Positions 1 to 39,520 of a DNA stretch of 39,520 nucleotides are shown one piece after another. Position numbers and translations under genes: made by a program. The notes beneath the pieces are model-generated. The model saw only the letters and a list, made by a program, of their open reading frames with translations. It had not been told where the DNA came from and did no database searches. The stretch is from Lachnospiraceae bacterium (GTDB lineage Bacteria > Bacillota > Clostridia > Lachnospirales > Lachnospiraceae), in assembly GCA_022781985.1 (NCBI GenBank), contig JALESH010000031.1, positions 1 to 39,520 on the forward strand, read 5' to 3'. Every line of letters begins with the position of its first letter. Position 1 is the first letter of the stretch.

Positions 1-9
1 TCAGTAATC

Positions 10-38
10 TGGATTTTTGCAATCTGACAGAATATAAT
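10..38 (+). promoter_or_regulatory. Candidate sigma-A promoter for the cytidylate-kinase-like gene
   Basis: A TATAAT box lies at 33-38, with a weak -35 (TGGATT, 10-15) 17 bp upstream. The start codon follows about 50 bp later. Only three of six -35 bases match the consensus, so the -10 carries most of the support. Confidence 0.4.
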
Positions 39-88
39 AGGCAGGAAAGAAGAATACATCAGACCTTGAAAGGAGCAGACATACGGAA

Positions 89-706
89 ATGGACAGGGGC
101 ATTATCATAACAATAGGAAGAAGCTTCGGCAGCAATGGGCGTATCATTGGAGAAAGAGTAGCCAAAAGCCTGGGAATCAATTTTTACGACAGAAATCTCA
201 TTGAGAGGGCAGCGGAGGAAAGCAATATAGACTGGAAACTGGCAGGAAGCGCGGATGAAAAGCTGATAGGCGGTTTGCTGAAATTTGGTCCGGGCTTTGA
301 ATTTATGCAGGAGAACCCTAACGATAAAATCTACCGTGCCCAGGAGGCAGTGATTCATTCCATCATGAAGAGCGGGGAATCCTGCGTAATCGTAGGAAGG
401 GGGGCTGACTATGTCCTGAGAAATCGGCCTGAGGTGCTGAAGACCTTCATCTATGCACCGCACAGCTTCCGGGTAGAGACGGTGATGGAAAGATATAAAT
501 TTACCAAAAAGGAGGCAGAAAAAGCAGTGCGCTATATGGACAAGACAAGGCGCAACTATTACGAATACTTTACGGACGGTAACTGGGACCAGAAGGAGGG
601 AAAGGATCTGCTGATTGACAGCAGTACATTCGGCATAGAGGGAGCTGTCAGCCTGATCAGAAAGGCAGTGGAGTGCAAGCAGAAAAAGGACTGGGATGAT
701 CTGTAA
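89..706 (+). CDS. Cytidylate kinase-like family protein
   Basis: This 205-residue protein looks like the cytidylate-kinase-like branch of the P-loop nucleotide kinases (AAK_Cytidylate_kin2 type), which are common as stand-alone proteins in Clostridia. The N-terminus has a beta strand followed by a glycine-rich loop (GRSFGSNGR, residues 11-19). As is usual for this branch, the loop lacks the classic GKT lysine-threonine pair. It is followed by the FYDRNLIERAAEES segment and by VIVGRGADYVL near residue 100. The substrate of this branch is not established, so CMP kinase activity should not be assumed. The ATG at 89 is chosen because AAAGGAG sits at a normal distance upstream. The next open frame starts 24 bp downstream and has no obvious ribosome site. 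Confidence 0.8.
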   Translation: MDRGIIITIGRSFGSNGRIIGERVAKSLGINFYDRNLIERAAEESNIDWKLAGSADEKLIGGLLKFGPGFEFMQENPNDKIYRAQEAVIHSIMKSGESCVIVGRGADYVLRNRPEVLKTFIYAPHSFRVETVMERYKFTKKEAEKAVRYMDKTRRNYYEYFTDGNWDQKEGKDLLIDSSTFGIEGAVSLIRKAVECKQKKDWDDL

Positions 707-729
707 ATTCTGTCAAAACTATTGCGTGA

Positions 730-942
730 ATGTGGGAAGTATGTAAAAAGGGGACGGCCAGGGAACAGATCCTGAGGGAATTGGGAAGGGTGGGCCTGCA
801 GGGCAGCGAGAGACAGGCGGTGAGCAGCCTTTCCTGTGGTATGAGGAGGAGGACAGCACTGGTAAGGGCGTTGATAGCTGAATATATGGGAAGTGAAGTG
901 ATCCTGCTGAACTATATTGACAAAAATGAGGTGTGCAAATGA
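730..942 (+). pseudogene. Fragment of an ABC-transporter ATPase
   Basis: The 70-codon frame reads like the middle of an ABC-transporter ATPase. It has a helical segment (ILRELGRVGLQG), then SSLSCGMRRRTALVRALIAEY, which is the ABC signature LSGGM(R/K)RR with the second Gly changed to Cys, followed by the arginine and ALVRAL pattern. A Walker B-like stretch (EVILLNYID) has lost the D-E-P residues. There is no Walker A, Q-loop or switch histidine, and no ribosome site is visible before the ATG at 730. The frame ends in an ATGA overlap with the exonuclease start, so it could be translated as a short coupled leader. Most likely it is a decayed SsuB/TauB-type ATPase remnant. The family call is by eye; a chance resemblance is possible but unlikely given the length of the match. 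Confidence 0.55.
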
Positions 943-951
943 ACTATATTG
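908..951 (+). repeat. 12-bp direct repeat at the ABC-fragment/exonuclease junction
   Basis: TGAACTATATTG occurs at 908-919 and again, unchanged, at 940-951. The second copy includes the exonuclease start region and the first is the end of the ABC-like fragment. This may mark the deletion or duplication junction that truncated the ATPase gene, or it may be chance. Confidence 0.5.
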
Positions 952-1856
952 TATTCGATCTGGAATGGAATCAGAGCAGCACCGGACAGGAAAAAGAGAC
1001 CGGGGAGCTGCCCTTTGAAATCCTGGAGATAGGTGCAGTGAAGCTGAACAGCAGGTTTGAGACAGAGGGTGAATTCAGCCGTCTTATCAAGCCTGGGATC
1101 TATCGGGAGATGCATCCCGTGACAAGGGATATCATTCATCTAAATATAGAGGATCTGGATAATGAGGAATCTTTTCCGGAGGTGGCAGAGGATTTTCTGC
1201 ACTGGTGCGGAGAGGACTGTATCTTCTGCAGCTGGGGGCCGCTGGATCTGACAGAGCTGCAGAGAAACATGCGCTTTTACGGCATGGAGCCTCTGGCTGA
1301 CGGCCCTATAAAATTTTATGATGTACAGAAGCTGTTCAGTATACAGTTTGAAGACAGAAAATCCAGAAGAACTCTGGAGCATGCTATCAATGTTTTACAG
1401 ATTGATAAGGCTGTTCCCTTCCATAGGGCCTTTGGCGATGCCTATTACACGGCAAGGGTTCTTTCCGAAATAGATGAGCCTGTGCTGAGAAATTATTCCT
1501 TGGATCTGTTTACGCTTCCCAGAACCAGAAAGGATGAAATCAAGGTAGTCTTTGATGACTACGCAAAATATATTTCCAGAGAATTTGACAGCAGATCTGC
1601 AGCTCTTTCTGACAGGGAGGTAATGAGTGTCAGATGCTATCTCTGCAGGAAGAATATAAAACGCAGGGTCAAGTGGTTTGCGGGAAACAATAAGCACTAC
1701 TACAGCATAGGCTGCTGTGAGGTTCATGGCTTTATGAAGGCCAAGCTGCGGATAAAAAAATCTGATACCGGCAGGGTGTATGCAGTCAAGACCATGAAAT
1801 TTATATCAGAGGAAGAGATGGAGCGGATAAGAGAAAGGAAACGGGGAGGAAAGTGA
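939..1856 (+). CDS. DEDD-family 3'-5' exonuclease with C-terminal Cys-rich segment
   Basis: The 305-residue protein begins MNYIVFDLEWN, the ExoI motif of DEDDh exonucleases with the first Asp and Glu at residues 7 and 9. FEILEIGAVKL follows, then the ExoII-like region (CSWGPLDLTELQRNM) and an ExoIII motif (FHRAFGDAYYTARVL) with its His and Asp. The catalytic domain ends near residue 190. The remaining ~110 residues hold a cysteine/histidine cluster (CYLC, then CCEVH) that could bind zinc. The ATG at 939 is preferred over the GTG at 933 because GAGGTG (928-933) lies at a proper distance. The start overlaps the preceding frame as ATGA. The substrate, RNA or DNA, cannot be told from sequence. 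A terminator follows. Confidence 0.85.
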   Translation: MNYIVFDLEWNQSSTGQEKETGELPFEILEIGAVKLNSRFETEGEFSRLIKPGIYREMHPVTRDIIHLNIEDLDNEESFPEVAEDFLHWCGEDCIFCSWGPLDLTELQRNMRFYGMEPLADGPIKFYDVQKLFSIQFEDRKSRRTLEHAINVLQIDKAVPFHRAFGDAYYTARVLSEIDEPVLRNYSLDLFTLPRTRKDEIKVVFDDYAKYISREFDSRSAALSDREVMSVRCYLCRKNIKRRVKWFAGNNKHYYSIGCCEVHGFMKAKLRIKKSDTGRVYAVKTMKFISEEEMERIRERKRGGK

Positions 1857-1884
1857 TTGCAGGAAGCAGCACCGCTTTTGCAGA

Positions 1885-1933
1885 AAAGCCCGCAGGCAGA
1901 GCCTCCGAAAAGAAGCTTCTGTCTGCGGGCTTT
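1885..1933. terminator. Bidirectional intrinsic terminator between convergent genes
   Basis: AAAGCCCGCAGGCAGA (1885-1900) pairs with TCTGTCTGCGGGCTTT (1918-1933), with one G-U wobble and A/T tracts on both flanks. It lies between the ends of the exonuclease (+) and the carboxypeptidase (-), so it can serve both strands. Confidence 0.8.
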
Positions 1934-1939
1934 CTCCGG

Positions 1940-3451
1940 CTACAGGGGATCAGAATCTGTTCCTCTGTAGCGGGGAACCTCAGGGCAGGAAGTTCTGCGC
2001 CTTGTTCTCCTTCCGCGTTTCCTCATTCTCCTTTTTCGCTGGAACAGGCTGTTTTTCTGTCCGAAGCTGTAATTCTGAATAAAGGATTTTCCTGTAAATA
2101 AAAGAATCAGAACGCCGGCGATGATCAGGATAAGGATCAGGACCTTTTTGATGTTGATGAATATGGGCCCCTTTTCCTCCTCTGTTTCCGTACGGGCAGA
2201 TGTCTCCCCGGCCTCACTGAACTCATAGGAAGAAAACGCGTTTTCTGCAAGGTTGATAGAAGCACTTCCTACATAGACGCCCTGATATGTGTAGTCGATC
2301 CGGGCAATCTGTTTTTCTCCTTCTGTCTCATAGGAGATGGAGGAAGCAGTGTCCTCAAAGGAGGCGGTCCTGGGAAGAATGATGCAGCTTTCCTTATCCA
2401 GGGAAAGAATCGGTTTGGAGCTTCCGAAAATATCATTGTTGGTCTGGAAAAAATCAGCATTATCTATGTTGTATTTGGTTTCGTTTTCGAAAACGTTCAC
2501 CATGGAGAAATTGCTGAAGCCGTAGTTCAGCAGATCCATGGTGTCAGTAAACTGATTTGGGGATTCCTCCCTCATTACCACACAGATCAGTCTCATTCCG
2601 TTTCGTTCTGCACAGGTGACCAGGGTCTGGCGCGCATCGTTGGTATAGCCGGTCTTGCCGCCTACAATGCCGTCGTAGGAATATTCCCCGGTCACCAGCT
2701 TGTGATGGGTTCGCAGGATAAAATCGTCGGGCTGGGTTTCTGTGGGTTCAAAATGCCGGGTAGGTGTGCCGGACATCCTGGCCAGCAGCTCATTCCGGAA
2801 GAAGGAGCGCGCGATAATAGCCAGGTCGTAGGCTGAGGTATAGTGGTTCTCATCATGAAGTCCGCTGGGATTCATAAAGTTGGAGTTCATGCATCCCAGC
2901 TCCTTTGCCTTCTGATTCATCATTTCTGCGAAGCCCTCTATGCTTCCGCCGATATGTTCAGCCACTGCGTTGGCTGTTTCGTTGGCTGAGCCCACCAGAA
3001 TGCCGTAGAGAGCCTCCTCCATGGTGAGGGCCTGTCCCACATCCATACCCATGTTGGAACTGCCTCTGGGGATGGAGAAGACCGCTTCCTGGGAAAAGGT
3101 CACCATCTCATCCAAAGAAGCCTTCTCAGAGGCTATCAGGCAGGTTAAAATCTTGGTGGTGCTGGCGGGATACAGCTTCTCGTGGATATTTTTACTATAT
3201 AATATGGTTCCGGTATTTGCCTCCATGATGATGGCAGACTGTGCGCCTACCTGGGGTCCCTGGGGCCAGTTTTCGACTTCATTGGACTGAACCGGAAGGG
3301 ATTTCCGGTCTTCCATCTCCTGCATCAGATCCATTTTTCCTCCTGCCTGTACAGCCATGGGGGCAGTCAGGGAGGAAATCAATATGGAAAAAGCAAGGAC
3401 AGACAGCCCCAGCCCTTTTCTGATTGTATAAAATTTGGGGTAATGTTTCAT
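1940..3451 (-). CDS. D-alanyl-D-alanine carboxypeptidase (peptidase S11, DacF-like)
   Basis: This low-molecular-weight penicillin-binding protein trims the terminal D-Ala from peptidoglycan stem peptides outside the membrane. All three active-site motifs are present: STTK (S97-K100), SAN (155-157) and KTG (266-268). A signal peptide covers about residues 1-36 (cleavage near AVQA-GG). The catalytic domain is followed by a C-terminal beta region, and a transmembrane anchor lies near residues 435-460 with a very basic cytoplasmic tail (RKRRMRKRGRRTRRR). The transmembrane anchor takes the place of the amphipathic helix seen in many PBP5-type enzymes. An AGGAGG ribosome site precedes the ATG, and a -10/-35 pair is visible upstream. 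It is transcribed alone on the minus strand. Confidence 0.93.
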   Translation of the reverse strand: MKHYPKFYTIRKGLGLSVLAFSILISSLTAPMAVQAGGKMDLMQEMEDRKSLPVQSNEVENWPQGPQVGAQSAIIMEANTGTILYSKNIHEKLYPASTTKILTCLIASEKASLDEMVTFSQEAVFSIPRGSSNMGMDVGQALTMEEALYGILVGSANETANAVAEHIGGSIEGFAEMMNQKAKELGCMNSNFMNPSGLHDENHYTSAYDLAIIARSFFRNELLARMSGTPTRHFEPTETQPDDFILRTHHKLVTGEYSYDGIVGGKTGYTNDARQTLVTCAERNGMRLICVVMREESPNQFTDTMDLLNYGFSNFSMVNVFENETKYNIDNADFFQTNNDIFGSSKPILSLDKESCIILPRTASFEDTASSISYETEGEKQIARIDYTYQGVYVGSASINLAENAFSSYEFSEAGETSARTETEEEKGPIFINIKKVLILILIIAGVLILLFTGKSFIQNYSFGQKNSLFQRKRRMRKRGRRTRRRTSCPEVPRYRGTDSDPL

Positions 3452-3486
3452 ATACAGCCTCCTACCTTAATAAACAGTCGCTTTCT

Positions 3487-3514
3487 ATCATACACTATTT
3501 TTTTTCAAAGCCAA
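3487..3514 (-). promoter_or_regulatory. Candidate sigma-A promoter of the carboxypeptidase gene
   Basis: Read on the minus strand, TTGGCT (3509-3514) and TATGAT (3487-3492) are separated by 16 bp, about 36 bp upstream of the start codon. Confidence 0.5.
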
Positions 3515-3631
3515 ACTGTTTTTATAAAAAAATAAAAACTATTTGAAGGGATAAATTGGATGTGTGAATCTGCTTTCAGGGAAGATACTAAGGATGAAAC
3601 TGTGTGTATTTTTAAGGAAAGGAATGGATCT

Positions 3632-3817
3632 ATGGACTTTGAGCAGCTTCCCATAGGCCTAGGGTTATCCCTGGCTATGAATGAAAGAGCAATGGAGCGT
3701 TTTGCCAATATGACTGAGGCGGAAAAGGAGCGGACCATTGCCCGGAGCCGTCAGGTAAAATCCAAGAGGGAGATGGACCGGATTGTAGATGCCCTGGCAG
3801 AGGAGAGGGTCAGGTAG
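3632..3817 (+). CDS. Small conserved-looking hypothetical protein
   Basis: A soluble 61-residue protein that appears almost entirely helical (MDFEQLPIGLGLSLAMNERA..., then a charged helix to the end). The pattern ALAMNE...MTEAEKERTI...VKSKREMDRIV resembles short hypothetical proteins I associate with Lachnospiraceae, but I cannot name a function. The ATG at 3632 is chosen over an upstream in-frame ATG at 3560 because AAGGAAAGGA (3614-3623) lies 8 nt before it and the upstream codons look non-conserved. It stands alone between the divergent carboxypeptidase and a terminator. No membrane segment or metal motif is visible. Confidence 0.65.
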   Translation: MDFEQLPIGLGLSLAMNERAMERFANMTEAEKERTIARSRQVKSKREMDRIVDALAEERVR

Positions 3818-3826
3818 GCCGATAAT

Positions 3827-3859
3827 GGAAGGGCGGCATTGGGCTGCCCTTCCTTCATT
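3827..3859 (+). terminator. Intrinsic terminator
   Basis: GGAAGGGCGGC (3827-3837) pairs with GCTGCCCTTCC (3843-3853), with a 5-nt loop and one G-U pair. The T tract after it is short and interrupted. It lies 10 bp after the small hypothetical gene. Confidence 0.65.
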
Positions 3860-3907
3860 ATAGGCATTCCAACGCAAGGATGTTCTGCATTTTTCTGCTA
3901 AAAATGC

Positions 3908-3935
3908 TTGCAAAAAAGCGGGGATACAATATAAT
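3908..3935 (+). promoter_or_regulatory. Sigma-A promoter of the SLH surface protein gene
   Basis: TTGCAA (3908-3913) and a perfect TATAAT (3930-3935) are separated by 16 bp. This gives a 5' untranslated region of about 95 nt before the ATG at 4039. Confidence 0.7.
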
Positions 3936-4038
3936 GTAATAAAATACATATAAATAGTAGAAAATTCTGCAATTTATTATGACACAGGTAAAGCTTCTGA
4001 AATGCAGATGCAATATTATGTATCCGAGGAGGAAGAGG

Positions 4039-7000
4039 ATGAAAGTAAAAAAAAGGTTATTTAGTATGATGCTTGGTGCCGGTGTGGTATTATTCGGCTT
4101 GCAGCTTCCGGTCGCTGCAAAAGCAAGCCTGCAGGAAGCGGCAGGGCAGAAGACAATTTATGTGGGAGACAATCAGGGAGCACAGAGCGGCACCTATGAC
4201 AGGCCATATAATGATTTGGCAGATGCTGTTGCAAATGCCGATGCCGGAGATACTATTGTGATCAAATCCGGTACCGTATACTGCAATGATAATGGAGCCG
4301 GCGATCCCCTTGTTATCAATGAGCCCCTGACTATTCAGGGAGAGAGTATGACAGACTCTGTCCTGTACTCCCGCCGGAACGGCTTTGTGCTGGGAGCAGA
4401 CGTTACCCTGAAAAATTTTAAGCTCTGGTATGTGGGTGAAATCAATGGCATTTTTGCCAATGGCCATACTCTTACCATAGAAAACATGGGCTGGCGTACT
4501 GACAAGCTTGTAGATCTGTATGCGGGAGGGCTGGCAGATAAGGGAACGGCTCCGGGGCAGCATGGACAGATCCGGATCAGCGGATCCTCAACCAAGGTGG
4601 GTGAGATCTATGGAGGCAGCTATGGCGAGACATGGACAAATGCCTCTACCATCACCGTCAATGGAAATGCAGAAATTACAGGAATAAAGGGCTGCGGGAA
4701 ACAGGACAAGTTCAGAACGGAAAAGGTGACAGGTGATGTGACCATTTATCTTACCGACTCCAAAGTAAAAAGAGTAGATGGGATGCTGGACACCGACACG
4801 CAGAGGAAAGCCGATCTGGTTTTTGCCGCCACATCATTTTCAAATTCCACGCTGGCATTGTCCAATATCGGTAAGCTGACCGTGGAGCAGGGAACATACA
4901 TTCCTCCTGATCTTAATGAGTATGTGGATGTGTGTATTAAAAAGGGAGCTGCTTTTGATATCTCAGCCCTTGTGGAGGGCGATAAGGGAACCTGGATGAA
5001 CACCTTTACTATCCGTAATCTGGAGGGAGGAGGCATTGTACGGATGGGAGCGGATCATGCGCTGCTGATTGAAGGGGTCATCACGGGAACCACCAGCCTT
5101 CAGACTACCAGAAATCAGCCCACGGACAGCAGTACCTCCGGCATCGTAAATGAAGGCCATGCTTATTTTGACACTCCCCTGGACACTCCGGAAAATGCCT
5201 TCACCCTTACCCCTCATTTCTCGCAGCCTGATATGAGGCTGGTAAAGGAATCCGGCGGCAATATAGCCCAGTGGATTGCCAGAGAGGAGGAAAACGGGAC
5301 AGAGCCCGGAAAATCAAATCTGCAGGGGGCTGCTGTTACAGTGAATGGAACCTTTATTTATGACGGGACAGCCAAGATCCCGGGAGCAGCCGAGGTGGAG
5401 GTCAGGCTGCAGGGAGTCACTGTGGATCCCTCTGCCTATGACATTTCAGCGGAGAACAACATAGACGCAGGGACAGCCACAGTGACTGTGACGGCAAAGG
5501 CAGCAGGCAGCTATACAGGGCAGGCCCAGGGTACCTTCCCTATTTCTCCCAGGCCTGTCAGGGTGAAGGCAGAGGCAAAAGAAAAATTCTATGGGCAGGC
5601 TGATCCTGAGCTGACCTACAGTGTCAGTGGTCTGCTGCCTGAGGGAGGGATTCTAAACGGCGCCCTGGATAAGAACGGGTCCAGCATCCTTCAGGGAACT
5701 CTCACCAATGCCAACAATCCCAATTATGACATCAGCTTTACCGGAGCGGAGCTGACAGTAAAAGAAACCACGCCCAATCTTGAGATTGCTCTGGATAATT
5801 CCGTTCAGACAGCCGGGGCAGCGGTACAGATCCTGCAGGTGACAAGTGAGAATCCCTATGATACTTCTCTGATAGATGTACCTTCACCTGCATTGACGTA
5901 TCAAATCGGCAGCGGCGCCATACAGCCGCTTACAGGCAATAGCTTTATCATCCCGGCAGGAACAGCTTCCGGTACTGTGATAACCATCCGTGCCTCCAGC
6001 CCGGCTGCGCCCGGAAAGTATACAGCAGCATCTGCCTCTGTGCAGGTCACTGTAACGGACAAAAGGGTGATTGACGGACAGCTGAGTGTTTCTGTGAGTG
6101 ACCTGACCTATGGCAGTCAGCCGCGCCCTCAGGCAGCCTTTGAGGGAAATGCCGATGGAAGCGGCAGTTGGACATATACATACAGCAGCGGTGCAGGCTT
6201 CCGGAGCCTGGAGGAGCTGCAGGATGCTTCCGGCTGTCTGCCTGCAGGCTCCTATATGGTAAAGGCCCGTTATGAAGACAGCACCCAGGTGGGTGAGGTA
6301 ACTTCCTCCTTTGAGGTTTTGGCGGCAGAGATCATCATTACCCCTGCCGCAGGACAGGGTAAGGCCTATGGCCGGAAGGATCCGGCCAGTCTGCAGTTTA
6401 CCTACGGCCCGGCCGGAGGGCAGGCCGTAGCCTTTACAGGCTCTCTGGGACGTGCGCCCGGGGAAGATGCGGGCACCTACGGCTATACACTGGGCAGTCT
6501 TTCCGCAGGAGATAATTATCGGCTGATCCTGCATGCCTCTGCGCCTCTGTTTACAATTTCCAGGGCTGCTGCTGAAGTTTCGGTGGACAGCAGCCTGATG
6601 ACCCAGCAGGCAGGACAGCCTGTGACGATAACCGTTACCGCCGAAAATATGGACAGCGATGTCCTCACGGCCGGAGCATTCCAGCCTGCTGCCGTAGCAG
6701 TGAAGGATGCTGCAGGTACTGCAGTGGATATGGAAAGGGAAGGAAACGGTGTATTCACCGGGATCTACACCATTCCTGAGGATAAGAGGCCGGGTGATGA
6801 GATAAGCCTGAGGGCTGTTGTCGAAGACAGCAATTATCAAAAGGCGGAGGGAGGAATTGTCCTGACGGTGGGCGGGGCGGAAGAACCCTCTGTGAAGACA
6901 ATCCGCCTGGAGCCTGACAGTCTGACGCTGGGATTGGGAGAAAGCAGACAGCTTACAGCCGTCCTGGAGCCGGCGGGCGTACAGGAAAGAATCCGGTGGG

Positions 7001-7695
7001 AAAGCTCTGATCCCTCCGTGGCAGAGGTGGATGCTTCAGGCAGGGTAAAGGCAGTGGATGCCGGAACGGCTGCTGTCACGGCTACAGCGGGTGATGTGAG
7101 TGTCTCCTGCCAAATCCGCGTGACCTTCCCCTTTTCGGATGTGTCCGTAGCAAGGGGAAGCTGGAAATACGAGAGTGTGAAATACACTTATGTGAACGGG
7201 ATCATGAACGGTATCTCGGGAACTGATCGGTTTGAGCCGGATGCACCTCTGACCAGAGCCATGTTCGCCACAGTGCTCTACCGGATGGCAGGAAAGCCTC
7301 TCACAGCCTATGGAGACCGGTTTACTGATGTGGAAGAAGGAAAATGGTACAGCAATGGGATTATCTGGGCAAACAGCAGAGGAATTGTTGCCGGCTTTGA
7401 TGACGGCAGCTACGGTATCAACAGAAATATTACCAGGCAAGAGATTGCCAAGATGCTGTATGAATACGCAAGGGACTGCAGCTATGATATAAGTGCATCC
7501 GCTCCCCTTTCCTCCTATACGGATCTGGATCAGGTCAGCAACTGGGCAAAGGGGTATATGGAATGGTCTGTGGGTGTAGGGATGATCAGCGGCAAGCCAA
7601 ATGGAAACGGCAGCTACCGTCTGGATCCCAAAGGAGAGGCTACAAGGGCAGAATGTGCAGCGATGCTGAAGCGTTTCCAAAACAAATACCAATAA
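4039..7695 (+). CDS. Large secreted surface protein with MBG/YDG-like and Ig-like repeats and three C-terminal SLH domains
   Basis: A 1218-residue cell-surface protein. It has a basic signal peptide (about 1-28, ending AAKA). Residues ~40-420 are a beta-rich region with parallel-beta-helix character (short DTIVIKSG / LTIQGES / DVTLKNFKL strands). From ~430 comes a series of MBG/YDG-type modules (FIYDGTAKIPGA...; RPVRVKAEAKEKFYGQADPELTY). A bacterial Ig-like group 2 domain spans ~951-1030 (IRLEPDSLTLGLGESRQLTAV). Three SLH repeats follow at ~1033, ~1094 and ~1158, each with the FxDV...W and ITRxExAxML/TRAMFATVLYR pattern. SLH repeats normally bind pyruvylated secondary cell-wall polymer. An adhesin or S-layer-associated role is an inference. 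The ATG at 4039 has GAGGAGG just upstream and opens directly on the signal peptide; in-frame ATGs at 3979 and 4018 do not. Confidence 0.88.
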   Translation: MKVKKRLFSMMLGAGVVLFGLQLPVAAKASLQEAAGQKTIYVGDNQGAQSGTYDRPYNDLADAVANADAGDTIVIKSGTVYCNDNGAGDPLVINEPLTIQGESMTDSVLYSRRNGFVLGADVTLKNFKLWYVGEINGIFANGHTLTIENMGWRTDKLVDLYAGGLADKGTAPGQHGQIRISGSSTKVGEIYGGSYGETWTNASTITVNGNAEITGIKGCGKQDKFRTEKVTGDVTIYLTDSKVKRVDGMLDTDTQRKADLVFAATSFSNSTLALSNIGKLTVEQGTYIPPDLNEYVDVCIKKGAAFDISALVEGDKGTWMNTFTIRNLEGGGIVRMGADHALLIEGVITGTTSLQTTRNQPTDSSTSGIVNEGHAYFDTPLDTPENAFTLTPHFSQPDMRLVKESGGNIAQWIAREEENGTEPGKSNLQGAAVTVNGTFIYDGTAKIPGAAEVEVRLQGVTVDPSAYDISAENNIDAGTATVTVTAKAAGSYTGQAQGTFPISPRPVRVKAEAKEKFYGQADPELTYSVSGLLPEGGILNGALDKNGSSILQGTLTNANNPNYDISFTGAELTVKETTPNLEIALDNSVQTAGAAVQILQVTSENPYDTSLIDVPSPALTYQIGSGAIQPLTGNSFIIPAGTASGTVITIRASSPAAPGKYTAASASVQVTVTDKRVIDGQLSVSVSDLTYGSQPRPQAAFEGNADGSGSWTYTYSSGAGFRSLEELQDASGCLPAGSYMVKARYEDSTQVGEVTSSFEVLAAEIIITPAAGQGKAYGRKDPASLQFTYGPAGGQAVAFTGSLGRAPGEDAGTYGYTLGSLSAGDNYRLILHASAPLFTISRAAAEVSVDSSLMTQQAGQPVTITVTAENMDSDVLTAGAFQPAAVAVKDAAGTAVDMEREGNGVFTGIYTIPEDKRPGDEISLRAVVEDSNYQKAEGGIVLTVGGAEEPSVKTIRLEPDSLTLGLGESRQLTAVLEPAGVQERIRWESSDPSVAEVDASGRVKAVDAGTAAVTATAGDVSVSCQIRVTFPFSDVSVARGSWKYESVKYTYVNGIMNGISGTDRFEPDAPLTRAMFATVLYRMAGKPLTAYGDRFTDVEEGKWYSNGIIWANSRGIVAGFDDGSYGINRNITRQEIAKMLYEYARDCSYDISASAPLSSYTDLDQVSNWAKGYMEWSVGVGMISGKPNGNGSYRLDPKGEATRAECAAMLKRFQNKYQ

Positions 7696-7698
7696 GTC

Positions 7699-7726
7699 TT
7701 GACAGATTTCTGTCTTGTGATATGAT
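7699..7726 (+). promoter_or_regulatory. Near-perfect sigma-A promoter with extended -10
   Basis: TTGACA (7699-7704), a 16-bp spacer and TATGAT (7721-7726) preceded by TG-A form an extended -10. The predicted transcription start is near 7733, inside the palindrome that follows. It is the evident promoter for the permease and Fur-family genes. Confidence 0.8.
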
Positions 7727-7727
7727 T

Positions 7728-7776
7728 AACCCAGCTATATCTGCAAATGAGTCGCAATTGCAGATATAGCTGGGTT
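7728..7776. promoter_or_regulatory. 19-bp perfect inverted repeat: candidate Fur-family operator and/or terminator
   Basis: AACCCAGCTATATCTGCAA (7728-7746) and its exact complement (7758-7776) flank an 11-nt loop, followed by only four Ts and then mixed AT. As a hairpin it could terminate the SLH gene. However, a consensus promoter begins just before it and would fire into it, which suits an operator better. The centre, TGCAAATGAGTCGCAATTGCA less its last base, resembles Fur-type boxes (TGxxAxT-ATTxxCA on the other strand). The second downstream gene encodes a Fur-family regulator. Confidence 0.6.
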
Positions 7777-7823
7777 TTATATATCTGACTTTATATTTTT
7801 AAAAGAAAGGCAAGGAAAGCTTT

Positions 7824-8705
7824 ATGCTACAGGAAATGATGCACATGATAGAACATACCTTTGAGGACACGCTTAATCTGCTGCCCTTTTTATTCCTGAC
7901 ATATCTCCTGATGGAATATATTGAGCACAGAATGAAGGAGAGAACGAAGCTGGCCATTGAGCGTTCGGGGCGGTTTGCTCCTTTGCTGGGAGGCATCATA
8001 GGAGTTTTTCCCCAGTGCGGTTTTTCTGCGGCCGCCTCCGGTCTGTATGCGGGCAGAGTGATTACTATGGGGACCCTGCTGGCTGTTTTTTTATCCACCT
8101 CCGATGAGATGCTTCCGATCCTCATTTCAGAGCAGATCGGCGGGGGAACCATCCTGAAGCTTTTGGGACTGAAGGCCGGCATCGGCATTGTAAGCGGATT
8201 GGCGCTGGATATGTTAACCGGAAAGCAGAAGAGACAGGAGAGCAGCCGTCATGGGGAGGAGCATATTGATGTGAAGCATCTTTGCAGAAAAGAAAACTGT
8301 CATTGTGAGAGAGGGATCTTCCGGTCGGCCCTTTATCACAGTCTGCAGGTATATCTGTTCATTCTGCTGATCAGCTGTATCCTTAATGGGGTGATCCATT
8401 ATGTGGGTGAGGATGCCCTTGCCGGACTGATTCTGAATCAGCCTGTGCTGGGACAGGCTCTTGCCGGACTGGTGGGGCTGATTCCCAACTGTGCTTCCTC
8501 TGTGGTGATTACCCAGCTCTATCTGGAGGGCATCGTGAGCCTGGGGGCCATGATGTCAGGTCTGCTGGCCGGGGCCGGAGTGGGCCTGCTGGTACTGTTC
8601 AGGGTAAACGATAATATAAAGGAAAATGTAAAAATAACGTTTTTCCTCTATGGTATCGGCGTGGCAGCAGGAATCATAATCGATGCTCTGGGATTTGCGG
8701 TATAG
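7824..8705 (+). CDS. Putative metal-export permease (ArsP_2-like, 'putative manganese transporter')
   Basis: A 293-residue polytopic membrane protein with two similar halves. Each half carries a proline-cysteine motif in a glycine/serine-rich segment: GVFPQCGFSAAASGLYAGR near residue 65 and GLIPNCASSVVITQLYLEG near 220. The halves are joined by a cytoplasmic loop rich in His and Cys (HGEEHIDVKHLCRKENCHCERG, given here in parts: HLCRK, NCHCER). This matches the predicted heavy-metal exporter family annotated as ArsP_2 or as a putative manganese transporter. The metal is not determined. It is the first gene after a strong promoter with a palindromic operator-like element, and a Fur-family regulator follows 54 bp later. 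This supports metal-responsive export. AAGGAAAG precedes the ATG. Confidence 0.75.
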   Translation: MLQEMMHMIEHTFEDTLNLLPFLFLTYLLMEYIEHRMKERTKLAIERSGRFAPLLGGIIGVFPQCGFSAAASGLYAGRVITMGTLLAVFLSTSDEMLPILISEQIGGGTILKLLGLKAGIGIVSGLALDMLTGKQKRQESSRHGEEHIDVKHLCRKENCHCERGIFRSALYHSLQVYLFILLISCILNGVIHYVGEDALAGLILNQPVLGQALAGLVGLIPNCASSVVITQLYLEGIVSLGAMMSGLLAGAGVGLLVLFRVNDNIKENVKITFFLYGIGVAAGIIIDALGFAV

Positions 8706-8737
8706 GCTATGCACCGGACAGATAAAAACTTCAGACA

Positions 8738-8762
8738 CTGGAAGGAGTGTGATGACAGGATG
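8738..8762 (+). promoter_or_regulatory. Extended ribosome-site module, divergent copy
   Basis: TGGAAGGAGTGTGATGACAG ends 1 nt before the ATG at 8760. It closely resembles the three modules at 27599, 32617 and 36550 and decides the start codon of the Fur-family gene. AAGGAG-x-GTGAT matches the complement of the 16S 3' end (AAGGAGGTGAT) with one extra base. Confidence 0.6.
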
Positions 8763-9176
8763 GAATTTCCTTCGGATATAAAACGTACGAAGCAGAGAGA
8801 GGAAATATTCAGAGTTCTCTCCCAGGCTTCGGAGCCCATGAGTGCCCAGGATATCTATCAGCATCTGGTACAGGCTATGGGAAAAGGCAGTCTCTCCGGC
8901 AGCTTTGCCATATCCACAGTATACCGGGTACTGGCTGTCTTTGAGGAAAAGGGATATGTGAATAAATCCACGCTGATGGGAGAGGACATGTCCTATTATG
9001 AGTGGGTGAGGGGACAGCACAAGCATTATGCAGTCTGCCTGAAATGCCACAGGCTGATTCCTTTAAAAGGCTGCCCCTTCGAGCATGGGAGGCCGGACCT
9101 GGATGAAGAAGATTTTGTGATTACAGGCCACAGGCTGGAACTCTACGGCTACTGTGGTGACTGCATGCAGGGGTAA
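8760..9176 (+). CDS. Fur-family transcriptional regulator
   Basis: A 138-residue winged-helix metalloregulator. The N-terminal domain reads KRTKQREEIFRVL...MSAQDIYQHL...ISTVYRVLAVFEEKGYV, the usual Fur DNA-binding region. The C-terminal domain has HKHYAVCLKCHRLIPL, with the metal/zinc His residues and a C-x2-C, and a second C-x2-C at the end (YGYCGDCMQG), which together form the structural zinc site. The iron, manganese, zinc or peroxide specificity cannot be read from sequence. The start is placed at the ATG at 8760 rather than 8709 because of the strong GGAAGGAG module, and the residues before it are not Fur-like. Position after the permease and behind the palindrome suggests it controls its own operon. 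Confidence 0.88.
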   Translation: MEFPSDIKRTKQREEIFRVLSQASEPMSAQDIYQHLVQAMGKGSLSGSFAISTVYRVLAVFEEKGYVNKSTLMGEDMSYYEWVRGQHKHYAVCLKCHRLIPLKGCPFEHGRPDLDEEDFVITGHRLELYGYCGDCMQG

Positions 9177-9245
9177 ATTGCGTGGACAGTGATTAAACAA
9201 AGTTTCTTTTGCCAATACTCTCCTAAAAAAGAAGAGGGTATGATG

Positions 9246-10658
9246 ATGGATTCCATATGGACGACGACCTCCGGCCTGTGTCCCCGGGAAGCGTTATGTG
9301 AAAATCTGACTGCAGATGCAGTGGTGATCGGAGGGGGGATCGCAGGCATACTGACTGCCTGGCTGCTGCAGGAAAAAGGGGTGGATACCGTGCTCCTGGA
9401 GGCCGACCGGATCTGCAGCGGGCAGACCGGAAATACTACTGCCAAGATTACGCTGCAGCATGGCCTTATTTATCACAAATTAATAGAAAAGTCAGGGAGG
9501 GAGCAGGCCGGGCTGTATGCGGAGGCCAACCGCCTGGCGATTGCGGAATACGAAAGAATCATAGAAGAAAAAAAGTTGGAGTGCGGCTTCAGAAGATGTA
9601 GCTCCTACCTGTATTCCAGAACGGAAACAGAGAGGCTGAGGCAGGAGGCTGAGGCAGCCCATAGTCTTGGTATCTGCGCCCGGTTTACAAAGCAGACAGA
9701 GCTGCCCTTTGAGGTAAAGGGGGCTCTGCGTTTTTATGATCAGGCCGTGTTTCATCCTCTGCTCTTTTTAAAGGAGCTGGCAGCAGAGCTGAGAATATAT
9801 GAGCAGACCAAGGTGACGGCGGTAGAGGGGCATGAGGTAATTACATCGGGCGGAAGGATAGGGGCGCCGCATATCGTGTTTGCCACTCACTACCCCTTTA
9901 TCAATGTGCCCGGATTTTATTTTCTGAGGATGCATCAGGAGAGGAGCTATGTGCTGGCTCTGCGGGATACCAGGCAGATGGACAACATCTATTATGGGAT
10001 AGACCAGGACGGCTTGTCCTTCCGCAAGAGCGGGGAGCTGATGCTGCTGGGAGGGGGCAGCCACCGTACCGGTGAAAACCGGGAGGGAGGAAGGTACAGG
10101 GATCTGAGGCTGGCAGCGGAGAAGCTGTTTCCCCGCAGCCGAGAGGTGACCCGCTGGTCGGCTCAGGACTGTATGCCCGCAGATGGCATCCCCTATATCG
10201 GCAGGTATGCAGCAGACAGGCCCGGCTGGTATGTAGCTACAGGGTTTAAAAAATGGGGAATGACCAGTGCCATGGCAGCAGGAATGCTGGTCAGTGACCT
10301 GATCATTGGGAATAGGAATCCCTGGGAGGAGGTGTTTACACCCCAGAGGCTCAACCTGCAGGCTGCAGCCGTAAATCTGATGGAGGATGGTATGAAATCT
10401 GTTCACGGCCTGAGCAAAGGCGTGTTTTCAGCAGCCCCGTGCTGTCCTCATATGGGCTGTGCCCTGGAGTGGAACCCGGATGAGCCGGAGGAGATCCTGA
10501 TCCGGCAGGGCAGGTATCTGCTGTGCATAAAGAGGGTATATTACCGTTTTGCGGCAGAAGGAAAAATTGTGTTTGAATTTCAGGTTGTGCTTTTCTTTGG
10601 GAGAATTTTCATATATTATATAATAGACTCTATATTAACAGGATCGGAGAAATTATAA
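9246..10658 (+). CDS. FAD-dependent oxidoreductase (DAO family) with truncated Rieske-type C-terminus
   Basis: A 470-residue protein of the glycine-oxidase/DadA-like FAD family. It has a dinucleotide-binding fold (AVVIGGGIAGILTAWLLQEKGVDTVLLEA, in parts GGGIAG), a TGNTTAKITLQHG segment typical of YhfW-type fusions, and a late FAD contact region (IPYIGRY...YVATGFKKWGMTSAMAAG). Relatives end in a Rieske [2Fe-2S] domain with CPHMGC and CPCHGSRF motifs. Here the first is intact (CPHMGC, near residue 400), but the second is replaced by LLCIKRVYYRF, and the tail turns into AT-rich codons that overlap the next gene's promoter region. ATG at 9246 is chosen from three consecutive ATGs by spacing to GAGGG. 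The oxidoreductase substrate is unknown. Confidence 0.8.
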   Translation: MDSIWTTTSGLCPREALCENLTADAVVIGGGIAGILTAWLLQEKGVDTVLLEADRICSGQTGNTTAKITLQHGLIYHKLIEKSGREQAGLYAEANRLAIAEYERIIEEKKLECGFRRCSSYLYSRTETERLRQEAEAAHSLGICARFTKQTELPFEVKGALRFYDQAVFHPLLFLKELAAELRIYEQTKVTAVEGHEVITSGGRIGAPHIVFATHYPFINVPGFYFLRMHQERSYVLALRDTRQMDNIYYGIDQDGLSFRKSGELMLLGGGSHRTGENREGGRYRDLRLAAEKLFPRSREVTRWSAQDCMPADGIPYIGRYAADRPGWYVATGFKKWGMTSAMAAGMLVSDLIIGNRNPWEEVFTPQRLNLQAAAVNLMEDGMKSVHGLSKGVFSAAPCCPHMGCALEWNPDEPEEILIRQGRYLLCIKRVYYRFAAEGKIVFEFQVVLFFGRIFIYYIIDSILTGSEKL

Positions 10659-10659
10659 T

Positions 10660-11469
10660 ATGAAAAAGGAAATTAAATTTGCGGTGCTCATCGATGCGGA
10701 TAATATTTCGGATAAATATGTAAAGATCATTTTGGATGAAACTGCAAAGAATGGGGTTACGGCCCATAAGAGAATCTACGGAGACTGGACAAGCAGAAGG
10801 CTGGTCTCCTGGAAGAATGTACTTCTTAACAATTCCATTACACCCATTCAGCAGTATAGTTATACCACAGGAAAGAATGCCACCGATTCAGCCATGATCA
10901 TTGATGCCATGGATATTCTTTATTCCGGCACTGTGGACGGCTTCTGCATTGTATCCTCAGACAGCGATTTTACCCGACTGGCAGCCAGACTGAGGGAGTC
11001 CGGGATGCATGTGATAGGTATGGGGGAGAGTAAGACGCCGAAGCCCTTCATCTCTGCCTGCAACCAGTTTAAATATCTGGATATCCTGCTTTCCAATGAG
11101 GAGCAGGAGGAGGCGCCGGAGAAAAAAGAGGAGCCCTCGGTGGTGAAGACGGTTTCCAGAACTCCAAAAGCAAAGAGGACTGCAAAGGTTTATGAATCCT
11201 TCTCTAAAAAGACAAAGGAGGAGCTGAAGCCACAGACTGATCTGATGATGATAAAGCGTGCCATCATTACGCTGGTAGAGGAGTGCTCTGATGATGATGA
11301 ATGGATACTGTCAGCGGAGCTGAGAAATCAATTAGGAAAACGGTTCCCGGATTTTGATGTCCGCAACTTCGGCTATTCTAAATTTTCTTCCTTTATCAAT
11401 TCCCTTAATATACTGGAGTGCGAACAGGAGCAGAACATCGTTAAGTTCAGGATGAAGGGCAAAAGATAA
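10660..11469 (+). CDS. NYN-domain (LabA/DUF88-like) putative ribonuclease with C-terminal LOTUS/OST-HTH domain
   Basis: A 269-residue protein with an N-terminal NYN domain of the PIN-like nuclease fold (about residues 1-145). The acidic residues expected at the active site are visible in VLIDADN, ATDSAMIIDAMDI and VSSDSDF. A charged linker follows. The C-terminal ~75 residues (LMMIKRAIITLVEE...LSAELRNQLGKRFPDFDVRNFGYSKFSSFINSL) match the LOTUS/OST-HTH winged-helix domain that binds RNA. This pairing is known in bacteria. RNA cleavage is the likely role and targets are unknown. The start lies 1 bp after the preceding stop, with GGAG 10 nt upstream. A TATAAT (10619-10624) inside the preceding frame could give it its own promoter. 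A strong terminator follows. Confidence 0.87.
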   Translation: MKKEIKFAVLIDADNISDKYVKIILDETAKNGVTAHKRIYGDWTSRRLVSWKNVLLNNSITPIQQYSYTTGKNATDSAMIIDAMDILYSGTVDGFCIVSSDSDFTRLAARLRESGMHVIGMGESKTPKPFISACNQFKYLDILLSNEEQEEAPEKKEEPSVVKTVSRTPKAKRTAKVYESFSKKTKEELKPQTDLMMIKRAIITLVEECSDDDEWILSAELRNQLGKRFPDFDVRNFGYSKFSSFINSLNILECEQEQNIVKFRMKGKR

Positions 11470-11513
11470 GGCTTTCGCAGTCCGGCCATAACAGCGCAGC
11501 TGCATAATATCAG

Positions 11514-11560
11514 GAGTCTCAGGGCAGAACCCGTCAGGAGGAGGTTTTGCTTTGAGACTC
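11514..11560 (+). terminator. Intrinsic terminator
   Basis: An 18-bp stem with G-U pairs joins GAGTCTCAGGGCAGAACC (11514-11531) to GGTTTTGCTTTGAGACTC (11543-11560). A T-rich stretch (TCTGTTTTG) follows. It ends the NYN gene. Confidence 0.75.
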
Positions 11561-11588
11561 TCTGTTTTGCTGTGAAATATAATGAATT

Positions 11589-11639
11589 CAAAAAAATAAG
11601 TACCAACCCCATGGCATCCATGCCACAAAATCAGTACTT
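11589..11639 (-). terminator. Intrinsic terminator of tRNA-Lys
   Basis: Read on the minus strand, 11639 to 11598 folds into a continuous hairpin of about 20 bp with a tiny loop and several G-U pairs (AAGTACTG... to ...GGTACTT). A run of seven Ts follows (plus-strand A run, 11589-11597). It lies 5 bp beyond the tRNA 3' end. Confidence 0.8.
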
Positions 11640-11643
11640 GACA

Positions 11644-11716
11644 TGCGCCGCCAGGGGCTCGAACCCTGGACACCCTGATTAAGAGTCAGGTGCTCTACCA
11701 ACTGAGCTAGCAGCGC
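11644..11716 (-). tRNA. tRNA-Lys (CTT anticodon)
   Basis: The 73-nt cloverleaf on the minus strand has an acceptor GCGCTGC pairing with GCGGCGC (one G-U), a D arm GCTCAGTTGGTAGAGC, anticodon stem-loop CCTGA-CTCTTAA-TCAGG, and a T arm with GGTTCGAGCC. The loop places CTT in the anticodon position, decoding AAG. CCA is not encoded. Confidence 0.95.
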
Positions 11717-11736
11717 TTACTTTATTTTTTGTCTCA

Positions 11737-11766
11737 TTTACAAGACAAGTATGATTATAGTATAAT
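11737..11766 (+). promoter_or_regulatory. Sigma-A promoter for tatD
   Basis: TTTACA (11737-11742) and TATAAT (11761-11766) are separated by 18 bp, about 50 bp before the tatD start. It overlaps the tRNA-Lys promoter on the other strand. Confidence 0.6.
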
Positions 11767-11782
11767 ACTTCGTAGTTTGCAA
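11754..11782 (-). promoter_or_regulatory. Sigma-A promoter of tRNA-Lys
   Basis: On the minus strand, TTGCAA (11777-11782) and a perfect TATAAT (11754-11759) are 17 bp apart, upstream of the tRNA. Its -10 abuts the tatD -10 with a single base between them. Confidence 0.75.
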
Positions 11783-11817
11783 GTGTTTTTTAAAAAAAAT
11801 TTTGGAGAGTGTGAAAA

Positions 11818-12585
11818 ATGATATTTGAAAGCCATGCACATTATGATGATAAGGCCTTTGATGAGGACAGGGAGGAACTGCTAAACAGCCTGAAAAGTGG
11901 AGGGATTGAATATGTAATTAATATAGGGGCCAGTCTGGAAACCACCAGGAATACGATAGCCCTGGCGGAACAATATCCCTTTGTCTATGGGGCAGCAGGG
12001 GTACATCCTTCTGAATCGGCTGAATTGAATGAGGACAACTTCTCCCAGCTGAGGGAGCAGTGCTCTCATCCAAAGATTGTGGCAGTGGGGGAAATCGGCC
12101 TGGACTATTATTGGGATGAGCCTGACAGGGAGATTCAGAAAAAATGGTTTCACAGGCAGATGGAGCTGGCAAGGGAGATGAAACTGCCCCTTATCATCCA
12201 CTCCAGAGAGGCTGCAAAGGATACACTGGATATGATGAGGGCTGCCCATGCCGGGGATATAGGAGGTGTGATCCACTGCTTTTCCTATACAAGGGAGACG
12301 GCAGGGGAGTTTCTGGAAATGGATTTCTATTTTGGTATAGGGGGAGTGGCTACCTTTCAGAATGCAAGGAAGCTGAAGGAGGCCATTGCCTATATTCCTA
12401 TGGAAAAGATCCTGTTGGAGACGGACAGCCCTTATCTGGCTCCTGTGCCTTACAGAGGGAAGCGAAATTCCTCCCTGAACCTTCCTCTTATCGCAAAAGA
12501 GATTGCGGAGATCAAAGGGCTGGATTATGAGGAGGTAGTGAATGTTTCTGCCAATAATGCCAAAAGTCTGTTTGGCATAGTCTAA
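11818..12585 (+). CDS. tatD: TatD-family metal-dependent deoxyribonuclease
   Basis: A 255-residue TIM-barrel metallohydrolase of the TatD family. The metal ligands are visible: HAH (ESHAHYDD, residues 5-7), Glu in VGEIGLDYYW, His in LIIHSREAA, His in VIHCFSY and Asp in LETDSPYLAP. The length is typical. TatD proteins are DNases and have been implicated in DNA repair and 3'-end processing. In Firmicutes tatD commonly lies near rsmA, as it does here 27 bp upstream. GGAGAG precedes the ATG, and a promoter is visible 50 bp upstream. Confidence 0.93.
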   Translation: MIFESHAHYDDKAFDEDREELLNSLKSGGIEYVINIGASLETTRNTIALAEQYPFVYGAAGVHPSESAELNEDNFSQLREQCSHPKIVAVGEIGLDYYWDEPDREIQKKWFHRQMELAREMKLPLIIHSREAAKDTLDMMRAAHAGDIGGVIHCFSYTRETAGEFLEMDFYFGIGGVATFQNARKLKEAIAYIPMEKILLETDSPYLAPVPYRGKRNSSLNLPLIAKEIAEIKGLDYEEVVNVSANNAKSLFGIV

Positions 12586-12612
12586 TCAGATCAGAGAAAG
12601 GAATCAGGATAT

Positions 12613-13479
12613 ATGGCGACCTTGGGAACTCCCGGAAGTACAATTGAAATATTAAAAAAATACGGATTTCATTTTCAGAAAAAATATGGTCAGAATTTTT
12701 TGGTTGATCCTCATATTCTGGAGAAAATCACTGCGGTATCCGGTATAACAAAGGATGATTTTGTATTGGAGATAGGGCCCGGCATCGGCACCATGACTCA
12801 GTATCTGGCAGAAAATGCCCGGGAGGTGGCGGCTGTAGAAATCGACAAGGCTCTGATTCCTATTCTGGCAGATACATTATCTTCCTACAATAATGTCACT
12901 GTGATCCACCAGGATATTCTGAAGCTGGATATCAGGAAGCTTGTGGAGCAGAGGAATGGAGGCAGGCCTGTTAAGGTTGTGGCCAATCTTCCATACTATA
13001 TCACTACGCCTATTATTATGGGACTGCTGGAGAGTCATGTGCCGTTGGAAAGTATCACTGTCATGGTGCAGAAGGAGGTTGCCGACCGTATGCAGGTGGG
13101 GCCGGGTACGAAGGATTATGGAGCCCTGTCCCTGGCGGTGCAGTATTATGCAAAGCCGGAGGTGATGATCCAGGTTGCGCCCGCCTGCTTTATGCCGAGG
13201 CCCGGTGTGGGAAGTACGGTGATCAGGCTTACCTGCCATGAGAAGCCGCCGGTTAAGGCAGAGGATGAGGAGTTGATGTTTGCTCTGATCAGAGCCTCCT
13301 TTAACCAGAGGCGCAAGACACTGGTGAATGGAATAGGAAATGCGCAAAACCTGAGCTTTGCCAAGGCTGATGTGCTGTCAGCTCTGGAGCAGATGGGACT
13401 GCCGCCTGCTGTCAGGGGAGAGGAGCTGACGTTGGAGCAGTTCGCCAGGCTGTCTGATTATTTATATCTTTTGACATGA
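12613..13479 (+). CDS. rsmA: 16S rRNA (adenine-N6,N6)-dimethyltransferase RsmA/KsgA
   Basis: A 288-residue S-adenosylmethionine-dependent enzyme that dimethylates the two adjacent adenines in helix 45 of 16S rRNA during 30S maturation. It has the family signature KKYGQNFLVDPHILEKI at the N-terminus, the SAM-binding EIGPGIGTMT, the acidic VEIDKALIPIL, and the catalytic NLPYYITTPIIM motif. The length is normal. It is probably co-transcribed with tatD, since there is only a 27-bp gap and no terminator between them. The promoter of the next gene overlaps its last codons. Confidence 0.97.
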   Translation: MATLGTPGSTIEILKKYGFHFQKKYGQNFLVDPHILEKITAVSGITKDDFVLEIGPGIGTMTQYLAENAREVAAVEIDKALIPILADTLSSYNNVTVIHQDILKLDIRKLVEQRNGGRPVKVVANLPYYITTPIIMGLLESHVPLESITVMVQKEVADRMQVGPGTKDYGALSLAVQYYAKPEVMIQVAPACFMPRPGVGSTVIRLTCHEKPPVKAEDEELMFALIRASFNQRRKTLVNGIGNAQNLSFAKADVLSALEQMGLPPAVRGEELTLEQFARLSDYLYLLT

Positions 13480-13499
13480 AACTGCACCTATGGTAAACT
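13471..13499 (+). promoter_or_regulatory. Sigma-A promoter with extended -10 overlapping the end of rsmA
   Basis: TTGACA (13471-13476), a 17-bp spacer ending in TG-G, and TAAACT (13494-13499). It is placed to drive the TPR protein gene and glgB. Confidence 0.6.
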
Positions 13500-13558
13500 T
13501 AAAAAAATCGGCAACTATGAAAAAGCATTTGAGAAGATAAATTTATGAGGTGAGCACC

Positions 13559-16339
13559 TTGGATAAGTACGAATACAAAGTACGTGCAGAAGAGATTAAG
13601 TCACTGATCGCCGAAGGCGAGTTTGCAGAGGCTGTGAAGATAGCGGATACTATTGACTGGCGCAGGGTAAAGAGTGTGATGATGCTCTGTACTATCAGTG
13701 ATTTATATAAAATAAACCGCAGATTTCAGGAAAGTAAGGATGTTTTGCTTATGGCCTATGAGCGTCATCCCAATGGACGCCTCATCGTTTATTCTTTGTG
13801 TGAGCTGTCGATCAAGATGGGTGAATTCGTACAGGCTGTTGAGTATTACAAGGAGTTTGTCCAGATCGCGCCCAGAGACACTGGGAAGTATATCCTGCAG
13901 TATAAGCTGTATGAAGCTCAGGATGTGAGCCTGGAAGAAAGAATTGCAGTCCTGGAGGAATTCAAAAAGAGAGACTATCGCGAAAAATGGGCCTATGAGC
14001 TGGCCTATCTTTACCACCGAGTAGGTTTGGAAACCAGATGTGTGGAAGAGTGTGATGAGATCTTTCTCTGGTTTGGGGAAGGCAGATATGTGCTGAAGGC
14101 TCTGGAATTAAAGCTTCTTCATCAGCCTCTTACCGACGTGCAGCAAAAAAAATACCTGAATATGAAGCAGGGCAATGAGCCTGTACAGGAGGGGATCAAA
14201 AAAATCCCGGCAGGGGCGGAGGAAGATCCGGCAGGACGGCAGCCTGAATTATGTAAAAGTGATATGAATCATAAAGAGGGTGGGACACAGCCTGGAGAAT
14301 ATCAGCAGCCTGCCGCAGAGAGTCCGGAAGAGGGCATCCGTGTCCAGACCATCGACCTGGGGCAATGCAATACCATGAATCTCCAGGAGGTAGTTGCGGA
14401 GAGTATGAAGGAGCTGATGGAGGTGGAGGAGGCCCCTGTTCAGGCAGTTCCTTCTGTTTCCGCGGGCTCCATCCATCCCTTTCAGCAGGAGGATTATGTG
14501 GGAGTGTCGGGTGCGGCGGCCATTGCCGGCAGTGCTTCTGCAGATCCGTCCGCTCCTGTGGAGCCGGCAGCGGCTCACAGTGTGCAGCAATACGTAGAGG
14601 CTGACATAGCACAGGAGCAGGGTCCGGCATATGGACGGGATGCAGTCCCGGAAGTACAGGAAGAGGTATTTTTTGAGGAAGAGGCCAGGGATATTCTCCT
14701 GGAAGATACCAAGGAGATCAGTATACAGGAGCTGCAGGAAGGGAGCTTTGGCGATACCAGGGAAATGAATCTCAAACGGAGGACGGTCTATCCTTTCTCC
14801 GGCTCCTCTGAGAGGTCCCCTGTCCAGGGAGGAGAGCAGGCATTGGGACCGGAGGCAGAAGAAAGAGAGCCGGCAGTGCAAAAGGCCATCGGACCCATGC
14901 GGATGCCTGCACCAAAGCCTTCCGGATTCGAGCAGATGCTTTCCCAGGAATATGATGGGCAGATCAGTCTGGTGGTACCCAGTAAAAACGGGATTGAAAA
15001 GCAGATCACCGGCCAGATGAATATTGCGGAGATTATGACGGAATGGGAGCGGATAAAGGAGCAAAACGAGGAAAAGCGGAGACAGGATGTGCGGAAACGG
15101 GTGCAGCAGCACACCGGCAATATGTTTTCCGAATTTGATGAAGCTGCCAGGGCGGGAATGCTGGAGCAGCTCCAGAAGGCCAGTGAAAAGGCCATTATGG
15201 AGGAGGCCGGGCTGAAAGCAGAGACTTCTGACGAAGTCGAAATAAAAGAGCTGGAGGAGCTGATCGCCGGCTACAGAGAAAAGCTGAATAAGCTGGAAGG
15301 GGGAGCGGAAAATAAAAGGAGGAAGCAGAAGGCAGCCGAGCAGACACCGGCTGTTGAGGAGGCTGCGGATGAGTCTGGAAGCATGCAGGAGGCACAGGCT
15401 CCCCCGGAATCCGTAGAGAGGACGGAAGTGTCAGGGGAAGAGGCGGATACAGAGGAGGAACCGTTGGTTTCCCGGGCAGAAAGGGAGCCGGGAACCCAGG
15501 ATCTGGTAAAAGCGATCAGGGAAGAGCTGGAGGAGCACTCCCTGTTTAGGGGGCAGGAAAAGGCAGAGGAGACCGCTGCTCCTCCAGGAAGCAGGGTCTT
15601 TTCTGAGGAAGAGAAGGAGCTGTTTGGTCAATTCATCAGCAGCAGGCAGAGCAGAGAGCAGATTCTTGCCGCAATGGAGACAATGGGGCTGGATTCCTGC
15701 AGCGGAAATGTGATTATTACAGGAGAAGAGGGATCGGGTACCATTGAGCTTGCCAAAAGGCTGGTTCATGTACTCCAGACGTCGGACAGCAACTTTTCCG
15801 GCAAGGTGGCCAGGGTATCGGCAGACACACTGAACAAAAAGGATGTAAGGGCTGTTTTTGATAAGCTGACTGACGGCGCACTGATTGTAGAGCATGCTTC
15901 GGATATTTCCCACAATACTGCGGCTGATCTGAGTAAGATACTGGCAGAGGAGAACAGAGGGCTGTTTTTGATTTTGGAGGATCAGATTGACGAAATGAAT
16001 GCTTTTCTTGAGGAGAATCAGGAGCTTGCGGATCATTTTGATGCCAGGATAGATGTGGACTCTCTGGATGACAGATCTCTTGTGGAATATGCCAGACAGT
16101 ATGCAGAGAAAAATGAATGCTCCATTGATGAGCTGGGAGTTCTGGCATTACATACAAGGATCGCGGATATGCAGACCGGTGATCATGAGGTGACGGTGGC
16201 AGAGGTAAAGGATTTGGTGGATGATGCCATCTATTTTGCCAGAAAGAAGAACCTGAAGCATTTCCTTGATATCCTGCTGGGCAAAAGATATGATGAGGAG
16301 GATATGATCATTCTCCGTGAAAAGGATTTTATGCACTAA
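13559..16339 (+). CDS. TPR protein with long disordered linker and C-terminal degenerate AAA+ (CbbX/SpoVK-like) module
   Basis: A 926-residue cytoplasmic protein in three parts. Residues ~1-210 form helical TPR-like hairpins ([13 protein letters not shown]...[17 protein letters not shown]...[13 protein letters not shown]). Residues ~210-680 are a Glu/Pro/Ala-rich, low-complexity linker with short predicted coiled coils. Residues ~690-926 align by eye with CbbX/SpoVK-type AAA+ domains but lack the key residues. The P-loop reads [14 protein letters not shown], without the GK[ST] lysine, and the Walker B position reads GALIVEHAS instead of hydrophobic-DE. It is therefore probably a non-hydrolysing scaffold. 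A TTG start at 13559 is preferred over GTG at 13550, because GAGGTG lies 6 nt before it. glgB follows 20 bp downstream. The function is unknown. Confidence 0.75.
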
Positions 16340-16359
16340 AAAAGTTGGGGGTGTTGTGG

Positions 16360-18294
16360 ATGGCAGCAGAAGACAAGAAAATAAAAGCGGCGGAAGAGGG
16401 GGTATTTATTTCTGAGGCAGACCAGTACCTGTTTGCGCAGGGAACCCATTATGATATTTATAAAAAGCTGGGAGCCCATCCATCGGTGCAGGATGGGGTG
16501 AAGGGCATGTTTTTTGGAGTATGGGCTCCGCATGCGGCCAGTGTCCATGTGATAGGGACCTTCAATGGCTGGGACGAAGACATGCATGAGATGGAGCTGC
16601 TGGGGCCGGGAGGGATTTATGCCCTTTTTATTCCGGGAGTAGGAGTGAATGAGCTCTATAAATTTCTGATCAGGACGCCGGATGGGAGAAAATTATATAA
16701 GGCGGACCCCTTTGCAAATTATGCGGAATTCAGGCCGGGAAATGCATCCAGGACTACAGACCTGTCGGGATTTGAGTGGACAGACGGGGAGTGGATGAGG
16801 GCAAGGCAGAAAAAGGATTATAATAAGGAGCCGGTGGCCATCTATGAATGCCATATCGGTTCCTGGATGAAGCATCCTGACGGAACGCCGGACGGATTTT
16901 ACAGCTATCGGGAATTTGCCGATAGGATCGTGGAATATTTAAAAGAGATGAAGTATACCCATATTGAGCTGATGGGTATTGCCGAATATCCCTTTGACGG
17001 ATCCTGGGGCTATCAGGTTACGGGCTACTATGCACCTACCTCAAGGCATGGAGAACCAAAGGATTTTATGTATCTGGTAAACAAGCTGCACAGAAATAAA
17101 ATCGGTGTGATCTTGGATTGGGTACCGGCCCATTTCGCCACGGATGCCCACGGGCTGGCTGAGTTTGACGGCCAGTGCATCTTTGAGCATCCGGATAAAC
17201 GGCTGGGAGAGCATCCGGACTGGGGAACCAAAATATTTAACTATGGCAAGCTGGAGGTCAAGAACTTCCTGATTGCCAATGCCCTGTTCTGGCTGAAGGA
17301 GTTTCATGTGGACGGGCTCAGGGTGGATGCGGTAGCTTCCATGCTGTATCTGGATTATGGAAAGCAGGATGGGCAGTGGCTGCCCAATAAATACGGGGAT
17401 AATAAAAATCTGGAGGCCATCGAATTTTTCAGGCATTTAAATTCCGTGGTGCGGGGCGCTTATCCCGGATTTTTGATGATAGCGGAGGAGTCCACTGCCT
17501 GGCCCAAGGTAACCGGGAAGGCTGAGGATGGGGGGCTTGGCTTCAGCTTTAAATGGAATATGGGCTGGATGCATGACTTCTGTGAGTATATGAAGCTGGA
17601 TCCTATCTACAGAAAAGGGGATCATTACGGAATGACCTTTGCCATGACATATAACAGCTCGGAGAAGTATATTCTGCCCCTTTCCCATGATGAGGTAGTC
17701 CATCTGAAATGCTCCATGCTGAATAAGATGCCGGGTTATGAGATCGACAAGTATGCCAATCTGAGAGCGGGATATACATATATGTTCGGCCATGCCGGCA
17801 AGAAGCTCCTCTTTATGGGACAGGATTTCGGACAGGAGAGAGAGTGGAGCGAGGAGAGGGAGCTGGACTGGTTTCTGCTGGCGAAGCCTCTGAATAAGGG
17901 AATGCATGATTATGTGAAGGAGCTGTTGGGCATATACAGAAGATATCCCTGCATGTACAGGGAGGATGACAGCTGGAACGGCTTTGAATGGCTGGATGCT
18001 GACGATGCGGAGCGGAGCATATACAGCTTTTTCAGAAAATGCGGGGAGGATAAAAACCGTATTCTTTTTGTGGTGAACATGACGCCGGTTACCAGAGAGG
18101 ATTTTAAGCTGGGCGTGCCGGAAAAGAAAAAATACAAGCTGATTCTGAACAGTGATGAGGAGCGCTTTGGAGGAAACGGAAGGAAGATCGCAAAGGAGCT
18201 GGCCGCTGTAAAGGAAAAGGAGCCTGTAAACGGGAGGGAGTACAGTATCACCTTTGATCTGCCCGGCCTGACTGCAGCCGTATTTGTATTTTAG
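16360..18294 (+). CDS. glgB: 1,4-alpha-glucan branching enzyme GlgB
   Basis: A 644-residue GH13 enzyme that creates alpha-1,6 branches in glycogen. An N-terminal CBM48-like domain (FGVWAPHAASVHVIGTFNGWD, in parts GVWAPHA, GTFNGW) is followed by the catalytic barrel. The active-site residues are visible: nucleophile Asp about residue 323 (DGLRVDAVASM), acid Glu about 376 (MIAEEST), and the conserved HDE (LSHDEVVH) that includes the third acidic residue. A C-terminal beta domain ends the protein. The ATG at 16360 has GGGGGTG upstream; an in-frame TTG at 16345 is not supported. No other glycogen genes are nearby. A terminator follows. Confidence 0.96.
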   Translation: MAAEDKKIKAAEEGVFISEADQYLFAQGTHYDIYKKLGAHPSVQDGVKGMFFGVWAPHAASVHVIGTFNGWDEDMHEMELLGPGGIYALFIPGVGVNELYKFLIRTPDGRKLYKADPFANYAEFRPGNASRTTDLSGFEWTDGEWMRARQKKDYNKEPVAIYECHIGSWMKHPDGTPDGFYSYREFADRIVEYLKEMKYTHIELMGIAEYPFDGSWGYQVTGYYAPTSRHGEPKDFMYLVNKLHRNKIGVILDWVPAHFATDAHGLAEFDGQCIFEHPDKRLGEHPDWGTKIFNYGKLEVKNFLIANALFWLKEFHVDGLRVDAVASMLYLDYGKQDGQWLPNKYGDNKNLEAIEFFRHLNSVVRGAYPGFLMIAEESTAWPKVTGKAEDGGLGFSFKWNMGWMHDFCEYMKLDPIYRKGDHYGMTFAMTYNSSEKYILPLSHDEVVHLKCSMLNKMPGYEIDKYANLRAGYTYMFGHAGKKLLFMGQDFGQEREWSEERELDWFLLAKPLNKGMHDYVKELLGIYRRYPCMYREDDSWNGFEWLDADDAERSIYSFFRKCGEDKNRILFVVNMTPVTREDFKLGVPEKKKYKLILNSDEERFGGNGRKIAKELAAVKEKEPVNGREYSITFDLPGLTAAVFVF

Positions 18295-18300
18295 AAAGGT

Positions 18301-18327
18301 TAAGAATTTAAAAGAACAAGCCGAAAT
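18301..18327 (+). promoter_or_regulatory. Candidate SigD (sigma-28) flagellar promoter
   Basis: TAAG (18301-18304), a 15-bp spacer, then GCCGAAAT (18320-18327). The B. subtilis SigD consensus is TAAA-N15-GCCGATAT, so 10 of 12 bases match. It lies directly upstream of the flagellar-type gene and flagellin, and overlaps the glgB terminator. Confidence 0.6.
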
Positions 18328-18361
18328 AAAGGATGAGAAAGGATTCATCCTTTATTTTTTT
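18324..18361 (+). terminator. Intrinsic terminator of glgB
   Basis: AAATAAAGGATGA (18324-18336) pairs perfectly with TCATCCTTTATTT (18345-18357) and runs into a T tract. Its left arm overlaps the -10 of the SigD-like promoter. Confidence 0.8.
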
Positions 18362-18383
18362 AGCTGCACAGGTGGAAATGCGT

Positions 18384-21300
18384 ATGAATATTGTTTTTGA
18401 AAGTGGAAGAGCGGACAGAGAGATTAGAAACAGCAACGGCCCGGCTGTCCGTACAAATGCAGAGAGGGCGGCAGCTTCACAGGGAAATTCCCGGATATTC
18501 ACATTGGACATTGCCGGAACGGTTATGGATGACAAGGCTTATGAAGGCCGGGGAAAGACCGTGGAAGAGGTTATGCAGGATGCGGGGCAGATGGATGTTG
18601 CCGCGCAGAAGAACTATATGATCGTAATGTCCGGCACCATGTCGGACGAGGATTTTGCCAGGCTGCAGAAGGAAGGGGGCCATCCCGGAAGCACAGAGAT
18701 TGAAACGGTGGTTACCATCGTGGATGAGATCAAGGCGGCGATGGCAAAGGGAGGCAGTCATATCGTTGGCTACACCGATGACCTGGATGTAGAGACCCTG
18801 ACACAGATTACAGGCAGTCCGGCCATGGCGGAGGAAATGGTCAGGCGGTTCAGGGAACACGACATTCCTGTCACCAGGGAGAACGCGGAAGAGGTATGCA
18901 GGGTATGTGATACGGCAGCCCGGCTGGATTCTCTCAGTGACGGCGTGATGAAATATATGATCCGAAACAGAATGGAGCCTACTGTGGACAACATCTATCT
19001 GTCTCAGCACAGCTCTACTGCAGATGCAGACAGGCAGGGCAGGGGCTACTATCAGGATGATGCAGGCTACTATGCAAAAAAAGCAGAGGACTATAACTGG
19101 CAGCAGCTGAGGCCTCAGATGGAAAAGGTAATACAAAATGCAGACCTGGCGGTTTCTGAGGAGACCCTAGCGGATGCTCGCTGGCTGGTTGAGAAAGGCA
19201 TCCCGCTCACGGAGGAATCCCTGCAGTCCCTGTATGAATTGAGAAATCTGGAGCTGCCGGAGACCATGGAGCAGGCAGTTTCCGCTGCCTGCGCAGCCAT
19301 TGCGGATGGAAAAAAGGCAGGAAATGCCAATATGGCAGATCCCAGGAGTGCCCTGGAAAAGGCGCTCCAGTATATGGAGGATGTAAGCTCCATCACTGAT
19401 GAGGCAGTGGATCAGGTGATGGCAGAGGGCGGCAGGCTGAATATCCGTAATCTGAAGGCTGCACAGATACAGCTCAGTATAAGTGTCAGTGCAGCCTCCC
19501 ACAGGGTCAGCCAGTCAGGACGGCTGCTGATGGAGGAGGTACGGCTGCAGATGACGGTGGAAGCCAATATCCGTCTGATCAGAAGCGGATTTTCCGTGGA
19601 TACCGCAGAATTGGAGCAGCTGGTAGAGGCCTTGAAGAACGCAGGGCAGCAGGCGGAGCAGGCGTTGTTCGGCAAAAACCCGGCTGTGGAATCCTCCGGT
19701 CTTTATCGGAACACTATTGCTGCAGCAGAAGAACTGGGAAGTATGCCGGCAGCTCTGGTGGGTAGATTTGCTTTCCGGGGAAGAGAACAGATAACAGTGA
19801 CTTCCGGTTCTTTCACCCTGCAGGCAGCCTATGAGGAGGGTGCTGTTCTCCGCAGTGCCTATGAGAAGGCGGGAGAGTCCTATGAGACGCTGATGACTGC
19901 ACCCAGGGCAGATTTGGGTGATTCCATAAAGAAGGCATTCCGCAATGTGGATCATATTCTGAAGGAGATGGATCTGGAGGCCTCTGATGCCAACAGAAGG
20001 GCAGTCAGGATTCTGGGCTACAACCGGATGGAAATTTCAGAAGAAAATATAAGGGCAGTCAGGATTACAGACCTGACCATACAGAGGGTACTGGATAAGA
20101 TGACTCCCGGCTCTGTTCTGGAAATGATCCGTGAGGGCATCAATCCTCTGGAGATGAATATGGAGGAGCTGGAGGCCTATCTGGGCAGCAGGGATGCAGA
20201 TCCTGGAAGACAGCTGGAGAAGTATAGTGAATATCTGTATAAGCTGGAAAGGAACCATTCTGTTACTGAGCAGGAGCGGGAGAGCTATATCGGTATCTAC
20301 CGCCTGTTCCGGCAACTTGAAAAAACCGACGGAGCAGCCATAGGAACACTGGTAAATCAGGGATTGGAGCCCACAGTGGGAAATCTGCTGTCGGCGATGC
20401 GCAGCAGCAAAAAGCAGGGAATGGATGTGACTGTGGACGGAAGCTTTGGCGGGGTGACCTCCTCCTATGTAGGAAAAAGTATTTCCGAACAGCTTGTCAG
20501 TGCAGTAAACAGCAGGCCGGAAATAGAATATTATCAGAAGCAGGCGGCTCGGATATTTGACAGTCTGGATGGCGGAAAGATGGACGCCGTAGCCTTGGAT
20601 CAGGATATGAGTCTGGAGCAGCTTGCAGAGGTGCTTCAGGAGACCCGCTCCGATGAGGCGGCAGACAGAGAATACAGCAGGCAGCAGGCCGGAGAATTCA
20701 GACAGGCAGTAAAGGCAGAAGATCTGGTTTTAAAAGAGCTGATGGCCTTTGACCAGCCGATAACCTCAGACAATCTGCTGGCAGCAGGATTGCTGATGAA
20801 GGAAAGAGGAAAAGCAGCAAGGCGTCTGTTCGAACTGGCGGAGCAGAACGGAAGCAGGGAAGCTGCAGAGGAGGCTATGGAGCAGCTCCAGGAGAATCTG
20901 ACCGATAAGGAATCAGCCCGGGAGGCCTTTCAGAGACTTGAGCAGACCTATACAGATATTCTGGAGAAAACCGTGTACAGCCAGGATCCGAAAGAAAAGC
21001 TTGACCTTAGAGAGATGGGAAACCTGTTCAGGCAGATCTCCTTAAGCGGCAGGCTGGCCAGGGAAGAGAACTATGAAATTCCGGTAAAGATCGGTGAGGA
21101 AGTAACCTCTGTCAATCTCAGAATCATACATAACAGCAGGGAAGCGGGCAGAGTGACTGTAACCACGGAATCAGCTGTTTATGGCAGGCTGGCAGCCCAG
21201 TTCTCCATTTCTATTGGGAAAACAGAGGAGTACAGTCTGTCCGGCTATATGATCTGTGACAGCAGGGAGGCGCAGGGCATGCTGGAGTCCTCCTTAGAAA

Positions 21301-21521
21301 GCCTGAAAAAGACATTGGAGTCCTCCGGTATACAGACGGCAGGTCTGAATTGTATTTACAAGCCGGAGTTGGATCTGACAGCACTGTCGGGAACCTCCTG
21401 GATAAAGGAAGCAGAGCCGGGCATGGAAAATACCGGCACAGAGGTTTCTACCAGGAAATTATATGAAGCGGCAAAAATATTTATCGGATATATGCAGAAA
21501 GGTGAAGGGTTGAATCTATGA
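18384..21521 (+). CDS. Large flagellum-associated protein (DUF6240-like) with repeated helical motif
   Basis: A soluble, largely helical protein of 1045 residues without a signal peptide or membrane segment. I recognise it as the type annotated DUF6240 in Lachnospiraceae flagellar loci, with moderate certainty. The N-terminus contains AQKNYMIVMSGTMSDEDFARLQKEGGHPGS. A motif of the form L-x2-G/N-x-P-[hydrophobic]-T-x2-N-[hydrophobic] then recurs at about residues 159, 191, 268, 345, 397, 542, 581, 656 and 786. The C-terminal ~150 residues are beta-rich (EIPVKIGEEVTSVNLRI...). That layout resembles FliK-type hook-length proteins, which is an inference. Its stop overlaps the flagellin start as ATGA, so the two are translationally coupled. 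A SigD-like promoter lies upstream. ATG 18384 is chosen by spacing from AGGTGG; the frame extends upstream into the terminator hairpin, which cannot be coding. Confidence 0.75.
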   Translation: MNIVFESGRADREIRNSNGPAVRTNAERAAASQGNSRIFTLDIAGTVMDDKAYEGRGKTVEEVMQDAGQMDVAAQKNYMIVMSGTMSDEDFARLQKEGGHPGSTEIETVVTIVDEIKAAMAKGGSHIVGYTDDLDVETLTQITGSPAMAEEMVRRFREHDIPVTRENAEEVCRVCDTAARLDSLSDGVMKYMIRNRMEPTVDNIYLSQHSSTADADRQGRGYYQDDAGYYAKKAEDYNWQQLRPQMEKVIQNADLAVSEETLADARWLVEKGIPLTEESLQSLYELRNLELPETMEQAVSAACAAIADGKKAGNANMADPRSALEKALQYMEDVSSITDEAVDQVMAEGGRLNIRNLKAAQIQLSISVSAASHRVSQSGRLLMEEVRLQMTVEANIRLIRSGFSVDTAELEQLVEALKNAGQQAEQALFGKNPAVESSGLYRNTIAAAEELGSMPAALVGRFAFRGREQITVTSGSFTLQAAYEEGAVLRSAYEKAGESYETLMTAPRADLGDSIKKAFRNVDHILKEMDLEASDANRRAVRILGYNRMEISEENIRAVRITDLTIQRVLDKMTPGSVLEMIREGINPLEMNMEELEAYLGSRDADPGRQLEKYSEYLYKLERNHSVTEQERESYIGIYRLFRQLEKTDGAAIGTLVNQGLEPTVGNLLSAMRSSKKQGMDVTVDGSFGGVTSSYVGKSISEQLVSAVNSRPEIEYYQKQAARIFDSLDGGKMDAVALDQDMSLEQLAEVLQETRSDEAADREYSRQQAGEFRQAVKAEDLVLKELMAFDQPITSDNLLAAGLLMKERGKAARRLFELAEQNGSREAAEEAMEQLQENLTDKESAREAFQRLEQTYTDILEKTVYSQDPKEKLDLREMGNLFRQISLSGRLAREENYEIPVKIGEEVTSVNLRIIHNSREAGRVTVTTESAVYGRLAAQFSISIGKTEEYSLSGYMICDSREAQGMLESSLESLKKTLESSGIQTAGLNCIYKPELDLTALSGTSWIKEAEPGMENTGTEVSTRKLYEAAKIFIGYMQKGEGLNL

Positions 21522-22684
21522 GAATTTGTTATAACGTATCGGCAATGATTGCCAATAATGCATTAAATAGAAATGATGACAAGCTTACCCAGTCCCTGAA
21601 GAGATTGTCTTCCGGTCTGAAGGTAGTGGAGGCCAAGGACAATCCGGCAGGAATGGCCATGGGAAAGAGGATGAATGCGCAGATTAAAGGAATTTCTGTG
21701 GCAACCCAGAACAGCAGCGATGCCATCTCTGTAATTGAAACGGCAGATGGGGCTTTGTCAGAAGTGCATTCTATCCTCCAGAGAATGAATGAGCTGTCTA
21801 TCAGGGCCAGTACAGGTACCCTGTCAGATGAGGATCGTGAAAAGGTTCAGGATGAGGTGGAGCAGTTGCGCAGTGAGATCTCCAGAATTGCAAGGGATAC
21901 TCAGTTCAATGGAGAGACCCTTTTGAACGGCAACTTTGACCTCAAGGGATATACAAATCAGGAGGACGTAAAGGTAGGCTATTATTCCGATTATGTAACC
22001 GCGGGAACCTATGGCATCACAGGCCTGACAGTACAGCTGGATGATAAGGGCGAGGTGAATGGCGCCGGATTGGTGGGAACTGCCGTTGCCGGCCTTCCGC
22101 TTGATACTGCAGTGGGCAATGGCAAGGTAGATGTGGAACTGCCTGCAGATGCAAAGGTAACTGAGGTAGTGGGAAATAAGATCAAGATAACCAGTGAGGC
22201 CAATTCCGACTTTGAAATTAATCTGAAGGTCTATGGTACGCCTAATGCCACTGTCAATATAAATAATATGAGGATGGACATTACCGGAATCGGTGCCATG
22301 ACCATGCAGATCGGCGCAAATGAGGGACAGACATTGGATATCCGTATTCCTACGATCTCATTGGAAGAGCTGGATATAAAGAATTTAGATATGAGGACGG
22401 CAGACTCTGCCCAGGAGTCTATCAACAACATAAAATCAGCCATCCTGTATGTATCCAGTGCAAGAAGCCGCCTGGGAGCATATCAGAACCGTCTGGATCA
22501 CTGTATCAGCAATCTTGACATCACCAGTGAAAACATGACAGCAGCATATTCCAGGATCATGGATGCAGATATGGCAGAGGAGATGACAGAATATACCACA
22601 TTGCAGGTAATCGCCCAGTCCAGTATGTCCATGCTGGCGCAGGCAAATGAGAGGCCGGCGCAGGTGCTTCAGCTGCTGCAGTAG
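21518..22684 (+). CDS. hag: Flagellin
   Basis: A 388-residue flagellar filament subunit. Both conserved ends are present: the N-terminal D0/D1 helices (NNALNRNDDKLTQSLKRLSSGLKV, in parts LNRN, SSGLKV; AKDNPAGMAMGKRM; QFNGETLLNG) and the C-terminal helices (SSARSRLGAYQNRLDHCISNL; MDADMAEEMTEYT; QANERPAQVLQLLQ). The central ~150 residues are a short variable domain that would face outward. Two cysteines (MRICYN and DHCISN) sit in the conserved ends, which is unusual because flagellins rarely contain Cys. The start codon lies inside the stop of the preceding gene. It is likely SigD-dependent and co-transcribed with fliS, 31 bp downstream. Confidence 0.95.
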   Translation: MRICYNVSAMIANNALNRNDDKLTQSLKRLSSGLKVVEAKDNPAGMAMGKRMNAQIKGISVATQNSSDAISVIETADGALSEVHSILQRMNELSIRASTGTLSDEDREKVQDEVEQLRSEISRIARDTQFNGETLLNGNFDLKGYTNQEDVKVGYYSDYVTAGTYGITGLTVQLDDKGEVNGAGLVGTAVAGLPLDTAVGNGKVDVELPADAKVTEVVGNKIKITSEANSDFEINLKVYGTPNATVNINNMRMDITGIGAMTMQIGANEGQTLDIRIPTISLEELDIKNLDMRTADSAQESINNIKSAILYVSSARSRLGAYQNRLDHCISNLDITSENMTAAYSRIMDADMAEEMTEYTTLQVIAQSSMSMLAQANERPAQVLQLLQ

Positions 22685-22715
22685 ATAGGATAAGTGTATA
22701 AGGGGTCTTGGTCAT

Positions 22716-23192
22716 ATGACAAAAGAATTAAAGCAGAAGTATACACTCAAAATCACACAGGCAAATAAGACACAGCTCATTACCATTCTCTATGAAATGC
22801 TCCTGATATATACAGATGAGGCAGAGGAGGCATATGACAGAGAGGATCGGATGGAGTTTAGGGAGTCCATAAGAAAGGCCAGAGGATGTGTAAATGAGCT
22901 TCTGGGCTCGCTTAACTTTGAGTATGAGCTGGCAGCGAATTTTCTGCAGCTGTACCTGTATGTCAACAGGGAGCTGATCAAGGCAGAGGTGCAGAATCAG
23001 AAGGCTCCTCTGGAAAATGCGGAGAAGGTCATTAGAGGTCTCCATGGTGCTTATGAAAAGCTGGAAGTGATGGATACCTCCGGACCTGTCATGCAGAATG
23101 TACAGACCGTTTATGCAGGTCTTACTTACGGAAGGAATCATTTAAATGAGAATCTAGCCGATCAGGGCATTGACCGGGGATTCAGAGCTTAA
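22716..23192 (+). CDS. fliS: Flagellar export chaperone FliS
   Basis: A 158-residue helical protein. The pattern QLITILYEMLLIYTDEAEEA...ESIRKARGCVNELLGSLNFEYELAANFLQLYLYVNRELIKA matches FliS, the cytoplasmic chaperone that binds the flagellin C-terminus before export. Position 31 bp after flagellin fits. AAGGGG is 13-14 nt before the ATG. The C-terminal extension beyond the four-helix core (~residues 125-158) is longer than in the Bacillus protein. The final 39 bp overlap the convergent DUF2508 gene on the other strand. Confidence 0.87.
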   Translation: MTKELKQKYTLKITQANKTQLITILYEMLLIYTDEAEEAYDREDRMEFRESIRKARGCVNELLGSLNFEYELAANFLQLYLYVNRELIKAEVQNQKAPLENAEKVIRGLHGAYEKLEVMDTSGPVMQNVQTVYAGLTYGRNHLNENLADQGIDRGFRA

Positions 23193-23441
23193 ATCTTCTT
23201 CAGGCAGCGAATTGATTTTCGCTGCCTGTTCCAATAAGAACTTATATCTTTTCAGAACAGAGTTTACTTCATATATATAGCAGTCAATCAGATCAGGATC
23301 CGTCACATTATCGAAGCCGGTATAGGCATCCTCCAGTGCCAGGCGGGTTTTATTCAGGTCGGCCAGAATACTGTTTTTTTGAAGTTCTTTTTGATTAATA
23401 GGCTGTGTTGGGTAAGTGGTTTGTTTAAAACATATTTTCAT
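23154..23441 (-). CDS. DUF2508 family protein (YaaL-like)
   Basis: A 95-residue protein. The core NKTRLALEDAYTGFDNVTDPDLIDCYIYEVNSVLKRYKFLLEQA (in parts: DPDLIDCYIYE, RYKFLL) matches DUF2508, which includes B. subtilis YaaL and has no known function. In Bacillus, yaaL lies directly before bofA in the same direction. Here it is next to bofA but points the other way. The start at 23441 is chosen because AAAGGAG is 10 nt upstream; two earlier ATGs are too close to or beyond the ribosome site. Its 3' end overlaps fliS by 39 bp. Confidence 0.78.
   Translation of the reverse strand: MKICFKQTTYPTQPINQKELQKNSILADLNKTRLALEDAYTGFDNVTDPDLIDCYIYEVNSVLKRYKFLLEQAAKINSLPEEDLSSESPVNALIG
23201..23228 (+). 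terminator. Hairpin after fliS, embedded in the convergent gene
   Basis: CAGGCAGCGAA (23201-23211) pairs with TTCGCTGCCTG (23218-23228) to give an 11-bp stem 8 bp beyond the fliS stop. The T tract is poor. It lies within the DUF2508 coding sequence on the other strand, so termination is plausible but not secure. Confidence 0.45.
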
Positions 23442-23593
23442 GTATAGCATGCTCCTTTCAAGGTCTGGAATTACCCAAATATTTCCTCTTTTTCTAAGTA
23501 TAGACACAGTAGGGATAAATATTCATGTAATAAAAAAAAGTACAGGTCATATATTGTAAAACAGAAGCGGCTGAGAGAAAAGGAAATATGTAA

Positions 23594-23866
23594 ATGAATA
23601 ATTATATGGGCGGAATAATGATTGCAGCCTCCTGCGTTGTGGTGCTCTTGATTGGCTCGTTCAGGAGAAAAAAGGAGTGGATCATTAATTTTATATTGAG
23701 AACCGTGGCAGGTACCCTGTCAGTTTTTTTTATCAATGGATTTCTGATCTCTCAGGGAATATCCATTGCAATCGGTATCAATCTTATTACCATATTGACA
23801 TCAGGATTGCTGGGATTTCCAGGGTTGATTATGCTGTATTGCATAAATCTCTATAAATTCCTATAA
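23594..23866 (+). CDS. bofA: Pro-sigma-K processing inhibitor BofA family protein
   Basis: A 90-residue membrane protein with two to three hydrophobic segments. The C-terminal half (IINFILRTVAGTLSVFFINGF, then NLITILTSGLLGFPGLIMLYCINLYKFL, in parts: GLLGFPG) has the conserved N and GLLGxPG features of BofA. BofA restrains the SpoIVFB protease that activates sigma-K in the mother cell during sporulation in Bacillus. In many Clostridia its exact role is less clear. Its presence suggests a spore former. The adjacent DUF2508 gene matches the usual yaaL-bofA pairing, although inverted. AGGA lies upstream of the ATG. Confidence 0.85.
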   Translation: MNNYMGGIMIAASCVVVLLIGSFRRKKEWIINFILRTVAGTLSVFFINGFLISQGISIAIGINLITILTSGLLGFPGLIMLYCINLYKFL

Positions 23867-23902
23867 GTATTTAATAAAAAACTATTCATTGCCTAAAACC
23901 AC

Positions 23903-23931
23903 TGGACAAAACAGGCTTTTTTATCTATAAT
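23903..23931 (+). promoter_or_regulatory. Sigma-A promoter of the Tad/Flp pilus operon
   Basis: TGGACA (23903-23908), a 17-bp spacer and a perfect TATAAT (23926-23931). The predicted start near 23938 leaves a leader of about 128 nt before the prepilin peptidase gene. Confidence 0.75.
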
Positions 23932-23937
23932 TCAGTT

Positions 23938-24065
23938 AACAGTTCAAGATTATCAAATATCCGACTGGGATAAGCAGTATTACAATAAGAGGTCGGATAG
24001 TCCCGGAACAGATAGTCGTTCCAATTTTTCAAAAGGTATCTTTTATAAAATATGCAGAGAAAGGG
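23938..24065 (+). promoter_or_regulatory. Structured 5' leader of the pilus operon: candidate attenuator or riboswitch
   Basis: ATCCGAC (23959-23965) can pair with GTCGGAT (23992-23998). Overlapping it, CTGGGA (23965-23970) can pair with TCCCGG (24001-24006), so the two pairings compete. GGAAC (24005-24009) pairs with GTTCC (24018-24022), followed by AATTTTTC, a weak terminator shape. GATAGTC appears twice (23996-24002, 24011-24017). I cannot match it to the c-di-GMP or other classes I know. Confidence 0.45.
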
Positions 24066-24602
24066 ATGATGTGTATTATTATCATTTTGTTTGTTATGCT
24101 CACAATAGCGGCTGTGACCGATCTCCTCTTTGACAAGGTTTATAATGAGTGGGTTCTTATTGGCGTAACCTGCGGACTGGCCGGTGCGCTATGTAACAAT
24201 GGGGCGGAGGGGCTCCTGTGGGCTTTGATCTCTATGACAGCTCCGGTAATCCTGCTTTATCCCCTGTTTGTAATAGGAGGGCTGGGAGCCGGTGATATCA
24301 AGCTGCTGGCGGCAGCAGGATGCTTTCTTCCTGTAAAGGAAACAATTACATGTCTTGGTATTGCATTTCTGATCGGTGCAGTACTCTCTTTACTGAAAAT
24401 GGCTGCGGAGGGTAATTTTCTGCAGCGGATACAGTATCTGCTATCCTATATTCTGGATGTTTTCAAGAGTGGAGAGTGGAAATTATATGAGCAGGATATG
24501 CAGGCTGCATTCCCTGACAGAAGACGCAGAAATGAAGGAAAGATACATTTCTCCCTGCCCATTTTGCTGAGTGTAGCCATATATAAAGGAGGGGTATTTT
24601 GA
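24066..24602 (+). CDS. Prepilin peptidase (A24 family, TadV/CpaA-like)
   Basis: A 178-residue membrane aspartic protease that cleaves the leader of Flp-type prepilins at the cytoplasmic face. The two catalytic aspartates are in AVTDLLFDKVYNEW and in the GxGD motif (GLGAGDIKLLAAAG). The hydrophobic profile suggests four to five membrane segments. A soluble-looking stretch near residues 135-160 (SGEWKLYEQDMQAAF, DRRRRNEGK) precedes the C-terminal KIHFSLPI segment typical of Gram-positive TadV. It is the first gene of the pilus operon. Its stop overlaps the next start as TTGA. A second, smaller peptidase of the same family occurs at 31700. Confidence 0.87.
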   Translation: MMCIIIILFVMLTIAAVTDLLFDKVYNEWVLIGVTCGLAGALCNNGAEGLLWALISMTAPVILLYPLFVIGGLGAGDIKLLAAAGCFLPVKETITCLGIAFLIGAVLSLLKMAAEGNFLQRIQYLLSYILDVFKSGEWKLYEQDMQAAFPDRRRRNEGKIHFSLPILLSVAIYKGGVF

Positions 24603-25612
24603 TAAATAGAATTTTGGCTCTGTGTGACGAAGAAAAAACCTATCTTTATCACCTGGCAGAATATCTGGAAAGGAAAGAAACGCTGTCCTTTACCGTCCAT
24701 GTGTTCACAGACTATGGACAGCTTGGAAGATTTCTGGAGAATAATGAAATAGAGGTGCTGCTGATTGCTGAAAGGGTATTTCGTGAGGAACTGCTGCTGC
24801 TTCCGGTTCGGCAGATCCTTATTCTGAATGAAAGCGGAATCACAGCAGGCAGCGGAATACAAAATATTAGTAAATATCAGTCCCGTGAAAATATTTTTCG
24901 CGCTTTGATGAATCATTACATGGGAGGTACGGAGGAGGTGCCCCGGAGAGTGGCAAGAGAGGGAAGGATGAAGCTGATCGGGTGCTATACCCCTATAGGC
25001 AGATGTCTGCAAACCACATTTGCACTTTCTATGGGACAGCTTCTTGCCGGAAAGAGCCGGGTGCTTTATCTGAATCTGGAAGGCTGCTCGGGTATGAATT
25101 ATCTCCTTCCAAAAGAATGCTCATCAGATATAACGGATGTACTGTATTTTTTCGGCTGTGAAAGAGAGAAGCTGGCATTCCGAATGGCAGGCATAGTACA
25201 GGCCTTGAATGGAATGGATTATATCCCTCCGGCACGTTTTTGGAAGGATTTGCAGAGTATAAGTGGTGAGCAATGGATTCAGCTGTTCCGAGAGATAGAA
25301 GAGATTACAGACTATGAATACCTGATACTGGATCTGTCGGATCAGGTGAACGGCCTCCTGGAGATACTGAAGGAGTGTTTCCGTATATTTACCATAACCA
25401 GGCAGGAGGAGCATGCAGAAGCCAAGCTGAAGCAGTATGAGTCAGTGGTGCAGTCTATGAATTGTGAAGAAATAGCATTCAGGACAAGCAGGCAGAATCT
25501 GCCCATGTTTCAAAAAGTACCCTCAGATCCGACTCAGCTGATCCGGGGAGAAATCGCAGCCTATGTGAGGAAGGTGATAGAGGAGGAAATCTATGGGTAC
25601 AGTAAAGGATGA
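24599..25612 (+). CDS. TadZ/CpaE-like pilus assembly protein with degenerate P-loop
   Basis: A 337-residue protein with the two-part layout of TadZ/CpaE. The N-terminal ~110 residues form a receiver-like fold (FTVHVFTDYGQLGRFLENNEIEVLLI), followed by a MinD/ParA-like domain. The P-loop position reads TPIGRCLQTTFALSMGQ (residues 131-147), where active relatives have GGCGKT; the lysine and one glycine are missing. The YLILDLSDQ strand corresponds to the DxxP-like switch region. TadZ proteins position the pilus machine at the membrane or cell pole. The start is TTG at 24599, with AAGGAGG 5 nt upstream. It overlaps the previous gene by 4 bp and the next by 20 bp. Confidence 0.75.
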   Translation: MINRILALCDEEKTYLYHLAEYLERKETLSFTVHVFTDYGQLGRFLENNEIEVLLIAERVFREELLLLPVRQILILNESGITAGSGIQNISKYQSRENIFRALMNHYMGGTEEVPRRVAREGRMKLIGCYTPIGRCLQTTFALSMGQLLAGKSRVLYLNLEGCSGMNYLLPKECSSDITDVLYFFGCEREKLAFRMAGIVQALNGMDYIPPARFWKDLQSISGEQWIQLFREIEEITDYEYLILDLSDQVNGLLEILKECFRIFTITRQEEHAEAKLKQYESVVQSMNCEEIAFRTSRQNLPMFQKVPSDPTQLIRGEIAAYVRKVIEEEIYGYSKG

Positions 25613-26846
25613 ATCAGGCCTGAATGCAAGGGAGTGCAGGGAAAGGCTGAGAAGGATGATATTGGACAGGCTGGATTTTTCCAGGGAGATGCGGGATGAG
25701 GAGATCAGGGACATTATAGATGACCTGATTATAAAAGAAAGCAAAGTCTCTGTAATAGATTTGAAGGATAGAAAAAAACTGCGTCAGGAGCTCTTCTATT
25801 CTATAAGAAAGCTGGATATTCTCCAGGAGCTGATTGATGACACCACCATAACTGAAATTATGATAAACGGTACGGAGGAAATTTTCATAGAACGTGATGG
25901 AAAGATTTCCGGCTGCGGTATGGGATTTGACAGCAGGGAAAAGCTGGAGGATGTTATTCAGCAGATTGCGGCCGGCTGCAACAGGACAGTAAATGAAGCT
26001 GCACCCATCGTAGATGCCCGGCTGGAGAATGGATCTAGGGTGAATGTAGTGCTGAGGCCCATAGCCCTGAATGGACCTATTCTGACAATCCGCAGATTTC
26101 CTGATAACCCTATCGCAATGGATGATCTGATAGAAATGGAATCCCTTACCAGGCAAGCGGCAGATTTTCTGGCTGCTCTGGTAAGGGCAAAATACAATAT
26201 TTTTATCAGTGGGGGTACAGGCTCTGGTAAGACTACCTTTCTTAATGTACTTTCCTCCTATATCTCGGGAGATGAAAGGATTATAACCATAGAGGATAGC
26301 GCTGAGCTGCAGATCAGGGGGATTCCAAATATAGTAAGGCTGGAGACCAGGAATGCCAATGTGGAGGGCTGTAAGCCTGTTACTATCCGGGATTTGATTA
26401 AGACCAGCTTGAGAATGAGGCCGGACAGAGTAATTGTGGGGGAGGTCCGGGGAGGCGAGGCCATAGACATGATGCAGTGTCTGAATACAGGACATGACGG
26501 GTCTATGTCTACAGGTCATGCCAACAGTTCTGCAGACATGCTGAGCAGGCTGGAAACCATGGCACTGATGGGAATGGAGCTTCCTCTGCAGGCCATCCGG
26601 CGCCAGATTGCTTCCGGGCTGGATATCATTGTTCATTTAGGGCGGTTGAGAGATAAAACCAGACGAGTATTGGAAATTGTGGAGGTATTGGGCATGGAAG
26701 GCGGGGAAATTAAGACTGCTCCTCTGTTTATGTTCAGGGAGAAGGGAGAGGAGGGCACGAAGGTGCTTGGGACATTAGAAAAAAAAGGAGAGCTGAAAAA
26801 TGATGGAAAGCTTAAAGCGGCGGGTATCCGTCTTTTACAGGAATGA
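25593..26846 (+). CDS. cpaF: CpaF/TadA-family pilus secretion ATPase
   Basis: A 417-residue hexameric secretion ATPase that powers Flp pilus assembly. An N-terminal helical domain (~1-100) leads to the RecA-like core with Walker A GGTGSGKTT (about residues 207-215), the Asp-box (IITIEDSAEL), Walker B (RVIVGEVRGGEAIDMM) and the His-box (GHDGSMSTGHANSS). All catalytic motifs are intact, so this is the motor of the system. The GAGGAGG ribosome site sits inside the end of the TadZ gene. It overlaps tadB by 47 bp. Confidence 0.95.
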   Translation: MGTVKDESGLNARECRERLRRMILDRLDFSREMRDEEIRDIIDDLIIKESKVSVIDLKDRKKLRQELFYSIRKLDILQELIDDTTITEIMINGTEEIFIERDGKISGCGMGFDSREKLEDVIQQIAAGCNRTVNEAAPIVDARLENGSRVNVVLRPIALNGPILTIRRFPDNPIAMDDLIEMESLTRQAADFLAALVRAKYNIFISGGTGSGKTTFLNVLSSYISGDERIITIEDSAELQIRGIPNIVRLETRNANVEGCKPVTIRDLIKTSLRMRPDRVIVGEVRGGEAIDMMQCLNTGHDGSMSTGHANSSADMLSRLETMALMGMELPLQAIRRQIASGLDIIVHLGRLRDKTRRVLEIVEVLGMEGGEIKTAPLFMFREKGEEGTKVLGTLEKKGELKNDGKLKAAGIRLLQE

Positions 26847-27576
26847 TATGGGCTTGGCAATAAGGAGGAAGGATCGGCTGAGGTATATGCTGGAGGGCTG
26901 TCTTCTGATGCTGCTTCTTTCATTGTTCTTTTACCGTTCCTTATGGGCATTGCCTTTTTTATCCCCCCTTTATTTTCTGTACTGCAGAGAAAGAAAAAAG
27001 TTTTTAAAAAGAAAATACGAAAGGGAAACCACAATGCAGTTTAAGGATGCCATATTGGCACTGGCAGCCAATCTGAGGTCCGGCTATTCCGTGGAGAATG
27101 CCTTTAAACAGGCTTACAGAGACATGGAGCTTTTATATGGCAGGGAGAGTATCATTTGCAGAGAATTTTACAGCATGATCATGGGGCTTGGAAATAACCT
27201 GATTCTGGAGGAAATGCTGTATGAGTTTGGAAGACGGAGCGGGGCAGAGGACATCAGGGAATTTGCAGAGGTTTTTGCAGCAGCAAAAAGAAATGGCGGC
27301 AATCTGACTGAGATCATCGAGAGAAGCGCAGCCATAATCTCTGATAAGGTGGAAACGGAAAAGGAAATTGAGGTATTACTCAGTGCCAGGAGAATGGAGC
27401 AGAAGATCATGAATATGGTGCCTTTCGGGATCTTATTTTACATAAGCGCCACTTCGGCAGGATATTTTGACATTCTGTACCATAATATACCGGGAATCCT
27501 GATTATGACAGCTTGTCTGGGTACCTATGCCGGAGCTGTCTTCCTGTCAGGAAAAATAGTAAATATCCAGATATAA
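26800..27576 (+). CDS. tadB: TadB-like inner membrane platform protein
   Basis: A 258-residue protein of the type II secretion F superfamily. Two hydrophobic segments near residues 30-65 come first. The cytoplasmic T2SSF domain follows (MQFKDAILALAANLRSGYSVENAFKQAYRDM; EMLYEFGRRSGAEDIREFAEVFAAAKRNGGNLTEII, in parts: LRSGYSVENAF, AAKRNGGNL). Two more membrane segments lie at the C-terminus. TadB and TadC form the platform that couples the CpaF motor to pilin insertion. AAGGAGAG precedes the ATG, within the 3' end of cpaF. Confidence 0.88.
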   Translation: MMESLKRRVSVFYRNDMGLAIRRKDRLRYMLEGCLLMLLLSLFFYRSLWALPFLSPLYFLYCRERKKFLKRKYERETTMQFKDAILALAANLRSGYSVENAFKQAYRDMELLYGRESIICREFYSMIMGLGNNLILEEMLYEFGRRSGAEDIREFAEVFAAAKRNGGNLTEIIERSAAIISDKVETEKEIEVLLSARRMEQKIMNMVPFGILFYISATSAGYFDILYHNIPGILIMTACLGTYAGAVFLSGKIVNIQI

Positions 27577-27598
27577 GGCTGAGCAGGAGGGCTCCGAG

Positions 27599-27626
27599 CT
27601 TTGGAAGGAGGGTGGTTGTAGGTATG
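27599..27626 (+). promoter_or_regulatory. Extended ribosome-site module, copy 1 (tadC)
   Basis: CTTTGGAAGGAGGGTGGTT is followed by GTAGGT and then ATG at 27624. GGAAGGAG lies exactly 13 nt before the ATG, as in the copies at 32617 and 36550. An in-frame GTG inside the module is too close to the GGAG to be the likely start. Confidence 0.7.
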
Positions 27627-29081
27627 ATGATACTGTATGTGCTGATAGCAGTTCTGTATGCTGTTTTGTGGGTGGCATCTGTCAGATTTGGAGACTGTCC
27701 CGGAGACAGAAGCGGATTTGGCCGAATGGCAGAGTATGCTTATATTTTTTTAAGAAAAAAAGGTATGTGCCAGAGCAGAGAGGTGAGAGAAGGACTGTGT
27801 GCAGTATGTCCGGAGATGGAAGCCGGGAGGCAGGAGGAGCATCATCTCAGAGAGTATTATGTAAAAAAGCTTCGTTTTGTACTTTTAATGGTTTTTATGG
27901 GAAATCTGTCTGCTGCCTGTCTGTGCATTGCCGGCAGGCTGGAAAGCAGTCTGGAGGAGGGCAGGTATATTGACAGGAACAGCTATGGGCTGGGAAGCGA
28001 GGAAGCGGATTTACGGGCAGAAATCACCGGAGGGGAGAAAAAAAGTGAGGAGTTTAGGATTGTGATTGAGGAGCAGCAGTATGAGGAGGCCGTGATACGG
28101 AAGATGGCAGAGGAGGTCAGGGACATTCTGCCGGATGCTGTATTAGGCAGTAATGTTTCCCTGGAGGAGGTGAGAAGCGACTTAAACCTGCCGGACAGTG
28201 TGGAGGGATATCCTTTTCGAATTACCTGGGAAAGCGATAACTATGCCCGCATATATTCTGACGGCAGTGTCATGAATGAAGGGCTTGAGAAAGGAGGTGA
28301 GGCTGTAAGGCTGACGGCAATACTGAGCTGCGGTACTTATAGGGAAGAGCTGATGGTTCCTGTCCATGTGTATCCGCCGATGTATTCACAGGATGAGCTG
28401 CTTAGGAGAAAGATATATGAGGCATTGGTTGAGCAGGAAAAGGCAGACAGAAGCAGAAAGGAGATTCGGCTTCCGGAAAAAGTGGATGGGAAAACTCTGA
28501 TATGGAGCAGGAAACAGGAAGACAGCAGCGGATATTTGCTTTTCTTGGCAGGGATCGGCGCGGCAGCAATGTATCTGTCGGGAGACAAGGAGCTGAGAAA
28601 GAAAGTCAGCAGGAGAAATCGTCAGATGTTGTCCGACTACCCACAGCTTGTTACCAGATTTATTCTGTACCTGGGAGCCGGTATGACCATGAGGAATGCC
28701 TTCAGAAAGATTGCTTTTGATTACAAAAAGGGACGGGAGGAAGGAGGGCACCGTTATGTTTATGAGGAAATGCTGCTTACCTGTCATGAGCTGGACAGCG
28801 GAATTTCTGAGGCTTTGGCATATGAACATTTCGGAAAGAGATGCAGGCTGCCACAGTATAATAAATTTGCCAATTTGCTGGCTCAAGGTCTGAAAAAGGG
28901 CAGCAGCGGACTGCTGGAGGAGCTTCGGCATGAATCAAAAATTGCCTTTGAGGATCGGAGAAACCTGGCGAAAAAGCTGGGCGAGGAGGCTGGGACAACA
29001 CTTCTTCTGCCCATGATGCTGATGCTTGGCATAGTTATGGTATTGATTATGATACCTGCATATTTTAGTTTTTCGATTTAA
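27624..29081 (+). CDS. tadC: TadC-like platform protein with extracytoplasmic Ig-like insertion
   Basis: A 485-residue protein. The C-terminal third (PQLVTRFILYLGAGMTMRNAFRKIAFDYKKG...LTCHELDSGISEALAYEHFGKRCRLPQYNKFANLLAQGLKKG, in parts: LGAGMTMRNAF, GLKKGSSGL) is the T2SSF domain of TadC, ending in a membrane helix. Unlike ordinary TadC (~300 residues), it carries about 190 extra residues between membrane helices near 85-107 and 297-315. This part contains FRITWESDNYARIYSDGSVMN and VRLTAILSCGTYREELMVPVHV (in parts ITWESD, DGSV), which resembles atrophied bacterial Ig domains, with a second partial copy after it (KTLIWSRKQ). The start at 27624 is set by the module upstream; the frame extends back into tadB without support. 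Confidence 0.8.
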   Translation: MMILYVLIAVLYAVLWVASVRFGDCPGDRSGFGRMAEYAYIFLRKKGMCQSREVREGLCAVCPEMEAGRQEEHHLREYYVKKLRFVLLMVFMGNLSAACLCIAGRLESSLEEGRYIDRNSYGLGSEEADLRAEITGGEKKSEEFRIVIEEQQYEEAVIRKMAEEVRDILPDAVLGSNVSLEEVRSDLNLPDSVEGYPFRITWESDNYARIYSDGSVMNEGLEKGGEAVRLTAILSCGTYREELMVPVHVYPPMYSQDELLRRKIYEALVEQEKADRSRKEIRLPEKVDGKTLIWSRKQEDSSGYLLFLAGIGAAAMYLSGDKELRKKVSRRNRQMLSDYPQLVTRFILYLGAGMTMRNAFRKIAFDYKKGREEGGHRYVYEEMLLTCHELDSGISEALAYEHFGKRCRLPQYNKFANLLAQGLKKGSSGLLEELRHESKIAFEDRRNLAKKLGEEAGTTLLLPMMLMLGIVMVLIMIPAYFSFSI

Positions 29082-29106
29082 AGTTAAAAGGAAGGAGTAG
29101 TGTTCA

Positions 29107-29295
29107 ATGATGAAGAATGGACTAAAGAATTTCAAAGATTTTATTTTAGAAGAAAAAGGGCTTGGGACTGTAGAAATTATCCTGATCCTCGTGGTTTTGA
29201 TAGGCCTTGTACTTATTTTTAAGAAGCAGCTTCGTTCCCTGGTGACAGATGTATTTAATAAGATTACGGAAGACAGCAATGCGGTCATGTCATAA
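29107..29295 (+). CDS. Flp-type type IVb prepilin
   Basis: A 62-residue precursor of the major pilus subunit. A basic leader of 18 residues ends in G, followed by LGTVEIILILVVLIGLVLIFK. The cleavage-site glycine and the glutamate at mature position 5 match the prepilin rule (G, then E5), and a hydrophobic helix follows. After processing by one of the two A24 peptidases in the operon, the mature pilin would be about 44 residues, typical for Flp. GGAAGGAG lies 9 nt before the ATG. The last 17 bp overlap the next gene. Confidence 0.88.
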   Translation: MMKNGLKNFKDFILEEKGLGTVEIILILVVLIGLVLIFKKQLRSLVTDVFNKITEDSNAVMS

Positions 29296-30724
29296 AAAGG
29301 GCTATCTTACTCTGTATTTGTCGCTGTGTCTGACGCTGATTTTGTCTTTTGTCCTGACAGTACTGGAGGGTGCAAGGCGCAGTACTGTCAGGATGGAAGG
29401 AGAGTGTGCGGCAGACATTGGGATGAACAGTATTCTGGCAGAGTATCACAGGGAATTATTGGAGCAATATGATCTCTTGTTTGTGGATATGTCGTATGGA
29501 ACGTCCATGCCGGAAATAGAAAATACTGCGCAGCATCTCAGAGCTTATATACAGAAAAACGCAGAGAGCACCAGCATGGGGATGGTTTCCCCCAGAGACT
29601 GGCTGGGCCTTTCTGTGGATAAGGCCCGGATCATGGAGATTTCCATCGCTTCTGATGCAGGGGGCAATGTGATGAAGCGGCAGGCATTGGAATACATGAA
29701 GAGCTTTTCTGCAGAAGGGATTCTGGTGGAGTTGCTGGACAAAACTGCGGTGATGGATACCCTTGGCTTTGACAGCAGGGATATCACCGCAGAGCGCAGC
29801 GAGATACAGTCTCAGATAGAAAGGACAGAGCTGCCTTTGACGGAGGATGAAAACGGACAGCAGATAGAAATGGAACTGAATAATCCGGCCGATCATGTTA
29901 ATCGATTCAGAAACAGCTTTCTTCTAGGATTGATCTTAGGCGATACCTCTCCCATTTCAGGAAATGTTGTCCGTCAGGAGGATTATATATCACAAAGGGC
30001 GAAAATAACAGGGAATGGACTTGCTCCTGGTTATAAGGAGCCGGGAGGGGCGGCAGATGACCTGCTGTTTGACTGCTATCTTTTTGATAAGTGCGGCTGG
30101 TATGGAAATGAGAGGGAGAAGTCCCTGTTGAAATATCAGATCGAATACATAATAGCAGGCAAAGCCTCAGATATGGAGAATCTGGAGCAGGTAGCAAAAA
30201 GGCTTGTAGGATGGAGGGAGGTAGCAAATGTTGTATATCTGTTTTCTGACGCCGTCAAATGCGGTGAGGCAGAGGCCTTGGCCAATAGCCTTACTGCAGT
30301 GCTCCTGGTACCTGAGCTGGCACAGCCGGTTAAATATGCGATCCTGTTTGCCTGGGCATATGTGGAAAGCCTTACAGATGTAAAATGTCTGCTGCAGGGA
30401 GGAAGGGTTCCGCTGATCAAAACCTCGGCTGACTGGAGGACGGATCTGGACAGTGTCCTGGATTTTTCAGGAGAGCTTTCAGCATCAGGGGACGGAGGAA
30501 ATGGCATGGATTATAAGGATTATTTGAGAGTTATGCTGTTTCTGGAAGGGAATGTCCGTAAAAATATGAGAGCCATGGATCTTATGGAAATGGATATCCG
30601 GCAAACTCCGGGCAATTCCCAATTCCGAATGGATGCCTGTTTTGAAAGCTTTCTGGCTGAGATGTCGATTTCCAGTGCCTTTGGATACAGACTGGATCTA
30701 CAGAAACGATATGGTTATCATTAA
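29279..30724 (+). CDS. DUF5702-type pilus-associated membrane protein
   Basis: A 481-residue protein with a short basic N-terminus and one membrane helix (YLTLYLSLCLTLILSFVLTVLEGARRS, in parts: LSLCLTLILSF). A large extracytoplasmic region follows with no recognised enzymatic motif. The helix followed by EGARRS, and the position after the Flp pilin, match the proteins annotated DUF5702 in Lachnospiraceae Tad loci. A minor pseudopilin or TadG-like role is an inference. The region near residues 325-375 is hydrophobic (ALANSLTAVLLVPELAQPVKYAILFAWAYVE, in parts). The ATG at 29279 lies inside the pilin gene; an upstream in-frame ATG at 29249 lacks a ribosome site. Confidence 0.7.
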   Translation: MRSCHKKGYLTLYLSLCLTLILSFVLTVLEGARRSTVRMEGECAADIGMNSILAEYHRELLEQYDLLFVDMSYGTSMPEIENTAQHLRAYIQKNAESTSMGMVSPRDWLGLSVDKARIMEISIASDAGGNVMKRQALEYMKSFSAEGILVELLDKTAVMDTLGFDSRDITAERSEIQSQIERTELPLTEDENGQQIEMELNNPADHVNRFRNSFLLGLILGDTSPISGNVVRQEDYISQRAKITGNGLAPGYKEPGGAADDLLFDCYLFDKCGWYGNEREKSLLKYQIEYIIAGKASDMENLEQVAKRLVGWREVANVVYLFSDAVKCGEAEALANSLTAVLLVPELAQPVKYAILFAWAYVESLTDVKCLLQGGRVPLIKTSADWRTDLDSVLDFSGELSASGDGGNGMDYKDYLRVMLFLEGNVRKNMRAMDLMEMDIRQTPGNSQFRMDACFESFLAEMSISSAFGYRLDLQKRYGYH

Positions 30725-30747
30725 ACAGAGCTATACCCAAAATACAG

Positions 30748-30908
30748 GAAGGAGAAAAAGAACGATGTCCTCTTTTCGGAGTCTGAAAAGTAACTATAAA
30801 ACATTAATTAAAACATTAATTTCTCCGGGCAAAAATCTATTTTATCATCACATCTTAAAACACAGGTCTTTTATTGCCGAAAAGAGGATGTCGTTCTTTT
30901 TCTCCTTC
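30748..30908. repeat. 32-bp imperfect inverted repeat enclosing 97 bp
   Basis: The arm 30748-30779 and the reverse complement of 30877-30908 match at 30 of 32 positions. The mismatches are two adjacent bases in the middle (TG in the left arm against CA). The left arm contains most of the ribosome site and the ATG (30765) of the TadE-like gene. The right arm contains a second in-frame ATG (30888). In RNA the arms could form a long stem over the start; in DNA they could support inversion of the 97-bp interior. Confidence 0.85.
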
Positions 30909-31709
30909 TGCCCTCCTGCATTAAAAGCAAGCATGGCAGTGGAGGCAGCAATAGCCGTACCTCTTTTTCTCTTCTTTTTTATGAGCATCCTATTTGCCTT
31001 CGATGCACTTCGACTGCACGGAAATCTTATGGCAGCCTTGCATCAGACGGGAAATCGGATGGCACTTTATGGGTATGCATACCGTCAGTTGAGTGCAGGG
31101 GAGGAGGCATTGCCGGGAGGGCTGGGCTCTTTCATGTTCTCAGAGGGCTATGCCCGGAAGGAGGTTATTGATTATCTCGGGGCAGAATATCTGGATCATA
31201 CCTGTCTGGCGGCAGGAACCAGGGGGCTTCATTTTTTAAGGTCATCAGTAATGCAGGAAAATGAAGTGATAGAGCTGGTGGCTTCTTACAGAGTGCAGCC
31301 TTTTATTACATTTTTTGGATTAACAGATTTTCCAATGGAAAACAGATACTATGGAAGAGCCTGGACGGGATATGATGTAGAAGGCAGAAATGAAAGCGGA
31401 GAGGAGGATGTCCTGGTTTATGTTGCAGAGAATGGTACAGTATATCATATTTCCCGGGGCTGTACCTATCTTAATCCGTCAATAGAAGCAGTGGCTCATG
31501 CTGCCGTGGGCAGTATGAGGAACGAAAATGGAGAGAAATATTATTCCTGCGACAGATGCAGTACATATGCATATCAGGCAGTGGTATATATAACCAGACA
31601 GGGGAATAGGGTTCATGGTTCCGTGGACTGCTCCGGTTTAAGGCGGACTGTCCATGCAGTCAGGCTGTCTCAGATAAAAGGAAAGGGAAGGTGTACAAAA
31701 TGTGGGTAA
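30765..31709 (+). CDS. TadE-like pseudopilin with unusual N-terminal extension
   Basis: A 314-residue protein. The TadE signature, ALKASMAVEAAIAVPLFLFFF, begins near residue 52; normally this motif lies within 10-20 residues of the start. The extracytoplasmic part ends in two segments that look metal- or disulfide-binding (VYHISRGCTYLNPSIE...CDRCSTY; VHGSVDCSGLRR...CTKCG). The start at 30765 has GGAAGGAG 10 nt upstream and adds 41 residues encoded by the inverted-repeat interior. The in-frame ATG at 30888 (MSFFFSFCPPALKAS) would give a more typical TadE start but lacks a good ribosome site. It overlaps the next gene by 10 bp. Confidence 0.75.
   Translation: MSSFRSLKSNYKTLIKTLISPGKNLFYHHILKHRSFIAEKRMSFFFSFCPPALKASMAVEAAIAVPLFLFFFMSILFAFDALRLHGNLMAALHQTGNRMALYGYAYRQLSAGEEALPGGLGSFMFSEGYARKEVIDYLGAEYLDHTCLAAGTRGLHFLRSSVMQENEVIELVASYRVQPFITFFGLTDFPMENRYYGRAWTGYDVEGRNESGEEDVLVYVAENGTVYHISRGCTYLNPSIEAVAHAAVGSMRNENGEKYYSCDRCSTYAYQAVVYITRQGNRVHGSVDCSGLRRTVHAVRLSQIKGKGRCTKCG
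30798..30821 (+). repeat. Tandem 12-bp repeat inside the inverted-repeat interior
   Basis: AAAACATTAATT occurs twice back to back (30798-30809, 30810-30821). It encodes KTLI-KTLI in the forward frame. Confidence 0.8.
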
Positions 31710-32122
31710 TTGCCGGCAGCTTTATGGCAGTATGCTCGATTATTGATATAAAGAAAAAGGAAATTCCGCTGCCCCTGATTGGATTCTTTGCGGCAGCAGC
31801 CGTAGTCTGTTCCGTAGTCTTTGGAGCAGGGGGATGGGAGGCATTTCTTTTTTCTCTGATCCCGGGAAGCTGTCTGCTGCTCCTTGGCCTGTGCACCAGG
31901 GAAAGCATCGGCTATGGAGACGGTCTTCTGGTTCTTGTTTTGGGAATCATATTGGGGCCGGAAAAATGTCTGATGACAGTGGGGACAGGGCTGGCAGCTT
32001 CGTCAATTTATGCATTGGCTTTGTTGGTTTGCCGTAAAGCCGATGGAAGGAGCAGGCTTCCGTTTGTGCCCTTTTTAACGTTAGGATTGGGGGTTACATT
32101 TATTGTATGGAATAAAATGTAG
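31700..32122 (+). CDS. Second prepilin peptidase (A24 family)
   Basis: A 140-residue membrane protein with the aspartate motif SIIDIKKKEIPLPL and the GxGD motif ESIGYGDGLLVLVLG. These mark it as an A24 leader peptidase smaller than the one at 24066. It lacks any N-terminal methylase domain. The GGxGD-type sequence (GYGDG) differs from the GAGDIK of the first peptidase, so the two may handle different substrates, for example Flp and the TadE-like pseudopilins. The ATG at 31700 is chosen over GTG 31691 from the spacing to GGGAAGG. It overlaps the genes on both sides. Confidence 0.82.
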   Translation: MWVIAGSFMAVCSIIDIKKKEIPLPLIGFFAAAAVVCSVVFGAGGWEAFLFSLIPGSCLLLLGLCTRESIGYGDGLLVLVLGIILGPEKCLMTVGTGLAASSIYALALLVCRKADGRSRLPFVPFLTLGLGVTFIVWNKM

Positions 32123-32576
32123 GAAGGTGGGGGGATTTTTTACAGTAGAGGCTGCAGTGATCGTTCCCCTTACTATTTTTCTTTTTTGCTTTCTTTTTTA
32201 TCTGACATTTTATTTGTACAACAGATGCGTCGTTTCGCAGGATGCCTATCTGTTGGCATTCAGGGGAAGCTTGCATTGTCATTTGTATCCGGAAGAAATA
32301 GAGCAGTATGTACTGGAACAGAGCGAGCTGAAGATGGGAAGAAAGTATATTGCTCTGAACGGACTGATCAGTGCAGTGGAAGCAGATGCTGAAAAAGTAA
32401 CAGTAAAAGCCACAGGCGGGATGAAGACATCTTTTACCGGTCAGTTTCTCCATCAGCAGTACTGGAATCTGTCGATAGAGCGGGAAGCGGGGAAAATGTG
32501 TCCCGCAGAATTTATAAGAACGGCCCGGCTGATGAAAAAAATTCATGATGGGCAGATAAACAGTAAGGAAAAATGA
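32103..32576 (+). CDS. Second TadE-like pseudopilin
   Basis: A protein of up to 157 residues with a class-III-like signal: GGFFTVEAAVIVPLTIFLFCFLFYLTFYLY, in parts VGGFFTVEAA then the hydrophobic helix. A glycine precedes FFTVE, placing a glutamate at mature position 5, and a membrane helix and a ~120-residue extracytoplasmic domain follow. The start is uncertain. TTG at 32103 overlaps the peptidase gene and has a G-rich stretch 11 nt upstream; GTG at 32127 has AGGAAG immediately before it, too close for normal initiation. It lies between the second prepilin peptidase and the FHA protein in the Tad operon. Confidence 0.72.
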   Translation: MYGIKCRKVGGFFTVEAAVIVPLTIFLFCFLFYLTFYLYNRCVVSQDAYLLAFRGSLHCHLYPEEIEQYVLEQSELKMGRKYIALNGLISAVEADAEKVTVKATGGMKTSFTGQFLHQQYWNLSIEREAGKMCPAEFIRTARLMKKIHDGQINSKEK

Positions 32577-32616
32577 AAGGATCAGCAGATTTTGTATTAT
32601 GCAGAAAATATGGGGA

Positions 32617-32644
32617 CTTTGGAAGGAGCGTGGTTACAGAAATG
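32617..32644 (+). promoter_or_regulatory. Extended ribosome-site module, copy 2 (FHA gene)
   Basis: CTTTGGAAGGAGCGTGGTT is followed by ACAGAA and then ATG at 32642, with the same 13-nt spacing from GGAAGGAG as copies 1 and 3. Confidence 0.7.
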
Positions 32645-33982
32645 TTAAATATAAAATATCATAAGGACCTGAATCATAATTATATGATCATCAAAGCTGA
32701 TATAGATGGACAAAAACCGAATTATCAGCACAGAATGATAACAGATAACAGGATTAAGCATCTGTTATCCTGTAAAATCAAATATGTAGATGGGAAAACC
32801 CACTTTTATTATGAAATTAGTTCAAGGCAAAGCCTTCGGTCTTTATTTGAAAGAAAAGCACTGGGGTATGAACAGCTTTTTCATCTTTTTGAGCAGATTG
32901 GAGAGGCGTCCCGGGAACTGGAAAATTTTATGCTTGACAGCCGGTGTCTGGTCTTGCATCCGGAGCATATCTATGTGGAGCCTGAGACGGAAGAATATTT
33001 TTTTCTGTATTATCCAGATTATGCAGAGTCAGGAGCTGAAAATACTGATTATGCCTTATTGGCTGAGTTTTTGGTAGAGAGAGTGGAGCATGAGCAGGAG
33101 GAAGCGGTTTCAGCAGCATACAGGGTTTATGAGCTGATCCAGGATGGCACACTCATCCTGTCTGAAATTTTTAAGATTTTCGATATGTCAAAAGCAGAAA
33201 AAACTGAGGGAGAAGAAGCAGAGCCTGTGCAGGAAGAAGTCAAAGTACTTTGGGAGGGGGAGGAAAAGGCTGCAGGAAATGAGTGCACTTGTGAAGATGA
33301 AGACAGGCAGGCGGCGCGTAGCCTATGGCCGTCGGGAGTTGTGGCTTTTCTCTGTATGGCAGGTGCAGCGGGCATTTTCTGTCTGTTGTATTACTGCCCT
33401 TTGTCAGAACGGGAGAGGCTGCTGTCCACAGTGGGGATTATACTCTTAACACTTCTGTCAGCGTTATTTTTACTATATTTCATTGTTAATATTATAAAAT
33501 ATCAGAAGTGTCATGTCCAAGGCAGGGGGGCAGGCGGTGCGATGGAAGAAAAGGTCATGTTTTCAAAAAGAGGCGGGTGTACCGAGCAGAACTCATATAG
33601 CGGACATCCCCTCCCTGAGCCTGCAAAACCGGCAGAGCAGCCGGAGGAATATGGAAATACGGTTTTCATGGAGTCATCCTTATGCAGAAAGGAAAATAAG
33701 CTGTATGGAACGAATAAGGGGAACAAATATCACATAGACCTGGATCGCCTTCCATGTACGGTAGGAAAACTGGCAGGCAGTGTGGATGTGGTAATCAGGG
33801 ACAGTACTGTCAGCCGTATACATGCCAGATTCACCGAGAGGGAATCAGGAATATACGTGACGGATTTAAATTCTACGAATGGTACGTTTAAAAATGGACT
33901 TCGCCTGGATCCGAATGAGACGGTACTCATTGAACAGGGAGACGAGCTGAGATTCGGCAAAATGACATTCTGCTATAGATGA
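32642..33982 (+). CDS. DUF6382/FHA-domain membrane protein
   Basis: A 446-residue protein. Residues ~1-175 match the DUF6382 domain often found before FHA in Clostridia (IKYHKDLNHNYMII...LLSCKIKYVDGKTHFYYEIS). Two membrane helices follow near residues 235-285. The C-terminal ~90 residues form an FHA phosphothreonine-binding domain with its hallmark residues: VGK, SRIHARF and DLNSTNGTFKNG. FHA domains are found in Gram-positive Tad loci and could link pilus assembly to Ser/Thr kinase signalling; that link is an inference because no kinase is encoded here. The start at 32642 is set by the upstream module, although the frame is open to 32573. It is the last clear gene of the pilus operon. Confidence 0.85.
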   Translation: MLNIKYHKDLNHNYMIIKADIDGQKPNYQHRMITDNRIKHLLSCKIKYVDGKTHFYYEISSRQSLRSLFERKALGYEQLFHLFEQIGEASRELENFMLDSRCLVLHPEHIYVEPETEEYFFLYYPDYAESGAENTDYALLAEFLVERVEHEQEEAVSAAYRVYELIQDGTLILSEIFKIFDMSKAEKTEGEEAEPVQEEVKVLWEGEEKAAGNECTCEDEDRQAARSLWPSGVVAFLCMAGAAGIFCLLYYCPLSERERLLSTVGIILLTLLSALFLLYFIVNIIKYQKCHVQGRGAGGAMEEKVMFSKRGGCTEQNSYSGHPLPEPAKPAEQPEEYGNTVFMESSLCRKENKLYGTNKGNKYHIDLDRLPCTVGKLAGSVDVVIRDSTVSRIHARFTERESGIYVTDLNSTNGTFKNGLRLDPNETVLIEQGDELRFGKMTFCYR

Positions 33983-34056
33983 GCATTGACAGCCACAAAA
34001 GGAAATGCTAACCTTTACCATAACACATACTATTTTTTGGTTGAATGGGAGAGGAT

Positions 34057-35094
34057 ATGGTACAACAGCAGCTGGCTGATTTTCTGATGGAGGAAGGATA
34101 CCGGGAGGTTCCTTCCAATCTGCCGGAATTCACGATATATTTCCTGATGGAAAATAATTATGTAAATGTTCTTCATGTGATCAACTATCAGAAAAATATG
34201 TATATTACCGAGGATCAGCATTTGCATATGAAAGAGAAGATAAAGCTGTTTTTTGCAGAAAAGGGAATAAAGGAGGTTCATATACTTTCTCTGATTATCT
34301 GCGGAGATCTGAATAAAGCCAGTCAGTTCTGTACGGGAGATGCCCTGACCTGGGTAATAGATCCCTATTGCAACCGCCTTGTCATTTTTGAAAACCAGGT
34401 TGGCGAATTTTATGGCATGCGGAATAAGCTGGAAAATTTTTTGAACAGGCTTCCTGATGAAGCACAGAATGAAAGGCCGCGGGATCCGGCCAGGTGGATT
34501 CCATATATGACGATATCCTTAGTGGCAATAAATGTACTGATTTTTATCATATGTACATTTACTGATGATTTGTTATATAATATAGGTGCTTTCAGCGCAC
34601 GTGGCTTTTTGGAAGAAAAAAAATATTACAGGATATTGACCAGTATTTTCTTGCACTGGGATCTTCAGCATCTGGCAGGCAATATGCTTGTCCTATACTA
34701 TTTGGGAGAGGTAGTTGAAAAGCATTTTGGGCGTGTGGGTTATTGCCTCATTTATCTGGTATCAGGAATCAGCGGTAATTTCTTGTCTATGCAGCATGAG
34801 CTGCATATGGTGTCCAATATTCGTTCTGTCGGCGCCAGCGGGGCAGTTTTTGGTGTAATGGGTTCATTAGTCATTATGGTGTTCCGTTACAAAGGACGTC
34901 TGAAACAGATAAATATGGGAAGGCTGGTCTTTATGATCGCATATTCCCTATACAGCGGATTTACAGCCGGCAATGTAAATAATGCCGCGCATGTGGGGGG
35001 CTTGGTAGGCGGCATTGTCTCAGCGTCTGTAGTCCAGCTATGGGAACTGATGAAGGAAAAATTAAGCAGAAATGAGGGAAGACATGAAAATTAA
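34057..35094 (+). CDS. Rhomboid-family intramembrane serine protease
   Basis: A 345-residue protein with a ~145-residue soluble N-terminal domain and a six- or seven-helix rhomboid core. The catalytic serine is in GASGAVFG (S261), the histidine in NNAAHVGGLVGG (H312), and the oxyanion-region asparagine in HLAGNM (N209). It cleaves substrates within or near the membrane; the substrate here is unknown. ATG 34057 is chosen over 34045 because GGGAG lies 5 nt before it. A weak promoter (TTGACA at 33986-33991) may lie between it and the FHA gene, but no terminator is seen, so readthrough from the pilus operon is possible. It overlaps the next gene by 11 bp. Confidence 0.9.
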   Translation: MVQQQLADFLMEEGYREVPSNLPEFTIYFLMENNYVNVLHVINYQKNMYITEDQHLHMKEKIKLFFAEKGIKEVHILSLIICGDLNKASQFCTGDALTWVIDPYCNRLVIFENQVGEFYGMRNKLENFLNRLPDEAQNERPRDPARWIPYMTISLVAINVLIFIICTFTDDLLYNIGAFSARGFLEEKKYYRILTSIFLHWDLQHLAGNMLVLYYLGEVVEKHFGRVGYCLIYLVSGISGNFLSMQHELHMVSNIRSVGASGAVFGVMGSLVIMVFRYKGRLKQINMGRLVFMIAYSLYSGFTAGNVNNAAHVGGLVGGIVSASVVQLWELMKEKLSRNEGRHEN

Positions 35095-36070
35095 TATTTA
35101 TTACGGCGGAAGAGGTCTCATCGATGATCCTACTTTATTTGTAATAAACAAAATGCAGGAGGTATTGGAAGAACTTCGGGTAGAGGTGAAGAGATTCAAT
35201 TTACAGGAGCTGAAAAACAGCATCACCACCCTGCCCCAGACTCTCAAGGAGGCGGATGGCATTATTCTGGCTACGACCATAGAGTGGCATGGAATAGGAG
35301 GATACATGCAGCAGTTTCTGGATTCCTGCTGGCTGTATGGCGACAAAGAAAAGATAAGCACTACCTACATGTGTCCGGTAGTAATTTCAACCACCTACGG
35401 AGAGAGGGAGGGAAAGCTGGATCTGCTTTCTGCCTGGGAGATCCTCGGAGGAAGACCCTGCAGCGGAGTCTGCGGCTATATAGCAGATATCTCTATTATG
35501 GAGGATAATAAGGAATATATTGCCCTGATAGAGAAGAAAGCTGAAAATATGTACCGGACTGTCAACCAGAAAATTGTCAGCCTTCCGGCTAGTAATCAGG
35601 CAATCAGACAGATGGTTTCCAGAACCCAGATTGATCTGACTCCACAGGAGTCTGAACAGCTGTCCAGGTATGCTTCAGATGATAAATATGTACAGCAGCA
35701 AAAGGAAGATATCCAAGAGCTGACCTGTATGTTCAGAGATATGATGGGAAATGTGGAAATGGAAGAAAGCGAAGGGATTATTGCCGGGTTCCAGCAGCAT
35801 TTCAAACCTGGGGCAGGAGTGAAATGCAATTACAGGCTTGTCATTGGGGGAAAGAAAAATCTTATTATTCGTGTGTACGGTACAGAGCTGGAATGCACTT
35901 TTGGCAACCTTGAGCATGCAGATGTGGAGCTTCAGCTGGAGCGAAGGGTTTTGGATGAGATTATGAATGGCAGGATGACTTTCCAGAGGGCATTTATGTC
36001 AGGAGAAATGAAAATGAAAGGAGATTTTAAAGCACTCCGTGCATTGGATCAGATTTTTGTATTTGATTGA
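35084..36070 (+). CDS. Flavodoxin-like oxidoreductase fused to an SCP2 sterol-carrier domain
   Basis: A 328-residue cytoplasmic protein. Residues ~1-160 have the flavodoxin/NADPH-dependent FMN reductase fold (INIYYGGRG...ADGIILATTIEWHGIGGYMQQFLDSCW...VVISTTYGEREG). The C-terminal ~100 residues match SCP2 (LIIRVYGTELECTFGNLEHADVELQLERRVLDEIMNGRMTFQRAFMSGEMKMKGDFKALRALDQIF, in parts: VLDEIMNG, FMSGEMKMKGD). SCP2 domains bind hydrophobic ligands, so a flavin redox step on a lipid-like molecule is possible but unproven. ATG 35084 has GAGGG 5 nt upstream. It overlaps the rhomboid gene by 11 bp. Confidence 0.8.
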   Translation: MKINIYYGGRGLIDDPTLFVINKMQEVLEELRVEVKRFNLQELKNSITTLPQTLKEADGIILATTIEWHGIGGYMQQFLDSCWLYGDKEKISTTYMCPVVISTTYGEREGKLDLLSAWEILGGRPCSGVCGYIADISIMEDNKEYIALIEKKAENMYRTVNQKIVSLPASNQAIRQMVSRTQIDLTPQESEQLSRYASDDKYVQQQKEDIQELTCMFRDMMGNVEMEESEGIIAGFQQHFKPGAGVKCNYRLVIGGKKNLIIRVYGTELECTFGNLEHADVELQLERRVLDEIMNGRMTFQRAFMSGEMKMKGDFKALRALDQIFVFD

Positions 36071-36105
36071 TTTATGGAAAGGAAATGATGAAGTGGTGAA
36101 GAACT

Positions 36106-36516
36106 ATGAGAGATGAGAATTGTATTTTTTGCCGGATAGCAAATGGGGAGATCCCATCCAAGACCTTATATGAAGATGAAGAATTCAGAGTAATATTGGA
36201 TTTGCAACCGGCTACCAGAGGGCATGCTTTGATTCTGCCAAAAGAGCATCATCGTAACCTCTATGATTTGCCTGATGAGACTGCTTCAAGGGTGATGGTC
36301 CTGGCGAAGAGGATGGCAGTTCGGATGAAGGATAAATTAAACTGCCATGGCTTTAACCTGATTCAGAATAATGGGGAGGCTGCAGGGCAGACGGTATTTC
36401 ATTTTCATCTGCATCTGATTCCCCGTTATGAAAATGATGGGCAGACATTGGGTTGGAAACCGGTGGAAAGCACTGAGGGAGAACTGGAAGAGGTTAAAGA
36501 TATTATCATAGGATAA
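36106..36516 (+). CDS. HIT-family (Hint-like) nucleotide hydrolase
   Basis: A 136-residue histidine-triad protein. The active-site triad HFHLHLIPR (H99, H101, H103) is intact. The N-terminal CIFCRI (C6, C9) together with H48 (PKEHH) suggests the zinc-binding subclass. Hint-like enzymes hydrolyse adenosine 5'-phosphoramidates. The length is typical. It lies 35 bp after the SCP2 fusion gene and is probably in the same transcript. Confidence 0.93.
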   Translation: MRDENCIFCRIANGEIPSKTLYEDEEFRVILDLQPATRGHALILPKEHHRNLYDLPDETASRVMVLAKRMAVRMKDKLNCHGFNLIQNNGEAAGQTVFHFHLHLIPRYENDGQTLGWKPVESTEGELEEVKDIIIG

Positions 36517-36549
36517 GGACGGCCTTGTATTATATATAAAGCTGCGGGG

Positions 36550-36577
36550 CTTTGGAAGGAGCGTGGTTCTGGATATG
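36550..36577 (+). promoter_or_regulatory. Extended ribosome-site module, copy 3 (fumarate hydratase)
   Basis: CTTTGGAAGGAGCGTGGTT is followed by CTGGAT and then ATG at 36575. It is identical over 19 bases to copy 2, with the same 13-nt spacing. Confidence 0.7.
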
Positions 36578-37417
36578 AGGACAATAAAGGTATCAGAGAT
36601 AGCAGACAATATTAAGGAAATGTGTATAGAGGCCAACCATTTTCTCTCAAAGGATATGCAGGAGGCTCTTCATAAGTCTGCGGCAGAAGAGAAAGCACCG
36701 CTTGGAAAGCAGATACTGTGCCAGCTCAGGGAAAATCTGCAAATCGCGGGTGAGGAAATGATCCCAATCTGTCAGGATACAGGGATGACAGTGATTTTTA
36801 TGGAGATAGGACAGGATGTGCATTTTGACGGCGGTGTATTGGAAGAGGCGGTTCAGGAAGGTGTCCGGCTGGGATACAGAGATGGCTTCCTCAGAAAATC
36901 AGTAGTTAAAGATCCGCTTATCAGGGAAAATACCAGGGACAATACACCTGCAGTGGTTCACTATGAAATAGTAACCGGGGACAAGGTAAAAATAACTGTG
37001 GCACCAAAGGGATTTGGAAGTGAAAATATGAGTCGGGTATTTATGCTGAAGCCATCGGATGGAAGGGAGGGGGTCAAAGCGGCAGTGCTCACTGCAGTTA
37101 AAGAGGCAGGACCCAATGCCTGTCCGCCCATGGTGATAGGGGTAGGGATAGGGGGAACCTTTGAAAAATGTGCTCTTATGGCCAAAAAGGCTCTGACCAG
37201 GCCGGTGGATGCCGGATCCGATATTCCCCATATAAAAGAACTGGAAGAGGAGCTGTTGGCAGAAATCAATAAAACTGGCATAGGGCCGGGGGGATTAGGC
37301 GGAAGTACAACAGCATTTGCAGTAAATATTAATACATATCCTACGCACATTGCCGGGCTGCCTGTGGCAGTCAATATATGCTGCCATGTGAACAGGCATA
37401 CAGTAAGGGTGATTTAG
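36575..37417 (+). CDS. Fumarate hydratase class I, alpha subunit (TtdA/FumA N-terminal type)
   Basis: A 280-residue [4Fe-4S] hydro-lyase subunit. The three cluster cysteines are likely C66 (ICQDTGM), C183 (NACPPM) and C269 or C270 (NICCHVNRH). GPGGLGGSTTAF and the KGFGSENMS segment match the family. Paired with the beta subunit 78 bp downstream, it would interconvert fumarate and malate; a related tartrate dehydratase activity cannot be excluded by sequence. Such oxygen-sensitive enzymes suit anaerobes. The start at 36575 follows the extended ribosome-site module; GTG 36563 is in frame but too close to GGAG. Confidence 0.92.
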   Translation: MRTIKVSEIADNIKEMCIEANHFLSKDMQEALHKSAAEEKAPLGKQILCQLRENLQIAGEEMIPICQDTGMTVIFMEIGQDVHFDGGVLEEAVQEGVRLGYRDGFLRKSVVKDPLIRENTRDNTPAVVHYEIVTGDKVKITVAPKGFGSENMSRVFMLKPSDGREGVKAAVLTAVKEAGPNACPPMVIGVGIGGTFEKCALMAKKALTRPVDAGSDIPHIKELEEELLAEINKTGIGPGGLGGSTTAFAVNINTYPTHIAGLPVAVNICCHVNRHTVRVI

Positions 37418-37495
37418 CCTGCTTTGTACCTGGCATAAATGTAATGCAGGAGTGGAGGAAATTCAGGAATTTTTGCAGATCATAAGAAAGGCACG

Positions 37496-38056
37496 GTGAT
37501 TAACGATATGGATCGATACATAAATGCCCCAATGAGCAAAGAGGATATTCAGACATTGAGAGCAGGCGACTATGTATACATTACAGGGACGATTTATACG
37601 GCAAGAGATGCCGCTCATAAGAGAATGTATGAGGCTATGGCGGAAAAAGAAGCTTTGCCGCTGGATCTTAATGGCAATATCATATATTATATGGGGCCGT
37701 CTCCTGCAAGGGATGGCCGCCCTATTGGTTCGGCTGGACCTACAACTTCCAGCCGAATGGATAAGTATACACCGGCTTTCCTGGACAGAGGGCTGAAGGG
37801 GATGATCGGCAAAGGTAAGCGTTCCGAAGAGGTCAGGGATGCGATTGTGAGTAACGGGGCAGTTTATTTTGCAGCTGTAGGAGGGGCGGGAGCGCTTTTG
37901 TCGCGATCCATAAAGCATTCAAAAGTGATAGCTTATGATGATTTGGGAACAGAGGCGATCAGGGAGCTTCAGGTTAAAAATTTTCCGGTTATCGTTGTAA
38001 TTGATGCGGAAGGTAATGATCTGTATGAGACGGTCATCAAGGAATTTAGTATGTAG
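37496..38056 (+). CDS. Fumarate hydratase class I, beta subunit (C-terminal type)
   Basis: A 186-residue partner of the alpha subunit. It matches the TtdB/FumA C-terminal domain: LRAGDYVYITGTIYTARDAAHKRM, GPSPARDGRPIGSAGPTTSSRMD, MIGKGKRS and VYFAAVGGAGALLSRSI (quoted in parts of the protein). The start is ambiguous. GTG 37496 has AAAGG 5 nt upstream. ATG 37508 gives the more family-like MDRYINAPM opening, but only GGTGA as a ribosome site. A small stem (CCTGC to GCAGG) lies in the gap after the alpha gene. The two-gene arrangement is standard for Clostridia. Confidence 0.92.
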   Translation: MINDMDRYINAPMSKEDIQTLRAGDYVYITGTIYTARDAAHKRMYEAMAEKEALPLDLNGNIIYYMGPSPARDGRPIGSAGPTTSSRMDKYTPAFLDRGLKGMIGKGKRSEEVRDAIVSNGAVYFAAVGGAGALLSRSIKHSKVIAYDDLGTEAIRELQVKNFPVIVVIDAEGNDLYETVIKEFSM

Positions 38057-38069
38057 GAAGATTTAGGCA

Positions 38070-38783
38070 ATGAATAGAATTATTATGATGGTGCTGCGTT
38101 TGTTTTTGAAAGCTCCGCTGTACTTTTTTCAGATCTGGTGGTATGCAAAAAGCAGAAAGGCAGGGTCACGGGAAGCGTATGCGTGCGTAAAAAAAGTAAC
38201 CATAGCTGCCAATAGGGCTGGCAGGGTTAAAATAGAATCCTATGGATTGGAAAATATCCCAAAAGAGAATGGTTTTATTTTCTTTCCTAATCATCAGGGG
38301 CTATACGATGTGCTGGCTGTTTTGGAATCCTGTCCGGTGCCGTTTGCCTTCGTGATAAAGAAAGAAGCGGCGGATGTGATTCTGTTAAAGCAGGTGGTAG
38401 GGGCATTAAAATCTATCTCTATTGACAGAGAGGATATCAGGCAGTCTATGAAGGTTATTCAGCAAGTGACGGAAGAAGTAAAGAATGGCAAGAATTTTCT
38501 TATTTTTGCAGAGGGGACCAGAAGCAGGAACGGTAATAAATTATTGGATTTCAAAGGAGGCAGTTTTAAAAGTGCGGTTAAGGCAAAATGTCCCATCGTT
38601 CCCTGTGCATTGATTGATTCCTTTAAGCCCTTTGATGAAAAATCAATCCAGCCTGCCACTGTAAAAATAGTTTATCTGCCGCCAATGTACTATGAAGATT
38701 ACAAAGAAATGAAAACAGTAGAAATTGCGGCTGAAGTAAAAAGCCGAATTGAAAAAGCCATAGAGGAGCATGCTGCTCTGTAA
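38070..38783 (+). CDS. plsC: 1-acyl-sn-glycerol-3-phosphate acyltransferase (PlsC family)
   Basis: A 237-residue membrane-associated acyltransferase that makes phosphatidic acid from lysophosphatidic acid. It has an N-terminal hydrophobic helix, the catalytic NHxxxxD motif (FFPNHQGLYDV), the EGTR substrate-binding motif (FAEGTRSRNG), and a late VPCALIDSF proline block. All four family blocks appear intact. It lies 13 bp after the fumarate hydratase beta gene with a GGAAG ribosome site, so it is probably in the same operon. No terminator is visible before the next promoter. Confidence 0.93.
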   Translation: MNRIIMMVLRLFLKAPLYFFQIWWYAKSRKAGSREAYACVKKVTIAANRAGRVKIESYGLENIPKENGFIFFPNHQGLYDVLAVLESCPVPFAFVIKKEAADVILLKQVVGALKSISIDREDIRQSMKVIQQVTEEVKNGKNFLIFAEGTRSRNGNKLLDFKGGSFKSAVKAKCPIVPCALIDSFKPFDEKSIQPATVKIVYLPPMYYEDYKEMKTVEIAAEVKSRIEKAIEEHAAL

Positions 38784-38827
38784 AACAAGGGTGAAAAGAA
38801 AAAGTATAAAATATATTAAAAAAATAA

Positions 38828-38856
38828 TTGACAAACCATCCTGTCTTATGTATAAT
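38828..38856 (+). promoter_or_regulatory. Consensus sigma-A promoter of tRNA-Ser
   Basis: TTGACA (38828-38833), 17 bp, TATAAT (38851-38856): a perfect consensus. The transcript would start near 38863, with a ~74-nt leader holding small stems (GCATC/GATGC and GTAAC/GTTAC) before the tRNA. Confidence 0.85.
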
Positions 38857-38936
38857 AACTCTTGCATCGCTGAGAGATGCGAGAGTGAAAGAGAAGTAAC
38901 CGGCAGCAGTCAGTGTTACTAATCAATTCAGGCTGT

Positions 38937-39024
38937 GGAGAAATACTCAAGAGGCTGAAGAGGCGCCCCTGCTAAGGGTGTAGGTCGTTCACGCGGCGCG
39001 AGGGTTCAAATCCCTCTTTCTCCG
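38937..39024 (+). tRNA. tRNA-Ser (GCT anticodon)
   Basis: An 88-nt class II tRNA. Acceptor GGAGAAA pairs with TTTCTCC. The anticodon loop CTGCTAA gives GCT, decoding AGC and AGU. A long variable arm is present, and the T arm contains GGTTCAAATCC. CCA is not encoded. It lies between its own promoter and the rRNA promoters, and may be co-transcribed with rRNA by readthrough since no terminator is visible. Confidence 0.96.
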
Positions 39025-39078
39025 TTTGTTATACCATGATAATGTCATGAAAACTGATTAATTTGATTTAAAAAGTGC

Positions 39079-39106
39079 TTGACAATAAGAAAAAAGTTGG
39101 TATAAT
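39079..39106 (+). promoter_or_regulatory. rRNA operon promoter P1
   Basis: TTGACA (39079-39084), 16 bp, TATAAT (39101-39106). A strong consensus promoter upstream of 16S rRNA. Confidence 0.85.
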
Positions 39107-39159
39107 AAGTAATTGCTGAAACAACAGCAAATAAGTTTGAAAATAAAATAAAAAAAGTC

Positions 39160-39188
39160 TTGACAAACAAAAACAGAAGTGATAAGAT
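39160..39188 (+). promoter_or_regulatory. rRNA operon promoter P2
   Basis: TTGACA (39160-39165), 17 bp, TAAGAT (39183-39188). The second of the tandem rRNA promoters. A third TTGACA at 39281-39286 has no recognisable -10. Confidence 0.75.
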
Positions 39189-39209
39189 ATCAGAGTTGCT
39201 TCTGAAGAA

Positions 39210-39348
39210 GATTCGAAGATGCAAGCTTCGAATCAAAGTCGAAAAAGATAATTCAATTTATTTTCAGAACGACAGGAACCTTGACAAATAAACAGTAATG
39301 CAACCCTGAAAATTCCAGAAAAGATCCTTTCGGATCTTGGAAATTCAG
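39210..39348 (+). other. Pre-16S leader with two hairpins
   Basis: GATTCGAAG (39210-39218) pairs with CTTCGAATC (39226-39234). A longer interrupted stem runs from CTGAA (39307) to TTCAG (39348), with AAGATCC/GGATCTT at its tip. These are probably processing or antitermination structures of the rRNA transcript. No coding region is seen between 39025 and 39449. Confidence 0.6.
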
Positions 39349-39449
39349 AAGAACAAGTGCAGAAGCACAACCCAAAAACAGTAAAAAACGGGAAAAACGA
39401 GCAAGCAAGTCAAACTTGCCAGCCAAGTTTTGTACCGGTGATTAAACTT

Positions 39450-39520
<71 letters not shown>

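Follow-up and report, generated by a model that had tools for sequence, protein, structure and literature searches.

Why does the start codon of a pilus gene lie inside a long, nearly perfect inverted repeat? The question is raised by a locus in the window (the whole stretch of 39,520 nt of Lachnospiraceae DNA that was analysed), where the two arms of such a repeat enclose the first codons of a TadE-like pseudopilin gene. A stem so long and so well kept over a start codon was unexpected. An earlier note on this DNA had proposed either an invertible switch or a translation-blocking hairpin. The RNA hairpin has stood, with arms that covary and sense-RNA pairing that is selected, whereas the invertible switch has not, given a single orientation in the 13 congeners that carry the element, an excess of G.U pairs and a Pfam scan of 30 window ORFs that showed no recombinase. 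We lean towards reading the element as a translational latch, which would leave the start open on RNA still being made and close when the 3' arm is complete.

The inverted repeat and its operon

The repeat consists of two 32-nt arms that are complementary at 30 of 32 positions and lie 97 nt apart, as originally described (Table 1), and it is far beyond chance: the best ungapped stem at the locus scored 28, compared with a maximum of 12 in 100 dinucleotide shuffles of the 2001-nt region. Across 231 tiles of the window, the runner-up stem scored 18 and was located at a terminator-like repeat. Most of the ribosome site and the ATG were found in the left arm, and the two unequal bases of the arms are exactly the T and G of that ATG, both in agreement with the earlier note. 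These bases form U.G and G.U pairs in the sense RNA, so an unbroken 32-bp stem covers the ribosome site and the start codon. The RNA of positions 30740–30915 is predicted to fold at 37 °C with -56.6 kcal/mol, which lies at z -7.1 relative to 200 shuffles. An RNA thermometer, which should be only marginally stable and melt close to body temperature, was rejected because the predicted stem is too stable at this energy. No Rfam family matched positions 23000–36000 of the window at gathering score, the only matches being four to miRNA families below threshold, and none matched ten related loci.

Table 1. Positions of the stem, the pseudopilin gene and neighbouring genes in the window
Feature	Positions	Strand	Remark
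Flp1-like pilin gene	29107–29295		part of the tad operon in the window
Upstream gene, DUF5702	29249–30724	+	stop 23 nt before the left arm
Left (5') arm of stem	30748–30779	+	holds ribosome-binding site and start codon
Shine-Dalgarno AAGGAG	30749–30754	+	within the left arm, paired in the stem
ATG start codon	30765–30767	+	paired; T and G give U.G and G.U pairs
Predicted prepilin leader, 55 codons	30765–30929	+	up to KA|SMAVEA; cleavage inferred from the motif
TadE-like pseudopilin gene	30765–31709	+	prepilin motif; TadE PF07811 below cut-off
Loop, 97 nt	30780–30876	+	taken to belong to the leader; codon positions give no signal in the genus
Loop motif TCTCCGGGCA	30822–30831	+	its TCCGGGCA identical in 13/13 congeners
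Right (3') arm of stem	30877–30908	+	in the leader-coding region; 18 nt separate its end from the codon of the predicted cleavage residue
A24 prepilin peptidase gene (TadV-like)	31691–32122	+	presumed remover of the leader

The tad-type pilus operon in the window encodes an A24 prepilin peptidase, a TadZ-like protein (just under its Pfam cut-off), a T2SSE ATPase, two T2SSF proteins, a Flp1-like pilin, a DUF5702 protein and the TadE-like protein. It also encodes another A24 peptidase, an additional TadE-like protein that stays below cut-off, and an FHA protein. Tad operons of Gram-positive bacteria are treated in the available text of PMC3244431. The cluster thus has two A24 prepilin peptidase genes, one at its start (24066–24602) and one directly after the TadE-like gene. 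The second T2SSF (TadC-like) protein (27513–29081) looks unusual in that an aBig_2 domain (atrophied bacterial Ig domain) precedes its T2SSF domain.

The TadE-like protein matched no Pfam family at E 0.001 and no NCBIfam family; PF07811 (TadE) reached E 0.033, below its cut-off, and when E values up to 0.1 were admitted the same family was found in 9 of 18 aligned members (best 1.2e-6). We assigned it as a TadE-like pseudopilin on its type IV prepilin motif KA|SMAVEAAIAVPLFLFFFM, with E at +5 and a hydrophobic stretch thereafter. This motif starts only at residue 54, and the long N-terminal extension that the earlier note had remarked on is indeed present.

Conservation of the stem in the genus and the family

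The protein was used to search 61 genomes, including the window's own. Thirteen of the 16 genomes of the window's genus have the gene, and all 13 carry the stem; the three genomes without the element (G006, G007 and G013) also lacked a protein match. The comparison with related genomes that had been proposed was run on the 13 congeners, using a MAFFT alignment made without structure. The arms diverge in sequence but with compensatory pairing changes, as expected of a hairpin that sequesters a ribosome-binding site: 16 of the 32 pairs had changed on both sides (48 cells), and 96.6% of the 416 cells were paired, while slid registers paired 54–63%. None of 500 shuffles equalled the alignment in the number of paired cells, in the numbers of pairs and of cells with changes in both arms, or in covariation score. 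Further pair types in the genus alignment showed no excess (26 vs 27.7 in shuffles).

A genus model of the element (R1) detected one sense copy per genome in 13 genomes, only at this gene. Its antisense hits fell at the same places as the sense hits, and a genome outside the window's family gave two weak hits, with E 0.0044 and 0.008, in a scan run with stricter filters under which weak copies can be lost. A mobile element or MITE was rejected on this single sense copy, present in 13 of the 16 genomes and always at the same gene.

The TadE-like gene was found in 286 of the 299 family genomes searched (one per genus); 121 of the 286 were retrieved, mostly from the better-scoring part of the list, and 118 were analysed. 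Rows in which the script did not find the prepilin motif (L049, L129 and L146) and duplicate rows (L001–L003, L034, L039, L040, L042, L045 and L051) were dropped. The tested set comprised 135 loci, 134 from Lachnospiraceae and one (L032) from another family. Stems beyond the maximum of 2025 shuffles were present at 112 of the 135 loci (112 of 134 in the family), with 20 to 49 positions in the family (median 28; 32 bp in the window). Of the remaining family loci, 10 had no comparable stem (score ≤11) and 12 had a weak one only. Seven further loci from the window's family gave stem scores of 14–20.

The stem is specific to this place. Among 57 loci with long flanks, 48 had a strong stem here and only 1 of 997 windows had one elsewhere; in 52 of the 57, this place outscored all the other windows of the locus. 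Other families of the order were represented by 24 genomes with a match, of which 14 were tested here and L032 was part of the main set. At these 14 TadE-like loci, stem scores did not exceed 11, and the closest candidate start lay 9–30 nt ahead of the cleavage residue; two sequences from other families, L178 and L180, agree in motif and in best stem and are perhaps near-copies.

Position and accessibility of the start codon

With a start taken as an in-frame codon with a Shine-Dalgarno-like match of at least 3 nt, an ad hoc and loose scoring, the best start lay within the left arm in 79 of the 112 stems (type A), usually 13–18 nt into the arm. In 64 of these 79, no other in-frame ATG or GTG with a match of at least 4 followed the arm. 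The remaining best starts were in the loop (19 loci, type B), downstream of the stem (9) or unclear (5). In L070 and L082, an ATG in the left arm begins an upstream frame of 45 codons whose stop is at the right-arm end, the ATG of L070 being without a Shine-Dalgarno match. The stem persists in the 28 loci that have their start elsewhere than in the left arm; this is the chief finding against start-blocking as its sole role.

The predicted mean unpaired probability of the start codon was 0.01 in the 79 type A loci and 0.40 in 11 loci with scores ≤12, and accessibility was ordinary in the 28 loci with loop or downstream starts (means 0.37 and 0.49, respectively). For the window's Shine-Dalgarno site, the mean over the surrounding 10 nt was 0.00 once the right arm was complete. 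In the finished mRNA, both the Shine-Dalgarno site and the start are accordingly predicted to be paired in the window and, on average, in the type A loci, as in a hairpin that sequesters the ribosome-binding site. Growing transcripts were modelled for 66 type A loci (the window's genus counted once) by equilibrium folding of truncated RNAs. The unpaired probability of the start was 0.42–0.49 until the right arm began and 0.02 once it was complete; in the window, it fell from 0.93 to 0.41–0.48 during loop synthesis, before the right arm, and to 0.01 with the right arm.

The distance from the upstream stop to the stem had a median of 9 nt and a range of -13 to 105 nt (48 long-flank loci, 13 of them congeners). 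Translational coupling to the upstream stop was rejected as a general rule because of this variable spacing, and would be at most a local aid.

The latch that we favour would work as follows. In the finished mRNA, the near-perfect stem would pair the ribosome site and the start with a segment slightly more than 100 nt downstream and thereby close the start. As long as the 3' arm is untranscribed, access to the start would be close to that of ordinary starts and ribosomes could load on the nascent RNA, and a ribosome crossing the 3' arm would also hold the stem apart for the next one. Such a use-it-or-lose-it latch might keep a minor pilin low or conditional inside the tad operon, and its price would be a leader of about 55 residues. 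A kinetic latch is the simplest mechanism suggested by the folds of truncated RNAs; repression, kinetic opening, leader removal and a binding role of the loop motif are what we infer here. In our judgement, the stems are longer and more perfect than start-blocking should need, which counts against the latch. The same holds for the 28 starts outside the left arm, for the family loci with a weak stem or none, for the lack of excess in further pair types and for the early fall in openness of the start in the window.

The leading rival, and a serious one that we regard as possible, is that the stem serves above all for processing of the tad operon mRNA by RNase III. Cleavage would separate the upstream from the downstream tad genes, destroy a TadE-like start lying in the arm or loop and possibly set free a small RNA consisting of the loop with its UCUCC motif. 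RNase III processing stems are long stretches of uninterrupted double-stranded RNA, of about 20 bp or more, and in pre-rRNA and operon mRNAs they form a long near-perfect stem closing a large loop. The element resembles these in its long near-perfect stem and large loop, cleavage being hypothetical here: an uninterrupted helix of at least 20 bp is present in 77 of the 112 stems and one of at least 22 bp in 70, that of the window measuring 32 bp, and the window's genome encodes RNase III. Retention of the stem in the 28 loci just mentioned, its usual place just past the upstream stop (48 loci, median as above) and the occurrence of the loop motif in some loops outside the TadE-like frame would also fit. 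However, 35 of the 112 stems are without an uninterrupted 20-bp helix and, unlike in known processing stems, most left arms carry the gene's own start, so that processing leaves the starts in 79 of the 112 left arms unexplained.

The latch and RNase III processing may both be true. We consider it doubtful, as a broader combination, that across the family the prepilin leader chiefly encodes an RNA latch in which the stem is at once a gate for the start and a target of RNase III, the UCUCCRGGYA loop acts as or recruits a regulator, and ribosome–polymerase spacing tunes pilus assembly.

The leader and the loop motif

Among eight congeners sharing the frame, codon positions 1, 2 and 3 of the loop differed by 0.25, 0.35 and 0.30, respectively (31 or 32 columns each), and those of the first 42 mature codons by 0.22, 0.04 and 0.53. 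In the genus, the leader loop thus has the appearance of a frame that is kept open around a peptide without constraint. The leader is presumably removed by the prepilin peptidase, to judge from the motif and the neighbouring peptidase gene; if it is cut off, its amino-acid sequence would be free for shaping as RNA.

The loop carries the motif UCUCCRGGYA. Its reading frame differs between congeners L004–L013 and L014–L016, and yet TCCGGGCA is identical in all 13 congeners, which favours a nucleic-acid role. TCTCC-type motifs were enriched in the loops of the family, with CTCTCC in 32 of 99 loops (2.2 expected from shuffles) and TCTCC..G[CT]A in 20 (0.4 expected), where the 99 loops are the 112 minus 12 of the window's genus and one duplicate. 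Of the type A loops, 49 of 79 held TCTCC; the corresponding figures were 3 of 19 for type B and 3 of 9 for type C. In type A loops TCTCC was mostly in one frame (30, 8 and 2), so a peptide motif could explain part of the signal in other genera.

This enrichment, together with the identity of TCCGGGCA despite the frame difference, would fit a switch controlled by binding, in which a protein or small RNA at UCUCCRGGYA opens or stabilises the stem and pilin translation follows a signal. We think such a switch unlikely: the frame bias in type A loops leaves room for a peptide motif, TCTCC is rare in type B loops, no partner was found, and the left arm paired with the loop no better than with shuffled loops (duplex energies, mean z -0.19, n=66). 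The same duplex energies argue against the loop element as a second anti-Shine-Dalgarno sequence competing for the left arm, which had been suggested by eye. For an attenuator or riboswitch, which would hold a conserved rival pairing of the left arm, the partner covered was the loop, with these duplex energies. Complements of the loop motif with at most one mismatch occurred at 11 sites elsewhere in the window against 6.1 expected, 5 of 100 shuffles having as many, with no clear partner among them.

Two further observations concern the loops. TCTCCRGGCA occurs at 28 sites in the window's genome (G000) and the reversed pattern at 2, which may reflect codon usage. The type B locus L117 has a 242-nt loop, compared with 115 nt in the similar L139, with extra inserted-looking sequence and an intact stem.

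Selection on the sense RNA

The stem search scored G.U and A.C alike. The 112 stems contained 2873 Watson–Crick, 282 G.U, 42 A.C and 44 other pairs; G.U outnumbered A.C in 95 loci, A.C was ahead in 3, and they were equal in 14. With about one locus per genus (121 loci, 99 strong; L035–L037 might repeat a genus), the counts were 246 and 31, with G.U ahead in 85 loci and A.C in 2. The one-per-genus and loop-motif counts leave out L005–L016 and L044, whose leader is identical to that of L038. L038 is labelled as an uncultured Bacteroides sp. and L044 belongs to the window's family, so the former is probably a mislabelled assembly.

A hand calculation based on the pair counts shows that arm composition alone would give a G.U to A.C ratio of about 1.4 to 1. 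Since a cause at the DNA level has no strand preference, the large excess of G.U on the sense strand points to selection on the sense mRNA. Selection for pairing in the sense RNA, with arms covarying in relatives, is strongly supported by these sequence comparisons.

The same counts weigh on the explanations acting on DNA. Template switching between the arms, which would keep the repeat perfect without RNA selection and would account for arms that are near-identical inverted copies, is very improbable, because as a strand-neutral process it should not prefer G.U, in either the full or the one-per-genus count, nor would it position an arm across the start, as is seen in 79 of the 112 loci. The invertible DNA switch, in which a recombinase would flip the 97-bp interior to turn the gene on or off, is unsupported and hardly credible: the arm length does fit the 10–40-nt repeats of candidate invertons in the available text of PMC11892184, and the flipped interior with the ATG kept reads MSSFRQ* and stops at codon 7, as the earlier note had worked out, but all 13 congeners with the element, the window included, hold one orientation, arm sequences change together across genera, G.U far exceeds A.C, an imbalance that sites of DNA recombination would not be expected to show, and Pfam profiles detected no recombinase in the 30 window ORFs that were scanned, in line with the earlier observation. 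Like the invertons covered there, the element adjoins a gene for a surface structure and has inverted repeats about 30 nt long; it differs from them in showing no flipped orientation, no recombinase and selected sense-RNA pairing. Inverton surveys based on inverted repeats will catch RNA hairpins, and the count of G.U against A.C tells the two apart.

Relation to known systems

Lachnospiraceae are among the commonest gut bacteria, and a latch of the kind that we favour would give a clean natural system for transcription–translation coupling in little-studied gut bacteria. Among the matches listed in the open-access literature on TadE, tad/Flp pili, structured RNA of Lachnospiraceae and prepilin mRNA structure, the element was undescribed.

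The nearest mechanism found is that of aapA3 of Helicobacter. According to the available text of PMC6733600, which mentions hok and the MS2 5' region beside aapA, the aapA/IsoA type I toxin mRNAs, when finished, have their ribosome site closed by an anti-Shine-Dalgarno sequence that lies far downstream. The two systems share the long-distance closing of the ribosome site and the difference between nascent and finished transcripts. In contrast to aapA as covered there, the closing arm here lies in the leader-coding region, the gene is a pilus gene in an operon, and the stem is much longer; moreover, transient hairpins shut the nascent aapA mRNA, whereas no general pairing between left arm and loop was found here.

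A second parallel is nra of Streptococcus pyogenes, where, in the available text of PMC7079067, a thermosensitive stem-loop in the coding region promotes translation and controls pilus output. In both cases, mRNA structure in the early coding region would tune pilus production. Unlike nra, which is a regulator gene, the stem here covers the start of a pilin-like gene and is predicted to be too stable for a simple thermometer.

Other hairpins in the window

A strong hairpin with perfect 14-nt arms lies within the DUF5702 coding region (29343–29406), where sub-threshold Rfam miRNA matches were also located. It was not conserved as such, the best local stem in 12 congeners being 6–10 compared with 14; L014 and L016 were not covered in this region, and L007 and L008 have arms of 11–12 nt close to that position. 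Another inverted repeat, at positions 7719–7785 (31 nt, 84% complementary, with a loop of 5 nt), adjoins the end of a gene for an S-layer-homology/Ig-repeat protein and is probably a terminator.
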